From: Tridacna crocea
Taxonomy: Eukaryota > Mollusca > Bivalvia > Cardiida > Cardiidae
Reading direction: 5' to 3'
DNA: 64,000 bases
Assembly (NCBI GenBank): GCA_943736015.1
Contig: OX031057.1
Coordinates: 43,920,501 to 43,984,500, forward strand
Part shown: piece by piece, positions 1 to 64,000 of the stretch
Layout of the letters: each line of letters begins with the position of its first letter
How positions within the stretch are numbered: the first letter of the stretch is position 1
Position numbers and translations under genes: made by a program
Notes under the pieces: model-generated
Seen by the model: only the letters and a program-made list of their open reading frames with translations
What the model was told of the DNA's origin: nothing
The model's database searches: none

Positions 1-91
1 TCGTCTTGTTACCGTTCTTAAAATGGATTTTTCTAAGATGTTTGTTGACCGGTAAAAGGTCAAGAAGTAGGTCTGTATTCAACAGCCATCC

Positions 92-319
92 TTAACTCAT
101 TACCAGACAACATTATTATAGAGTTGTCCAAATCTAAACCGTTTGCAGACGACAAAATAAAAGTGACTGAAATTTTAAAATTTGTTTTGTGAAGGGTCGA
201 AAACATGGCGGGAAAAGGAGAAAATGCTGGTTACCAGCATTTTCTCCTTTCCCACAATATTTTTAAAAGGCTTCTTTTCCAGGAGCGTCAAAAGTAGGGA
301 TTGTGTGGTAACGGGTTAA
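92..319 (+). mobile_element. HPA MITE
   Basis: Reference-type forward copy: TTAACTCATTACCAGACAA end, GCAGACGACAAAATAAAAGTG block, central GGAGAAAATGCTGG/CCAGCATTTTCTCC palindrome (about 212-268), CAGG(A/G)GCGTCAAAAGTAGGG block, GGTAACGGGTTAA end. Confidence 0.9.
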
Positions 320-720
320 GAAACTTCTTATCACTGTTCTCCAGAATTTTCTATTTGAAAGTAGCGCATTTTCTGATGGGCCACTTTCTATTGGCTTTCT
401 TTTTTAGTACTTTCCAAGTTAAACTAAAGCTATAGAATACAGAATGAAATGTATTAAAAGAACAGTTGGCGAATACGAACTCTGGTCGCTCCGTTCTTTT
501 CTGACCACAATGTTATCAAAAGCTTTCTTTTTCGTGGTCTTGAAAACTTGATGATGTTCGGTAAAAGTTTAAATCCATTCAATTGGATTATGAAAGATAA
601 TTTAATAATAATTAGATAGTGCAGAATATACGTACAGCTCAGATTGATTCATTTAAAACCAAGTACGAGATAAATCTGGATGAACGCTAACAGTTAATCT
701 TTTCATAAAAATTATCCTGT

Positions 721-905
721 TTAATCACTCACAGATAGAGACATTTAAAAAGGCTGTCAGAAAACTATGCTAAGCAACATTTTCTCCCTTTCCTGCAATG
801 TTTTTTTTTTTTAAACCGTGTCGAAAAAAGAAAAAAATGTCCTCTATCAAATCCTTCAAAATGGATCAGTTTTACTAGTAATTCATATCGTTGGTAATGA
901 GTTAA
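721..905 (-). mobile_element. HPA MITE, eroded
   Basis: TTAA at both ends and GTAATGAGTTAA at the right. The right half of the palindrome (ATTTTCTCCCTTTCC) is readable; the left half is lost. Confidence 0.6.
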
Positions 906-1349
906 ACTCCCCAAATAGGTTTGGATTCTAATACTAGTGAAATAGAAGAATAGAAAAGTCTTATAATATATAATGGTAAGATCTATACTAATAAATACCT
1001 GATATTGCCCAGTGATGCCATTATACAAGTGTGGTGGCGATTTCGGTGTCTCAATTAGAATGTGAATGTAGTAATAGCCTCTTAAACTTGTTATTTATTC
1101 AATCCAAGGCTTTGTCGACTGACCTTTTGACCCAATTCGTGAGGCTAAACTTACTACCTAGATTGATCTTTAAAATAGACCGTTTTAATCCAAGTGTTCA
1201 CACAAAATGTACTGTAACATAAAAAGTTATATCACAGAAATGAAACAGAAAGTGAAGCCCAGGTAAAAAGCAACAAATAAATGTACAAGAACAAGTACAA
1301 AATGTCGCACTGTGCCTCAAAGTGATAATCTTTGAAAGTTTTTTTTCTT

Positions 1350-1600
1350 AAATCTTACCAAACAAGAAATTTTATTGACTTATCCAGATTCAAACATTTG
1401 TAGGCGACAACTTCAATGCGGTTGGAAAGATAAAATTGTCTTTAAAAAGGGTGGAAACAGATGTGAAATAAGAAAAATCAAATACTCATTACCTACATTT
1501 TCTTCTCTTACCGTAATTTTTCCGATGCCTTCTCCGTAAGAGTTGTTAAGATTTGTTGCCCTTTTTCTTTTGGAAAAGGGTTTTCTCTAAGATGATCTTT
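1350..1600 (+). mobile_element. HPA MITE, strongly eroded
   Basis: CTTACCAAACAAGAAATTTT, GGCGACAA and AAAGGGTGGAAAC blocks in forward order, but the palindrome is decayed. Confidence 0.4.
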
Positions 1601-1632
1601 TTTTATTGATATTTGAGGGTTATTTCCAAATC

Positions 1633-2530
1633 CAATCCCTGCAGTAAACAATGGAGTGTTTAAACTAGAAGTCAAAATGTAGGATCATTATTTTGGTAAG
1701 ACAGCATTTATGACTAAATCATTAAAGATGCATTGCATAAGTGGAGGCTTGCAATCTCGATATGTCCTTGTATGCCAAAGAGTCCTCGTCATGAAAATAT
1801 TTCCTTTTGTGTCAAAGAGCACTTGTGATCTCATTGCGTCCCGGTGTCCTAATGAGTCATTGTCATCTCTTAGTGTCCTGGGAAAGTCATTCATTCTGTC
1901 CTAAAAAGCCCTTGCCATCTCAATGCGTTAATCCTAATCCCTATATTAAACAATGGAGTGTTTAAACTAAAAGTCAGAAACTAGGAATGTAAATTATGGC
2001 AAGAGAGCATACATGACTTATCATTTAAATTACATTGCATACCGTAAGTCAAGGCTTGCAATTTCGATATGTTCTTGTATGCCAAAGAGTCCTCGTCATG
2101 ACAATGTGTGCCAAATGGTCTTTATGATCCCAATGCGTCCTTATGTCCCAATGAGTCCTTTTCATCCCAATGCGTCTTTGCGTCCTAAAGAGTCCTTGGA
2201 ATCTCAATGCCTCCTCATATTACAAAGAGCCCTTGCTATCTCAATGCGCTGCGCCCTTGTGTCCCAATGAGTCCTGGTCATCCCAATGCGTCTTTGTGTC
2301 CTAAGGAGGTCTTGGAATCTCAATGCGCCCTCTCATCATAAAGAGCCTTCGCTATCTCAATGCGTCCCTTTGACCTGAAACGTCCAGAGATGGTTGGCTT
2401 CAGCCGCATTATTTATCTCTTAGGCTGCTTTGTGCAATTCCATGGAATCCCACTGATTCCTTGTGTCCCAAAGAGCCCTCGCTATCTCAAAGCGTCCATG
2501 TGACCTTAAAGGTCTAGAGATGGTTGGCTT
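1633..2530. repeat. Degenerate tandem repeat region
   Basis: About 22-26-bp units of the kind CAATGCGTCCTTGTGTCC / AATGAGTCCTTGTCATC dominate 1740-2500. On a larger scale, 1633-1800 is repeated about 305 bp later (AACAATGGAGTGTTTAAACT at both), and AGAGATGGTTGGCTTCAG recurs at about 2385 and 2516. Open frames here are by-products of the repeat. Confidence 0.75.
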
Positions 2531-2542
2531 CAGTCGGAGTAT

Positions 2543-2700
2543 TTAACCTTAGGCTGCCAGGCGCGACTCACTGACCTTTTGCAAGCAGTGTTGATCGAGA
2601 TCAGACCTTTCCCCATTAGATAACTTTGAAAAAGCAAATTTGGGATTTCTACTATGGGCTTAAAAGTTTCATTTCACTTTCTTAGCAGGATAAGGGTTAA
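2543..2700 (+). mobile_element. Family F MITE
   Basis: TTAACCTTAGGCTGCC...GCGCGACTCACTGACC at the left, eroded GATCAGAC palindrome, TTAGCAGGATAAGGGTTAA at the right. The right TTAA is shared with the HPA copy that follows. Confidence 0.7.
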
Positions 2701-2890
2701 CCCTTTACAAGACGAAAATTCGATGCGTCTGCATTCAAAGAATTGAAGAAAATAAACTTTGCCCACAATGTGGGATTTGTCTTTTTAAGGGTGATAAATA
2801 TTGTGAGAAATGGAAAAAAAATCCTGCCATTTTCTCTTCCTCTCACAATATTTAAAAGCATATTTCTTAGGGTCGTTTATTATGACGAAT
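2697..2890 (+). mobile_element. HPA MITE, eroded and 3' truncated
   Basis: TTAACCCTTTACAAGACGA start and ATTTTCTCTTCCTCTCACAATAT right palindrome arm. The terminal 3' block is missing. Confidence 0.55.
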
Positions 2891-3221
2891 ACCCAATGGA
2901 GAGTAAGTGGAAAACAAGAACCGATTTTGGAAGCTGTGGCATCTGGTCTGGGATTAGACTGCCGTCAGAAATCGATTAATATCCAATTCTCATCTCACAG
3001 ATTGATTTTGGTTTGAACTGTGAAAGGTAACCAGACGATTTTTAATACCCAAATAGCAAAGAAATGATCAGATACCAGAAGCTGTGGCATCTGGCCAGGG
3101 ATTTGGCTTATCATAATTGCTGTAAAAAAAAACAGATAAAGAACACAGTTTCGTCCTTTCAATAACTTTGAAAATGAGTCCGTATATATATGTTTCAAAC
3201 CAAAGCGGTGTTATATCAGGG

Positions 3222-3320
3222 TCAGCATTCACCAAACATTATTCAGCCATTCATGGATGTACTTTGTCTTATTCTCCAATTTTCCAAATTTGAACAAAAA
3301 CACAACTTCTGATTGACTAA
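3222..3320 (+). repeat. Family C MITE fragment
   Basis: CAGCATTCACCAAACATTATTC, TGTCTTATTCTCCAAT and ACACAACTTCTGATTG correspond to the left half of the palindromic family C. Confidence 0.5.
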
Positions 3321-3627
3321 ACTTACCCTGATATCAGATGTTGTGGTATCTGCTCCTTGGATTATAATATAAGGGTTCATCGATGAATAGTGATCCTTCT
3401 GTTGCAGGAGTTGTGCAGGCATGTCCCTTTTCTAGCCCGCTTCTCCCTATTACTTAAGGTAGTATGTCTATCCAAGACTTAAGCCGTGTTGTCAGTTTAT
3501 GTTAAGGGGGTAGCTCTGTAAAATAAACGAGGTAAGCGACCATTGCAAAGTAGACAATATCGCTGGAACAGAAATGATTCAATACTTGCAAAGGAAATGT
3601 GTAGCACCTAAGAATATATTTGGCTTG

Positions 3628-3715
3628 CAACTCGCGAAAAGGGACAGTCTGCGCATGCTAATCCGAAACGATACTTACCGTTTCCATGTCATTTTGTGTT
3701 TTGCGATGGTCAACT
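3628..3715. repeat. Family D MITE fragment
   Basis: GGCTTGCAACTCGCGAAAAGGG end plus a TCTGCGCATGCTAATCCGAAA piece of the GC-rich palindrome. Confidence 0.5.
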
Positions 3716-3889
3716 GAATAACAAAATCAAATGTAGTCGTAATGTACGCTCTCGTATTAGCTAATGCCGACTGTGCAGGCTGACCATAGACAACACTTTA
3801 CACTTTCTTACTGTCTCTTTTAGCATGTTGCAGCATATTACACCCTTAAAGTGGCAGAACTAGCCCATTATATTATACAATGAAAAGGC

Positions 3890-4810
3890 AGAAGTAGTAT
3901 ATAACAATCGGATGGGCAGAGTGCCTGCGTGGGTGCGATGCCTGCAATGCCCTAGAACAAAGGAGATATTGTTCCAAGAACAATGAAACCATTCATACGT
4001 GACTGCCAAAGAACAATGGGATAGTATTCTGGAGAACAATGGGTATGCAATGACATGAAATTCTACTACCAATCCTGGATGATGTCATACCACGGTGTCT
4101 GCGAGACTGCGATGCCCAAGAACAATGGGGTATTGTTCCTAGAACAATGGAACCATTCACACGTGATAGCCAAAGAACAATGGAATAGTATTCCGGAAAA
4201 TAATGAATATACAATGACCGGAAATTCCACTTCCAATCCTGGATGACGTCATACCACAGTATCTGCGAGGCACTGATACCTGCGATGCCAAAAACAATGG
4301 AATCGTGCACGCATGACTGCCCACAGACAATGGGGAAGAATTCTTAAAACAATGCCGAGAACAATGGAATTATACTCCGAGAATAATGGGGTGGGTATGG
4401 TATGTCTACCTAGAAACAGTAAAATCATACCGCAAAACTGCCTGCTGTCCCGTGAAAACAAAGGGCTTATTATTTCGACAACAATAGCGTAAGTATTGTA
4501 TATCTACCTAGAAACAGTGACGTCATACGGCAAAATTGCCTGCTGTCCTGTGACTCATACAAGAAAACAAAAGGATTATTATTTCGAGAACAATGACGTA
4601 AGTATCGTATATCTGCCTAGAAACAGTGACGTCCTACGGCAAGACTGTTAGCTACCCCTGTGACTCCTACCAGAAAGCAACAGGATAAAAATCAGAGAAT
4701 AGTCGAGTAAGTATCGTATGACAGCTTGCAGCCCCGTGACTCATACTACGGAACAATAGGATCATAATTTCGAGATCAATAAGATAGATATCGTTTACCT
4801 ACCACACCTT
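3890..4810. repeat. Degenerate tandem repeats rich in GAACAATGG
   Basis: A first part (about 3890-4440) has ~164-bp units: AACCATTCATACGTGACTGCC at 3987 and AACCATTCACACGTGATAGCC at 4151. A second part (about 4460-4790) has ~110-bp units around TATCTACCTAGAAACAGTGA. No coding support. Confidence 0.7.
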
Positions 4811-5149
4811 AATAATGTCATACTACCAAAAAATGTGGACCATAGGTTTGCTACCATAACGTCCATGATACGAATTCAATAATGATGAAAGGGAGGTAAA
4901 ACGCCATTCAGTCATTTTCTCCTCGTGCCGTATCGTTTTACAATTGAAAATACATGTACACCTGAATGACTTAATCCCAAACACATGGACAATGAGTTTT
5001 TTAACAAACCCTGAAGTTGTTGGCGCGGAGATGGGTATTACGCAATAGTCTCGGAGAATAAGGTAAATCAGGTAGCAGCACTCTTTTACGGAATGAGACA
5101 TACATCTTTAGAAACTGGAAAGAAACCTGGTTCTCGAAAAGTGGACTGA

Positions 5150-5640
5150 CGAGACAGCACCATAAACGCAAACTGCAATAATAAAGGCACCATGAACGCG
5201 AACTGAGGAGAAAGCACCATAAACGCGAACTGCAACTAAAGCACCATAAACGCGAACTGTAGCGACGGCACCATAAAGGTGGACTGCAGCGGCAGCACCA
5301 TACACGCGAATTGCAAGGAAGTCACCACAGATGCAAACAGCAGTGGCGGCACCAAAAACACCGACTGCAACGACAGCACATTATAACGCGGACTGCAGCG
5401 ACATCACCATAAACGCGAACTGCAGCGACAGCACCTTTTAACGCGGACTGCATCGAAGGCACCATGAACACGAACTGCATCGAAAGCACCATAAACGCGA
5501 ACTGCAACGAAGGCCCTCATAAACGCGAACTGCATCGAAGCCAACATAAACGCGAACTGCATCGAAGGTATCATATACGCGGACTGCAGCGACAGCACCA
5601 AATATGCGGACTGTAGCGAAAGCATCATGATCGCGGACTC
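5150..5640. repeat. 27-bp minisatellite
   Basis: Around 18 units of AGCACCATAAACGCGAACTG plus CAGCGAC. As 27 is a multiple of three, the minus strand stays open and yields spurious 9-residue repeat peptides (VAVRVYGAF type). Confidence 0.88.
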
Positions 5641-5736
5641 TACAGAAATCACCTCAAAAGAGTCACTGGTGCAAGAAAAGTACCTCGTGTGAGGATTTCG
5701 AATGTACAGGGCAAGAGCACACGTGATGGAATGCAA

Positions 5737-6251
5737 TCTGAGCTTATGTACCTAGCACAAGTCAAGTGCAAATTAAATGAATATTATGAATAAATTACTA
5801 TCGAACTAACGTAAATAAGAAGTGAACAAACAATTCAATCCCTAAATGGATATTATACCTGGTTGTTCGTAGTCAGCTAGGTCATGAAACTGGTAACAAT
5901 TAACAGTTATTATTCATTCGTCAAATTACGTTCAGTTCTATTTGGATATTCAATATCATGTTGTTTTCATATATTTTTCAAGGATGTTCTCAGTTCTATC
6001 ATCACCCAAACACATGGTTTCAGGTGAATTTTGTTAGGCAAAGCACTTTAGAGTCCCATCCTTACATTGATGACACCCGAATAGCACATGTATAAGTGAG
6101 CTGTCATCACACCATGGCTGAATGTACAGATCAGCGCACAGTTCTATCATCTTTTTGAGAGTAATTATGATGTATGTATTTTATGTTCCAAGAATAAAAC
6201 ATTTGATATCCTGGATTATGGCTACATGTCAGGTTTTAGTCAAGTATTGTA
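5737..6251. other. No recognised feature
   Basis: AT-rich sequence without convincing ORF, splice pattern or family match to the rest of the window. Confidence 0.5.
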
Positions 6252-6464
6252 ATCTGTAAAGCTGCTAATCCCGATTCAGGAAGCTTTAGCGGACAGTAAA
6301 GATTAAGATCAGGCGGCACAAACCGTGCAGTCTGATCTTTAATTTACATTATCTTATGTGGTAATTTTTTCGCAGTGAAATTTTTAAAATCTTTAAAATT
6401 GCAATATCATGGTTTTTACTATTGAAGGAAACTTTTTATTCATTTTTAGTACCATAAGGGTTAA
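6252..6464 (+). mobile_element. Family F MITE, diverged
   Basis: AAGATTAAGATCAGGCGGCACAA and GTGCAGTCTGATCTT form the palindrome. The right end is ACCATAAGGGTTAA. Confidence 0.65.
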
Positions 6465-7073
6465 AGTTAACAGACGGAGCTCTGGAAAATTACCTTTTCC
6501 CTAATTTGGAAGCATTAACACTGTTCAATTGCTTACTGTACTGTTTCTTATACAAAGCTTGAAAGTACATTTTGCATCTTACCTGGAATAGATTCTTCAT
6601 AGTCTTTGCAGGTCCCACTACATTTGTAGTCCTTGCTGTAACAATCCACTTGGCCAACGTCCCCAGTTTTCACCTAACGGTGCTGTCTTGTTATTTACCT
6701 TTGAATAGTAGCCAGTACATGTACACGTCTCATAACAGTGGAGAAGAAGATCAGAAACCGGATACTGCGGTATCAAACTTGGTATTTGACTGTTACCATT
6801 ATAATGAGTGATGTCAGAATTCAGTTCATGTCCTAAATTTTCACCTGTTTGGTCTAACTTTTACGCATTGAAAAGTAACCAGCACATATAGATCTATGTT
6901 TAATACCCAAACGGTTGAGAAGAAGATCAGATATTGTGTGCTTTGGTATCCGATCTGGAACTATGCAGTTATAATAATAGCTGTGAAAAACCAGTCAATG
7001 TGCTCAATATTCACCTCAAAACCTGTACTGATTTTCAAGAAGTGCTCTGTTTGATATTGCAATAATACTCTTG
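6465..7073. other. No recognised gene
   Basis: Two related stretches carrying GAGAAGAAGATCAGA (about 6740 and 6920) suggest an eroded duplication. The short ORF here has no recognisable domain. Confidence 0.4.
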
Positions 7074-7292
7074 GGACCTTACCGTCTGAATTTTTGACTA
7101 GTCCAATTTGAAAGCATTCGCAAACGACAAGATGATTATGACTCAAAAACTAAGATTTGTCTTTTGAATGATGGAAAACATGTGGAAAAAGGAGAAATGC
7201 TGGTTATCCGTTTTTTCTCCTCTTTCCACAATGTTTTCAAGACGCTCCGTCCAAAGAGTAGATAAAACCCGGTACTGTATAATAAAGGGTAG
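7074..7292 (+). mobile_element. HPA MITE, eroded
   Basis: TTTTTGACTAGTCCAATTTG and CAAACGACAAGATG blocks, GGAAAAAGGAGAAATGCTGG left arm; the right arm has lost its inner part. Confidence 0.65.
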
Positions 7293-7621
7293 ACCAGAGG
7301 TTTAAATTAAGATTTCTAGAGCTATTGAAGATGAATTTAGTCAAAGTCCGCATAAGGTAGCGAATAGCGTAAAAACAGCACACTGCACGTTCTATGCAGT
7401 TTGATCTTGCTCTACGTCTTCCGCAAATAACGACTTTAAAAGGCGTCCTTAGTAGAGAAAGGATTAGTAGACGACTGATTTTTTTTTTTTTTTTCCTTCT
7501 TCTTCTTTTTGTTTGTTTAAGTGGGTGCAGATCGAGACCAGAAACCATATACGCACAGTCTGATCTTGACATAAAATTATCTCAAAGGGTGCCTCTCTTC
7601 CGAGTTACATGTCTGTTTAAC

Positions 7622-8171
7622 TTAAAGGTGGCCCTTCAGATTTTGCGACCAAAATTTTACAAAAATACAAAAAATTCATCTCTATACTCCCAAGGCCTTT
7701 TGATTTTCATTCATAAACCCGAGTAGTTGAAAACCATCCGACAACAAGAGATATTAGATATTTACTACGGCCCAGGTCGTCACCGACGGGAACCACAGTC
7801 TATTTTTGGATGAGCAACTCGCACATTTACATACCTGAAATACACAGAAGACTCTTCAAACATAGCGTCCGAAGAAGACATTATGGAAAATAATTACACG
7901 TTTGATACGTTATGGAATTTAAGGGTCATTAGTCTCGTGCCAATCACTTTACATTCCCATAATGTTTTTTTTTATTTTTGGCGCGAAATCTAAAAATACT
8001 TTAAGAGGCTACGTAGCCTTTTAAGGGAATACCATCAAAAAAAATTTTTTTGGTAATTTTATGATTCTTAATTAACGATGATTTGTATTGTTTTTTCATG
8101 TTAATTTCAGTGATATATATAATTATTTTTTAATTTGGTGAGATGTGAAAATTCTAAATACCCACCTTTAA
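7622..8171. mobile_element. TTAA-flanked MITE, family H, copy 1
   Basis: Ends TTAAAGGTGG ... CCACCTTTAA. About 550 bp and co-linear with 47066-47627, including AAGAGGCTACGTAGCCTTTTAAGGG and the (A/T)-rich right part. No ORF. Its right TTAA is shared with the next HPA copy. Confidence 0.85.
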
Positions 8172-8391
8172 ACTCCTTATCACACAATCCCGACTTTTAA
8201 CGACCTTGAAATATATGCCTGTAGAAAATATCGTGGGAAAAGGAGAAAATGCTGGTAACCAGCATTTTCTCCTTTTCCCACAATATTTCTACCCTTCCCA
8301 AATTTCAGTTTTTGATTCACGTTTATTTTGTGGTATGCAAATGCTTTCAATTTGGACCAGTCTATAATTTTGTTGTGTGGTGAAGAGTTAA
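8168..8391 (-). mobile_element. HPA MITE
   Basis: Full reverse copy with TTAA at both ends. Palindrome arms of about 28 bp with one mismatch (CGTGGG against CCCACA). Abuts the family H element through the shared TTAA 8168-8171. Confidence 0.92.
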
Positions 8392-8549
8392 TTGAAATTC
8401 ATTCGTGTTATGTACAGGTAAGTCATATAAATACAGTAGGATAAGATTTAATTTTGAATATTTTTAAAATTTTCTCAACGAAATTTTTATTTGTTGTTTG
8501 AATTATAACCCTTTCGGTAACCACTTCTTTTTTCTTTTTTCGGTGCCAT

Positions 8550-8645
8550 ATTTGTAGGCGAAAACTCCACCTTTTTCGGAAGGCATAGATCAAGATAAGA
8601 CTGCTCAGGTTGTGCCGTCAGATCTCGTATCTGTTCCGTCAGCTT
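8550..8645 (+). repeat. Family F MITE fragment
   Basis: CATAGATCAAGATAAGACTG with an eroded complementary arm ending about 8637. Confidence 0.45.
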
Positions 8646-8681
8646 GTTTAGTCAAGCATATAAGATAACGAAAATGTGAAT

Positions 8682-8910
8682 TTAACTTTTTACCAAACGA
8701 CAAAACTTGAGACTTGACCAAATGCAAGGCATTTGCAGACGACAAAATAAAAGTGACTCAAAAATTGAAACTTAACTGTAGAAGAGTATAAACCATTGTG
8801 AGAAAAGGAGAAAATGCTGGTTACCAGCATTTTCTCTTTTTTCCACAATGTTTTCTATAGGCATCTATTTCAGGGTCGTCAAAAGTCGTCATTGTGTGGT
8901 AAAGGGTTAA
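8682..8910 (+). mobile_element. HPA MITE
   Basis: Full forward copy. Its right TTAA (8907-8910) is also the left TTAA of the next copy. Confidence 0.92.
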
Positions 8911-9123
8911 CAATCCCTACTTTTAACAACCCTGAGAAAGAAGCCTTTAGAAAACATTGTGGGAAAAGGAGAAAATGCTGGTAACCAGCATTTTCTCCTT
9001 TTCCAACAATGTTTTCTCTCCTTCACAAAACAAATTTCATATTTTCTGTCACTTTTATTCTGTCGTCTACAAATGCTTTCAATTTGGACAAGTATAACAT
9101 TTTGTCGTTTAGTAATGAGTTAA
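8907..9123 (-). mobile_element. HPA MITE
   Basis: Full reverse copy, tail-to-tail with the preceding one through one TTAA. Confidence 0.92.
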
Positions 9124-9931
9124 ATGAACTGTCGTTTAAGCGGTCGAGTTGACATAGTTTACGATGAATAGTTAAGATTGCGAAAATGTTTACAATTTGC
9201 ATGCCTCTCAAACACGGTTTAATGGTTGTTGTTGTGGATTTTTTCTATCCTTTAAGTGTTCGACATTCTCAAGAGCTTCTACGAGCCGTCGAAAGAACTA
9301 CCAGAATGAAATTGTAAGCACAGGTTCTGACTGCAGTACTTTAAGACACTATAGTACCTTATATCGGAATATTGTTATAAAAAGCCAACTTGGACTACTA
9401 ATGTAGTATATGACGTCATTAGAATAACGACAAACTTAAATTTACCTTCATGATTATGACGACATTTGAAAGCTTGAGCCATTTACCAGATAATTTATGC
9501 TCATCTATGCAAAATTTTATAAGTAGTTTTCACAATAACGAGGAAGTCCGCGATCTTTTTTTTTTTCACCCACGTATATTTGAGCCTTGTTCTAAAAAGG
9601 GGGAGTTTAACGCGTCTGTGTGATCCATCTTTCGTTACAAAATAATCTTGGATCCATAAAATTCATTTTGATTAAATCACCAGGTAGAATAGTCCTTTAA
9701 CATATAGAAAAAAATTACCAAAAGCAAAAAGTTTCGACTCATATCAAACCCATGTCATGCGAAATCCTACCGATTCTTGTAAACGACATTTTTGGAGTAC
9801 TGATTTTTCAAAATGTTCTTTTTGTGTAGAGTTGTTTTCCCGATCGTATTGTTCGGCGATTTTATTACAGATGTTCTACTCTGCATCTTTTTTGTAAGAG
9901 TGTCCATTATTTCAAGCTTTACCTGAACCCG

Positions 9932-10093
9932 TTAACACACAATTCCGACTTTCAACGACTATGATGGAGAAGGCATTTGAAAGCATTGAGGAAAAAGGAG
10001 AAAATGCCTGAAACTCGCTTCTTTTCCCACAATGTTTTCAAAAGGCTTCTTGCATAGGGTCGTTATAAATCGGGATGTGTGGTAACGGGTTAA
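9932..10093. mobile_element. HPA MITE, symmetric deletion form
   Basis: Both ends are of the same type (AACACACAATTCCGAC and TCGGGATGTGTGGTAACGGGTTAA), so the whole 162 bp is one inverted repeat. The GACGACAAAATAAAAG half is missing. Confidence 0.8.
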
Positions 10094-10144
10094 CTCACCA
10101 CGGTTATTCAGAGCAAGGACTCCATTTCCACAGTTTCGAACCAC

Positions 10145-10340
10145 GGCCCATATTCACCAACTATTTTTGAGAATATTCTTTGTCTTATTCGGCAAGGTCT
10201 TCTAAGTTTGTAAGTAATACAACCGTTCTGATTGGCTAAACCGAATGGTTTAGTCAATCAGAAGTTGTGTTACTTACACATGTAGAAATTCTGGAGGATA
10301 AGACAAAGAATGTTCTTAGAATGGTTGGTGAATATGGGCC
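10145..10340. mobile_element. Palindromic family C MITE
   Basis: Perfect 17-bp ends GGCCCATATTCACCAAC / GTTGGTGAATATGGGCC. The centre TGATTGGCTAAACC...GGTTTAGTCAATCA extends the inverted repeat over almost the full length. Confidence 0.85.
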
Positions 10341-10593
10341 CACGCCTTCGAAAGATTCGTGTGGATCATCTTTTACGTATTTTTTCCGCATCTGCCCAGG
10401 AGTCACAGTTTGTAATAAGAAGATATGTGTATTTTTTTCTACTCCAGGTTCGAATCAGTCGAAAAACTTTGTTAAGACTCGAGATTTTGTGCTAAACGGT
10501 TGAATAACACGGAAGAGTCTTTGCCTTCAACCGGAAATGCCTGACTAACTTTCTACCAAATACTAGTTTTTCAGTGTTCAACCACCTTACAGA

Positions 10594-10815
10594 AGAACGA
10601 TTCTAGGACAATTGCCCCCGGACAATTGCCCCCTGAGGACAATTGCTCCCCGGACCATTGCTCCCCGAGGACAATCCCCCCCAACTATTGTCCCCCGAGG
10701 ATAATTCCACTAGACCATTGCCCCCCAAGGACAAGGAATTGGTGGGGAAAATAGTACGGGGGGGGGGGGGGGGGGTTGTTCGGGGGGGAAGCAATAGTCC
10801 GTGGGGAATTGTTCT
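10594..10815. repeat. GGACAATTGCCCCC minisatellite with G-run
   Basis: ATTG(T/C)CCCCC motifs in both orientations from 10605 to 10735, then an 18-G run (10758-10775) and inverted motif GCAATAGTCC. The termini CTAGGACAATTGCCCCC and GGGGAATTGTTCTGATA suggest an inverted arrangement. Confidence 0.7.
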
Positions 10816-11032
10816 GATACGCAGAAGAACTAGTTTGAAAAAATATGGGCAAGTGAAAAAGATTATTAAGTAGGCTGAAGCACCCCGGATAAAGTTTCAG
10901 GAAAGTATCAATGTGTATACAAGAAAGTACGAGAGCATCAAATTCACTACCAGTTGTAGGTCTGACTCCCATAACTGTCCGATAGTGTTGATACGAAGGT
11001 CGACAGTAATCAGAAGGCTGCCAGTTTATCGT

Positions 11033-11093
11033 TTTCTGCGCATGTCATTCTCTTTGTAGATTTGTCAAATATCATCTAGCGGGAAATAATGGC
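11033..11093 (+). repeat. Miniature relic of the 45832 foldback family
   Basis: TCTGCGCATGTCATTCTC followed closely by ATCATCTAGCGGGAAATAAT joins the outer end and the arm-internal motif of the large element, as if the middle was deleted. Confidence 0.45.
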
Positions 11094-11097
11094 CAGT

Positions 11098-11324
11098 TTA
11101 TCAATTATCCCTAAGGCTGCCAAACGTGACTCACTGACCTTATTTGGACAGTGTAGATAAAGATCAGACTGCATAGAACGTGCAGTCTGATCTTGCATCT
11201 ATACTATCTCATAATCGGATATATTTTTTTCACCGAAAATTAAATTTGAAATTGCATTACAAGGGGTTTTACTGTCGATGTGAAAGTGTTGCTCTACTTA
11301 TTAATTAAGCAGGATATGGGTTGA
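11098..11324 (+). mobile_element. Family F MITE
   Basis: AGATCAGACTGCATAGAACGTGCAGTCTGATCT palindrome at about 11162-11194; CCCTAAGGCTGCCAAACGTGAC left block; TTAAGCAGGATATGGGTTGA right end. Confidence 0.8.
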
Positions 11325-11545
11325 TCTAACGTTACTATATAACCTGATTGTTTATGTTGCTTCTCAAGAGCAAACCTTTCTGGTGTGACACCCTCCGTAC
11401 GAGCAAAGTCGTGACCTGGCTAAAGAAACTAAGAACACCGTTTTCTTTAGTCAGTTGTTTAGGTCTAAGATAAAGTTGCACTCTATGTCAATTCTGATCG
11501 TAATACATACGGCCCGTATGAGCAACTTAAGTCGCTTCAAGCAAT

Positions 11546-11671
11546 TTAACCTTTTTCCAAGTAAAAAGGGAGCAAAACATGCCGCCAGCATTGTCTCCTT
11601 TTTTCCAAAATGTATCTAAAGCTTGCTGCTTATGAGTCTTGAAAGCAAAGGATTATTTTAAAGAGGGTTAA
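11546..11671. mobile_element. HPA MITE, eroded short form
   Basis: TTAACCTTTTTCCAAG, CCAGCATTGTCTCC and AGAGGGTTAA remain. It lies just upstream of COLGALT exon 1. Confidence 0.5.
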
Positions 11672-11829
11672 GGGTTAATAAAGTTTTTCCGACAGCAGTA
11701 GTACTTTGATCTTTTATTATTAGATAGAGTGCTCTCCCTTCGCAAGACTCTCTTTCATAGAAAGCATTTATGGTCCTGCTTTTAAAGATGGTGGACAAAT
11801 GGTTGACGTGTAGAAAAAATAATATAAAC

Positions 11830-12038
11830 ATGCATTTTTCTTTCTTAGTATTCACAATTTTTGGCTTCCATTTGTCACATTCTGAAGTAATTGAATCAAA
11901 AGTTGCAGATAGTAAATACGAGCACCTTAATCCCACCGTACTTGTCGCGACGCCTGTTAGAAACAAAGAGCATTTGCTACCCTGGTTCTTTGGACAGTTG
12001 GAAAATCTGAATTATCCAAAGCAGCGTATGGCTATATG
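11830..12038 (+). CDS. COLGALT: COLGALT exon 1 (signal peptide, start of N-terminal domain)
   Basis: Encodes residues 1-69 and two bases of W70. Hydrophobic MHFSFLVFTIFGF signal, then PTVLVATPVRNKEHLLPWFF typical of the family's first beta strand. Donor tg|gtaagc. The reading frame is open upstream to 11770, so the transcript may begin further 5'. Confidence 0.88.
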
Positions 12039-15000
12039 GTAAGCTAAATCATTTTTTAACCTAGCTCTCAAGGGGTAATCGTTAGCTTTGATGTCGATTG
12101 GTGCCCGAACTTTTTTCCTAAGAATTCAATTCATTGGTGTCGGAAAATGGCTGCTTGGACCAAAAGGGTCTTATGTACTAGGGGAGAAGGATAGCTTTAA
12201 GAATCAAGAGGGGAAGAAGTATGGAAATGACACAGATTTTTAGCAATGAGTGTAACTCATTGGCTACCGCTCTTGCCCTTTTAGCAAGGTGTTTTGGATT
12301 CCAATCCCAAACTGTACAATCTGTACATTTTATGATAAAGATTTACAATGAGTTTTTGAAATTTACCTTTGTTGTGTTGTCATATTTACAGTATTTGAAC
12401 TCTTTGCCAAATAACCTATTTTAGGATCATTCAAAGTAAAAGTATTTGCCTAAACCATACAAAAGTTGGCTCCATTGATTGCATTCATCTGTCAAAGGGT
12501 AGAAAATTTTGTGGAAAAAAAAGAAAATGCAGGATACCTGATTTTCTCCTCTTTCCAGAATGTATTCCAGAGCCTTCTTCTACCAGCAGGAGTCATTAAA
12601 AATGGTGATTGTGTGGTTAAGGGTGAAGTGTGTAACATGTTGTAACCCTTTACCACACAGTCCCCAGTTGTCTGAAAGAAGTCTTTCAAAACCATTTGAG
12701 AGAAAAGAAAAATTCTGGTAACTTTCTTCTTTTCTAATGGTCTTCTTTTTGCACAGTGTTTTCTCAACTTTCAAAGGCAAACTCTATAATTTCAGAGTCC
12801 CATAAGTTAATGTCTGCAAATTACTTCCAGGATGGACAAGTCTAAAATTTTCCATCAGGTTAAGAGATAAACTTGAGCAAAAATAGTGTTTCCTGCCATG
12901 GATGATGGAAAATTTGTTAAACATACCGTATATGCTCGACTATAAGACGCCTTCGCTTATAAGACGCTCCCCCAACTTTGTGATTCAAAATCAGGGATTT
13001 CGTTGATGACCTCCTATAAGACGCATGTAGACTTCACACGAACCATAACAGTCCTAAAATTGTGATTATTCAGCTGGATATACACCAAGCAGATATTACG
13101 ATCTATCGTCGGGTATCAAAGTTGCATCATCATTCCAAAAATGAATAGCCTGTATCTTAGCCGATCATACATTGATTCAACTCTAATTTCTTTTTAAAAT
13201 GAGGAAAAGAAAAGGGTGAAAGAAGTGTAAGGTATAGACCAAATCACTCACATTTTCGTTAAAATAATCCTTTCGGGGAAATTAGGCCTTCGCCGGTTTG
13301 CTCTAACTGTTAATTATCAATAGGTGTACAGACTACTTAACTCGCCGACAGAAAGAGTTAAATCAAAGAACTAAAGTATTCAAGTGTATTATGCTCAGTA
13401 GGTTGTAATTTAAATATCTACCAAAAGAAAGAAATTTGGACCAGTCCAAATTCAAAGAATTTGAATATTATAAAAGTACCAGACTCAAAAACAGGATTTT
13501 GTTTCATCAGCATCTCCAATTTTCCAACACATTATGTTGTATCAGTCTTTTTCTTCCAGGTTGTAAATACCACAAAGTATATGGTAAGGGATTGAATATC
13601 TTTATGGAGAGGATACTTTCTGGCCATAAATGATGAGTTATCACAAAAGAGACTGTAATGCTTGCTAATTCAAACCTAAATTATATAATCGGCAAAACTT
13701 TACGATTAAACTTTAGGCTATGTCAACTCTTTACCAAACAATCTGAAGTTTTCAGGGCTGTGAGAAAAAAGCCTCCTGAAATGACTGTGGAAAAAGGAGA
13801 AATGATGGTCACCAGCATTTCCTCTTTTCCTACAATGTTTTCTACCCGCCAAGAGCAAGTTTTAATCTTTGAACTGCATTAATTTTTCTTTTTTGTCAGC
13901 AAATCCTTGAGTTTGGAACACTCCAAGATTATGTCGTTCTGTAGAGTTGACCAAAGTGATGTAAACTGCACTAATTTATCGATCGATGGCCTGGGTAGTG
14001 TAACCTATAAAATTTTGACATCTGGTTGTAAAGTTCTAAAAATAGGTGTGTACTGTCTTGTAAACCAGAGTCTGACTGCAGTCACAACCCTTTACCTCCT
14101 TACCTCCACGATCAACTAATAAATGCTTCATAATTCTTATTCAGATCTGAATTGCACCGTGAACATTTTTTACCTCAGTTAGTATACTTATTTCATGTAC
14201 ACCATTCTGATTCGTCACAATGCCAAAACTTATCAATTAGAACGCATTTGATTTTGAAAAAGTAATGATTCATCTTTGAATTTTACAATCGTCGAAAGGG
14301 TCAATCAGTAGACCGTACTTTTATCTGTACTACAGTGTACTAGTGGGCCATAAATGAACTGGCTGAAACTGATACAATAAGAGAAATAACTGCTCAGTCG
14401 AGTAATTTTTAATCTAAACTAACTAGTAAAACACCATAACTGTGTTTTAAACTTTTATTTCTTCACACAATGGGTGATAAAAACAACTATTACTTAGGCA
14501 CTTATAGCTTTAGATCAGCGTGACTCGTTTGTGAGGCGTTTTTTCCTTCGTGCTGATCAGCAGGTAAGTACGTTCTTCAGATGAAATTTTGCTAAGTCCT
14601 TTGATTATGCGCTTATAAGACGCTCCCCTAACTTCAAGCTCAAAATTTTAGGGAAAAAAATGCGTCTTATAGTCGAGCATATATGGTACCTGTACTGTGC
14701 AAGTACTTGTCAAACCCTTCTATTTATACAATCCACAGTTTAAACAACCCTGAAAAGGAAAGCCTTTGAAAACATTGGCAACCTGCATTTTCTACTTTTC
14801 ACACAGTATTTTCTAACTTTTTAAACACAAGTACATTATCTTCATCACAATGATCTTGTTGTCTGCATGTGCTTCCAATTTCGACTTGTCTAAAATTTCA
14901 TCTGTGGTAAGCCTTTAACTTTTCGTAAATAACACATTTTAGACTCGTCCAAATTCAAAACATCCGAAGATAGCAAAATCAAAATTAGGTCACATGAGCT

Positions 15001-18000
15001 CTGATAGGATAGAAAATGTGGAAAAAGAAGAAAATGCAGATTATATTGTGTTTTCTTCTTTTCCTACAAAGCTGCCTCCATCAGAGTTGTTTAAACTCTT
15101 GATTGTTTGTTAAAGGGTTAACCCTTTACCAAACAACGAAGTTGTAGACTAGTCAAAATTGAAAGCATTTGCAGACGACAAAATAAAAGTGACTGAAAAT
15201 TTGAAATTTGTTTTGTGAAGGGTAGAAAACACTGGAAAAAGGAGAAAATGCTGATTACCAGCATTTTCTTCTTTTCCCACCATGTTTTCTAAAGGTTTCT
15301 TTCTCAGGAGCGTCAAAAGTAGGGATTGTGTGGTAATGGGTTAAGCAAGCACAATTTAAGGGTACTTTTGGAGCTTGCTCAATGCTGGTTAGACTGTGTT
15401 TCCAGATGCCTCTTGTAGGGCTCCGTACCGGTACTCGATATATATCGAAAACCGGTATTTTACGTTCCATAGATATATCGGATCGAACGTTTCTGTATCG
15501 AACAAAATATCGATCATCAAAAGAAAATAAAAGTAAAGCATATAAATACCCAATTTAGTTGTTTTTATCAGCGAAATTCATTACGAGTTTACTTTGCTTT
15601 AGGTAATCTCTAAAGTCGAGTAGCCGTAGAGGTAGGTGTGGCTACCTGCGAAACTTACAACCAATCGAAATGCGTCATTCTTTATTACTCGCCCTGTACC
15701 CGTTACACAATGGATGACAATTAGCTAATACCCCTATTCTCGTTCCCCCGTCATGTTGTTTGAAATCTGCAAATTATGCATCAATCAGCAGATTGCAGAC
15801 AAATTTACGCTGATAATTGGTCAATATAGTTGATTAAAGAAAGGTAATGAACATCTCGTGATGTGATCGAGAGGTAGCGATGGAAATAATTGAAGCCGTG
15901 ACTTTTCAACCTTTCTAAGATTTTATTTGGTCGATCTTTTAATATTGCCGAAAAATGTGGCTCGAAAATCAAATCTCTTTTTCCATTAGATTATCTGAAA
16001 TCAGTGTTCCGACTCGCGTAAATTATTGTGTAAATCTTTTTATAGACTTGAAATTTGCATAAGAAATGTTAATCACACGCGAGACCTCACGTAAGAAAAA
16101 ACATGGACAAAAAAGGCCATTATCTGTTTATCGTGAGTAAAATAACAGGTTTTGATGCTACATGTAGTTCTAATCCTTATTGAGAAATCTATGTCGAATC
16201 ATGCAAACATACCTATCCAGAAATTAACACGCATGAAAAATTGTTCGGTGAAAAAAAAAAAACACGGAAACCCATGACACAACAAAATGTATCCTTGACA
16301 TTGTCCGATCAGAGTCCTCTTAGACTGTCTTTTCAGCTTTTTAATGAGTAGTAAATGTAGATCTAGTTAGAATTCATATTAATTTAGGCCTACATAATTA
16401 TGAAATTTCAATACAATCTAGAAGTGTTAAATTTGCGGTATTTTGTTTTTCAGGTATGCTGAAAAAAGAACAAACACAATTTTCGCATTTTTTTCTTTCT
16501 TTTATTGAAAATTGAAATATCATATGATATATCGAATATCGATCATTTTGTATCGATACAAATATCGTATCGATCAAACTGACCGATACGGAGCCCTAGC
16601 CTCTTGCCTTATATAGCATTGGATGAAGACTGCTTTTTGATATAAGTGTAAAACCATTATTTGATATATTTATGTACAGTCCAAATTAGGTTCATCGCAT
16701 GGCTAGAAATACTCTAAAATATAAAAGTCATGTGTAATGACTTTTAAAAAAACATGAGATATACATAGAGTATATACCACATAAGGGGCTGAGTAGTAAA
16801 TTGCAACAGTTAGGGATAAGAAAAACATGTCTTCTTTTAGCTCTGACTCTTTATATTATAAATTGCATAGCAGGGCACAGACTTAATATAGATGGAAGAA
16901 TGGAAGGGTGAGGGGAGAGGTCAGAGGCATTATAGAAAATGTCAAGAGTTATTAGACTTGTAGAGGTATTAGATGCATACCTTTGGGACAAACATACACA
17001 TATTTCTGTAAATTGTACCCACTTTTTGTAAACTGACTTTTAAAAGACATGATATGCAGATTTTTTGCTAAATGAAACTGTGCTAGTTATTTATTTTTTT
17101 CTCTTACAGGATTCATAGTGACCATAATTCTGATGACTCAATAAAGCTTATACAACAGTGGGTTAATTCTACAGAGCATCTTTACAACTCTGTTGAGTTT
17201 TCTTTTAGTGAAAAGTATGAAGGTAATCATTCATTTTTATTTGCTTATTATAATTCTGTTTTAGCATTCAGGTGGATACTTGACTTGAAACCAAAGGCTC
17301 TTACATTTTAATCTCAAGCCTGGCCATTTTCTTTCCCAGTGACTTTCAAAAACGGGGTAAATAACTTGCTAACAAATAAGCTTATGTATATATTCCGCAC
17401 TACCGGTAATATAGCTGACAAAGAGATTTTACCCATTACTTTTGTCTTTTGTGACAAACAAGTATACAAGTACATCATAACATATATGTTTCTATTTTCT
17501 TTTAATATTTCATTCAGTTGATTGCCTTTTACTCAATTTGTAATACATCATTTTGCAAATGAATACTGCACATATATTGGTTCAAAAACAATTGGTGGAA
17601 CACATTTTGAAAAATTCACACTTAAATTTGCTCCAAACAACCTGTGTTTAGATGACATTGAGTCAGGAGAATAATGCAGGTAACCAGCATATTTTCCTTT
17701 TATTACACAAGAAAACATGGATTTATTACCTGTATGTAAACCAAAGGTGATGATGCAGAATGCAGAAGTCTGTAGTTCATTTAATATGATTTATAGAATC
17801 TCACATCAGAGCTCCAGATAAGAGGGAGTGATGGTATTCTAAATCCACTATATCTCTTCAAAACCCATTGTTGTGGATACTCATTAGAATCGTCTCGATG
17901 AGACGATTCTAATGAGTACCCACAATAAAGGGTTTGATGGAGAGTAAGTAATCATTTTAATTTTGAACTCAAAACCACTCCCTCTGCCTGGAGCTCTGTC

Positions 18001-21000
18001 ACATGCTTCTGCATTATCATTTAGAATTAAACCTGTTGACTATTTCATGCTTGCCTAAATTCACATCATATGATTTTAATCAGCTCATGTGATTTTAATG
18101 ATAGTACATGATTTAAATCAACTCATGAAATTTTAATGATAATACATGATTTTAATCAACTCCTGCAATTTTAATGATAATACATGAAAACTCATACAAG
18201 ATCCTCCATCGCTATATGAATATACTTTTTTTTCCAATTTATTCAGCTTATCCTGAAGAGAAAGGACCATGTGATTGGACAGATGCGAGATTTGATCATG
18301 TGATCAGACTACGTGAAGAAGCTTTGAGGAAAGCCAGATTGCTATGGGCAGATTACCTATTTGTATGTACTGTTGACATCTAATAGACATTTTTTTTCTG
18401 TTTTGAATTAGACCTCTTTGGACATTTTGGGAAAATACAGACTTTACACAAAAAGAGCAATTTTATTTCGAAATAAATAAGAATAAAAAATTGAAATGTG
18501 ATTCGGAAAGGGTAGAAAACATTGTGAGAAAAGGAGAAAATGCTGGTTACCAGCATTTTCTCCTTTTCCCACTATGTTTTTAAAGGCTTTCTTTCTTAGG
18601 GTCGTTGATTGTGCATGTGCTAGGTAATTATAACTGGTTAACTTGCCGCCCTCAGATGTAGAGTTAGAAAATATAAAATCCGTAATTTACGCTTGTTGTA
18701 ACCATGAAATATTAAACCATAATCTATCAGTGTTACTCAGTTAACTTCCAATAAACAAGAAATAAGAAGACATATTTAGAACTGAAAATGGTAACTTTAT
18801 TTTTTGTCTGAGTAAGTTACATACAATGAATTGCTTACAAAATACTTTTGTTTGTTTTTCAGATGCTGGATGCAGATGTCATGTTAGTCAATCCAGACAT
18901 ACTGAAAATTTTAGTGGACCAGAAAAAGTAAATATCTCAAGATAAGAAACATTCTAAAGTTTATAATAAGTTGTTTGGTTTTACCAGTTGCCTTACAGGC
19001 CATTTTTTGTGAAGTTCTTATGTAAGTTACTACCTTGAATTTCATGCCTCTCATTAATTTAATTTTTAAAAGATGACAACATTTAGACATTGGCAATTTA
19101 AAAAGAATTTCTAGACAGCATAATATGTATGGCTGAAATTATAGGAGTAGAAAGTATTGTAGAAAAGAGAAATTGCTGCTTACCAGCATTTTCTCCGTTT
19201 CTTACAATGTTTTCAAAGGTTGCCATCTTCAAGGTCATTGAAAGACAGGATTGTTTGATAGAGACTTAAGCTTCAACAATAGATTTTGATCTTTTTGATA
19301 CCTACAGGCCAATCATAGCACCAATGATGAATGCCAGTGTAGGTGAAACATACTCCAACTTCTGGGGTGGGATGAATGAAGAAGGATATTACAAGCGGGT
19401 ACCAGAGTACTTTCAGATTGTGGAGAGAGAAAAGCTTGGTGTGTTCAAAGTACCAATGGTTCATACTGCAATATTGATTGATATGCAGCATAAAATGTCA
19501 GGTAAATGACTCATTTATTTTTCCCATTTTTCTTAAAAGATATTGTAGGGTCTGGTGTAAATTGGCATTAAGATAAAATTTTATCAATTGAGTCTGCAAA
19601 AATTTTACAGGTATAACCTGAGCATCTGGTGAGCTTAGCAAAATTTTTGCAGACAAGTCTTTTTATCACATATAATGAAATCTCATGACTTTGTAGGTCA
19701 GGATATACAAAACTACACATGCACATAATTATGGCTACTTTCATGGATAAAATGGTCTTCACCTGGCTAAAAAAAAAAAAAAAATGAATCAATGCAGTAA
19801 TATTGCACATAACTACATGTATATAGGATGAAGACTTATCGCAAACATTTTGTGACATAAGAAGCTTTGTAATGGTATATTGCATTGAAAACAAGGGGTG
19901 TTATGTGATAAAATAGATTCAGATTCAAATTTTTTGCCATGCAACAGAATTACTTAAACACAGAACTGCTACTTATTGTATTTTTCTTGCAAGGTTAAAG
20001 AAACTGAATGATTAAAAGGTGGGTTTTTTTTGCATCTAAATAAGAGGATAGCTATTGCAATTGGGAAAGGTGTTTTTTTGAGGGTGACTGGACATTTTAT
20101 CGTACCGAACTGTATCATATCGAAGTTAATCTATCAGAATTTATGCATTCAGAAATTTCTATTCTTATCTATCTTGTGTAACCATTTAGATACATTTTAC
20201 AGAAAAGCTGTCCTACTTGCCACCTGAAGGTTATGATAAACCAAAAGATGACATTATCCTATTTGCACAGTCAGCTGCGAGGGTAAGAATTAATATAAAT
20301 ATTTTGTTGAGTCAGATAGCTAGCTAAGTTAGTAGTAAACAGGGTTTGAGACCTGGGATTGCTTGTTTGTATCCCTAGCTCTGACAATTTCTTTCCAAGG
20401 ACTGATAGTCATAGGCACAAGATTTAATCCTCTCTTGCTGTTAACCCATTACCACACAATCACTACTTTTGATAACCCTGAGAAAGAAGCCTTTAAAAAA
20501 CATTTCGGGAAAAGGAGAAAATGCTGGTAACCAGCATTTTCTCCTTTTCCCACAATGTTTTCTACCCTTCACAAAACAAATTTCAAATTTCCAGTTACTT
20601 ATATTTTGTCGTCTTCAAATGCTTTCAATTTGGACAAGCCTAAAATATTGCCATCTGGTAATGAGTTAAACAATGTTTTAGCATTGTTAAAATGGGAAAG
20701 CAGCCAGTTGCTAGGGAAGACCTCTGTGCAAAGTACAAGTACTTGTAAAACAACATCTAGAAAAGCATTTCTAGGTGCACTGGCTGCTAGAATATAACCG
20801 AAATGCATGTAATGTTAAAAATGGCTGTACATACCATACAAACCATAATAAGTGGAGTAATTTTGAAAAGGGTGGCCAACACCTAGCAAACAATCGATCA
20901 GTCAAGGGATATTTACACTGAAAGTGCTAGAAAAAGGAAAACATCAGGAAAACAGACCAAAAATTTAATTGCCTCAATAATTAAGGCATTTGATTTTACC

Positions 21001-24000
21001 AAATGATTTCCCCAGTCTGTTCTGTATAGAGTATATTCTCTTTAGACAATTTCAGCTTAAGCATATAACTTTGAAATGTTTGTCTGCAAATGCTCTTTAT
21101 ACTTCAGAAGCTTTTGAAGACACTGAGAAATGCAGATAATACTGTCTGCGGCAATTAGCATTTTCTCCATTTCTCATCATATTTCTTTCCTATCACAGGC
21201 TTTCATTTCATACATATCAAACTTAATATTCTCTTCAGCAAATGCTCTAAATTTAAACAGGTGGAGATTTTTTGGATAGATAAGGATCAGATTGCACACA
21301 ATGTGCAGTCTGATCTCTGATCTTCACTCTTCACTGCTAGATTATGACCAAACAGCTTATGATCTTGCAAGCCAAATGTATTTTTAGCCTTTGAAAAAAT
21401 CTATTTATTTATTCAGCAGTGAAAGCATTAACCCTTTACCAAACAATCGCGGATGTTCACGAACCTCAGGAAGAGATCTTTTTTTAAGTAATAATGGGAA
21501 AAGAAGAGAATGCCAGCAATCAACATTTTCTTTATTTTCCACAATGTTTTTTCTATTCTAAAGGCGAATTCCACTTTTTGAGGCATGCTTAATTTGTCGT
21601 CAGGAAATATGTATAATTTATAACAGTCTAAATCTTTGTTGTTTGGTAAAGAGTTGAACTAACAAATGAAGTACCTGATCATGTAAGTAAGGAGTGTATT
21701 AACCTTTTCCCAAATGACAAATTTTAGACTCAAAGATTTTGCAGACGACAATTTCAAATTTGATAAAAATGGTAGAAAGTTCTCCAAATGGGTAGAAAAC
21801 ACTGTGGGAAAAGGAGAAATTGCTCGTTACGAGCAATTTCTCCTTTTCCCACAGTGTTTTCAAAAGACTTGTACTGCAGACACATAAAAACAAGGGCTTG
21901 TTTTGGAAATGGTTTAAGGAAAGGAGCAGAAAGATACATGTACTAGTTGGCGCACTGTCTTTCAGGTGGGAATGTCAATGTATGTAATCAACACAAAATT
22001 CTTTGGATATGTGATGGTACCCCTGGATGACTACCATGTTTTAGAGACAGTGAAGGAACAGTTCTATTATTTGTACATGGAGGCTCTAGGTAAGTGTAAT
22101 CAGATAACTACCCTTTTTCAAGAGTAATACAGCCAGTTTTTATTGTCCCACCCTAGTTCAAATTAAGGATAAGCTGCTGTATTTGGTGTAAGCTCGGATA
22201 TTATAAGTTTAATTTCTTAAACTTTGTTTACCATATTTCTTTGTGAAATAACTGTCAAGATTTATGAATATGGTGGAAAAATTACTGGTTGTTAGAATGG
22301 CAGAATTTGTTCATGGTATAGTAAAAAACAGTGATGGTTACTAGTTTTCACATTGCTAAGTTTAAAAAAGCAAATTTTGTTATTCATTGATTGAGAAACA
22401 AATTCTTACAACATAGACTAATCTCGCTCAAATCTGCTTCTTGGTAACAACACTGGTCCTGCGCAGAATGAGTGGGCCAAGTACTGGTGTAGATCCCATG
22501 GCTTCTTTCCTGAAACCATTAAAACCTGGAATTGTTTGGTAAAGGCCTAGGTTAAAGAGCCTAATCATCCTATTGTGTAAGACAGGGCTTTGCACTCGTT
22601 TTTCAGCCACATCACATGCCATTTTAGTGATAGACTTTTGGTATCACTAAACAATAAGTGAGTTATCTTTTATATTTTGACTCCCATTTTGACTCCCATT
22701 GTCTAAACTGTCTTCAAAAAAAAAAAAAGAAAGAAAGAACATTTATTTTGAAATCATCCAAGTGAAATGTGCAAAGTTGACACAATTTCAGTTCTGATAT
22801 TTTTTTGAAATTTAAAAATACATAGTAGAAGAGGGAAAAATTGCTTATCACAAATGATTTTTTTATCTCAATGATTTTTGTTGTTCTGTTGTGCTCATGC
22901 ACAAGGTATTATGCTTGATAGAAAGAATTTGAAATTGGGGTATATGGCCACTAAACTGACCTGAAAGACTTTTATTGTTTCTTACAGATTTGGCTAATCC
23001 AGATACGGGGCCAGGTGTGGATTACATAAGTAAGTGACAAGGGTGGTACTTTACCTTTTATCTTCTTTTAGTAACAGTACCTACATAGGCATACCTCTTA
23101 ACTCTTTGATTTATCAAATAATGCTGTCTAAAAACATCATTTGGACATTTTTCCCAAATATGTGAAGTTGTGTGTAAATGCTTTCAGTTTGGAAGGATGG
23201 AAAATTTTACACAAATCCAGCCTAACTTAAAAGCTGACCTTTGCAAAAAAGAACAGATGATAGAAACTGAAGTAAGCAAAGGAGAAAATGTTTGTTTAGC
23301 AATGACAGAGAATAATTTGTGTAACGGAAATGATGATGGATACCAGCATTTTCTTCCTACCCCCTGTGATTCCAAAAACTTTCCTTCTTTCACACGTAAT
23401 AGGATAATTTGTAAACAAATAATAACATTTTGCAACAGACCATAGGGAATTCATCCTTGTAACAAGAAAAACACTAACTAGTAAGCAGCATTTTTTCCTT
23501 TTCACACAACATTTTCAAAAGTCCTATTTCCCAGGATTGTTAAAACTCAGGCTTGTGTGGTCAAGAGTTAGTGGCATTTGTACTGGGTGAGGTTCCAGAC
23601 ATTAGCAGAAAAATAGATTATAAAACTAAAATTAATGTTTGCAACCAAAATCAATTTAAATTTTAATATTTATTGCCTTGCAAATGACTGGAACTGTAGC
23701 AGATCATCAGAATTACTATAACTGCATACTTTGCATTGAATTCAGCTCTCTCTCATATGAAGATTTTTTTTTTTACTTGACCAAATTAAAAGCATTTTCA
23801 AATGACAGATTAATTGTTGCTGAAATGATGATTTTTGTTTCGGATAGGGTAGAACACATAGTGGCCACAAGGAGAAAATGCTGGTTACCAGCATTTTCTC
23901 CTTTTCCCATGATGTTTTCAAAAGTCTTCTTCCTCAGGAATGTTAGACTTGGGCGTGTGTGGTAAATGGTTAAAGAAATTTACCCGTATTGTACACTCAA

Positions 24001-27000
24001 AATTCTTTTTATTTGGCAACTATAAGGGCTGTAACCTTTTACCACACAATTTTGAAATATATTGACCCTTACAAGGAAGGATTTTGCAAACATAGTCAGA
24101 AAAGGAGGAAATGCTGGTATGCAAGAGCTTCTTGGCTTTCCACAATATTTTCTTCGTGCTGGGATCCAGCAGCTTCTCAACTTTCCACAATATTTTCTAC
24201 CCTTCAAGGAGAAATTTCATCATTTGAGCCACCTTTTGTTTGCCATCTGTAGATTCTTTCAGTTAAGACTTTTACTTTTTGGTAGAATAAACTATTAACT
24301 CATTACCACACGAGACAATTTTGGACTGGTCCAAATTGAAATCATTTGCAGACGACAAAAAAAAAAGGTGACTGAAAAATAGAAATTTGTTCTGGAAAGG
24401 GTAGAAAACACTGTGGGAAAAGGAGAAAATGCTGGTTACCAGCATTTTCTCCTTTTCCCACAGTGGTTTCTAAAGGCTTCTTTCTCAGGGGCGTCAAAAG
24501 TAGGGATTGAGTGGTAATGGGTTAAAAGGGAAATGCACACAATTAAGGCGATTCACTCTTTACATACTTTTGACTTACAAAATTTCCCTTTTTTGACTCC
24601 GAATTTTCTCTGAAAAAGCAACTGCAGCCAAATCTTTTTACCAGTATATTACACTTTTGTCTGCCTGCCTTGCTCAGTGGTAAAGTATTTGTAACTTAGA
24701 GACTCAGGGTTCAAGCCTGTCTGGAAACATGGTGTGATTTGGTGGGAATGGCATTCAGCAAAACACATAGATTTAGCCTGGGACTGATGAAACTAGAGAC
24801 AAACATGAATATATTAGCTCCTGGTGTGATATAAGTGAAATAATGTTGAAAGCAGCTTAGAATATACATGTAGTTTAGCCAATCAATTAAACCTTTATCC
24901 CACAATCCCCGAGTTTATCAACCCTGAAGAAGTTGACTTTTTAAAACATCGTGGGAAAGGGAGAAAATGCCGGTCATGTTGTTATGAGTTACAATATCAG
25001 TAGAAAATTTGAGAAAGTTTCCTATTGCATATTCATCAAAGTTTTGTTCCTGTTACTGATACGAAACTGTATTTGATTTTGTTCAAAAGTTGGCTTTAAA
25101 TATGTTGAAATGTAATTTCAGTTCAGAACAGAGGGCTCATCAAAACTCCTCACATCAACACAAGTTTGATTCGGAAAGATAAGCTTGGTTTTGACCAGGT
25201 AAATTTTTTAACTTTTCCCAAAATGAGCAACATAATTTATATATCCACAAGTCTGAAATATAATGGTATTCTTTAACCCTTTACCAAACAATTCCTGGTT
25301 TTAATGAACATGAAGAAGGAGGTTTTTGAAAACCTTGTGGGAAAAAAGAGAAAATATTTAGGTACTGTATAATGTATAATGTAAAATTTGTCTGTGTTCA
25401 ATATAAAGGTTTAGTTTATTGTATGGGTGTCAGTTTTTAACCCAAAGGTGTCATTTATTGTATATGCAAATGTTTTCAAATTGGAGCGAGTGTTTATTGT
25501 ATATGCTTTATGTTTTCAGTCAGGAAATATTAATTTTTGTATAAGCATATGATTTCAATCTGAAGGTGTTGTACATGCTTAAGGTGCTATTCATAGTATA
25601 TGCATGTGTTTTCAATCTAATTGTGTCATGCAGTCTGTTATTCTGTTTTCAGTCTGAAGGTATTGTTTATTGTACATGCCTATATTTTCAATTATAAGGT
25701 ATACATGATAAATTTAGACCGCAGACCAGAAAGAAGAAAACGGATGTTACATGTGTTTGATGTATTGGGTATTAATGCTATCAGGACTCCAGCTGTGGAT
25801 GGAAAGTAAGATCTATTCTTTTTGTTATTCCATACCTCTAGTATACAACTCCTTGAGTGTCTAATAGAGAACTTTCTATGAAAACACATGTGATGAAAGG
25901 TGAATATTGCTCTTGATGAGTAATTTCCCTCCTTACATTGTTTTCATATGGTGTGACTGATAAAACCTCAATTTTGCTTAGATTATTACAATTTTCTGTT
26001 ACGACTTTACAAGACACTGACTAAGTATTTTATGTTAATTTTTTTTTTCAAGTAGATGCTATGGACATACACTTCTCAATAGTAAATGAGACATTCTTTT
26101 GAGAGGTGCTCTTACTAAAGGGGGCTTACTGCATCTCTGTGATGTATCATACCAGGCAAGTCATCATATAGTGATGGATCAATAAAAATTCATGCTGTCA
26201 TCAACTGAATTAAGATTTAGAATGGCCCTTTGATTTGCAGAAAATTTATAAATTTTTTAATAAGTTTGAACCCAGGTCAGCCTCGGCTAACTGCATAGAC
26301 TGAACTGGGTCAATACCTTTTGTAGATACATTGAAATCCACTTTTCACAAAGCATATGGCTGTTCTATATTCAGTCATTAGATGCAAATGTCATTTCAGT
26401 ATGCTTACATTACTTTAACCAGTTACCACACAATCCCAAGTTTAAAGAACCCTGAAAAAGAAAGCATTTGAAAACATTGTGGGAAAATGAGAAAATGCTG
26501 GTTACCAGCATTTTCTCCTTTTCCCACAATGTTTTCTACCCTTACCAAAACAAATTTCAATTTTTGGGACACATTTTGTTTTGTCGTCTTCAAATGCTTT
26601 CCATTTGGACTGGTCTAAGATTTTGTTGTTCAGTAAAGAGTTAAATATTAATCAGATTTTATTACATTTTATGTTACAGACTTCTCAATGACACCTACCT
26701 TTACAAGGAACTAAACATACAAGTTGTGCCTGGATTCTCGGATCCTTATGGGGGCAGGTTAGTTTTTCCTTTGTAATCATTATATTATAGTCTTTGAGGG
26801 ATGTGTCATATTGTGTATGCCTCTCTGTCTGTCTCTCTCATTCTTTATCTCATGAAGCCCTTATCTGAATTTGAAAATATTTCACACCAGTAGAATTGAG
26901 CAAAATTAATTCTATCCATCTAAAACTATAGATATTATATTAGTCTGACTGTTGGTAAACTGTACAGTCTGTCAAAGTTCTAGTGGATGGCAGAAAAATG

Positions 27001-30000
27001 AATTTTAAAACTGGAATTGAAGTTGTTCTCTTTGCAATTTGCAGACCTTTAAATTTGACACGTTACTTAATAATATGGCCTATAAGGGATATTGGTGTTA
27101 ACCCTTTCCCAAACAATAGACTGATAGAAGCCTTTTGAAAACACTGTGGGAAAAGGAGAAAATGCTGGTAACCAGCATTTTCTCCTATTCCCACAATGTT
27201 TTCTGCCCTGCTGGAAACCAGTTTCAATATTTGAGTTATGTTTATTTCCATGTCTGCAAATGCTTTTAATTTGGACCAGTCAAAAAAAGAAATTTGTTTG
27301 GTAAAGAGTTTTAAAGAAAATGAGTTTATGTGGTCCTTACATGTAAAATAAGAAAAAGAACTTTCATTTTTCTTTCTGACCTTGTAGACCAATGACAATG
27401 GGAGAGATAGGGTGTTTTCTGAGTCATTATTTCATCTGGAAGGACGTAGTGGAGAAAAACTACCAGACGGCAGTGGTGTTTGAGGACGATCTCAGATTTG
27501 AACCTTACTTCAGGGCCAAGCTGACCAATATCATGAATATTGTGACTGTTTTGAGACCAGATTGGGATCTAATGTATGTAAAGTGACTCCGTCTTGATAT
27601 ATTTGCTCTTCTTGCTTTTTGACATTTGAATGTTTGTTTATTTGTTTGTGTCATTCTTTCTTTACCACTCAACAAAATTGTAAACTTGTCCAAATTGAAA
27701 GCCTTTACAGATGACATAACATATGTCAAATGATTAATTCTATATCTGAAATAGTAGAAAACAGTTTAGGAGAAAATGCTGGTAAAAAAGTCTAGAAACA
27801 GGAATATATGCACTTGCTATTGTAGACTAGAATAGTGCTGCAAAATGGCATTTAACACCAAAGAAATCCAGCAAAAAGATTATGCATGTTAATTATTAGG
27901 AAGACTAAACAAATACCTACCATGCCATTAGAGAGTGTGGCCTCATAACCATAAGGTCCTGAGTTCAATACTCAGGAGCGGGCATCATCTTTGGGATTTT
28001 TCATTTGCCAACATGCTCGGTGCGAGTACTGGTGTATTTCCTAGAAAGCAGAATCGAGAGAGATTAGTTTAAGTTGTCAGAACATGTTTCTCAATCTATG
28101 TAAAATAAAAATGTTTAAACTAAGGGATTTTGTTCTTGAAAAGGTTATGAGAGATTATTGCTTTCATTGTAGCTTCACCTGTCCATTGTGAGAGCATTTG
28201 AAGATGACCAGCTTTTGAGTCACATTTGAGTTTGCATCTGAAAATGGTCTTACTCTAGGGCTTGCAACATGTGAAAAGGGGCATTTGGGCATTTGCCAAA
28301 AGTGTCATCCAGAGCTCCAGAAGAGAGGGAGTGATGGTATTCTAAATCAGTTATTTCTGTTTGAAACCCTATGTTGTGGGTACTTATTGGAATCAACTTG
28401 ATGATTCGATTCCAATGAGTAACCACAATATTGGGTTTAGTGGAGAATAATCAATATTTTCAATTTTAAAATCAAAATCACTCCCTCTATCTGGAGCTCT
28501 GGTCATCTTTGATCATCCTCCACAGTTCATGCAGGCTAATTTGATGCAGCACTCTACTTCTACATTAAATTTTGTGCTACAGTAGACTTGTGCAAAGCAG
28601 AAAATCACATGAAATCAGATTGTCGTTTCGGATTGCTCTGCGCAAACTGATCCGGTGCGGCACTTAACGCAGATGTCCAAATGCCCATTTTCAGTATGTT
28701 TCAGGCCATTGATGAATCGATTATTTATCATCCTTTAAATAAGAGAATTACCTTTCTCTCTATTTTAGTTACCTTGGCAGAAAGCGTTTAAGCATTAAAG
28801 ATGAGTCCTACATGCAAGGCACCAAACAGCTGGTCTGGCCCAGCTATTCCTACTGGACCCTTAGCTATCTCATCTCTCTTAAAGGGGCACGTAAATTGCT
28901 GTCCCAGAAACCCTTACAGAATCTACTGCCAGTGGATGAATATTTACCGGTCATGTTTGATAGACATCCAGAGTAAGTACGAAGATTAATTAACTCTTTA
29001 CCAAACGACAAAATTTTAGACTAGTCAAAATTGAAAGCACTAGCAGACAACAAAATAAACATACCACAAAAACTGAAGTTTGTTTTCAGCAGGGAAGAAA
29101 ACATTGTGGGAAAAGGAGAAAATGCTGGTTACCAGCATTTTCTCCTTTTCCTACGATGTTTTCAAAAGGCTTCTATCTCTGGGTCGTAAAAACCAGGCAT
29201 TGTTTGGGAAAGGGTTAAATGTGGCTAAAGTGAAAGAATTTGTTTTACAAGAAATAAAAAAAAACATTTTGAGAATAGGAAAAAGTGCTGGTTTGCAGTA
29301 TTCCCTCCTTTTCCAACAATATTTTCAAAAAGCCCCTTTGTGAGGGTCATTGAATCTCTGAGCTTTGTGGCAAAGGGTTAATTTCCTGTTTTAGATTGCA
29401 AGTGAATTTGTGTGATAAGAAAGATATGGCAAAGTGTCTGTACACAAATGATTCAGTGCTCTTGTGATTTTCTGTCAGTCTTGCAAAACAAATTAGAGGC
29501 ACTATGGGACAAACATATATTGTCACCACTTTCCAAGCAATAAATTTTAGACTATTCCAAACTCAGACCAGTCGGTCTAAAAATTTGTCTTTTGGAAAAG
29601 AGTTTGAGTCTTAATTTAATTTTTCTTCAAAGAGATTCTCATGAATCTTAATTTGTCTTTTTGAAATTCCTATTTATTTAGAAATATTCTGCATAGAACA
29701 AAAATTCCAAGCACTTATTATTTGTTCTACACATTGTTTTACAGGAATTCTTGGAAAGAGCCATTTCATCCCAGAGATCTGATTGCACTATCAGCTGAAC
29801 CACTATTGATATACCCCACCCACTATTTAGGGGAACCAAACTACATCTCTGACACAGAATACTCAGAGCTCATCTCAGACAAGGGCACTAAGGGGACCCA
29901 GTACAGTAGCCCTGGAGAGCCCCAGGGTCCACCAGTCACAGATCTTCCAGGCTCCAAATCAGCACTCTCAGGAAATGGTTTAGACCCTGATAGTTCATAC

Positions 30001-30036
30001 CATCAAAATGAAATTTATAATAAAGATGAATTGTGA
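11830..30036 (+). CDS. COLGALT: Procollagen galactosyltransferase (COLGALT/GLT25D family), complete 14-exon gene
   Basis: Transfers galactose from UDP-galactose to hydroxylysine of collagen in the ER lumen. Exons: 11830-12038, 17110-17222, 18247-18362, 18863-18927, 19308-19501, 20203-20282, 21966-22089, 22988-23029, 25122-25198, 25699-25805, 26680-26757, 27388-27573, 28769-28972, 29745-30036. Together they give 1887 nt, or 628 codons plus stop, close to vertebrate COLGALT length (about 620-630). All introns are GT-AG and every phase joins in frame. Visible: a hydrophobic signal peptide (residues 1-18), an N-terminal glycosyltransferase-like domain with DAD at 149-151, a C-terminal GT25 domain beginning VYMINLDRR (341-349), EIGCFLSHY (408-416), FEDD (433-436), DWDLIYLGRKR (460-470), PVDEYLPVM (518-526) and C-terminal KDEL (625-628) for ER retention. 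N-glycosylation sequons lie at N89, N176 and N379. The start is the Met that directly opens a signal peptide; an in-frame Met at 11770 would add 20 polar/basic residues. A non-coding 5' exon cannot be excluded. COLGALT1 versus COLGALT2 orthology is not assigned. Confidence 0.95.
12440..12626 (+). mobile_element. HPA MITE, eroded
   Basis: AAAGGGTAGAAAATTTTGTGG, GATTTTCTCCTCTTTCC and TGATTGTGTGGTTAAGGG blocks in forward order. COLGALT intron 1. Confidence 0.6.
12642..12863 (-). mobile_element. HPA MITE, eroded
   Basis: AACCCTTTACCACACAGTCC start, GGACAAGTCTAAAATTTTCC near the end. The palindrome is mostly lost. Confidence 0.55.
12926..14686. mobile_element. TA-flanked TIR element, non-autonomous, interrupted by an HPA MITE
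   Basis: Termini CCGTATATGCTCGACTAT... and its complement (ending ...CATATATGG at 14686) match over about 27 bp with one difference, with TA on both sides (12924-12925, 14687-14688). A second motif, CTTATAAGACGCTCCCC, occurs near both ends in the same orientation. No transposase ORF. Contains the HPA copy 13728-13952. Superfamily not assigned; a TA duplication is compatible with Tc1/mariner-like mobilisation. Confidence 0.75.
13728..13952 (-). mobile_element. HPA MITE nested in the TA-flanked element
   Basis: CTCTTTACCAAACAATCTG to ATGTCGTTCTGTAGAGTTGA, with GGAAAAAGGAGAAATGATGG/CCAGCATTTCCTC arms. Inserted inside 12926-14686, so it is the younger of the two. Confidence 0.75.
14713..14918 (-). 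mobile_element. HPA MITE, eroded
   Basis: AACCCTTCTATTTATACAATCC to TCATCTGTGGTAAGCCTTTAA. The left palindrome arm is deleted. Confidence 0.6.
14915..15121 (+). mobile_element. HPA MITE
   Basis: Shares TTAA 14915-14918 with the copy before and TTAA 15118-15121 with the copy after, making the middle of a three-element row. Confidence 0.75.
15118..15344 (+). mobile_element. HPA MITE
   Basis: Full forward copy, TTAACCCTTTACCAAACAAC to GTGTGGTAATGGGTTAA, with a good palindrome. Confidence 0.92.
15416..16598. mobile_element. Non-autonomous hAT-like DNA transposon
   Basis: Inverted termini TAGGGCTCCGTA / TACGGAGCCCTA, extended by subterminal ATCGATA-rich inverted repeats. Flanked by a perfect 8-bp duplication GCCTCTTG (15408-15415 and 16599-16606). 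An 8-bp TSD with TAGGG termini fits the hAT superfamily. No ORF of transposase size in 1183 bp. Lies in COLGALT intron 1. Confidence 0.88.
17110..17222 (+). CDS. COLGALT: COLGALT exon 2
   Basis: Acceptor cttacag|g completes W70, giving the family signature IWIxSDHN across the junction. Residues 71-107, including sequon N89-S-T. Donor gaag|gtaatc leaves one base. Confidence 0.92.
17807..17998. mobile_element. Palindromic MITE, family E, copy 1
   Basis: 192 bp with inverted ends CAGAGCTCCAG...GGGAGTG / CACTCCCTC...CTGGAGCTCTG. The central palindrome is GTACTCATTAGAATCGTC-type around GATGAGACG. Flanked by TCACAT at 17801-17806 and 17999-18004 (6-bp TSD). In COLGALT intron 2. Confidence 0.85.
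18066..18185. repeat. AT-rich tandem repeat (~42 bp x 3)
   Basis: ATTTTAATGATA(G/A)TACATGA followed by TTTAATCAACTC recurs three times just before COLGALT exon 3. Confidence 0.65.
18247..18362 (+). CDS. COLGALT: COLGALT exon 3
   Basis: Acceptor attcag. Residues 108-146 include AYPEEKGPCDWTDARFDHV and end WADYLF. Donor ttt|gtatgt in phase 0. The intron upstream carries short AT-rich tandem repeats (18066-18185). Confidence 0.92.
18440..18642 (+). mobile_element. HPA MITE, 5' shortened
   Basis: Excellent palindrome (GAGAAAAGGAGAAAATGCTGG and complement), right block TTAGGGTCGTTGATTGTGC. The left terminal block is replaced by A-rich sequence. COLGALT intron 3. Confidence 0.8.
18863..18927 (+). 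CDS. COLGALT: COLGALT exon 4 (DAD motif)
   Basis: Acceptor tttttcag. Residues 147-167, MLDADVMLVNPDILKIL, with the DAD (DxD-type) metal/nucleotide-sugar motif at 149-151. Donor aa|gtaaat in phase 2. Confidence 0.92.
19080..19270 (+). mobile_element. HPA MITE, eroded
   Basis: GTAGAAAAGAGAAATTGCTG / CCAGCATTTTCTCCGTTTC arms and a right end with GGATTGTTTGATAGAGACTTAA. COLGALT intron 4. Confidence 0.6.
19308..19501 (+). CDS. COLGALT: COLGALT exon 5
   Basis: Acceptor cctacag. Residues 168-232: KPIIAPMMNAS, then YSNFWGGM and GYYKRVPEY, then FKVPMVHTAILID. All are conserved N-domain blocks. Sequon at N176. Donor tcag|gtaaat in phase 1. Confidence 0.94.
20203..20282 (+). CDS. COLGALT: COLGALT exon 6
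   Basis: Acceptor ttttacag. Residues 233-259, EKLSYLPPEGYDKPKDDII and on, matching the conserved DDII(I/V)FA block. Donor agg|gtaaga in phase 0. Confidence 0.9.
20441..20669 (-). mobile_element. HPA MITE
   Basis: Full reverse copy with TTAA at both ends. COLGALT intron 6. Confidence 0.92.
21258..21431 (+). mobile_element. Family F MITE
   Basis: GGATCAGATTGCACACAATGTGCAGTCTGATCTC palindrome at about 21287-21319. Right TTAA shared with the following HPA copy. Confidence 0.7.
21428..21658 (-). mobile_element. HPA MITE
   Basis: TTAACCCTTTACCAAACAATC to TGTTTGGTAAAGAGTTGA. Palindrome partly eroded. Confidence 0.8.
21700..21917 (+). mobile_element. HPA MITE with alternative palindrome centre
   Basis: CACTGTGGGAAAAGGAGAAATTGCTCG and its exact complement. 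Both arms carry the same changes relative to the usual ATGCTGG centre, so pairing is kept. Confidence 0.88.
21966..22089 (+). CDS. COLGALT: COLGALT exon 7
   Basis: Acceptor ctttcag. Residues 260-300, VGMSMYVINTKFFGYVMVPL then a helix ending YYLYMEAL. Donor ctag|gtaagt in phase 1. Confidence 0.92.
22386..22500 (-). repeat. SINE S1 fragment
   Basis: GATTGAGAAACAAATTCTTACAAC is the complement of the S1 3' part (GTTNNAACTTGTTTCTCAAT), followed by the TTGGTAACAACACTGGT block. Confidence 0.6.
22988..23029 (+). CDS. COLGALT: COLGALT exon 8 (42-nt microexon)
   Basis: Acceptor tttcttacag, donor ataa|gtaagt. Adds DLANPDTGPGVDYI (301-314) plus one base, a linker region in the family. Its 42 nt keep the frame whether or not it is included. 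Supported by frame continuity and strong splice sites, less by homology. Confidence 0.75.
   Translation: MWLIQIRGQVWIT
23470..23573 (+). mobile_element. HPA MITE, right half only
   Basis: CAGCATTTTTTCCTTTTCACAC, CCCAGGATTGTTAAAACTCAG, TGTGTGGTCAAGAGTTA. Confidence 0.6.
23770..23973 (+). mobile_element. HPA MITE
   Basis: Forward copy with strong palindrome (AAGGAGAAAATGCTGG and complement). Left TIR eroded, right end GTGTGTGGTAAATGGTTAA. Confidence 0.82.
24031..24298 (-). mobile_element. HPA MITE with internal duplication
   Basis: AACCTTTTACCACACAATTTT start. CTTTCCACAATATTTTCT occurs twice (about 24137 and 24181), replacing the normal palindrome. Ends in TTAA shared with the next copy. Confidence 0.7.
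24295..24525 (+). mobile_element. HPA MITE with perfect palindrome
   Basis: 24409-24465 is a perfect inverted repeat: 28-bp arms around one central T. The outer pair is CACTG/CAGTG instead of the common CATTG/CAATG, changed on both arms. COLGALT intron 8. Confidence 0.93.
24663..24888 (+). mobile_element. tRNA-derived SINE
   Basis: TTGCTCAGTGGTAAAG (A box) and GGGTTCAAGCC (B box) in the head. The 3' part has GCTCCTGGTGTGATATAAGTGAAAT and ATGTTGAAAGC, a block shared with the SINEs at 48763 and 57495. Confidence 0.75.
24888..24978 (-). mobile_element. HPA MITE, left half
   Basis: TTAAACCTTTATCCCACAATCC to GGGAAAGGGAGAAAATGCCGG; breaks at the palindrome centre. Confidence 0.7.
25122..25198 (+). 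CDS. COLGALT: COLGALT exon 9 (interdomain linker)
   Basis: Acceptor aatttcag. Residues 315-340, IQNRGLIKTPHINTSL and then KDKLGFDQ, corresponding to the family's K-x-GFDE segment before the GT25 domain. Donor cag|gtaaat in phase 0. Confidence 0.9.
25274..25362 (-). mobile_element. HPA MITE, left half
   Basis: TTAACCCTTTACCAAACAATTC to GGGAAAAAAGAGAAAAT; also broken at the palindrome. Confidence 0.7.
25380..25698. repeat. Eroded tandem repeat running into the exon 10 acceptor
   Basis: Units of about 55-60 bp: TTTTCAGTCTGAAGGT, TTTATTGTATATGC, ATGTTTTCAA. The last unit supplies the acceptor of COLGALT exon 10; earlier units contain similar TTTTCAG/CTGAAG sites. Confidence 0.65.
25699..25805 (+). 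CDS. COLGALT: COLGALT exon 10 (start of GT25 domain)
   Basis: Acceptor caattataag. Residues 341-375, VYMINLDRRPERRKRML and on to TPAVDGK, the diagnostic start of glycosyltransferase family 25. The acceptor sits in the last unit of an eroded tandem repeat. Donor aa|gtaaga. Confidence 0.95.
26099..26370. repeat. Family G-like MITE, diverged
   Basis: AAAGGGGGCTTACTGCATCTC at the left and ACCCAGGTCAGCCTCGG ... GAACTGGGTC in the right half resemble the family with GC-rich AGGTCAGCCTG palindromes. COLGALT intron 10. Confidence 0.5.
26415..26644 (-). mobile_element. HPA MITE
   Basis: Full reverse copy. Unusual in that the palindrome centre reads GGTTACC, as in forward copies. Confidence 0.92.
26680..26757 (+). 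CDS. COLGALT: COLGALT exon 11
   Basis: Acceptor atgttacag. Residues 376-401, with sequon N379-D-T and PGFSDPYGG, the family's GYxDPYxGR turn completed by R402 from the next exon. Donor cag|gttagt. Confidence 0.93.
27098..27314 (-). mobile_element. HPA MITE
   Basis: TTAACCCTTTCCCAAACAATAG to GTTTGGTAAAGAGTTTTAA. COLGALT intron 11, ending 73 bp before exon 12. Confidence 0.9.
27388..27573 (+). CDS. COLGALT: COLGALT exon 12 (catalytic FEDD)
   Basis: Acceptor ccttgtag. Residues 402-463: RPMTMGEIGCFLSHYFIWK, VVFEDDLRFEP (EDD at 434-436, the DxD-type acidic motif of GT25), ending DWDL. Donor aat|gtatgt in phase 2. Confidence 0.96.
27659..27787 (+). mobile_element. HPA MITE, left half
   Basis: TTTACCACTCAACAAAATTG, CTTGTCCAAATTGAAAGCC, GGAGAAAATGCTGGTA; broken at the palindrome centre. 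Confidence 0.7.
27925..28125 (+). mobile_element. SINE S1
   Basis: TAACCATAAGGTCCTGAGTTC head, CTTTGGGATTTTTCATT middle, GAGAGATTAGTTTAAGTTGTCAGAAC and TTTCTCAAT tail; matches the copy at 41783. Confidence 0.78.
28257..28714. mobile_element. Family D MITE interrupted by family E
   Basis: Left end GGCTTGCAACATGTGAAAAGGGGCATT, right end AATGCCC...TTTCAGGCCAT. The inner palindromes (TCATCCTCCACAG...; CGTTTCGG...CTGATCCGG) are eroded. The 28310-28501 element splits it. Confidence 0.78.
28310..28501. mobile_element. Palindromic MITE, family E, copy 2, nested in a family D MITE
   Basis: 192 bp, the same length and ends as the 17807 copy. Flanked by GTCATC at 28304-28309 and 28502-28507 (6-bp TSD). 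It sits inside the family D element 28257-28714 in COLGALT intron 12. Confidence 0.87.
28769..28972 (+). CDS. COLGALT: COLGALT exon 13
   Basis: Acceptor tattttag. Residues 464-531: IYLGRKR, YSYWTLSYLISLKGARKLL, LLPVDEYLPVMFDRHP, all strongly conserved. Donor ga|gtaagt. An HPA hairpin element starts 17 nt into the next intron. Confidence 0.96.
28990..29218 (+). mobile_element. HPA MITE next to exon 13 donor
   Basis: Full forward copy starting 17 nt after COLGALT exon 13; palindrome with two mismatches. Confidence 0.92.
29215..29382 (+). mobile_element. HPA MITE, short, eroded
   Basis: Shares TTAA 29215-29218 with the previous copy. GTGCTGGTTTGCAGTATTCC centre, GTGGCAAAGGGTTAA end. Confidence 0.7.
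29520..29611 (+). mobile_element. HPA MITE, ends-only deletion form
   Basis: CACTTTCCAAGCAATAAATTTTAGACTATTCC is followed at once by the complement GACCAGTCGGTCTAAAAATTTGTC and GGAAAAGAGTTTGA, giving a small palindrome without the core. Confidence 0.6.
29745..30036 (+). CDS. COLGALT: COLGALT exon 14 (C-terminus, KDEL)
   Basis: Acceptor ttttacag. Residues 532-628: ALSAEPLLIYPTHYLGEPNY and then ISDTEYS, then a variable low-complexity tail with a short Gly/Pro-rich piece (PGEPQGPP) and the ER retrieval signal KDEL before TGA. No convincing polyadenylation site could be fixed downstream. Confidence 0.95.
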
Positions 30037-30058
30037 CGGAGGTAGTTGGAAATAACAG

Positions 30059-30172
30059 GGTTTTTTTTTTTTAATTATTTTCAAAGCTCATTTTTTTTTT
30101 ATCAAAAGGGAGAACAGGCTTTTTCTTTTTTTTCGATTTTTTTTTCGATTTTTTTTTTTTCTTTTTTTTTTT
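30059..30172. repeat. T-rich low-complexity tract
   Basis: Runs of T with occasional C/G/A directly after the COLGALT stop codon, probably in the 3' UTR. Confidence 0.8.
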
Positions 30173-30327
30173 TCACATATTTGTTACCTTCTGATCTGTG
30201 TATACCAAAGAGAAAAATACTTTGGAGTGTTTAGAGTCAGTATGTTGTATAGAAGAGTATGTAATTGTAACAAACATGGTCATGTTTTGACTCTTATAGA
30301 AAACCATCAGAAAATTTCTGTATGTCC

Positions 30328-30558
30328 TTAAACACCCTACCACACAATGACGACCTTTGACAACCCTGAGGTAGAAGCTTTTTGAAAACTTTGTGGGGAA
30401 AAGGAGAAAATGCTGGTAACCAGCATTTTCTCCTTTTCCCCCAATGTTTTCTACACTGCCCAAATCAAATTTTGATTTTTCAGTCACATTTATTTTGTTG
30501 TCTGTGAATGCTTTCAGTTTTGACCAGTCTATAAATGTGTCGCTTGGTAAAGATTTAA
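30328..30558 (-). mobile_element. HPA MITE, probably within the COLGALT 3' UTR
   Basis: Full reverse copy 292 bp after the stop codon; GGGGAAAAGGAGAAAATGCTGG/complement arms. Confidence 0.9.
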
Positions 30559-31092
30559 GGTTCCTAGCAGACTTCATAACTATGATTTCCAGGGAAATGA
30601 GTGTTAGTTTTTGACTAAAAAGACTACACTATTGAAAAAGGAGAGATACCCATGTTATCTCTTACCAAAAATGTTCTCAAGTGTCCCTTTCTTGAGGGGA
30701 CTTTAAATTAGATTTTTTTCGCAAGTTTTTTGGAAAATCTTAACAAACGGCCTATAAATATTGATCTTGTTCATTTTCTTATTAGGAATCATTGAAGGAC
30801 TGGGCTGGGTGGGTTGTTTGATAAAGTGTTAAAAGTAGCTGGTATAGTTTAAAAAATACATGTGTTATTTGATAAATAATTGCTCCTTCTTGCTGTACAC
30901 ACGCTAATGTTTTGCCATTTACCTAGGGTGCTCTGATTAATGTTGTTCATTTGAAATGTTCGTTTATATACATGAAAAGGTTGTATAATATTGCCTATCA
31001 TTGTTATAATGTATTTCCTCCTCCTCTTTTAAAGTCCAATTATGTTTTGGAGTATATGTTGATATACCAGTAAATGTTATCCTGTGACTATT

Positions 31093-31325
31093 AATTCTTA
31101 ACAAAATGACAAAATTTTACACTTTTCCAGATCAAAAGCATTTGCAGAAGAAAAATAAAACTTGGCTCCAGTGGAAGAACTTGTGTTTGACAATGTACAA
31201 AGCCTTTTTGGGAAAAGACAAAAATGCTGGCTAGCAGCATATTAGTCTCTTCACACCATATTTTCTTTCAAATGCCTTTTCTTTAAGGTAAAGGTTGTTG
31301 AAAGTTATTATGTGGTAAAAGTTGC
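31093..31325 (+). mobile_element. HPA MITE, eroded
   Basis: AACAAAATGACAAAATTTTACAC, GCATTTGCAGAAGAAAAATAAAAC, ATGCTGGCTAGCAGCAT (centre kept palindromic as GCTGGCTAGCAGC). An AATAAA at 31154-31159 falls inside it. Confidence 0.7.
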
Positions 31326-32042
31326 CATTTTAAGGCTGTTTAGGCCTTATATAAAGACATATAAAGTCTTGGGTGATATGTGACCCTTCACACAAAAAGG
31401 GACCTTCTTGGAACTGCGAAAAGTTTTAACCCTTGTCAGACTGCCCAATTCGTGCAGTCTGACCAGGGTCGACACTTTTTGCTTTTTATGATATTTTCTG
31501 TTTGAGAAAGGGTCATTCTACTTTGTTATACAATTAATTTTGAGCTATCAACTCAAATTGACTGGCACTGTTGTTGATCTGCTTTCGTTTAATTGATGCA
31601 TGGAATTCCCAAATGGTCTCTTTTTGTGTGACAGGTCACATATATTCTCAAAATTGGAACTAAGTTAAGATTAAACTCTGCCCAGGCATTTAATATAACC
31701 TTTGCCTTTTTCTAAAGCCTAAAAAACAATCCACTGAAACTCGGAAAGATTTTGTCAAAATGCATATCTAAACAAAGATGAGGTAAAGATTCAAGATCAG
31801 GTATAATGTTTATGCAGTCTGATTTACCTTAATTTTTACCTTTGCTTTCTGGTTTTACCTTTGGCCCCGACAGAATTTGTAAAGGAGTGTGTTTGATTGG
31901 ACACAATTGATGAAATGTTTTTTATAAGGTTGTACCTGTTTAAAGCATATTTTTTAGTATTTGTTTTTTTTCATTAGTGTTACACTTTCACAGAAATAGC
32001 AAAGCGATTTACATCTACATCAATAAATAATTGTACAGTGGT

Positions 32043-32260
32043 TTAACCCTTTACCACACAATCCTGAATTTTAATGACCCTGAGAAACAGGCCTTTTGAA
32101 AACATTGTGGGAAAAGGAGAAAATGCTGGTAACCAGCATTTTCTCTTTTTACCACTTTGTTTTCTACCCTTTGCAAATCAAATTTCAAATTTTGATACAC
32201 ATTTATTTTGTCATCTGCAAATAGACTAGTCCAAAATTTTGTTGTTTTGTAAAGAGTTAA
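32043..32260 (-). mobile_element. HPA MITE
   Basis: TTAACCCTTTACCACACAATCC to TTGTTTTGTAAAGAGTTAA. A ~12-bp block is missing at ATCTGCAAATAGACTAGTCC. Confidence 0.9.
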
Positions 32261-32377
32261 AGACAGTTTTGCATTGTGCATGTTATGATTCAGGTCAAAA
32301 GTCAATTAGTACAGTGAAATGATTTATTCTGTCTTTTTTTCTTCCATTCCAAATGACAATGCTCATCATTGAACAGA

Positions 32378-32590
32378 TCTTACCAACCAAAACCTCTGAT
32401 ACAACATATTTCACTGTTGTCGATGACGAAATTTTAGGTTTGCCAAAATTGAAAGGTCTTGTAGATGACATAAAAAGTATTGCCCAAAAAATGAAATTTG
32501 TCTGCAAAAGGCATTGTGGAAAAGGAGAAAATGCTGGTGACCACTTTTTCTTCTGTTCTCATGATGTTTTCATGGACAGGTCATTTGTGT
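32378..32590 (+). mobile_element. HPA MITE, eroded
   Basis: GACGAAATTTTAGGTTTGCC, GGAAAAGGAGAAAATGCTGG left arm; the right arm is decayed. Confidence 0.55.
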
Positions 32591-32883
32591 ATCCTGACAA
32601 GAATACACAACTTCAAAGGAAAAAGAAAATTTTTTGGTTGAGAAGTTTGTCATTGTATTTTTATCATGCTAGTATTCTATTTTCATAGTGTTCTAAATGT
32701 GAAGATGTTTCATTATATCTAAATAACAGGATAATGTACATGTAGTATGAAAGGAAGATTCATAACTTAGCGTCACTTATCTAGTTTTTTCAGTGTAATT
32801 TAACTTCATACTTACATATATTGTACGCCTTAAAGCTATCTTTCTGCTTGCAGCTATTTTTGATAATGTGAATATATAGATTA

Positions 32884-33163
32884 GATATGAACCATGCTCT
32901 GTGAAAAGGGCGCTTACTGCATCTGCTAAAAGTATCGGCCCAGGTTAGGCTGTGCAGACTGTGCAGCCTGACCGGCGCGGAAACTTTTCGGTATTAGTCA
33001 ATTTTCTATATATCCGAGGACTGGTGAACCTCATGATGAAGTCAATTGTTTAAAAAAAAAGTGGGTGTTATGGATCCGTGAGTATGTGATGTCTTGCTTG
33101 GTACCACGGATTACGGCAACTCACTAAGCCCCCTTTTGCAAGAGCTTGGGCTCATATATTTAT
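32884..33163. mobile_element. Family G MITE
   Basis: ATGCTCTGTGAAAAGGGCGCTTACTGCATC left, AAGCCCCCTTTTGCAAGAGCTTGGG right, TCGGCCCAGGTTAGGCTGTG... palindrome, ATGATGAAGTC and ATGGATCCGTGAGTATG blocks; co-linear with 42772-43041 and 60025-60690. Confidence 0.75.
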
Positions 33164-33376
33164 ATCCATTGTATCCGTCCTGTCTGTGGTGTTATTGAAG
33201 TACCAGTGTTTATATTTCTTGTGATAGTATTTTATCAAAAGCATTTTGTAATGTTTTTCTTTGAATTTTTAAAAAAATAAATAAATTATTATATACATTT
33301 AACTATGATTATTAGGGTAATTGCCTTGAAAAAAAATTTTTTTTCACAGCTTTTTAGTTGCAATGTCATGAGTAAT

Positions 33377-33604
33377 TTAATCTTAACCAAATGATAAAAT
33401 TTTGGAAGCCACCAAAACTTGAAAGCATCTGCAGATGACAAACTAAAGGTAGGCATTAGGATGATATTTGTTCTTAACATGGTAGAAATCATCAGAAAAG
33501 AAGAAAATGCTGGTTACAAGCATTTTCTTCTTTTCCAACAATGTTTTCAAAAGCCTTCTTCCTCAGGCTCGTTAAAAGTCAGGATTGTATGGTAAAGGGG
33601 TTAA
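33377..33604 (+). mobile_element. HPA MITE
   Basis: TTAATCTTAACCAAATGATAAAATTTTGG to GGATTGTATGGTAAAGGGGTTAA; GAAAAGAAGAAAATGCTGG arms. Confidence 0.85.
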
Positions 33605-33927
33605 TGAGATCAAAGTTTTATGATTGCCTCAAACAAAGAAAGTATAACAAGCTCAAAGAAGAGAATTATGTAGGAAAGAAAATAGTCTTTCTTGTAGTGA
33701 ATTGAAAATTGCGTGGAAGAGGAAGTTTTTTATAACAGACACTAGCATCTTTGTTTTCAAGTTTCTTGTTTAACAAAAATTAATGAAATCAAAGTTTTAT
33801 GTTGTTTTGTCTTAATAGTATATATGCGTTTTTAGCTCGCCTAGAGGAAGTTCTGGAAGATATATTGTTGGTGTCCACAGTTATGTTTTTTTTAAACATA
33901 ATTTGATGAATTTGGTTCATATGTAGC

Positions 33928-34008
33928 CTGCAACAGGCAAAAAGGGGCATTTTAGACCTTCACATAAAGTGCATCCTGGATCATCCTGCACAGACTAATA
34001 CATGTATA
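33928..34008. repeat. Family D MITE, left end only
   Basis: TAGCCTGCAACAGGCAAAAAGGGGCATT and GGATCATCCTGCACAG. Directly followed by a second, complete D copy. Confidence 0.6.
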
Positions 34009-34275
34009 TGGTGTGCAACATGTGAAAAGGGACATTCGGACATCTGCGTAAAGTGTCGTCTCGGATCAGCCTGCACAGTCTGCGTAAGCTAATCCGAGAC
34101 AGCACTTTACGACTACAGTAGATTTTGTGGTACAGTAGACATGTGCAAAACGGAAAATTGCATGAAAACGGAAAGTTTCGTCTCGGATTAGCCTGCGCGG
34201 ACTGCGCAGGCTGATCCGAGTCGACACTTTACGCAGATGTCCGAATGTCCTTTTCGCATTTTGCAGACCATATGA
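34009..34275. mobile_element. Family D MITE
   Basis: Two GC-rich palindromes (GTCTCGGATCAGCCTGC... and CTCGGATTAGCCTGCGCGG...) separated by GTGGTACAGTAGACATGTGC. Ends TGTGCAACATGTGAAAAGGG / CATTTTGCAGACCAT. Confidence 0.85.
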
Positions 34276-34325
34276 CATCACTTTCTGATTGTGTGTGATT
34301 TTCTGTTTCACCAATGCCTTCTATA

Positions 34326-34452
34326 GGACAATATCTAATGTTGATATAAGGTGCCATCTCGGATCAGCCTGCACACACTGCACAGGCTGATCCAACCCTA
34401 CACTTTCCACAGATATCTGAAAGCCCCTTTTTGCATGTTGCAGACCATAGTG
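34326..34452. mobile_element. Family D MITE, single-palindrome deletion form
   Basis: CATCTCGGATCAGCCTGCAC...GGCTGATCC and CCCCTTTTTGCATGTTGCAGACCAT; the left half is absent. Confidence 0.7.
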
Positions 34453-34514
34453 GTATGATGATAGGTATAGGCTCAAGGCTTTTTCATGTTTTAAGGTCAA
34501 GGTTGTGGACTTCG

Positions 34515-34699
34515 ATATTTTACTGCAAATGACCTTGAGACAGAAGCCTTTAGAAAACATTTATGGAAAAGGAGAAAATGCTGGTAACTAGCATTTTTTT
34601 TCCTTTTCCCACAACGGTTTCAACCCTTCTGACACAAATTTCCATTTGAGTTATGTTTATTATGTTGTCTGCAAAGTTCTACAGTTAAAAGTCTCTTAA
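34515..34699 (-). mobile_element. HPA MITE, shortened
   Basis: ACCTTGAGACAGAAGCC, GGAAAAGGAGAAAATGCTGG, ...CTCTTAA; shares the final TTAA with the next copy. Confidence 0.75.
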
Positions 34700-34925
34700 C
34701 CCTTTACCAAACAATACCGGTTTTGATGACCCTGAGATAGAAGACTTTGGAAAACATTGCTGGGAAAGGAGAAAATGCTAGTAACCACCATTTTCTTCTT
34801 TTCCCACGATGTTTTCTACACTGCTGGAAACAAATTTCCATTTTTTGAGATATGTTTATTTTGTCAAATGCAATTGCTTTCAGTTTAGACCAGTCTAAAA
34901 TGCTGTCGTTTGGTAGAGAGTCAAG
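34696..34925 (-). mobile_element. HPA MITE
   Basis: TTAACCCTTTACCAAACAATACC to TGTCGTTTGGTAGAGAGTCAA. Confidence 0.88.
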
Positions 34926-35110
34926 ACCTCATATTTTCCAAACTACAAAGTGTTATGGTTAAGAGTCCTCATAGTTGCCACACAAAATGATGGGCTTTGA
35001 CTATATTTGACTTGAAAGATACAAAACCAAATCTTCATTGAGCAATACCATGACCTTGCCCCTGACTTTGATCCTAGGATTAAGGTCACAGATTTTGAAA
35101 TATGATGTGT

Positions 35111-35336
35111 AACCCTTTACCCCATAAGGCATTTCTATGGTATCACTAACTGACCCTAAATAACAGCAAGGATGAAGCCATTTCTTATGTGTATATGACA
35201 CCTTTTGAAAGCATAAAATACATTGTGACAAAAGGTGAAATTGCTCTCACGAGCAATTTCACCTTTTGCCACAATGTTTTCCAAAGGCTCCTACAAGCAG
35301 TGCGTAGGAATGAGTATCTATGGAGTAAAGGTTTAA
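35111..35336 (+). mobile_element. HPB MITE (sister family of HPA)
   Basis: AACCCTTTACCCCATAAGGC end and AGTAAAGGTTTAA end. Centre GACAAAAGGTGAAATTGCTC/GAGCAATTTCACCTTTTGCC. Same architecture as HPA but different interior (TTCTTATGTGTATATGACACC). Confidence 0.85.
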
Positions 35337-36311
35337 GTTTTGCTGGAGCACCTATTTGATTGCAAAACCCCAACATTTGACTCTTCTTCCAGGCAGGCTA
35401 TGCACTCTGATGACAGTTCTTGTTTTACAACTGGATTGTAAATAGTATTATGACATTGAAAATGTATTACAGCTGCTGCAGATTTTGCAGTACATGTGTA
35501 CATGTATTTTGATTTAAAGTTCATTATTAATTACATGTACTTGAATTATATACGCAGAACCAGTATTAACCTTGCCATAACCTCAATATTTTATAATCAT
35601 TGTAAAATCTGTAGCTATGTAGACAAATAATTACAGGATTGAAATCCATGTAGATCTAGGAGAAGAGATTTTTAATAATGTTTTTGACACAAGAATTATT
35701 AGTCCAACTTAAAAATTGTGTATATGTACATTTTACCCTACTCTGATTAAAAACAAAAGATGATTAGTTGGATAGAATCTCAGAAGTGGAATGAAGGTAC
35801 AAGTTATTAACAAATAATAGTAGAGTTACTGAGGGAAATGTAATATTGTTTTACCTTTTTTCACTCTAAGACTATTCTTTTTGATGGATAAACTTCCAGC
35901 TTTTGATTGGTGTTTATCAAAATTGTTTTCAATTTAAAAAAAAAAGGTTTGTTTTGCAAGTACAAAACCTTGTCCAGTCTCTGAAAACAGGTATCTAGGA
36001 TCTTTTCAGTTATCTCCACTTTGAATTATGTATTATGTGATGATTTTGATGTAGATATGTTTTGTCCTTTATCAGGAACATATATGTGTTCTATGTTTTC
36101 TTATACTTGTATATCTTATCTTAATTGTGTTACAGTACATTGTCTTTATTTCATTACGATTTCATTACATTTGTATGTAACTTGTTTGTTTATTATACCA
36201 GATGTGCTGGTTTTGTGATGTTTCAGCTGAAATCCATCTTTATACAGAACATGCTTCTTTGTCAATAATCTTCTCAGGTGATGTGTGTTTTGTGAGCTCG
36301 TGCAATAATCC
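35337..36311. other. No recognised feature
   Basis: AT-rich. Short open frames of hydrophobic, T-rich translation only; no exon-like splice pattern or repeat-family match. Confidence 0.5.
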
Positions 36312-36440
36312 TTAGTCCTTTTTCAGTTGATCCCAAATTATAACAGCCCTGGGGAGACAGCTTTTGATAACTTCATGGGAAAATGCTGGTGAGCAGCAAT
36401 TTCTCCTTTTTCCCGCAATGATTTCTACCCCATCAGAGAT
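36312..36440 (-). mobile_element. HPA MITE, partial
   Basis: CCTGGGGAGACAGCTTTTGATAAC, GGGAAAATGCTGGTGAGCAGCAATTTCTCC; outer right half missing. Confidence 0.6.
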
Positions 36441-36630
36441 GTTAAGCTCACTTGTACGAAGCTCAGACTATGTAGATCATATAGACATTCAGACCTATAA
36501 TGTAGCATAAAATCAAACACAGTGCAAATATTTCATGGAATGGAAAATCTCTACAGTTGATTGGGAATGTACTTTTAAGAAGAGACTAATTTTTTATTAT
36601 CAAGGAAATGCTCCTAGATTCCAAATTAAC

Positions 36631-36859
36631 TTAACCCTTTCCCAAACAATACCTGTTTTTTACGGGTCAGGAATAGAAGCCTTTTGAAAACATTGTGGGA
36701 AAAGGAGAAAATGCTTGTAACCAGCATTTTTTCCTTTTCCTACAATATTTCCTACTCTATCATATAGAAAAATCATCTTTTTAGCAACTGTTAATTTGTC
36801 ATCTGCAAAATGCTTTCAGTTTGGTCTGGTCCAGAATTTGCCATTTGGGAAAGGGTTAA
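36631..36859 (-). mobile_element. HPA MITE
   Basis: TTAACCCTTTCCCAAACAATACC, TACGGGTC, ATCATCTTTT...; belongs to the subgroup also seen at 54531. Right TTAA shared with the next copy. Confidence 0.92.
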
Positions 36860-37085
36860 CTCTTTACCAAACAACAATATTGTAGACTTGTCCAAATCAA
36901 AAGCATTTGCAGAGGATAAAATCAAACTGACAGAAAATTTGAAATTTGTTTTGTGAAGGATAGAAAACATCGTGGGAAAAGGAGAAAATGCTGGTAACCA
37001 GCATTTTCTCCTTTTCCCACAATTTTTTCTATAGGCTTCTTTCTCAGGGTCGTAAAAAAGTAGGGATTGTGTGGTAATGGGTCAA
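36856..37085 (+). mobile_element. HPA MITE
   Basis: Forward copy joined to the previous one; the palindrome centre is GGTAACC, the reverse-type state. Right terminal TTAA mutated to TCAA. Confidence 0.92.
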
Positions 37086-37365
37086 TCATGCAGACTTTCA
37101 GACTTATAACCTTGCATAAAATCAAGCATAGTGCAGATACTTAATGGAATGGAAAATCTCTTTACAGTTTGATTTGAAATGTACTTTTAAGAAGAGACTG
37201 AATTTTTTCTTTTCAAAGAAATGCTTGTACATTCAAAAAAAATTTAAAATATGCTCTGACAAAGGAGAGTTAAATGCATCTGGGTGATGCATTATATACT
37301 ACTCAAACTTTGATAGGGATCACATATATATTTCTGTATGGGTTTATAAGTTACAACAGTTTTAC

Positions 37366-37590
37366 TTAAACTCTTTACCATACTGTAAAACTCTAGATTT
37401 GTCCAAGATGAAAGCATTTGCTGACCAAAAACTAAATGCGACACGCACTATGCTGTCTGTAATAGGGTAGTAAACATTGTTGAAAAAGGAGAAAATGCTG
37501 GTATCCAGCATTTTCTCCTTTTCCAACACTGTTTTCCAAAGGCTTGTTTCTCTGTGTCTTTAACAGTCAGCATTGTGAGGTTAAGACTTA
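37366..37590 (+). mobile_element. HPA MITE
   Basis: ACTCTTTACCATACTGTAAAAC to GTGAGGTTAAGACTTAA. Arms TTGTTGGAAAAAGGAG/CTCCTTTTCCAACA show G-to-T and matching C-to-A changes. Confidence 0.85.
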
Positions 37591-37892
37591 AAGATCTATT
37601 TCCACCGGTCATTTTATTGCTCAGTGTGGCAATGTAACGTTGTAAACTCTTACATGATACATGCCACATATATGTTTAGAGTAAATCTTTTAGGGTGATC
37701 CCTAGCAAATTTTGAGTAGTATATAAAATCAAGTCATCTTATAATAAAGTATTCATAAAACCTGTTGTGTAAAACAACCATGTCCTTGGACAAACAAGAA
37801 AATGGTTGACTGTAAAGATTTTAGACCCATTTCATCTTGCACAAGTTGTCATATGCAAATGCTTTGCAATAGACAAGTCAAAAAGTTTGTCA

Positions 37893-38119
37893 TTAACTCT
37901 TTACCACACAATCCCGACTTTTAACATCCCTGAGAAAGAAACCTATCGAAATCATTGTCGGAAAAGGAGAAAATGCTGGTAACCAGCATTTTCTCCTTTT
38001 CCCACAATGTTTTCCACCATGCTGGACACAAATTTCAATTTTTGAGTTATATTTATTTTCTAGTCTGCAAATGCTTTATATTTGGGCCAGTATAAAGTTT
38101 TGTCGTTTGGTAAATAGTT
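37893..38119 (-). mobile_element. HPA MITE
   Basis: TTAACTCTTTACCACACAATCCC to TTTTGTCGTTTGGTAAATAGTTA. Confidence 0.9.
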
Positions 38120-38740
38120 ACGTAAAAAGTTTGGGTATTTTATGATTGGCTGTTACAGCTGTAATATTTGTAAAGTCCCAAACAGATGACTTTCTCAATC
38201 CTTTTTTCACATTCTGTAGAGAATTTCAAATATGTGCAATATTCTCAGATATACAAGAGAGTGGTGTTCTAGTCAATTTCTGTTGTTTATACTCATATGT
38301 GCAAATCTGTTCAATTCAATTAAACTTTTTCATCATGTTTTATCATGACATGTCCTAATTGATGCAAAAAAAAACCAATTAGGTAATTGGAGAGTGGTCA
38401 AAAGCTTTCTAGCTGCTGAGGGTACCTACAGTTACCTTTACAGATGGTGCTGATCATAAGACTACGTATTTTGTGCAGTCTGATCATGATCTCTGTTGCC
38501 TAACATTTTCATTTTAGTGACTTACTGGTAAAAACTCTCAGAACTTTCAATTTGCTGACTTTTTTATTGACTGTAGAAAGTCATTTGATATTTTTTATAT
38601 CATTATTATTGAGCAGTTTAATGTTTTATTTATCACAACCTGTTGTAAACTCAGATTATCGTGTTGCAATTCACAAGCAGATTCTTGCCGCAATGTTTTC
38701 ACTTGTATTTGTGTTCACCCTTCACCACATAATGCTGTGT

Positions 38741-38968
38741 TTAATTGTTTACCAAACAATCCCGGGTTTTCAGCACTTTATGAAAGAAGCCTTTTGAAAA
38801 CATTGTTGGAAACGGAGAAAATGCTGGTGACCAGCATTTTCTCCTTTTTCCACTATGTTTTCTACCCTTCCAAAAACGAACTCAATTTTTGAGTCATGTT
38901 GATTTTGTCATTTGCAAATGTTATTAATTTGGAACAGTCTAAAAATTTTTAGTTTGGTAAAGTGTTAA
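38741..38968 (-). mobile_element. HPA MITE
   Basis: TTAATTGTTTACCAAACAATCCC to TTTGGTAAAGTGTTAA, good palindrome centre. Confidence 0.9.
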
Positions 38969-39309
38969 CCAAGCTTGAAATGATTCATGTGCAGATGGTC
39001 CAATAGCGAATATTGGGTGAAGGTCTCTCAAAGGGTTATAAAGGAGATAATGACCAATATCTCTATTGCCCACTGAAAAATTTCTTCATACTCTTTCTGT
39101 TTATTTTTCTTTAACTATACTGCAATAAATTAGTAGCATATTTTGTTATAATTTAAATGTGCTATTCTCACAAACTTGCCCTTATTTCTAGGAAGTGCCT
39201 TATAATATGTGTATTTGCCTGTTGATATTTTTTATTTCTGTCCAGAGATCCTCAATAGAGATTAAGAACATAGAATGTAACACATATTTGGACCATACTT
39301 TGTGAAAAA

Positions 39310-39525
39310 AAAGTCTTAGCCACATGACAAATCTTAGACTAGTCCAAATCAAAAGCTATTGAAGACGAAAAATCAGATATTACTAACATGGCAGAATTAG
39401 TCTTTGATGAGAAAAGAAGAAAAAAACATTGAGGGAAATGGAGAAAATGCTGGATACCAATGTTTTTAAAAGGCTTCTTTTTCAGGGTAGTTAAACTTCG
39501 GACTGTGTGGTAAAGGGTGAACCCT
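39310..39525 (+). mobile_element. HPA MITE, eroded
   Basis: CTTAGACTAGTCCAAATC, GGAAATGGAGAAAATGCTGG; right arm deleted, then AATGTTTTTAAAAGGCTTC and GTGTGGTAAAGGGTGAA. Confidence 0.75.
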
Positions 39526-39752
39526 TTACTATACTACAAGGTTTTGCACTAGACAAAGTGAAAACATGTGCAGATTACAAAATAAGTGCAGCTCAATTTA
39601 TGATCTCTGTCTTTTTATAGGGAAGAAAACTTTGTTGGAAAAGGAGAAAAATGCTAGTTAAAACACTGGTTACAGGTATTTTCTCATTTTCCAACAGTGT
39701 TTTCCAAAGCTTTTCAATTGATTAAGTTTGAGACTTTGTTGCCAGTTTAAGT
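39519..39752 (+). mobile_element. HPA MITE, eroded
   Basis: GTGAACCCTTTACTATACTAC joined to the previous copy at a mutated TTAA (TGAA); GTTGGAAAAGGAG/CATTTTCCAACA arms. Confidence 0.7.
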
Positions 39753-39837
39753 TAAATTAAAAACCTATATGGACTCCTAGTGGCAGGTTTTAAGCTGGAA
39801 TTTTCTGAAAATGTCCTTACTTACAGTTGTATTTATT

Positions 39838-40022
39838 TCAACTCTTTACCACACAACAAGATTTAAATTTGTCCAAATTGAAAGCAGTTGTAGACAAAAA
39901 ATAAGATGTGCTTAAATGGTGGGAATCGTATCTTGTTTAGCAGCATTTTTTCCCCTCAATGTTTTCAGAACTCTTCTTCCTCATGGTCATTAAAACTTGG
40001 GATTATATGGTAAAGAATTTTT
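39838..40022 (+). mobile_element. HPA MITE, eroded
   Basis: TCAACTCTTTACCACACAAC, TTGTCCAAATTGAAAGCAG, GGGATTATATGGTAAAG; left palindrome arm lost. Confidence 0.7.
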
Positions 40023-40062
40023 AAAAAAATTAGAGGCTCTGTGTTAAAATAAGGCTTTTTGG

Positions 40063-40490
40063 TGTCCGTGGTTGTGAGGTAGAGGGTCGGCCTTCTGACT
40101 CTAAGGTCCCATGTTTTGATACACAGGAGTGGGTCTCAACTTTCAGGATCTTTCGGAGTGAGCACAAGGCCCATATTCACCAACCATTCTTAAGAACATT
40201 CTTTGTCTTTTTCTCCAGAATTTTCTACATTTGTAAGTAATTCTCCAGAATTGTCTACATTTGTAAGTAACACAACTTCTGATTGGCTAAACCATTGGGT
40301 TTAGCAAATCAGAAGTTGTGTTACTTACAAATTTAGAAAACCTTGGAGAATAAAACTAAGAATATTCTCAAGAATGGTGGGTGAATACGGGCCATGGATA
40401 AGTTTCCAGGAAGCAGAATTAAGAAAGATTAGTATAAGTTGTAAGAACTTGTTTCTCAATGGATTTAAAGTAAATAAGGTTAAGTTAAAT
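40063..40490 (+). mobile_element. SINE S1 interrupted by a family C MITE
   Basis: Head GGTGTCCGTGGTTGTGAGG...CTCTAAGGTCCC, then GTGAGCACAA; resumes after the insertion with TTTCCAGGAAGCAGAATTAAG and the ATTAGTATAAGTTGTAAGAAC tail. Confidence 0.8.
40168..40393. mobile_element. Palindromic family C MITE nested in SINE S1
   Basis: GGCCCATATTCACCAACCATTC and its near-complement ending GTGAATACGGGCC; centre TTCTGATTGGCTAAACC/GGTTTAGCAAATCAGAA. A ~30-bp duplication of TTCTCCAGAATT...CATTTGTAAGTAA lies in the left arm. Confidence 0.85.
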
Positions 40491-40773
40491 CAGTATAGAT
40501 ATTATGATTTTGTTTTGCGCAGTCCATACAACTTGGTTTTGCATTGCATTCAAAATGTTTTTGCCACCAATGTTTGGGTAGAAAATCAAAAAAAATGCTT
40601 TTTTATTTTACATTTACAGAATTCCAAATTTATCCAAAACTACAGAGATTTTGTTGTTTGTATATGTTTAATTGTATGAAATTTGTATGTGTTGTAGCTT
40701 ACAGCATAAACTTTTACCAGAGCTCAGATTGTGACGTTGTTTTTCCTCTTCCTCGTCCAGTTATTTTCTATTA

Positions 40774-41025
40774 TAGACCTGCAGCATGTGGAAAGGGACA
40801 TTCAGAGTTAAGTTTCTTTCTGGATCAGCCTGCTCAGTCTGTTCAGCAAAATCTGTGGCAGCTTTTTATGTCAACTCTTGATTTTTGTTTGACAGTATAC
40901 TTGTATGAAACAGAAAATCACACACTATCAGAAATTGTCATCTCAGATCAGACTGCACAGGCTGATCCGGTTTGACATTTCAGGCAAATGTCCGAATGCC
41001 TCTTTTCATGTGTTGCAGGCAAATA
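40774..41025. mobile_element. Family D MITE, eroded
   Basis: CCTGCAGCATGTGGAAAGGGACATTC and CCTCTTTTCATGTGTTGCAGG ends; CTGATCC palindromes partly retained. Confidence 0.7.
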
Positions 41026-41389
41026 GTACCAATGAACTCATTATAATCAGCAGTAAGGTTTAGATTGGCTGTTTTCAAAGAAAATGTCAATGCATTGTTG
41101 CACATCCTTGTGGTAATCTGTGTTTTATTGTCGGTTTTCAAATAGGCCTACTTCTAATTCTAATGTTTCTCCAAACATTTACCTCAAACCTGAGCTAGTT
41201 GCTAATTATGAAAATGAGAATCAGCATCAGAAAGGCATGTAACCCTGAAGATATTTTTACACAGTTATTCCCCTTTTGAAATGTTTCTCCTGTACAAACC
41301 CATATTCTGCCAAATAAATGACATGCAACTTTCGAAATGGTAGTGATAATTCAAGTTTTGATGTTTCAAAGGCTTTTTTTCGATGAAAG

Positions 41390-41507
41390 ATATTTCGTCA
41401 TCTAACAGAGTAGATCTAAGATCAGACTGCACGATCTGTACAGCTTGATATTGATATACACTGTCTACAGACGGTCCCCGATTCGTGCTTAGTAGCCTAA
41501 GGGTTAG
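41390..41507 (-). mobile_element. Family F MITE, partial
   Basis: AAGATCAGACTGCACGATCTG..., ACACTGTCTACAGACGG, TTAGTAGCCTAAGGGTTA. Confidence 0.6.
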
Positions 41508-41556
41508 ACACAAGAGAAAACTGATTTAGGCAATTCGGACATTTGCCTATAGTTGA

Positions 41557-41779
41557 TACTTTACCCCATAAGGCATTTCTATGGTATGTCTAATTGACCC
41601 TAATAACAGCAAGGATGAAGCTGTTTCTTATTTGTATGTGGCACCTTGGATAGCGTAGAGAGCATTGTGACAAAAGATGAAATTGCTCGTAACGAGCAAT
41701 TTCACCTTTTGCCACAATGTTTTCAAAAGGCTCCTACAAGCAATGCGTAGAAATGAGTATCTATGGAATAAAGGGTTAA
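41557..41779 (+). mobile_element. HPB MITE
   Basis: ACTTTACCCCATAAGGC to ATAAAGGGTTAA. Perfect centre GAAATTGCTCGTAACGAGCAATTTC. Second copy of the 35111 family. Confidence 0.88.
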
Positions 41780-41782
41780 ATA

Positions 41783-41998
41783 CTAAGTGGTGTCCGGGGC
41801 TGTGAGGTAGAGCGTCGGCTTCTTAACCATAAGGTCCGGAGTTTGATACCCGGGAGCGGGTGTAAACTTTGGGATTTTTCATTGGCCCACACACGGCGCG
41901 AGCACTGATGTAGTTCCCAGGAAGCAAAATCGAAAGAGATTAGTTTAAGTTGTTAGAACTTGTTTCTCAATGGATGTAAATAAATGTGTTTAAATATT
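41783..41998 (+). mobile_element. SINE S1, best copy
   Basis: tRNA-like head GGGGCTGTGAGGTAGAGCG with a degenerate B box (GGAGTTTGATACCC), CACACGGCGCGAGCACTG, AAATCGAAAGAGATTAG, TTGTTTCTCAATGGATGTAA tail. Starts directly after an HPB element. Confidence 0.8.
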
Positions 41999-42119
41999 GA
42001 GAATAGTTGGTTAACATAAATTCTTAAGGATGTTTTGAATATTTGCCAGATACCAGGGTCTTATTTATATCGTCGGTTTACTGCGAAAACCTCGTAACTA
42101 CAGCTTGTTACAAGCTGCA

Positions 42120-42245
42120 GTTTCTAGGTTATCGAATAGTTCAGGCAATCAGAAGTTGTGTTACTTACAAAAATTTAATGTAGAAAATTCTGGAGAATAA
42201 GATAAAGAAGGTTCTTAAGAATGTGTGGTGAATACGAGCCCAGGT
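42120..42245. repeat. Family C MITE, right half
   Basis: CAATCAGAAGTTGTGTTACTTAC, AAATTCTGGAGAATAAG, GTGGTGAATACGAGCCC. Confidence 0.7.
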
Positions 42246-42371
42246 CCCACGGCTGTATCATATTACATGATAATGCATGTCGTCACATGAATATTGATCC
42301 ATGAACACTATCATGTCTGAAAACTGACAGTGAATCTGGAGGTAAAATGGTACTCTGACATGCCAAAAATG

Positions 42372-42450
42372 GACCGATAGCAAAATATTTCGGCCCAGGT
42401 CAGCCTGCGCGGACTGCCCAGGCTGACCTGGGTCAAAATGCTTTGCAGAT
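42372..42450. repeat. Family G palindrome fragment
   Basis: CGGCCCAGGTCAGCCTGCGCGG / CCAGGCTGACCTGGGTC inverted repeat with short flanks. Confidence 0.6.
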
Positions 42451-42771
42451 ACATTACGTTATCTTTAATCAGTACAGTGCTCAAATTAATTCATGAAGAC
42501 GAAACGTGCAGAACACGCAAACCTTGAAAGTTCATTAGGTTTTAAGGTCGCACGTTACGTAATACTCTCCAAAAAAAGAAAATGAAAAGAGAGCAATTTT
42601 AAGATGCACTATTCTGGGCTTTTCTTTATTTAGTTCAGACGCGGTTTAGAACTCCTGACCTTTTCGAAACTATTCCAGTGTGGTTTACCAAAAGATAAAA
42701 TGACATTCGAAGAAAAAAAAAGGCAACAGAAACGAATTCAAGTACATGTATATGTAATTATAAAAAAAATC

Positions 42772-43041
42772 AAGCTATGTAAAAGGGGGGCTTAATGCAT
42801 CTGTTAAAAAAAGTATCGACTTAGGTCAGTCTGTGTAGTTCGCGCAAGCTGACCTGAACCCAAACCTTTTGTTACCGGCCAATTTTCTGTATGTCAACGG
42901 ACCAGTCTACCTCATGATTCAGACGGTTGTTAGACAGGATGAACTTTATGCATACATAGCTACAGTATGTGTTGACCTGGTTGGTTAAATATGTCATGGA
43001 TATGCACTAAGCCCCCTTTTGCCAGAGTATGACTCATAGGC
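42772..43041. mobile_element. Family G MITE
   Basis: AAAAGGGGGGCTTAATGCATC left, AAGCCCCCTTTTGCCAGAGTATGACTCAT right, TTAGGTCAGTCTGTG...AAGCTGACCTGAACC palindrome. Confidence 0.78.
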
Positions 43042-43069
43042 CTTTATAATTATTCTCTTTATGCGCAAA

Positions 43070-44454
43070 TTAACCCTTTACAAAACAATCCATGGTATTT
43101 AGCTCACCTGAGCACAACGTGCTCTAGGGGAGCTTTTAGGATCACCTGGTATCCGTCATGCGTCATACGTCGTAAACAATTCTTTAAACATTAACTTCCC
43201 CTAAACCGCAGGGCCAATTTGGACCAAACTTGGCTGGAATGTTCCTTGAAAGGTCCTCTTTAAGAATTGTTCGCAGAATTTGATTCCATCGAAAACTGTA
43301 GTTGCCATGGCATCCAAATGGAATTTTCTGAGAAATTCTTTAAACATCTTCTTCTCTGAAACCGCTGGTCAGATTTCTGAAAAAAATCACAGAGATGTTC
43401 CTTGGGTGACCCTTCTTACAAATTGTTCGCTAAATTTCTGATCAGTTAAGGAACATGGCTCTGGTGAATGGAGGCTTCTTGCACTATACGGAGATGAAGG
43501 AATTCTGAAAAATTCTTCTTCTCTGAAACCGCTGGTCAGATTTTGAAATAATTTCACACAGAATGCTCTTTTGGTGACCCTTATCAAAATTGTTGGCGAA
43601 GTTTTCATCCATCAAGAAACATGGCTCTGGTGACTGGGGGCTACTTGCACTATAAAGAAATGAAGAAATTCTTAAAATTTCTTCTTCTCTGAAACGGCTG
43701 GTCAGATTTTGAGATAATTTCACAGAGATAACCTTGGGTGACCCTTTCCAAAGGTTGTTCGAGAAATTTTGATCCCTCAAGAAATATGGCTCTGGTGACT
43801 GGGGGCCACTTGCACTATACGGAAACAGAGAAACTCTAAACAGTTCATTTTCTCTAAAACCGCTGGTCAGATTTCAAAATGATTTCACAGAAATGATTCT
43901 TGAGTGACCCTTTTCAAAAACCGTACGTGAAAATTTGATCATTCGAAAAACAACAGCCATTTGTTGGTACCTACATGTGATGCTCTTGTTTGACTTATGT
44001 GATTAGTCGCTATGGAGCATGTGCTCTTATTTAAGGATTTGTCCTTGGTTGATCTATCCAAAAATTCATTTGAAAAATTCTGATTCATCAAAATCATTGC
44101 TGTGGTGATGATTGTAGGGGTGGTGATAGATTTTGAAATGAATTTTACAGGTGACCTTTTCAAAATCGCTTGGAAGTTTCAATACCTAAAAAAAAATGGC
44201 TATGATCCTTTCAAAAAATCAGGTGAGAGATCCAAGACCATCTTGGCCCTCTTGTTATAAACCTGCGATAGAAGCCTTTTAAAAAAATTGTGGGACAAGG
44301 AGAAAATGCTGGTAACCAGCACGTTCTACTTTTCCCACAATGTTTTCTACCTTGCACGAAACAAATTTCAATTTTTGAGTTATGTTTATTTTTGTCGTCT
44401 GCAAGTAATTTCAATTTGGACCAGTCTAAAATTTTGTCGTTTGTTAAAGAGTAC
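43070..44454 (-). mobile_element. HPA MITE split by a 1.15-kb insertion
   Basis: TTAACCCTTTACAAAACAATCC up to 43100 and ACCTGCGATAGAAGCCTTTT to TTGTCGTTTGTTAAAGAG from 44257 are the two parts of one reverse copy. Confidence 0.85.
43101..44256. mobile_element. Long repeat of the agctcacctgag type, nested in HPA
   Basis: Starts AGCTCACCTGAGCACAACGTG and ends AGGTGAGAGATCCAAGACC...CTTGTT, termini I associate with a repeat abundant in mollusc genomes. Contains four ~166-bp internal repeats marked by ACCGCTGGTCAGATTT at about 43361, 43528, 43694 and 43859. No ORF. Confidence 0.78.
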
Positions 44455-44531
44455 AAACAATCTCGCAATCTTCTGACGGCTGAAAACTTGATCCACTGGA
44501 ACTTTTACAGGGCTTTGTCTTAGAGGCTTGT

Positions 44532-44750
44532 TTAACTCTTTACCAAACAATCCCTGGTTTTTACGACCTTGAGATAGAAGCCTTTTGAAAACATTTTGGG
44601 AAAAGCAGAAAATGCTGGTAACCTTTCTCTTTTTCCCACAATGTTTTCCTACCCTTCACAAAACATTTTTCAAATTTTCAGTCACTTTTATTTTGTCGTC
44701 TGCAAATGCTTTCAATTTGGACCAGTCTACAATATTGTCGTTTGAGTTAA
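44532..44750 (-). mobile_element. HPA MITE
   Basis: TTAACTCTTTACCAAACAATCCC to ATTGTCGTTTGAGTTAA; the palindrome right arm has lost about 9 bp. Confidence 0.88.
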
Positions 44751-45078
44751 AGAAGCAGATATACTTCGATTTTTTATGCAGTCTGATTTCGACCTATGCT
44801 GTCTGCAACCCGCACCCCACCCCCACCCCCAACCCGCCCAGTTGTTTACATCCATGGCAGTTTTTTCCCCCATAGGATTTATTACTTTTCATATTTTTCA
44901 TCATTCTACTGATCAAATGATAAATTTCCCCATTAACAACACAGTATGTAAGCTATAGACTATGAATAATTTGATTCTTTATAGAACAAAATGATAACAA
45001 AATGATAGCATGATCATTAATCTTTGTTTAACGATAGGTGCGAGGGCTTGTGAGAGCTTTATTTGTCGTTTTCATTTA

Positions 45079-45307
45079 TCTAACCCTTTACGACACGGCA
45101 AAATCTTAGATCTATCCAAATTGAACGCATCTGCAGACGACAATTTCATAGTGGCTCAAATGACATAAACTTTCTTTGATTAGGTAGAAAACTTTGTGGG
45201 AAAATGAGAAAATTCTGGTTACCAGCATTTTCTCCTTTTCCCACAATGTTTTCAACAGACTTCTCTCTAAATGTCGTTAAAAGGTGTCATTGTGTGGTAA
45301 AGGGTTA
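45079..45307 (+). mobile_element. HPA MITE
   Basis: CTAACCCTTTACGACACGGC to GTGTGGTAAAGGGTTAA; CTGCAGACGACAATTTC block. Confidence 0.9.
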
Positions 45308-45344
45308 AGATTTGCTTCAGAATATGACGACCGACTAAGTACAT

Positions 45345-45570
45345 GAATATTGTCACACGACTAAATCTAGATTTATCCATTCTGGAAGCATTCTATGATG
45401 ACAAATCAAACGTTAGGAAAGATTATCAAATTGTTTCAGAAAGAGTGAAAAACATTGTGGGAAAAAGGATAAAATGCTTGAAACCAGCATTTTCTCCTTT
45501 TCCCACAATGTTTTCAAGAGCTTTTACCTTTGCGAGCGTTAAAACGCAGGATTGTTAGGTAAAGGGTTAA
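45345..45570 (+). mobile_element. HPA MITE
   Basis: GATTTATCCATTCTGGAAGC, CATTGTGGGAAAAAGGATAAAATGC and complement, GGTAAAGGGTTAA. Confidence 0.82.
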
Positions 45571-45831
45571 ATCAAAGTGAATTCATTTATTTATTCTTTC
45601 AATCACTAATTGTTTGGTTAAAAATAATGATAAGTAATGTCGATACAACCTTAAAAGATTGAAACCACTACATGTATATGTCACTTTGTGAACTTGTATC
45701 ATTTATCAATTGAGAAAACGAGAATCAGGTAAATTTTTTTCAAAAAGAAAACAATAACAAGGCAGGTATTAAACAAAAAATAACAAACAATCGTCGTTCA
45801 AATGTCAGTAGGTTAAACTACAGACGTAGCG

Positions 45832-47018
45832 TTGTCTGCGCATGTCATATTCTTCGAAGATTCTACTGTCTTATATGACGCATCACTACTAGCCCCGAAA
45901 GCTGGCTGACTGTAATATTACGCTCTATAAAGTAGCAATGTTGAAAATAGCTTTTACGTATCAATACGTTTGAGGAGAAATGAGACTTGCTTTAGCAACA
46001 GATTTCTCTAAACTGGTGATCATAGTTTAGTGAATTGCACGAGGTAGCGTTTTATTGGGTAAACTTTTTTTTTGTTTTAAATTCAAAGTAACGGTTGTCG
46101 CGTAGGAAAGTGGTTCGGCTCTGTACCCAGGATGCCCATATCAGATAGATGAGTATTTATAGAATGCCATCTAGCGGGAGATAATGCAGACGTAGAGCTA
46201 AACAAATAATCTACAACATGCTTCTAGAGATTGATTTCTGCACACTACATCTGGGCTTTTTTTAGCTATGACTTTATTTGCTGTATTTGTCTGTACGAAT
46301 TTGAGTCTTGCTTTCTCACCTTCGCTCTTTAACCGTTGGCCTTTTCTAGGTGCCAACATTTTTCTTCTTTCAACTCATTAGCACTTTTGTCTCAACAGAA
46401 TTCAAAACTGTAAAGTTTTTTCCACGAAACAAGCGCCAATGGCGCAATTGAAAAAAGTTAAGGATTACCACACTTAACTCATCGATAAATATCGAGTAAC
46501 ATCGGCGTTTTCGTAAAGGCTTTTATACCAATATCGGCAGCTTTAGTATTATATGAGTGTTAGTTGTCGTAGACTCACTAATACATCGGTAAATGCCGTG
46601 TAACATAGACGTTTTCGTAAATCTTATTCGGCCATCTCGGTAGATTCCGTATTTGATTGTGAACATTATCTGCCGCTAGATGACATTCTACAAATACGGA
46701 TCTATCTAATTTTGGCATTTTGGGTATAGAAGCGGAGCAATTTTTCTAAAAAAAAGCAGCCGTTACTTTTGAATTCCAAACTAAAATAAACTTTTACTCA
46801 ATAAAACGCTACCTGATGCGATTCATACAGCTATGATCAGCTGTTAAAAGAAATGTGGAGCTGAGACAGACTTGATTTTTCCTCAAACTTATTGATAAAA
46901 GCCATTTTTTTTTTCCATTGCTACTTTATAGTATAACTGCAATCCCCCCAAATATTGGGGGAGTGATGCGTCATATAAGACAGGTCGAATATTCGAAGAA
47001 CATGAAAGGCGCAGACAA
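45832..47018. mobile_element. Large inverted-repeat (foldback) element with ~350-bp arms
   Basis: TTGTCTGCGCATGTCAT at 45832 is answered by ...GGCGCAGACAA ending 47018. Homology continues inward: TTCGAAGA, ATATGACGCATCACT, CTACTTTATAG, CAAACTTTTTTT/AAAACGCTACC, AACGGTTGTC/AGCAGCCGTTAC, GCCATCTAGCGGGAGATAAT. It ends around 46190/46665. The interior (46190-46665) has two ~118-bp direct repeats around CGTTTTCGTAAA. No ORF. Possibly a DNA-transposon remnant or a Foldback-type element. Confidence 0.75.
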
Positions 47019-47065
47019 TGTAATTATGAGAGTAAATGGCCCTAGACCTTAATATTTCATATGAC

Positions 47066-47627
47066 TTAAAGGTGGCCCTTCAAAATTTGGAAGGAAAATT
47101 TTACAAAAATACAAAAATATCATCCTTATACTCCCAAAGCCTTATAATTGTCATTCATAAAACCCTAGCAGTCGAAAACCATCCGATAACAAGAGAAATT
47201 AGAGATTTACCACGGCCCAGGTCGACATCGACGGGAAACCCGTTCTATTTTTTCATGAGCAACTCGCTCATTTACATACTGGAAATACACAGACGAAGCT
47301 TCAAACATAACGTTAGAAGAAGATATTATGAATAATAATATTACTTTTGTTATGTAATGAAATTTAAGCGTCATTTGTGACATGCCAGTCACTTAACATT
47401 CCCACAATGCCTTTTTTTTATTTTTGGCGGGAAATCTAAAAATAGCTTAAGAGGCTACGTAGCCTTTTAAGGGAATTCCATCAAAAAAAATTCTTTTGTG
47501 ATTTTATGATTCTTAATTATTGATGTTCTGTATTTTTTTTTTTTTTTTTTTTTTTTCATATAAATTTCCGTGATATATAAATTGTTTGATTTGGTGTGAT
47601 GTGAAAATTCTTAATACCCACCTTTAA
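47066..47627. mobile_element. TTAA-flanked MITE, family H, copy 2
   Basis: Same termini and internal order as 7622-8171, with an expanded T-run at about 47531-47556 accounting for the extra length. Confidence 0.85.
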
Positions 47628-47839
47628 AGCATGCACTGGTGACCATATACGTGTGCGTATCTCTTTGCCCTAGCAAGGCTCTGGTTCCTATATTTCAGTC
47701 CTTCCTTCTCGCGATCTACTCAACACAATCATTTGTTAATCTAGTTAGTTTCTATTCTCATGTTATGTCATTTTTTTTTTTGACGAAGTAGAATATCTAA
47801 AGGGAAAAAATCATCAGACTGGACTCAATGCTATATAGT

Positions 47840-48094
47840 TTGCAACACGCGAAAAGGGCATTCGCACATTTGCGTTAACTGTCGCCTCGAATCAGCTTGC
47901 ACAGTCAGCGCAGGCTAATCCGAGACTTACGACTTCATTATATTTTATCCTTCATTAGACTTGTTCAAAACAGAAGATTACATAAAATCGAAAAGTGTCG
48001 TTTCAGATTAGCCCGCGTGGACTGCACAGTCTGATCCGAGACTACATTTTACGCAAATGTCCGAATGCCCCTTTTCGCGTGCTGCAAGCCATAA
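47840..48094. mobile_element. Family D MITE
   Basis: GTTTGCAACACGCGAAAAGGGCATTC / CCCCTTTTCGCGTGCTGCAAGCCAT ends; two partly eroded GATCAGCNTGC palindromes. Confidence 0.82.
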
Positions 48095-48216
48095 GGATAG
48101 TGGGCTCAAGTTCTTGGAAGTGCAACCCTTTCGTTTGACGTCTACAATATAAATTCCCCTCATTTGACGTCTTGATATACATTAGCAAGTTTCCTCATTC
48201 AGTAAATCATTAAAGT

Positions 48217-48450
48217 ACTTTACCCTATACGAAAGAGACCAGAGTAGTAAAGATGCTAAAGAAATAGGCATTTTGATGAAAACTTTGCGGGAAAAGGAGA
48301 AAATGCTGGTAACCAGCATTTTCTCCTTTTCCCACAATGTTTTCAATCCTTTCAGAGACAATCTTCATCATTTCAGCTAGATTTAGTTTGTCGTCTGCAA
48401 CAGCTTTCGATTTGGTCCAGTCCAGAATTTTTCGTTTGGTAAAGAGTTTA
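48217..48450 (-). mobile_element. HPA MITE
   Basis: Good palindrome; right end GTCCAGAATTTTTCGTTTGGTAAAGAG; left TIR eroded. Confidence 0.85.
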
Positions 48451-48607
48451 TAATTAAGCACGCATTTACAGTCTTGTCAGGTCAGCTTACCACCAACAGT
48501 GAGTGCTCAGTGTTCGCGTGGGCTTCACTTTGACAGCATATAAAGCCCACATAGGTTTGCGGTTTTACCGAATTAAGGTCGTCAAGACAGGATATTGCTT
48601 GGAACAG

Positions 48608-49065
48608 GGTTAACCATTTGCCGTATGGTCACAAGTTTCAAAGGGCCTGATGAAGAGGGCTTTTGAAAACATTGTGGAAAAAGTAGAAAATTCTAGTAAG
48701 TAGCATTTTCTCCTTTTTCCACAACGTTTTCACTTCGATAAGAACACATTTCATTTGAGTCCTGTATGGCTCAGTGATAGTGTAGGACTTGTGAATTGAA
48801 ATCCCAGGGTTCGAGCCTCACTTGATTCACTGGGTTTTTTGAGGTAGTGTTCGTGGGCTAGAAACTGTTTTGAACCGTAGCCCATAGTATTGGTGAAACC
48901 CAGAAAATACTTGAAAACGTGAACTGTCCCTGTGATATAACTGAAATTGTTTCGAAAGTGGGTTAAAAAAAACATTCAATTAATTCAATCAAATTTTTGG
49001 GTCACATTTATTTTGTCGTCTGCGAATGCTTTGATTTGGACAAGCTGTCGTTTGGTAAAGGGTTG
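48608..49065 (-). mobile_element. HPA MITE split by a tRNA-SINE
   Basis: TTAACCATTTGCCGTATGG to ACACATTTCATTTGAGT, then the SINE, then TTTTTGGGTCACATTTATTTTG to GTTTGGTAAAGGGTTGA. Confidence 0.83.
48763..48995 (+). mobile_element. tRNA-derived SINE nested in HPA
   Basis: ATGGCTCAGTGATAGTG (A box), AGGGTTCGAGCC (B box), GTCCCTGTGATATAACTGAAAT and A-rich tail AAAAAAAACATTCAATTAATTC. Confidence 0.8.
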
Positions 49066-50227
49066 AAACAGTTTCAAGATGAACGTATTTTCAGAAAGAC
49101 TGTGTATTACTTGTGTCACCTAAAATCATTTTGATTGGCAGCTAGATCGCATCTATTAACCAGCAGATTTCAGCGACTTATCTCTAGTCCAAGTCATCTA
49201 GTCCAAAGTCGCCACGCCATTCATCTCTATAAAGGACGCCACGACCTACCTTAATTGTCTCGTACAATCGGCCGTACATGTATACAGACTTACGTATAAG
49301 TTAACTCTTAGCCAAAAAGTATCGTGTTTAACCGACCATCGCAGAGAGAGGCCCTGTCTGGCATCGTGGAAAAGAAAAAAGTGTCGGAAGCAAACACCGG
49401 AAGCATATGAACGTCTTTTTCTTTAGTCTAGTTTAAAGTATTACTTCTACATCGATTGAGAAACAATCTCTTACAACTTATTGTAATCTGTCTCGATTCT
49501 GCTGCCTGAGATCTGCACCAGTAACATTATTTGTGTCGAGTATTTAACGGTTAGTAAATTCAAATTTTCTTATACCATCTTAGGTTCTAATAAAACTAAG
49601 TTTTAGCATGAACTCAAGCCTTATGACCACAGGTCCTAAAAGGGTGTTTTCAGAATCGTCTGTTGCAAATGAATCCAAAGGAGGTAGAGAATGAAACAAG
49701 AGTAGGTAGACTACTTAGATAATTATATAAATTCTATAATCTGCACCCAGTGTTCGCAGAATATGGAACATGTAGTATCAGACTACGCTTCTACACTTGT
49801 CATGTGAATGTTTCTTCGTATTTTCCTTTGCCCATGTAAATTTTACTTATAAATATTATTGTACAATATATCAATCATGTAACAGCGACAGCTTTTCTCT
49901 GTCTGTTCTGTTCCTGCGTGTGTGTGTGGTCTTTTTTTTGACAATTGGAAGGCTGCAGTACCTGGCGCAAGGACACCGTCACGTGACCGGCGCGAACCAA
50001 GATGTCTTTTTTACAGTTCCAAAGCAGTAACCACAACCTCATTTCATATAAACAAAATAATTTTAAACAATTAGATTTGCATAGAAATGTATTTTATTGA
50101 ATTGTTTTTGCGTTGTTTCTCCTATCTTCTTACCCTCAGAGAAATCATTCCAATTAGCGTCTGTGTGAAATGGTAATCACTTTAGTTAATTTCCTTTCAA
50201 ACTGAATTCCGAGTTAGCGGTTACTTC
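49066..50227. other. Mostly unassigned intergenic sequence with one SINE fragment
   Basis: A minus-strand S1 SINE 3' part lies at about 49455-49540 (GATTGAGAAACAATCTCTTAC). Otherwise I see no exon pattern or family match; the ORF at 49797 has no recognisable domain. Confidence 0.5.
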
Positions 50228-50312
50228 TAAACTGTTTACCACCAGACAAAGTAGTTTTAGATTTTTCACCCACGACAAATCAAATGTGTTGATGACAACT
50301 TCAAATGATAGG
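50228..50312 (+). mobile_element. HPA MITE, left third
   Basis: CTGTTTACCACCAGACAAAG, TTTTAGATTTTTC, GATGACAACTTC; ends 10 bp before the next full copy. Confidence 0.5.
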
Positions 50313-50322
50313 TGTTTGTGTA

Positions 50323-50551
50323 TTAACCCATTACCACACAATCCTTACTTTTGACGCCCCTGAGAAAGAAGCCTTTTGAAAACACTGTGGGAAAAGGAGA
50401 AAATGCTGGTAACCAGCATTTTCTCCTTTTCCCACAGTGTTTTCCACCCTTCCCAGAACTAATTTTAATTTTTCAGTCACCTTTATTTTGTCATCTGCTA
50501 ATACTTTAAATTTGGACCAGTCTAAAATTTTCTCGTGTTGTAAAGAGTTAA
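50323..50551 (-). mobile_element. HPA MITE, near-perfect palindrome
   Basis: Full reverse copy; CACTGTGGGAAAAGGAG...CTCCTTTTCCCACAGTG, changed together on both arms compared with the CATTG/CAATG type. Confidence 0.93.
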
Positions 50552-50808
50552 AGGGTATAGGCGCAGGCTTACCCGGGTGGGAACTTTTCGCACATGCATT
50601 AAACCTCCATTTCACAGAGAAGGATTCTTATGTTTGGCACTGAAAGAGTCAGGATAGGCTGGGTTCATGTACTGAAGTTCCGTTCCCTTGACAAATCACG
50701 GATAAATTAATGTTCTGTATTGGTAAAACTCTGTCCACGTATGAATCTCTTTGGGTTCAAACGGATCAACTCTTCCTTATCTCGTTATCAAATACCGGTA
50801 ATCCGTTG

Positions 50809-51035
50809 TTTAATCCTTACCAAACAAACCCTGGTTCTTATGACCCACAAGAGGAAGCTTTCTGAAAACATGGTGGGAAAAGGAGAAACAACATTGTCTC
50901 CTTTAGCCGCAATGTTCTCTACTCTTTTAATATTCAAGTGGTAATTTTTGATTCACATTGATTCAAGTTTATTTTGTCGTCTGCAAATGGTTCAAATTTC
51001 GACAAGTCTAAAATTTTAAACGCGTAAAGAGCTAA
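50809..51035 (-). mobile_element. HPA MITE, inner palindrome deleted
   Basis: TTAATCCTTACCAAACAAACCC; GGGAAAAGGAGAAACAACATTGTCTCC retains a shortened palindrome; GCGTAAAGAGCTAA end. Confidence 0.8.
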
Positions 51036-51039
51036 ATGA

Positions 51040-51232
51040 CAACCCCCGTTGGAAACATTGTGGAAAAAGGAGAAAATGCTTATTACGACAATTTTCTTCC
51101 TTTTCTGATAGTAAGTTCTATTCTTTCAAGGACAAAAGCCGACATATTCAGCATGATTGACTGGTTGTCAGTAGATGTTTTCAAACTAGATTTGGGACCG
51201 ACAGAGAGACAGTTCGTGTTATTTAATTATTA
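51040..51232 (+). mobile_element. HPA MITE, eroded
   Basis: AACATTGTGGAAAAAGGAGAAAATGC left arm; later blocks only weakly similar. Confidence 0.5.
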
Positions 51233-51306
51233 ATTTGTTTACCTTTAAATATTGGTCTTGTTGCGAGGTGTGTAATAATAATTCAGAGTTCTTTCAAAGC
51301 CCTGTA

Positions 51307-51436
51307 CAGATAGACAGATATACAGACACGCAGACAGACATACAGACAGACATGTGGACAAGATGCAGATAAACAGACAGACAGACATAGATACAGATAA
51401 AAATACAGACATGCACACACAGACAGACACGCAGAT
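51307..51436. repeat. (ACAG)n-type microsatellite
   Basis: Interrupted ACAGACAGACAT-like tetranucleotide run; open on the minus strand as Cys/Ser/Val-rich nonsense. Confidence 0.9.
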
Positions 51437-51639
51437 TGACAACTTATCTAGCGAGAGAGAGAGAGTAAAAAAGAAAAATATTGGAGAATGGGCACGTCCT
51501 ATTTACTTAGACTTTGACCAGGTGTGGTGACTTTTGAGCCTCTTCAAATCCAAATGCAGAAACAGGGGCTTTGTCAAACAAAATACATCAAGCCAGAAAT
51601 TACACCAAACATTTAGACCCATTTTTTCAATCTACGCCC

Positions 51640-51932
51640 ATTCATTGATTGATTGAATTTGCGTTTATTTATTTTCGCCACCGGTTGCCCAGGTGGGGAA
51701 CGCTCCCTGAAGGCTGTTAGTATTGTTACGTGGGATAATGCAGATACAGGACGAAACCCATCCTAATTTACGTCTGGTTCTTTAACGAGCTCGGTGTATA
51801 GCAACGTAACATAGGACCTCGGTTTAATGTCTCATCTGAAAGACTATTAGTAATTTTGGAAATGGAACCCACAACCTCAAGTGACCCGAAAAATCACGTT
51901 CACTCCACTAATTGAGCTATGCGGGCTGGTCA
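51640..51932 (-). mobile_element. tRNA-derived SINE
   Basis: Read on the minus strand it begins GACCAGCCCGCATAGCTCAA (A-box region) with GGTTGTGGGTTCC as degenerate B box. The 3' part includes GTTGCTATACACCGAGC and GCCTTCAGGGAGCG. The TRIM is inserted beside its 5' end. Confidence 0.65.
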
Positions 51933-51939
51933 ATACACC

Positions 51940-52089
51940 TGTAGCCGGGTACAGGTTTGGTGATATATCGTATGGCCGTATCGACATGTGGTTCGGTAGC
52001 TCAGTTGGTTAGAGTGCAGGAACGGTATTCCTGAGGCCCTGGGTTCGAATCCCGGTCGAGCCGCGATATATTTTTCACCACCTGTTACA
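51940..52089 (+). repeat. Left LTR of the TRIM
   Basis: Starts TGTAGCC and ends CTGTTACA. Includes the tRNA unit at 51990-52063 and a T5 run at 52071-52075. Identical to 52212-52361 as read base by base. Confidence 0.9.
51990..52063 (+). tRNA. tRNA-like gene in left LTR, anticodon GGT (Thr-type)
   Basis: Full cloverleaf. Acceptor GGTTCGG/TCGAGCC, D stem GCTC/GAGT, anticodon stem CAGGA/TCCTG, loop ACGGTAT (52022-52028, anticodon GGT at 52024-52026), 5-nt variable loop, T arm CTGGG TTCGAAT CCCGG, discriminator G. A box TAGCTCAGTTGG (51997-52008) and B box GGTTCGAATCC (52042-52052) match the Pol III consensus, and T5 follows at 52071. Odd points: position 33 is C instead of U, and GGT is an anticodon animals normally do not use for Thr. 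It may therefore serve as a Pol III promoter or RNA module and not as a decoding tRNA. Confidence 0.75.
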
Positions 52090-52091
52090 TT

Positions 52092-52103
52092 TGGCACCCA
52101 CCG
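52092..52103 (+). promoter_or_regulatory. Candidate minus-strand primer binding site
   Basis: TGGCACCCACCG starts 2-3 nt after the left LTR, with TGG pairing to a tRNA CCA end. The implied primer tRNA 3' end (CGGTGGGTGCCA) does not match the 3' end of the tRNA unit inside the LTR. Confidence 0.65.
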
Positions 52104-52199
52104 TAAATAATCCACGATGTGGATGGCTACTGCTTAGGCACCTCGAGAACGTTTCACAATGTTTCTCTGTCTCCAGAATTCGGGACGAATTCTAAATTC

Positions 52200-52207
52200 G
52201 GAGGGGG
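52200..52207 (+). promoter_or_regulatory. Candidate polypurine tract
   Basis: GGAGGGGG lies four bases before the right LTR, the position expected for plus-strand priming. The intervening TATA makes the exact priming end uncertain. Confidence 0.6.
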
Positions 52208-52211
52208 TATA

Positions 52212-52361
52212 TGTAGCCGGGTACAGGTTTGGTGATATATCGTATGGCCGTATCGACATGTGGTTCGGTAGCTCAGTTGGTTAGAGTGCAGGAACGGTAT
52301 TCCTGAGGCCCTGGGTTCGAATCCCGGTCGAGCCGCGATATATTTTTCACCACCTGTTACA
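52212..52361 (+). repeat. Right LTR of the TRIM
   Basis: Identical to the left LTR. Followed by (A)CACCG, which repeats the bases before the left LTR. Confidence 0.9.
52262..52335 (+). tRNA. tRNA-like gene in right LTR, anticodon GGT
   Basis: Exact copy of the unit in the left LTR, with the same A box, B box and downstream T5 run. The same C33 and GGT oddities apply. Confidence 0.75.
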
Positions 52362-52382
52362 CACCGTTTGCTTGTTAAGGAT

Positions 52383-52574
52383 AGGGTCCTAGTGTGGATT
52401 CCTGTAACATCGCTTCTGATCGCCGCAAGTCGTATAGATTCGGTTAAGACTCAGGTAATCCGTAATCGATCGGCCGATAGATGCTGGTTCACGGCATCAT
52501 TTACGAATTACCCGAGTCTTCGCCGAATCCGTACGATGGAAGCCGATGTTACACAAATCCCATTACGGTGCCCT
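52383..52574. repeat. Imperfect long inverted repeat (foldback)
   Basis: Left arm 52383-52465 and right arm 52501-52574 pair with some gaps. The best stretch is GATTCGGTTAAGACTCAGG... against its complement around 52501-52529, with about four mismatches in 29 bp. The loop is 35 nt (52466-52500). It lies 17-22 bp beyond the TRIM and belongs to no other family in the window. Confidence 0.6.
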
Positions 52575-52689
52575 GTCTCTTAGTCAAACCTATATGGCAA
52601 AAGTTCTAGAATGATTTCAGTCGCTGAAATGTCAATTTCACATACTGCGTATGGTATTTTTCGCTGGAAGAGATATACTCGTATATTAT

Positions 52690-52918
52690 ACTTTTACCAG
52701 ACCACCCCGAGTTTAGACGACCCACTAAGAAAGATTATTTTTTGAAAACATTGTAGAAAAAGGACAAGATGCTGGTAAACAGTTCTAATGAGTACCTTTT
52801 CCCGCGATGTTTTCTACTGTTTCAAAATCATATTCTATGATTGGAGTTACATCGTACTTGCTGCCTGTGAATGCTTTCTAAATTGACAAATCTAAAAAAC
52901 AATTATGTGTATGGTTAA
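52690..52918 (-). mobile_element. HPA MITE, eroded
   Basis: CTTTTACCAGACCACCCCGAG to GTGTATGGTTAA; palindrome interrupted by AGTTCTAATGAGTAC. Right TTAA shared with the next copy. Confidence 0.75.
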
Positions 52919-53143
52919 TCATTTACCACACAATGACGACTTTTGACGATCCTGAGAAGGCAGCCTTTTGAAAGCATTGTGGGAAAAGGAGAAAATGCTG
53001 GTAAACAGCATTTTCTCCTTTTCACACAATGTTTTCTTCCCTTCCCTAAAGAAATTTCAAATTTTCAGACACCTTTATTTTGTCGTCTGCATATGCCTTC
53101 GATTTGGACCAGTCTAAAGTTTTGTCGTTTGGTAAAGGGTTAA
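52915..53143 (-). mobile_element. HPA MITE
   Basis: TTAATCATTTACCACACAATG to TTTGTCGTTTGGTAAAGGGTTAA. Confidence 0.92.
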
Positions 53144-53545
53144 GAGTTAAACACTATCATGAAAATTCTCATGGCTGAAATATTGGTCAGTCCATGTGAC
53201 ACAAAAGGACATTAGGATGGACCCAGATACTGACCACTTTGACCGCAATACGTCACACTTTGCGCCTGGTGACCCCTAAAAAGCGATAAAAAAAACTGAC
53301 CACCTAAATTATTGCTACGGTCAGGTAACGCTAAGTACTCGAAAACATTTCCTGGAAAAGGGTTAAATATCGAGGGCAAAAAGGAGAAGGGTGCTTTCTC
53401 TTTATGAATGAAGGAGAGACGGCTCCTGTTTTTCCCGATAATTCCTCGTTATTCCGAAAGATCTCGATCTTTTGAACACGCAATAATTCGAACAGATCGG
53501 ATAGCTCTAAATAAATTCGAATTAGATTCGGCAGGTAGTCTTAGC

Positions 53546-53752
53546 TATTAGGCTACTAAGCGCGACTCGCTGATCTTTTGCGAACAGTATAGATCAAGAT
53601 CAGACTGCACAGAACGTGCAGTCTGATCTTGGATCTACACTGTTCGATAAGGAGATAGTATTCACTAAAACATAGCTTTGAAACAGAAATATTGCGGTTT
53701 TTATCGTCAAATTAAAATTTGTTTTTAGTTATTTAGCATGATAAATGTAAAC
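53546..53752 (+). mobile_element. Family F MITE with long palindrome
   Basis: AGTATAGATCAAGATCAGACTGCAC...GTGCAGTCTGATCTTGGATCTACACT, about 53589-53641, near-perfect. Left block AGGCTACTAAGCGCGACTCG. Followed directly by an HPA relic. Confidence 0.85.
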
Positions 53753-53970
53753 TCATTACCAGGTTATAAAACTCTAAACTTGCCAATACTGAAATAATTG
53801 CAGATACCGCAGGTTTCATTTTGATCTAATGAAGAAAAAAAATGTCGAAAACTTCGGTGAAAAAAAGAAGAAAATACTGATTATTCAACATTTTTTCATC
53901 TCCTTCGATGTTTTCAAGAATCATTCTACCCCACAGGCTTCAAAATATGAAGTTGTTTGTAAATGATTAA
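53751..53970 (+). mobile_element. HPA MITE, eroded
   Basis: ACTCATTACCAGGTTATAAAACTC, AAAAAAGAAGAAAATACTG, TTGTTTGTAAATGATTAA. Confidence 0.6.
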
Positions 53971-54089
53971 AAAAAAGAAACATTGTAGCAGCAGTTTTTG
54001 TCCACGTGATAGATACAGAAAACCTAATGAGCTTTTTTTCAAAGAATGAAAATAAGGAATTGTTGGCTGGAGTATTAACATGTATCTCC

Positions 54090-54315
54090 GTTACTTTTTA
54101 TCAAACAACAAAATTTTAGACCTGTCCAAATTGAAAGCGATTGCAGGCGACCCATTGAAATGTGGTTCAAATTAAGAAATTTGTCTCTGATATGTATAGA
54201 ATATTGAATGAAAAAAAAATGCTGCTTTCCTGTATTTTCTCCTCATCCACCAATGTTTTCTGATGCCTTCTTTCAAAGAATATGAAAATGCGGGATTGTC
54301 ACGTAGGCAAAGTAT
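54090..54315 (+). mobile_element. HPA MITE, eroded
   Basis: TTTTTATCAAACAACAAAATTTTAGACC, TTGAAAGCGATTGCAGGCGAC, GCGGGATTGTCACGTAGGCAAAG. Confidence 0.7.
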
Positions 54316-54361
54316 AAATTTTGTCGTTTTGTAAAAAAGGTAAAGGGGGTTAAAATTCAAA

Positions 54362-54362
<1 letters not shown>

Positions 54363-54419
<57 letters not shown>

Positions 54420-54428
54420 CGATTGATT
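54363..54428. repeat. (TTGA)n microsatellite
   Basis: About 16 tetranucleotide units, one interrupted (GATCGATTG). Confidence 0.95.
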
Positions 54429-54530
54429 GGCCTGGTCGGTCATTTCGTCAGTCAATTAGTAATTAGAATTACATGCGTTTTTTTTTTCTGCGCGTAGTTA
54501 CAAAACTTGGCACTTTTGAGATTTTGATTT

Positions 54531-54759
54531 TTAACCCTTTCCCAAACAACCCCTGGTTTTTACGGGTCTGGAATATTAGCCTTTTGAAAACATTGTGGGA
54601 AAAGGAGAAAATGCTGGTAACCAGCATTTTCTCCTTTTCCCACAATGTTTACTATCCTATCATAGACAGAAATCATCTTTTCAGCAAGAGTTGAATTGTC
54701 GTCTGCTAATGCTTTCAATTTGGTCTAGTCCAAAAGTTTGTTGTTTTGGAAAGGGTTAA
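54531..54759 (-). mobile_element. HPA MITE with perfect 31-bp arms
   Basis: 54588-54650 is a perfect inverted repeat around one central A. TTAA at both ends. Confidence 0.94.
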
Positions 54760-54892
54760 GCCATTTTGATGATGTATTTTATCACGATGTCTCTGTGTGT
54801 CTCTTTCAATTTTTGCAAGAAGGTGTCGTCAGCCAAATAAGTTTCTTTCCAGTGGAAAAGTCTGTCATCCGTCCCTATTTTATAACGTCCAG

Positions 54893-55106
54893 ATTACCCA
54901 TTACCACACAATCCCTACTTTTGACGACCCTGAGAAAGAAGCATTCAGAAAAAAGGAGAAAATGCTGGTAACCAGCATTTTCTCCTTTTCCAACATTGCT
55001 TTCTACCCGACACTAAACAAACTTTCTGTCACTTTTATTTATTTTGTCATCTGCAAATGCTTTCGATTTGGACAAATCTAAAATTTTGTCGTTCGGTAAT
55101 GAGTTA
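54893..55106 (-). mobile_element. HPA MITE
   Basis: TTACCCATTACCACACAATCCC to TTTGTCGTTCGGTAATGAGTTAA; left arm shortened. Confidence 0.88.
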
Positions 55107-55627
55107 AGCGACACTGGAAATGATTTGCTATGATTTGTCACCAAGATTGTGTTACTCTGTATATAAAGGGACCAATAGGACGTCGTTTCATTTAGTCCTC
55201 GATGATTTGAAATCTAGAAAACACGCGATAGTCTTTCACGGATAAAAATTTAACAGATCCTTTTTTTTATATAGATAGGAAAATATTGATAAAACTCTGG
55301 ACTATCGAAATTTATTTTTGAGCAATATCGAGCAACGGATTAAACAGTATTTATAATATAACAGAGGACGTGACAGGAAGAAATAAAAATACTCCATACA
55401 AAAAAAAAAAGACTTTCCTTTTTTTTTCAATAAATTTTAACAGACATAAAAAAAATAGAAAAATACAAGAGAAAAATATTAAATACAAAGTTTACAAGAA
55501 AAAATAGTTAAAAAAAAGAAACTGCATTATTTATATTTCTGTGATTTTTCATACCACGTGATTGACAAAGATGAAAATCGGCTATTCATGTTTAGCAACC
55601 GTAAGTACTGTTTTGTCACCTATACTA

Positions 55628-55745
55628 GCTCTCCCAACTACCCTTAAGACCCATACTTTTTGAAAATATTGCTGGAAAAGGAGAACATGTTAGTAACCAG
55701 CATGTTCTACTTATCCCACAATGTTTTTTTTTACCCCTTAACGAT
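55628..55745 (-). mobile_element. HPA MITE, partial, with covaried arms
   Basis: GGAGAACATGTTAGTAACCAGCATGTTCTAC: AGAACATG/CATGTTCT replaces AGAAAATG/CATTTTCT on both arms. Confidence 0.7.
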
Positions 55746-55757
55746 AAATCCCGTTAT

Positions 55758-56198
55758 TTAACCCCTATCCTGCTAAATAACTAAAATTAACCATTTACCA
55801 AACGACAAACTTTTAGACTGGTCGGAATTGAAAGCAGTTGCAGACGACAAATTAAATGTAACTCAAACATTGAAATTTGTATATGATAGGGTAGAAAACA
55901 TTGTGGGAAAAGGAGAAAATGCTGGTTACCAGCATTTTCTCCTTTTCCCACAATGTTTTCAAAAGGCTTCTATCTCAAGGTCGTAAAAACCAGGGATTGT
56001 TTGGGAAAGGATTTATTGAATCAGTAGTTCGGTATTAATAACTTAAATATTAGTATTTCAAAATTATGGTTTCGGGAATAATATCTCCTTATCGGACAGT
56101 GTAGATTCAAGATCAGACTGCACGTTCTGTGCAGTCTGATCTTGATCTACACTGTCCGCAAAAGGTCAGCCAGTCGCGCTTAGCAGCCACGGGGTTAA
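55758..56198 (-). mobile_element. Family F MITE interrupted by HPA
   Basis: TTAACCCCTATCCTGCTAAATAAC at the left; GGACAGTGTAGATTCAAGATCAGACTGC and complement (about 56096-56160), CAGTCGCGCTTAGCAGCCACGGGGTTAA at the right. The HPA copy sits at an internal TTAA. Confidence 0.88.
55787..56014 (+). mobile_element. HPA MITE with perfect 33-bp arms, nested in family F
   Basis: 55894-55960 is a perfect inverted repeat of two 33-bp arms and one central T, the most exact palindrome in the window. Confidence 0.94.
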
Positions 56199-56275
56199 GC
56201 CACGGTTAATTTATTGTCTGCAAGAGCTTACGATTTGGACATTTGGAAACTTTTGTCATTTGGTAACGAGTTTAA
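56195..56275 (-). mobile_element. HPA MITE, right third
   Basis: TTAATTTATTGTCTGCAAGAGC, GATTTGGACATTTGG, TCATTTGGTAACGAG. Confidence 0.65.
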
Positions 56276-56465
56276 TTTGTAAGTTATATGTCTTTCCTAA
56301 TACTGTAGCAGAAACTGCTTTTGACCATTGTCTTCATCTAAGTCTTATCGCGCTAACTGAAGTGAATCTTCCAAACTGATATGAAAAAACCCAGATATTA
56401 CTATATCGTAAATAGGGTGGGGTTGGGGGAAGAAGAGAGCCAGCGGCTCGGCAAGTAAGTTGTAG

Positions 56466-56737
56466 TAGGTTGTATTGATTGTATTGGGGTTTAACGCCAC
56501 TTTAACAGCTAAGGTCATATCATGGCGGTCGGTGACGCACATGTGTTTCCTGGCTTTTTCACACCGGTACTTACACTACTTTCTTTCCAAAGCCACCGAC
56601 TACTTTTCTCACATGCTTCAGCAGAGGTGAGAGGCGAAAATACGCCGGAAAGAAAGTTCGCCTCAACCGGGCATCGAACTCACAACCACCAGGTCATGAG
56701 TCTGACACGCTTACCACTGAGCCACCCGGGCGCAAGT
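56466..56737 (-). mobile_element. tRNA-derived SINE S2 (minus)
   Basis: Minus-strand reading: GCCCGGGTGGCTCAGTGGTAAG (A box), GGTTGTGAGTTCGATGCCC (B box), TTTCTTTCCGGCGTATTTTCG, GTTAAAGTGGCGTTAAACCCC and CAATACAATCAATACAACC tail. Confidence 0.85.
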
Positions 56738-56847
56738 GTGTTGAACTGATTACTTATATAAAACTTAACAAAGCATGGATAAGTGAACTTGCCATCGTTA
56801 CATAAATGAAATAGTATTTTTTTACAACGTTTTTTAATGTTACAACG

Positions 56848-57078
56848 TATAACGCTTTACCAGATGACAAAATTTTAGCTTTGTCCAAATTGAAAGCTTT
56901 TGCAGACGAAAATATTAGTGTAGCTCAAATGGTGCAGATTTTTTTTTATATGGTAGAAAACATTGTGTGAAAAGGAGAAAATGCTGGTTACCAGCATTTT
57001 CTCCTTTTCCCACAACTTTTTCAAAAAGGCTTCTTTTCTAGGTTCGTTAAAATTCGGCTTTGTGTGGTAAAAGGTTAA
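56848..57078 (+). mobile_element. HPA MITE
   Basis: CGCTTTACCAGATGACAAAATTTTAGC to TGTGTGGTAAAAGGTTAA; strong palindrome. Confidence 0.9.
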
Positions 57079-57329
57079 GAAATAAGTGGTGTTTGGTGTT
57101 CAACGCTGTTTTAAACATCTTATGAATCATATCACGCTTGCTAGTGCACCTTTCCCTAGTTTTCTTGGTATTTCTATGATCAGCACTTCATTATGTCATA
57201 CATCCATGCGCTTTATAGAATATTCATCCCAACTTACTGGCTGCTTTTCCACATGAATATTGTCCTACCAATGACCAGCAGTGAGAGAGGAATGAATCCT
57301 GTCGCAATTACTATCATCAATCCGCGAAA
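57079..57329. other. No recognised feature
   Basis: Includes GTGTTTGGTGTTCAACGCTGTTTTAAAC, possibly the complement of a SINE 3' end; otherwise unassigned. Confidence 0.4.
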
Positions 57330-57475
57330 AGTAATTGGCTAAGTAACAGCACTGCTGATTGGCTAAACCATTTGGTTTAGCAAATCAAAGGCTCTGTTAC
57401 TTTTACAGTCAGGAAATCTTGAAGGGTATGACAAAGAACCTTCTTGAAAATAGTGGTGAATATAGATCCTGGTCT
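57330..57475. repeat. Family C MITE, truncated
   Basis: CTGATTGGCTAAACCATTTGGTTTAGCAAATC centre and GGTATGACAAAGAACCTTCTTG, GTGGTGAATATAGATCC right end. Confidence 0.75.
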
Positions 57476-57494
57476 CAGGTCTTGTGCACTGATA

Positions 57495-57795
57495 TGCCCA
57501 GCCCGAGTAGCTCAGTCTGTAGCGCACAGGACTTGAGAACGGGAGGAGGGTGTCGTGGGTTTGATCTCTGGCTCGGTCAAAGTCATTGTGATAGGATTCA
57601 TTCTTCTCCCGCCGCTGACTATTATTTCGATGGTTATGGTGATGGTGACCTGGGAAAGCAGTCAGTGACTTGGAAAGAAAATTGTGCGAGGTAATGGTAC
57701 AAGAGATTCCAGGAAAGCACGGACAGGTGCACTGGCCCCCGGGATATAACTGAAATATTGTTGAAAACGGCGTTAAACACCAAACAGTCGGTCAA
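57495..57795 (+). mobile_element. tRNA-derived SINE with conserved 3' block
   Basis: GCCCGAGTAGCTCAGTCTGTAG (A box), GTCGTGGGTTTGATCTCTGG (B box). 3' part CCCGGGATATAACTGAAAT, TGTTGAAAACGGCGTTAAAC, ACCAAAC. Confidence 0.85.
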
Positions 57796-57828
57796 TATTC
57801 TGCGCTAATACCCGCGGTATCGGGCACT

Positions 57829-58095
57829 CGCCCGGTTGGCTCAGTGGTGAGCTTGTCGGACTCATGACCTGGTGGTTGTTAGTTCGATACCCGATTGAGG
57901 CAAACTTTCTTTCCGGCATATTTTCGCCTCTCACCTCTGCTGAAGCATGTGAGAAAAGTAGTCAGTGGCTTTGGAAAGAAAGTAGCGTAAGTACCGGTTT
58001 TAGAAAGCCAGGAAACACATGTGCGTCATCGACCGCCATAATATGACCTTAGCTGTTAAAGTGGCGTTAAACCCCAATACAACCAACCAACCTGC
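57829..58095 (+). mobile_element. tRNA-derived SINE S2 (plus)
   Basis: CGCCCGGTTGGCTCAGTGGTG (A box), GTTGTTAGTTCGATACCCG (B box), body and GTGGCGTTAAACCCCAATAC tail as in the minus copy at 56466. Confidence 0.87.
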
Positions 58096-58271
58096 GGTAT
58101 CGGGCTCACGTAAGAAACATGTAGTCACGACATTAATGACTTTCATTAATTGCTTCTTGGAAACCTTAAAAAGTTCTTGCACCGCAATGTAGGAGGTTCT
58201 AAAGACGGAGAATCAATAAAATAACTATGAAAATGGCGAAAAACAACAAGCAATTAAACACAAAAACCGGT

Positions 58272-58481
58272 ACGCCTTCAATCGTTAGAATGCTAAGCGA
58301 GAATCACTGACCTTTTGCGGATAGTGTAGATCAAGATCAGACTGAACACAACATGCAGTCTGATCTTGGAGATATTAACCCCCAAAGCATAACTTTGAAA
58401 TAAAAATGTTTGGGTTTTTTACTATCGAATTAAAAATTTCATTATAATTAACATGCATTTAACGGGATAAAGGTCTTAACA
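58272..58481 (+). mobile_element. Family F MITE
   Basis: GCTAAGCGAGAATCACTGACC, GTGTAGATCAAGATCAGACTG...CAGTCTGATCTTGGAG, AACGGGATAAAGGTCTTAA end. Confidence 0.78.
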
Positions 58482-58496
58482 TTTTCTACTGAAAAT

Positions 58497-58750
58497 AGCC
58501 TGCAACACACAAAAAGAAGGCATTCAGAAATTTGCGTGAAGTGTCGTCTCGGATCAGCCTGCGCAGTCCGCGCAGGCTGATCCGAGACGACACGTTCCGT
58601 TGCTATGTAATTTTCAGTTTAGTCCAAGTGGGCTGTAGCACAGACTCAAAAGTAGTCGTAAAGTGCCGTCTCGCAGTCCGCGCAGGCTGATCCGAGACGA
58701 CATTTTACGCAGATGTCCGAGTGCGCCTTTTCGCGTGTTGTAAGCCATAT
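58497..58750. mobile_element. Family D MITE
   Basis: Perfect GTGTCGTCTCGGATCAGCC...GGCTGATCCGAGACGACAC palindrome (about 58541-58594). The second palindrome has lost its left arm. Confidence 0.86.
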
Positions 58751-58827
58751 ATAACCAATATTTTTTTTTTAATGGCTACAAATGCAGTTTCGCTGCAAGA
58801 TGGGGAGAGTTCAGTCATAACCTAGTA

Positions 58828-58912
58828 TAATAGAGTTTACAGTGAAGATCAGGGATCAGACTGTACGTTTTGTGAAGTCTGATCTTAGTCTACAATGTCC
58901 ATGAAAGCATCT
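58828..58912. mobile_element. Family F MITE, core only
   Basis: GGGATCAGACTGTACG / GAAGTCTGATCTTAGTC with short flanks. Confidence 0.55.
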
Positions 58913-59747
58913 TGTATTGTCAACAGCAAGGAAACGTTAATTAAAAACATTCTTATTGTCATGACGACAAATACTGGGAACATGATTCCCTCGGTACTTT
59001 TTTATCACGTGATTTCCAACAGATGATGTTTTTGCGTCGTTCAACAGGATTTCATTTGTAAACACTTCCAAAACGTTAGGGGCAATTTCGTCTTTTGTAA
59101 CAATGTTTTCACATTTTTCAATTCGATTCAGACAGTACTATTCCACGCTGGTGTTCCCTAATCTAATGTTCTACAGAGGTAATTGCTATGGCTTTCTGAT
59201 GTATTTTTTTCCCGTAATTTCTACACTGACACAAACTTCTAAACAGCCACATTTGGTTCTCTCATAAATTGGAGCGAGTTCAAGAAATGTTAATAGAAAT
59301 AAATTGAGATATATGTCTGGACGTTAACCATGGTATTGTGACGAAAGATTCTCGATTTTGCCAACAGAAAGGGTCTATTCTTCAAAAAAAGTTTAGAAAA
59401 AGAGAAGAATAAAATATTGAACTTTTGTGAGCAATAAGAAAAAAACATGATATTATTTTCAGTGAAAAAATGTAATCCGGAAAAAAAAAAGCATGAAGTT
59501 TTCATAAACTTGATTTTTCAATTTACAATGTTGATTGAATGAACGACAAAAAAAATTCTTCAGCAATAAAAATTGAATCAATTCTCTTCAGACTTTGGCT
59601 TGGGTTTTCAAACCGGTCGAATATTCTGCAAAATAATGAAACCAAATAATCTGTCCCTTTCATAGGCAGTGGAACGCGAGAAAAGTTCTATGGGAAATTA
59701 CAGCTTAAAAGTGGCCGTTTAGAAGTTCGTTTCAGTGTATAATAATT
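58913..59747. other. No recognised feature
   Basis: AT-rich. A weak HPA-like string GGGGCAATTTCGTCTTTTGTAAC at about 59080; open frames are A-rich and featureless. Confidence 0.45.
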
Positions 59748-60012
59748 GACTTGCAACGCGCGAAAAAGGACATTTGGACATTTGCGTAAAGTGTCGTCTC
59801 GAATCAGACTGGGCAGTTTGTGCAGGCTAATCCGAGGCGACATTTTACGACTGCATTAGATTTTGAGCTACGGAAGACTTGCGCGAAACAGATAATTGCA
59901 TAACAACGGAAAGTGTCGTTTCGGATCAGCCTGGGCGGACTGCGCAGGCTGATCCGAAATGGCACTTTACGCAGATGTCCGAATGCCCCTTTTCGCGTGT
60001 CTCATGTCATAT
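59748..60012. mobile_element. Family D MITE
   Basis: CTTGCAACGCGCGAAAAAGGAC / CCCCTTTTCGCGTGTC ends; two palindromes, the second (TTTCGGATCAGCCTGGGCGG and complement) best kept. Confidence 0.85.
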
Positions 60013-60024
60013 ATGAGCCAGTTT

Positions 60025-60690
60025 CTGTTAAAAACGGATTTAATGTATCTGAGAAAAGTATCGACCCGGGTCAGCCTGCGCAGTCCGCGCAGGCAGACCT
60101 GAACCGAAACTTTTCGCTATTGGTTAATTCTATATATGTACAAGGACCAGTCTACCTTATGATTTAGCCGGTTATAAAAAAGTAGTGGCTGTTAAGGATC
60201 CATAAGCATTTGATAGCTTGCTTGGTATACAGCATTTTCGCGAGCCAAGGTTACAATCACTACGTTGATCTTACATTGGCTGATTGAGCCTGATTTCGAG
60301 ATTCATGGGATGCGCCCTCTATTGGATGCTGGTTATTACCCCATTTACATCATATTTCTAAAGGCCAATGAAATATCGTTTTACTAACCGCTTACGAATA
60401 CTCATGAAGCGATGAGCAGACACCCACGCGGGTTTCCATGTTTACCTTCTATTCGAAAGGTAGCGACCTTGTTCTATTTTTATCAAAGATGAAATGCTAG
60501 GAGCGATTTCATTTGTTGCAGTTAGAGCTGACTGCATCCAATGAAAAAGCGTATCGGAGGAATGTATAGATCAAGCTCGATCCGCCAAGGGTAGAGTAGC
60601 GTAGTGAATCGTCAGCCTTGGCTTGCGAAGATGGGTATGCAGCATAACAGAGATACAGTAAGCCCCCTTATGCTGGAAAATGTCTCCTAT
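60025..60690. mobile_element. Family G MITE, enlarged
   Basis: GACCCGGGTCAGCCTGCGCAG...CGCAGGCAGACCTGAACC, AAGGACCAGTCTACCTTATG, GTGGCTGTTAAGGATCC, then ~400 extra bp before TACAGTAAGCCCCCTTATG. The extra part (60240-60650) is unassigned. Confidence 0.65.
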
Positions 60691-60700
60691 CATGTCTGAT

Positions 60701-60930
60701 TTAACCCTTTACTGCTCGACAAAATTTTAAGCCTTTCTGAATTGAAAGAGTTTGTTGATGACAGTTTCAAGTTTGTCCATATATGAAATTATTTTTCTTT
60801 GAAAGCGTAGAAAACATTGTGGGAAAAGGAGAAAATGCTGGTGACCAGCATTGCTCCTTTTCCTACAATGTTTTCAAAAGTGTTCTGTTTCAAGGGCGAT
60901 AAAAATCGTCACTGTGTGGTAAAGGGTTGA
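60701..60930 (+). mobile_element. HPA MITE
   Basis: TTAACCCTTTACTGCTCGAC to GTGTGGTAAAGGGTTGA. Confidence 0.9.
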
Positions 60931-60937
60931 ACGATAA

Positions 60938-61148
60938 TATGGCTTGCAACACGCGAAAAGGGGCGTGAACATTTGCGTAAAGTGTCGTCTCGGATCAGCC
61001 TGCGCAGTCCGCGCAGGCTAATCCGAGACGGCACTTTACGACTGCAGTGCATTTTGTCCTTCAGTAGACATGCACAAAGAAGAAAATTACATAGAAATGG
61101 ACAGTATCGTTTCGGATGCCCCTTTTCGCGTGTTGTAGGCAATATATC
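60938..61148. mobile_element. Family D MITE, right palindrome deleted
   Basis: GGCTTGCAACACGCGAAAAGGGGC, perfect-type GTCTCGGATCAGCCTGCGCAG palindrome, then direct junction TATCGTTTCGGATGCCCC to CGCGTGTTGTAGG. Confidence 0.85.
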
Positions 61149-61154
61149 TTGACT

Positions 61155-61173
61155 CCCCCCCCCCCCCCCCCCC
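61155..61173. repeat. C homopolymer (19)
   Basis: Uninterrupted run of C. Confidence 0.95.
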
Positions 61174-61329
61174 TCAGACTCCAGTCATTGACGTTTTCAC
61201 TGTTTCCAGATGGAATTGGCAATATTAGAAACCCGCACTTAGGCTATACTGATCCCGCTAAAAAAAAAGAAGCGAAACTCAAGCCGATAGGAATAACCAA
61301 AGTTGTCCAATTTCAAAGGTATTTTTAGA

Positions 61330-61455
61330 GAAAACATATCTCCTAATCGAACATTGTAGAATCCAAGATCAGACTGCACCCTCTTTGAAGTCTTATCTTT
61401 ATCAACGCTGTCCGCAAAAGGTCAGAAAGTCGCGCATAGCAGTTTGAGGATAAAC
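61330..61455 (-). mobile_element. Family F MITE, partial
   Basis: CCAAGATCAGACTGCACCC..., GCTGTCCGCAAAAGGTCAG, GTCGCGCATAGCAG. Confidence 0.65.
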
Positions 61456-61838
61456 TCTATACAAACATTTTTTTTTTTAAGTTTGAATTATCAGTATTTA
61501 TTGGCGTTTGATTGGTGAAAAGATTGGCGAAAATTATTTTGCAATCAGCGACAGTGCTTTTTGGAATACTATCACTGTTACCGCTTTGTTTTTCCGAACG
61601 AGTGATTAAGAGTTCAGAAATGTAATAAAATTAATAGTCGAAATGTGACAACAAGAGGTGGAGACTTACAGGAAAATGTCATTATTGCAAATAGAAATGC
61701 CAGTTAGATAATGCTGATGTTGTTTTTATTGCATGAATAACAAATTTGTGGCTTTTGTAACATTGATAATAATCCTGATAATCTTGGTTGCCAATCCTAT
61801 TACCAATAGAATATTAAGTAATCGCAGTGTTTATGCGT
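61456..61838. other. No recognised feature
   Basis: AT-rich spacer without ORF or family match. Confidence 0.5.
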
Positions 61839-62033
61839 TAATTCGTTACCAAACGACAATTTTTTAGAGAAGTTTAAAATGAAAGCTTTTGCAGACGACA
61901 AAACAAATGTAACTGAAAATACGAAATTTGTTTTTGGAAGGGTAGTAAACATTCTAGGAAAAGACGAAAATGCTGTTCCACCAATGTTTTCGATCGCTCT
62001 CTTTCTCAGGGTCGTTCAAAGTCACCAAAAGAT
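61839..62033 (+). mobile_element. HPA MITE, right end truncated
   Basis: TTAATTCGTTACCAAACGAC, GCAGACGACAAAACAAATGTAAC, GAAAATGCTG without its partner arm, CTCAGGGTCGTTCAAAGTC. Another HPA right third lies at 62108-62173. Confidence 0.75.
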
Positions 62034-62204
62034 TAAAAAAGATTCTTTTTTCTAGCTATCCAAGATTAAAGACTTTAAAAGGAAAAAAATACTAACTGAA
62101 GCATAGTCATTTTATTGTCTGCGTATGCTTTCAAACTGAAAAAGTCGACAAAATTAACGTTTGATAAAGAGTTAGTCTATTTTCTTAGGCCATTTTCAGC
62201 GTCC

Positions 62205-62352
62205 GTCATTGAATTGGTTTAAATGGTAAATTATGTGTCGATAATTGAATTGGTTTAAATTGTAAATTATGTGTCGACAATTGAATTGGTTTAAATTGTA
62301 AATTATGTGTCGACAATTGAATTGGTTTAAATTGTAAATTATGCGTCGACAA
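62205..62352. repeat. 36-bp tandem repeat, 4 units
   Basis: GAATTGGTTTAAATTGTAAA plus TTATGTGTCGACAATT, starting 62211, 62247, 62283 and 62319, almost identical. Being 12 codons long it keeps a minus-strand frame open. Confidence 0.92.
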
Positions 62353-62393
62353 TCACATGCTACATATTGGGAAGATTGAGCTATGATTCCCAC

Positions 62394-63394
62394 TGAAATC
62401 TATCTTTTTGATTATGTGCACATTTAGGGTTATATCTAAATATTTTGAAGTGACATAACAAACAGATGCCAAATTCGAGCAAAAATTCATAGCTAGATTT
62501 TCCAAATTCGACTATTGGTTTTTTTTCTCACCACTAACTTATTTATTTAGAAAAAAAATTAATGACTGGGTGATTTGGAAAAAGGGGGTGTATTGTATCT
62601 CCATAATACACCATACAAGGTAAGACATAATCATAAAATGGGGGTCACTCCTGTCAATTAAATTATCTCCCTTGACAGATAAAGACTGAAGGTTACCAAA
62701 TAAAGCAGTGGTCCTTTCACCTGTATTCCTTTGTTTTTAGCCTTGGTTCCCTTGGGGATGTTGCGATAATTATAACAATGATATATGACGTCTGTTAAAG
62801 GTCCACATGTAATTTAACTCAAATTCTGTTCTTAACCACCAGGAACTCTATATATATAGATTTGTAAAATAATCTAACTAGATTCACTTGAAATATTGTC
62901 TCTGGAAAATAGCTGTTCAGTGCAAGAAAATCAAGGATAAAATGCGAGTAATTCCCATAACGGGACCAAGGTAGCACTGGAAAAGAATCAATGGAAATAG
63001 CTGTAGAATGGCCCTCATTCATTTTGTCAAACAACATTAAACAACAGACTAAATGAAAATTGTAGATGATCAGTAGACATGCAGAAAATTTACAAACAGC
63101 AAAAACTTCTAGCCTTTGTCAGCCTAAATGAATTGTGCATGCAGGCTGACCTTTTTTCTCAGATGCTTTAAACTTTCTTTTCACAGACCATTAATCAGAT
63201 GTTGATTAGACTGAATAACCCAGCTAAAAGGAAATGCATGCGACCTTTTCTCTGACAAAAGGGGACCTAAAACATCTACGTGAAACATGATACTAGGCTA
63301 GTCATCACAGACTTATGGATTCATAATAGCCACCTTTTTTGACTCCCAATCATGCATTTAGACCCCTTTTCCCAAAGCATGACTCATATTTGTC
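62394..63394. other. Unassigned, with weak family G-like ends
   Basis: AAAGGGGGTGTATTGTATCTC (62583) and CCCTTTTCCCAAAGCATGACTCAT (63365) recall family G termini; TGCATGCAGGCTGACC at 63137. No gene seen. Confidence 0.4.
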
Positions 63395-63500
63395 GGTACA
63401 GTCAGTACTGTTTGGCAAGCACGAAGCACTGAACAGTTTAGACCCGAGATCAGACTACACAGAACGTGGACTCTGATCTCGAATCTACAATCAGGCCTGT
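63395..63500. mobile_element. Family F MITE, partial
   Basis: CCCGAGATCAGACTACACAG...GTGGACTCTGATCTCGAATC palindrome with short flanks. Confidence 0.6.
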
Positions 63501-63748
63501 AGGAACAGGGGCCTGGAGGTGGGGGTGGGGGCGGCTCAGCCCCCCCCCCCCTTTCCCCAAACGAATAATTTTGAAAATCATAGTAACTAAAATATGAGTT
63601 TTTAGTGCAATGCAACAACCATGCAAAAAATCTCAGTGTTTCGAAGTTAGTCCTCCCCAAACCAGTCTTGAAATGCTTCCTACGTGCCTCCTGACGTAAA
63701 TATGACCTCGGCATTTCGAGGGAGTTGTAAACTACATAATTTTATCCT

Positions 63749-63970
63749 TTACATAAATAATCATTTTGTTTTACACTCTCGAATGAAAAGCCTTTTGAAA
63801 CAGACGTGTAGTTCGAAATGGAGAAATGACGGGTAGTAAGCAATTACCTATCAATCCTATAATAGGCAAATCTTTTTTTTCTTTTTTGAGTCACCATATT
63901 TTTTGTGTTTTGAGGAAGTGCTTTTGGATCTTAACAATTCTAAAATTCTGTCGTCTTGTAAAGGGTGGAT
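63749..63970 (-). mobile_element. HPA MITE, strongly eroded
   Basis: AAAAGCCTTTTGAAACAG, GGAGAAATGACGGGTAGTAAGC, AATTCTAAAATTCTGTCG, TTGTAAAGGGTGGA. Confidence 0.5.
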
Positions 63971-64000
63971 TCATTTCAACCAACAACAAAATTGAAGACT

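Follow-up and report, generated by a model that had tools for sequence, protein, structure and literature searches.

At issue at this locus is what kind of element is formed by two identical repeats, each enclosing a tRNA-like unit, in the 64,000-nt stretch of Tridacna crocea contig OX031057.1 that we analysed (the window), and how such an element might be transcribed and primed. A preliminary description, made from the letters of the window, had proposed an animal miniature LTR retrotransposon (TRIM) that had recruited a tRNA, and this proposal was borne out by dispersed copies, 4-bp duplications, solo LTRs, a PBS and a PPT, and boxes A and B. We consider it likely that the window element belongs to the Helenus kind of TRIM, encodes no protein and inserted only recently; in this view the tRNA-like unit would serve as a Pol III promoter, Gypsy-type machinery would act in trans and tRNA-Lys would prime reverse transcription. 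The element is organized as follows.

51936-51939, no strand: left target-site duplication CACC (window sequence; duplication count across copies)
51940-52089, + strand: 5' LTR, 150 nt, TGTAG...TTACA (100% identical to the 3' LTR; ends common to other copies)
51990-52064, + strand: tRNA-like unit of the 5' LTR (ARAGORN tRNA-Thr(GGT); Rfam RF00005, 54.8 bits)
51997-52008, + strand: putative A box TAGCTCAGTTGG of the 5' LTR (window sequence; relaxed A box in 73/83 LTRs)
52042-52052, + strand: putative B box GGTTCGAATCC of the 5' LTR (window sequence; GGTTCGANTCC in 70/83 LTRs)
52071-52075, + strand: T5, resembling a Pol III terminator, ahead of the PBS (T5 or longer in 77/83 LTRs)
52090-52211, + strand: internal region, 122 nt, non-coding (ORF listing; comparison of copies)
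52092-52104, + strand: PBS-like TGGCACCCACCGT, tRNA-Lys(CTT) type (11/13 nt complementary in the window copy)
52200-52211, + strand: polypurine tract GGAGGGGGTATA, adjoining the 3' LTR (conserved among copies)
52212-52361, + strand: 3' LTR, 150 nt (identical to the 5' LTR)
52262-52336, + strand: tRNA-like unit of the 3' LTR (ARAGORN tRNA-Thr(GGT); RF00005, 54.8 bits)
52343-52347, + strand: T5 of the 3' LTR, predicted 3' end of the template RNA (sequence; putative end role)
52362-52365, no strand: right target-site duplication CACC (window sequence; duplication count across copies)

The two repeats lie at an offset of 272, the whole element is 422 nt long, and no ORF of at least 110 aa was found across it. 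Repeats of 149-150 bp and a target duplication of 4-5 bp had been suggested earlier. The identity of the repeats and the presence of a duplication stand; the size of the latter is exactly 4 bp and not 5, and the repeat length is 150 nt in the window copy and 2 nt more in 81 of the 83 aligned LTRs, the sole LTRs without the 2 extra nt being both LTRs of the window copy. The PBS-like and PPT-like sequences said to lie inside the repeats are both present and both conserved among copies. A tRNA unit with A and B boxes followed by T5 was likewise recovered in each LTR by ARAGORN, by RF00005 (gathering score 29) and by the boxes and T-run of the copies. We take TAGCTCAGTTGG and GGTTCGAATCC to be the A and B boxes from the consensus of such boxes.

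Across the 31 contigs (1.05 Gb) of the host genome, 48 matches to the whole element were recorded, a lower bound because scoring covered 40 of the 849 first-look candidates. Among them 46 are long and 91-100% identical, almost all spanning both ends, which argues that the window element is not a chance pattern. Searches with the LTR alone and with the internal region yielded 1154 and 235 first-look candidates, respectively, of which 40 were scored in each case. The long matches fall into 40 loci, comprising 87 LTR pieces and 50 internal pieces, and these constitute the copy survey, in which the window copy is locus L009. An exact 4-bp duplication flanks 27 of the 37 LTR-to-LTR chains (shuffled-flank mean, 1.2), a 5-bp duplication flanks none, and 10 chains have no duplication. 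Two pairs of loci with common flanks, L020/L021 and L015/L041, are probably duplicated loci, and merging them gives 25/35 chains with a 4-bp duplication. The window copy is the sole locus of the 40 with two identical LTRs; in the rest, 1 to 18 mismatches separate the first LTR from the last, not counting gaps. Beyond this set, L094 also has two identical LTRs. Five further TRIM pieces (L122, L123, L128, L129 and L133) have long flanks and the same altered PBS in common, and a larger repeat probably carried them along when it was copied.

The window copy and its relatives in the 40 loci form subfamily A. A second subfamily, B, was found among the best-scoring LTR matches; its LTRs are 187-195 nt long, with extra U3 sequence, its interior is different from that of A, and 8 of its 9 two-LTR copies have 4-bp duplications. 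The 18 LTRs of these nine copies contain T5 in 17 cases and T4 in one. Nine further loci (L115, L124, L144, L145, L146, L148, L152, L157 and L158) form family C, whose LTR end and PBS resemble those of the window element partly because of the way the loci were picked, these two parts having been the search bait. The tRNA-like unit and the T-run of family C lay outside the bait. This unit differs from that of A; RF00005 scores above the gathering score in 6/9 loci, and a T-run of T4 or longer is present in 7/9, with T3 in L157 and none in L124. Two chimeras, L147 and L151, combine a subfamily A-like LTR with the interior of family C, a structure expected from template switching.

Conservation was assessed in 83 nearly complete LTRs of the 87. 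The major letter has a mean share of 0.99 in T5, 0.97 in the tRNA-like unit, 0.98 in the LTR end that follows T5 and 0.95 upstream, values so high across the whole LTR of young copies that selection on a promoter is not separable from recent spread. Both boxes in relaxed form together with T4 occur in 61/83 LTRs. ARAGORN made 82 tRNA calls across the 40 loci; the anticodons varied, Thr(GGT) accounting for 65 calls. The anticodon loop could be parsed in 66/83 LTRs and contains C33 in 60 and U33 in 5. tRNAs working in translation have U33. As C33 occurs in most units, we read the tRNA-like unit as one that may act as a promoter, and not as a tRNA gene. Folded alone, the unit is no better than shuffled sequences (z -0.25; 77/200 equally good), and the whole 150-nt LTR, folded as RNA, is beaten or matched by 2/200 shuffles (z -2.86), in a fold that favours a long hairpin over a free cloverleaf. 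With arms at window 51952-51970 and 52064-52085, the LTR forms an imperfect inverted repeat that encloses the tRNA-like unit, a shape not evident by eye in family C.

We infer that the window element is transcribed by Pol III. The tRNA-like unit would recruit TFIIIC and Pol III, and transcription would start near 51985; a minority of transcripts would get past the T5 in the 5' LTR and end at the T5 in the 3' LTR. This would give an R region of ~90 nt (tRNA-like unit and trailer), with a U3 of ~45 nt and a U5 of 14 nt. Gypsy-type machinery acting in trans might package the RNA; tRNA-Lys would prime the first strand, followed by a jump between the R copies, the second strand would be primed at the PPT, and integration would proceed with a 4-bp stagger. 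Since the T-run is located between the tRNA-like unit and the PBS, most Pol III transcripts should end in the 5' LTR and be of no use as a template, and a Pol III template must therefore read through the first LTR.

The same arrangement, with T5 ahead of the PBS in 77/83 LTRs, speaks for the strongest alternative, namely that the TRIM is transcribed by Pol II, as coding Gypsy elements are, and that the tRNA-like unit is a passenger (an old SINE or tRNA insertion) kept because the copies are young. The spread of conservation across the whole LTR also fits this. Against it, family C has a different tRNA-like unit, with T4 or longer behind it in 7/9 loci, a 14-nt U5 would leave scant space for a poly(A) signal, and boxes A and B are reported to be conserved across Helenus families in the part of that description available to us (PMC10886601). 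We therefore regard transcription by Pol II as unlikely and prefer the Pol III promoter.

It is very improbable that the unit is a SINE or a tandem repeat merely resembling an LTR element. Three LTRs in a row occur at 5/40 loci (L014, L020, L021, L022 and L029), and a tRNA head is a feature of SINEs, but the TG...CA ends, exact 4-bp duplications, PBS and PPT largely refute this explanation, as do solo LTRs with target duplications (L107, L108 and L110). The preliminary description had named a unit confined to tandems or SINEs, or lacking PBS and PPT conservation, as grounds for abandoning its reading; rows of three LTRs are confined to the 5 loci listed, and PBS and PPT are conserved. It had also suggested a search for solo LTRs and other TRIM copies, and both were found in the host genome; solo LTRs L101 and L111 have no target duplication. 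Empty target sites, a further check it proposed, were seen as paralogues for solo LTR L108 only, where relatives of the target run unbroken across the joint, the best being a 28-nt exact match at window 53616-53643. Least credible of all is a tandem duplication of two real tRNA genes, for although ARAGORN and Rfam call both units tRNA, the dispersed copies with target duplications refute it, and the prevalence of C33 and the varied anticodons (65 GGT in 82 calls) tell against it as well.

A coding partner was also sought. Among the 43 matches to LTR end plus PBS described below, ORFs behind the PBS were listed for L112-L121 (1.5 kb each) and reach 126 aa at the longest. The larger coding relative with the same ends, for which a search had been advised, was not found, the lone candidate being two same-strand LTRs 6.4 kb apart on contig C18 (L094), which was rejected as an autonomous relative.

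G000:C18:38409800-38417200, strand not given: L094, 556-nt repeat pair and GGTG duplication

The repeat pair inside L094 is foreign, 100% identical and flanked by its own 4-bp duplication GGTG, and the candidate is a Gypsy element nested in a subfamily B TRIM. Its PBS is presumably of the tRNA-Pro type. The inserted element is recent, and by eye its frame encodes gag, protease, integrase and then RT and RNase H, an order known from Gmr1-like elements. An autonomous partner may exist within this genome. For animal Helenus elements, a Gypsy helper is likewise inferred from the duplications and the PBS in the available part of the published account (PMC10886601).

The PBS is complementary to tRNA-Lys(CTT). 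The 3' end of the host tRNA-Lys, GGGTTCGAGCCCCACGTTGGGCG, was found exactly 5 times in the genome; two of the five genes were read, both were called Lys(CTT), and neither is followed by CCA. In the window copy, 11/13 PBS positions pair with the end of mature tRNA-Lys, leaving two mismatches. Among 44 internal regions of subfamily A the commonest form (21/44) matches at 12/13, and 7/44 match at 13/13, as do eight of the nine two-LTR copies of subfamily B. In family C the match is 16-18/18, with 18 in L115 only. Some LTRs, described next, are followed by tRNA-Lys sequence that includes TGG, the complement of CCA; as CCA is absent from the two genes read, this points to tRNA-Lys(CTT) itself as the primer.

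The genome also contains LTRs joined to reverse-transcribed tRNA-Lys sequence. When up to 2 mismatches are allowed, a pattern made of the LTR end and the tRNA-Lys complement over 18 nt matches the host genome 43 times, and its reversed control has 0 matches. We sorted 41 of them, leaving out C2:62361938 and C7:1405663. In five loci (L112, L117, L119, L126 and L118) the LTR and the 18 nt are followed by other sequence; the LTRs are complete at their start, apart from L118, in which the LTR is truncated and the 18-mer doubled. All 18 nt match in L112, L117 and L118, 17 in L119 and 16 in L126. Three loci have longer tRNA stretches: L132 (64/69 aligned), L113 (68/76) and L121 (44/45), the last situated behind an end other than that of the tRNA-bearing LTR. 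The alignments of L132 and L113 score 59 each, and the top control score in 1000 window stretches is 32. Three joints are inverted (L116, where part of the interior is kept too, L131 and L149), and in fifteen loci the remaining TRIM interior continues behind a tRNA-type PBS. The remainder are the odd joins L125 and L155, the nine family C loci, the two chimeras, L097, which is a variant of subfamily B, and one unrelated match, L154.

Past the 13th position the A and B interiors continue with AAAT, and hence GGGGC in these joints is best explained by the tRNA, just as TGG beyond the LTR end is best explained by its CCA. In L117 and L126 the next two letters, TC, also fit the tRNA, which places their end point anywhere from 18 to 20. 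On the right, L112, L117, L119 and L126 have flanks that resemble neither one another nor the TRIM pieces compared; an inverted LTR piece lies ~0.8 kb from L126. An exact 4-bp duplication is absent at these four loci, the left and right flanks being CAAT/CATT, TCAG/TCTG, ATAG/AAGA and ATTT/TCAA, respectively, with agreement at 3/4 letters in L112 and L117.

In retroviruses, m1A58 of the primer stops reverse transcriptase, and yeast Ty1 cDNA is known to be captured at breaks. We lean somewhat towards the view that plus-strand strong-stop DNA, the product of half-finished reverse transcription, was inserted naturally at L112, L117, L119, L126, L132 and L113, with a primer copy ending at the m1A58 block and no clean 4-bp duplication at the joint. 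Such DNA would comprise a whole LTR, begun at the PPT, and 18 nt of primer copy. Because a match to the bait required most of the 18 nt, shorter ends would go undetected, and only the lack of a longer extension is informative. The LTR + 18-nt ends may instead reflect an inherited tRNA-type PBS followed by deletion, and the fifteen loci that carry such a PBS together with the interior make this plausible. An origin by insertion beside tRNA-Lys genes was also considered and rejected: the insertions carry TGG, and CCA is absent at the two genes read. If the strong-stop reading is true, a genome can show which mature tRNA primed a non-coding retroelement. The LTR + tRNA-Lys joints add sequence evidence, over and above the likeness of the PBS, as to what primes an element of the Helenus type. 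No published genomic insertion of this type was found among the literature matches listed, and the available part of the Helenus description contains no mention of LTR + tRNA-Lys insertions (PMC10886601).

This kind of element is already in print. Helenus (TRIMp3; Kojima 2024) is a TRIM of 311-1263 bp with tRNA-derived sequence in its LTRs (PMC10886601), and among the literature matches listed these names occur only in that paper. As far as the available part of the account goes, the window element has every Helenus feature that could be tested, the likeness being one of description rather than of published family sequences: two LTRs and no coding capacity, a length (422 nt) within the range, boxes A and B in a tRNA-derived stretch of each LTR, a tRNA-complementary PBS just inside the 5' LTR, a PPT closing the internal region on its 3' side and, as in the animal families, 4-bp target duplications (27/37 chains; 8/9 in subfamily B). 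Bivalve PBSs there include tRNA-Lys, seven bivalve families are predicted to encode tRNA-Thr, and Pol III transcription is said to be unvalidated (PMC10886601). The molluscan families are named from five orders of Pteriomorphia, with their origin inferred there (PMC10886601), whereas the giant clam belongs to Tridacninae, within Imparidentia; either these elements date back further in molluscs than was inferred, or they were transferred or originated independently. In line with this placement, COX1 of the mitochondrial contig C31 is 94% identical over 86% to a protein cluster named for Tridacna derasa, the next being Lymnocardiinae at 80%. What is added here is the Imparidentia host, two subfamilies and a family C with a different tRNA-like unit, the LTR + tRNA-Lys insertions, and the T-run ahead of the PBS, which sharpens a question for the whole kind, i.e. 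whether the template comes from read-through or from another polymerase.

The analogy with plant Cassandra, drawn from the window sequence at the outset, is the same one drawn in print for Helenus (PMC10886601). In the available part of its description, Cassandra is likewise a TRIM with a Pol III-type promoter, and also a terminator, in the LTR, but derived from 5S rRNA; it forms tandem arrays and multi-element transcripts, presumed to read through LTRs (PMC7215508). In the window LTRs, Rfam at gathering scores finds tRNA only, and no 5S rRNA-derived sequence. Ajax, as described in the part available, is an animal TRIM with a Pol III-type LTR promoter as here, but 5S rRNA-derived, from two nemerteans, and with 5-bp duplications (PMC10886601). 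The bivalve biv-TRIM, present in heterodont species too, also has solo and tandem forms and differs, according to the accessible part of its report, in its terminal repeats of 202-218 bp, the PPT GGGGAGA in most cases and the lack of a clear PBS (PMC6934838). Its conserved inner segment, TGATCCCAAAGGAC, as given there, is absent from the window element at up to 2 mismatches and has one match in the window, with 2 mismatches, at 59915-59928.

Several other repeats were observed in the window. By eye, SINE-like tRNA heads are located at 51877-51932 (- strand; the window TRIM is immediately upstream of this one), 56650-56730 (-), 57497-57575 (+) and 57830-57900 (+). Derivation of the LTR tRNA region from a SINE of the window was rejected, since its best match at any other place in the window is not significant (E 0.22). 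At 52396-52560, beginning 35 nt beyond the 3' LTR, lies a fold-back whose 17-nt arms are 88% complementary, and a palindromic dispersed repeat around GATCAGACTGCAC occurs at 53580-53640, 56100-56160 and other positions, solo LTR L108 being inside one copy of it. Outside the window, the mitochondrial contig C31 (L061-L063; 29,009 nt) contains an open COX1 frame of 624 codons, with a start longer than in the listed relatives.
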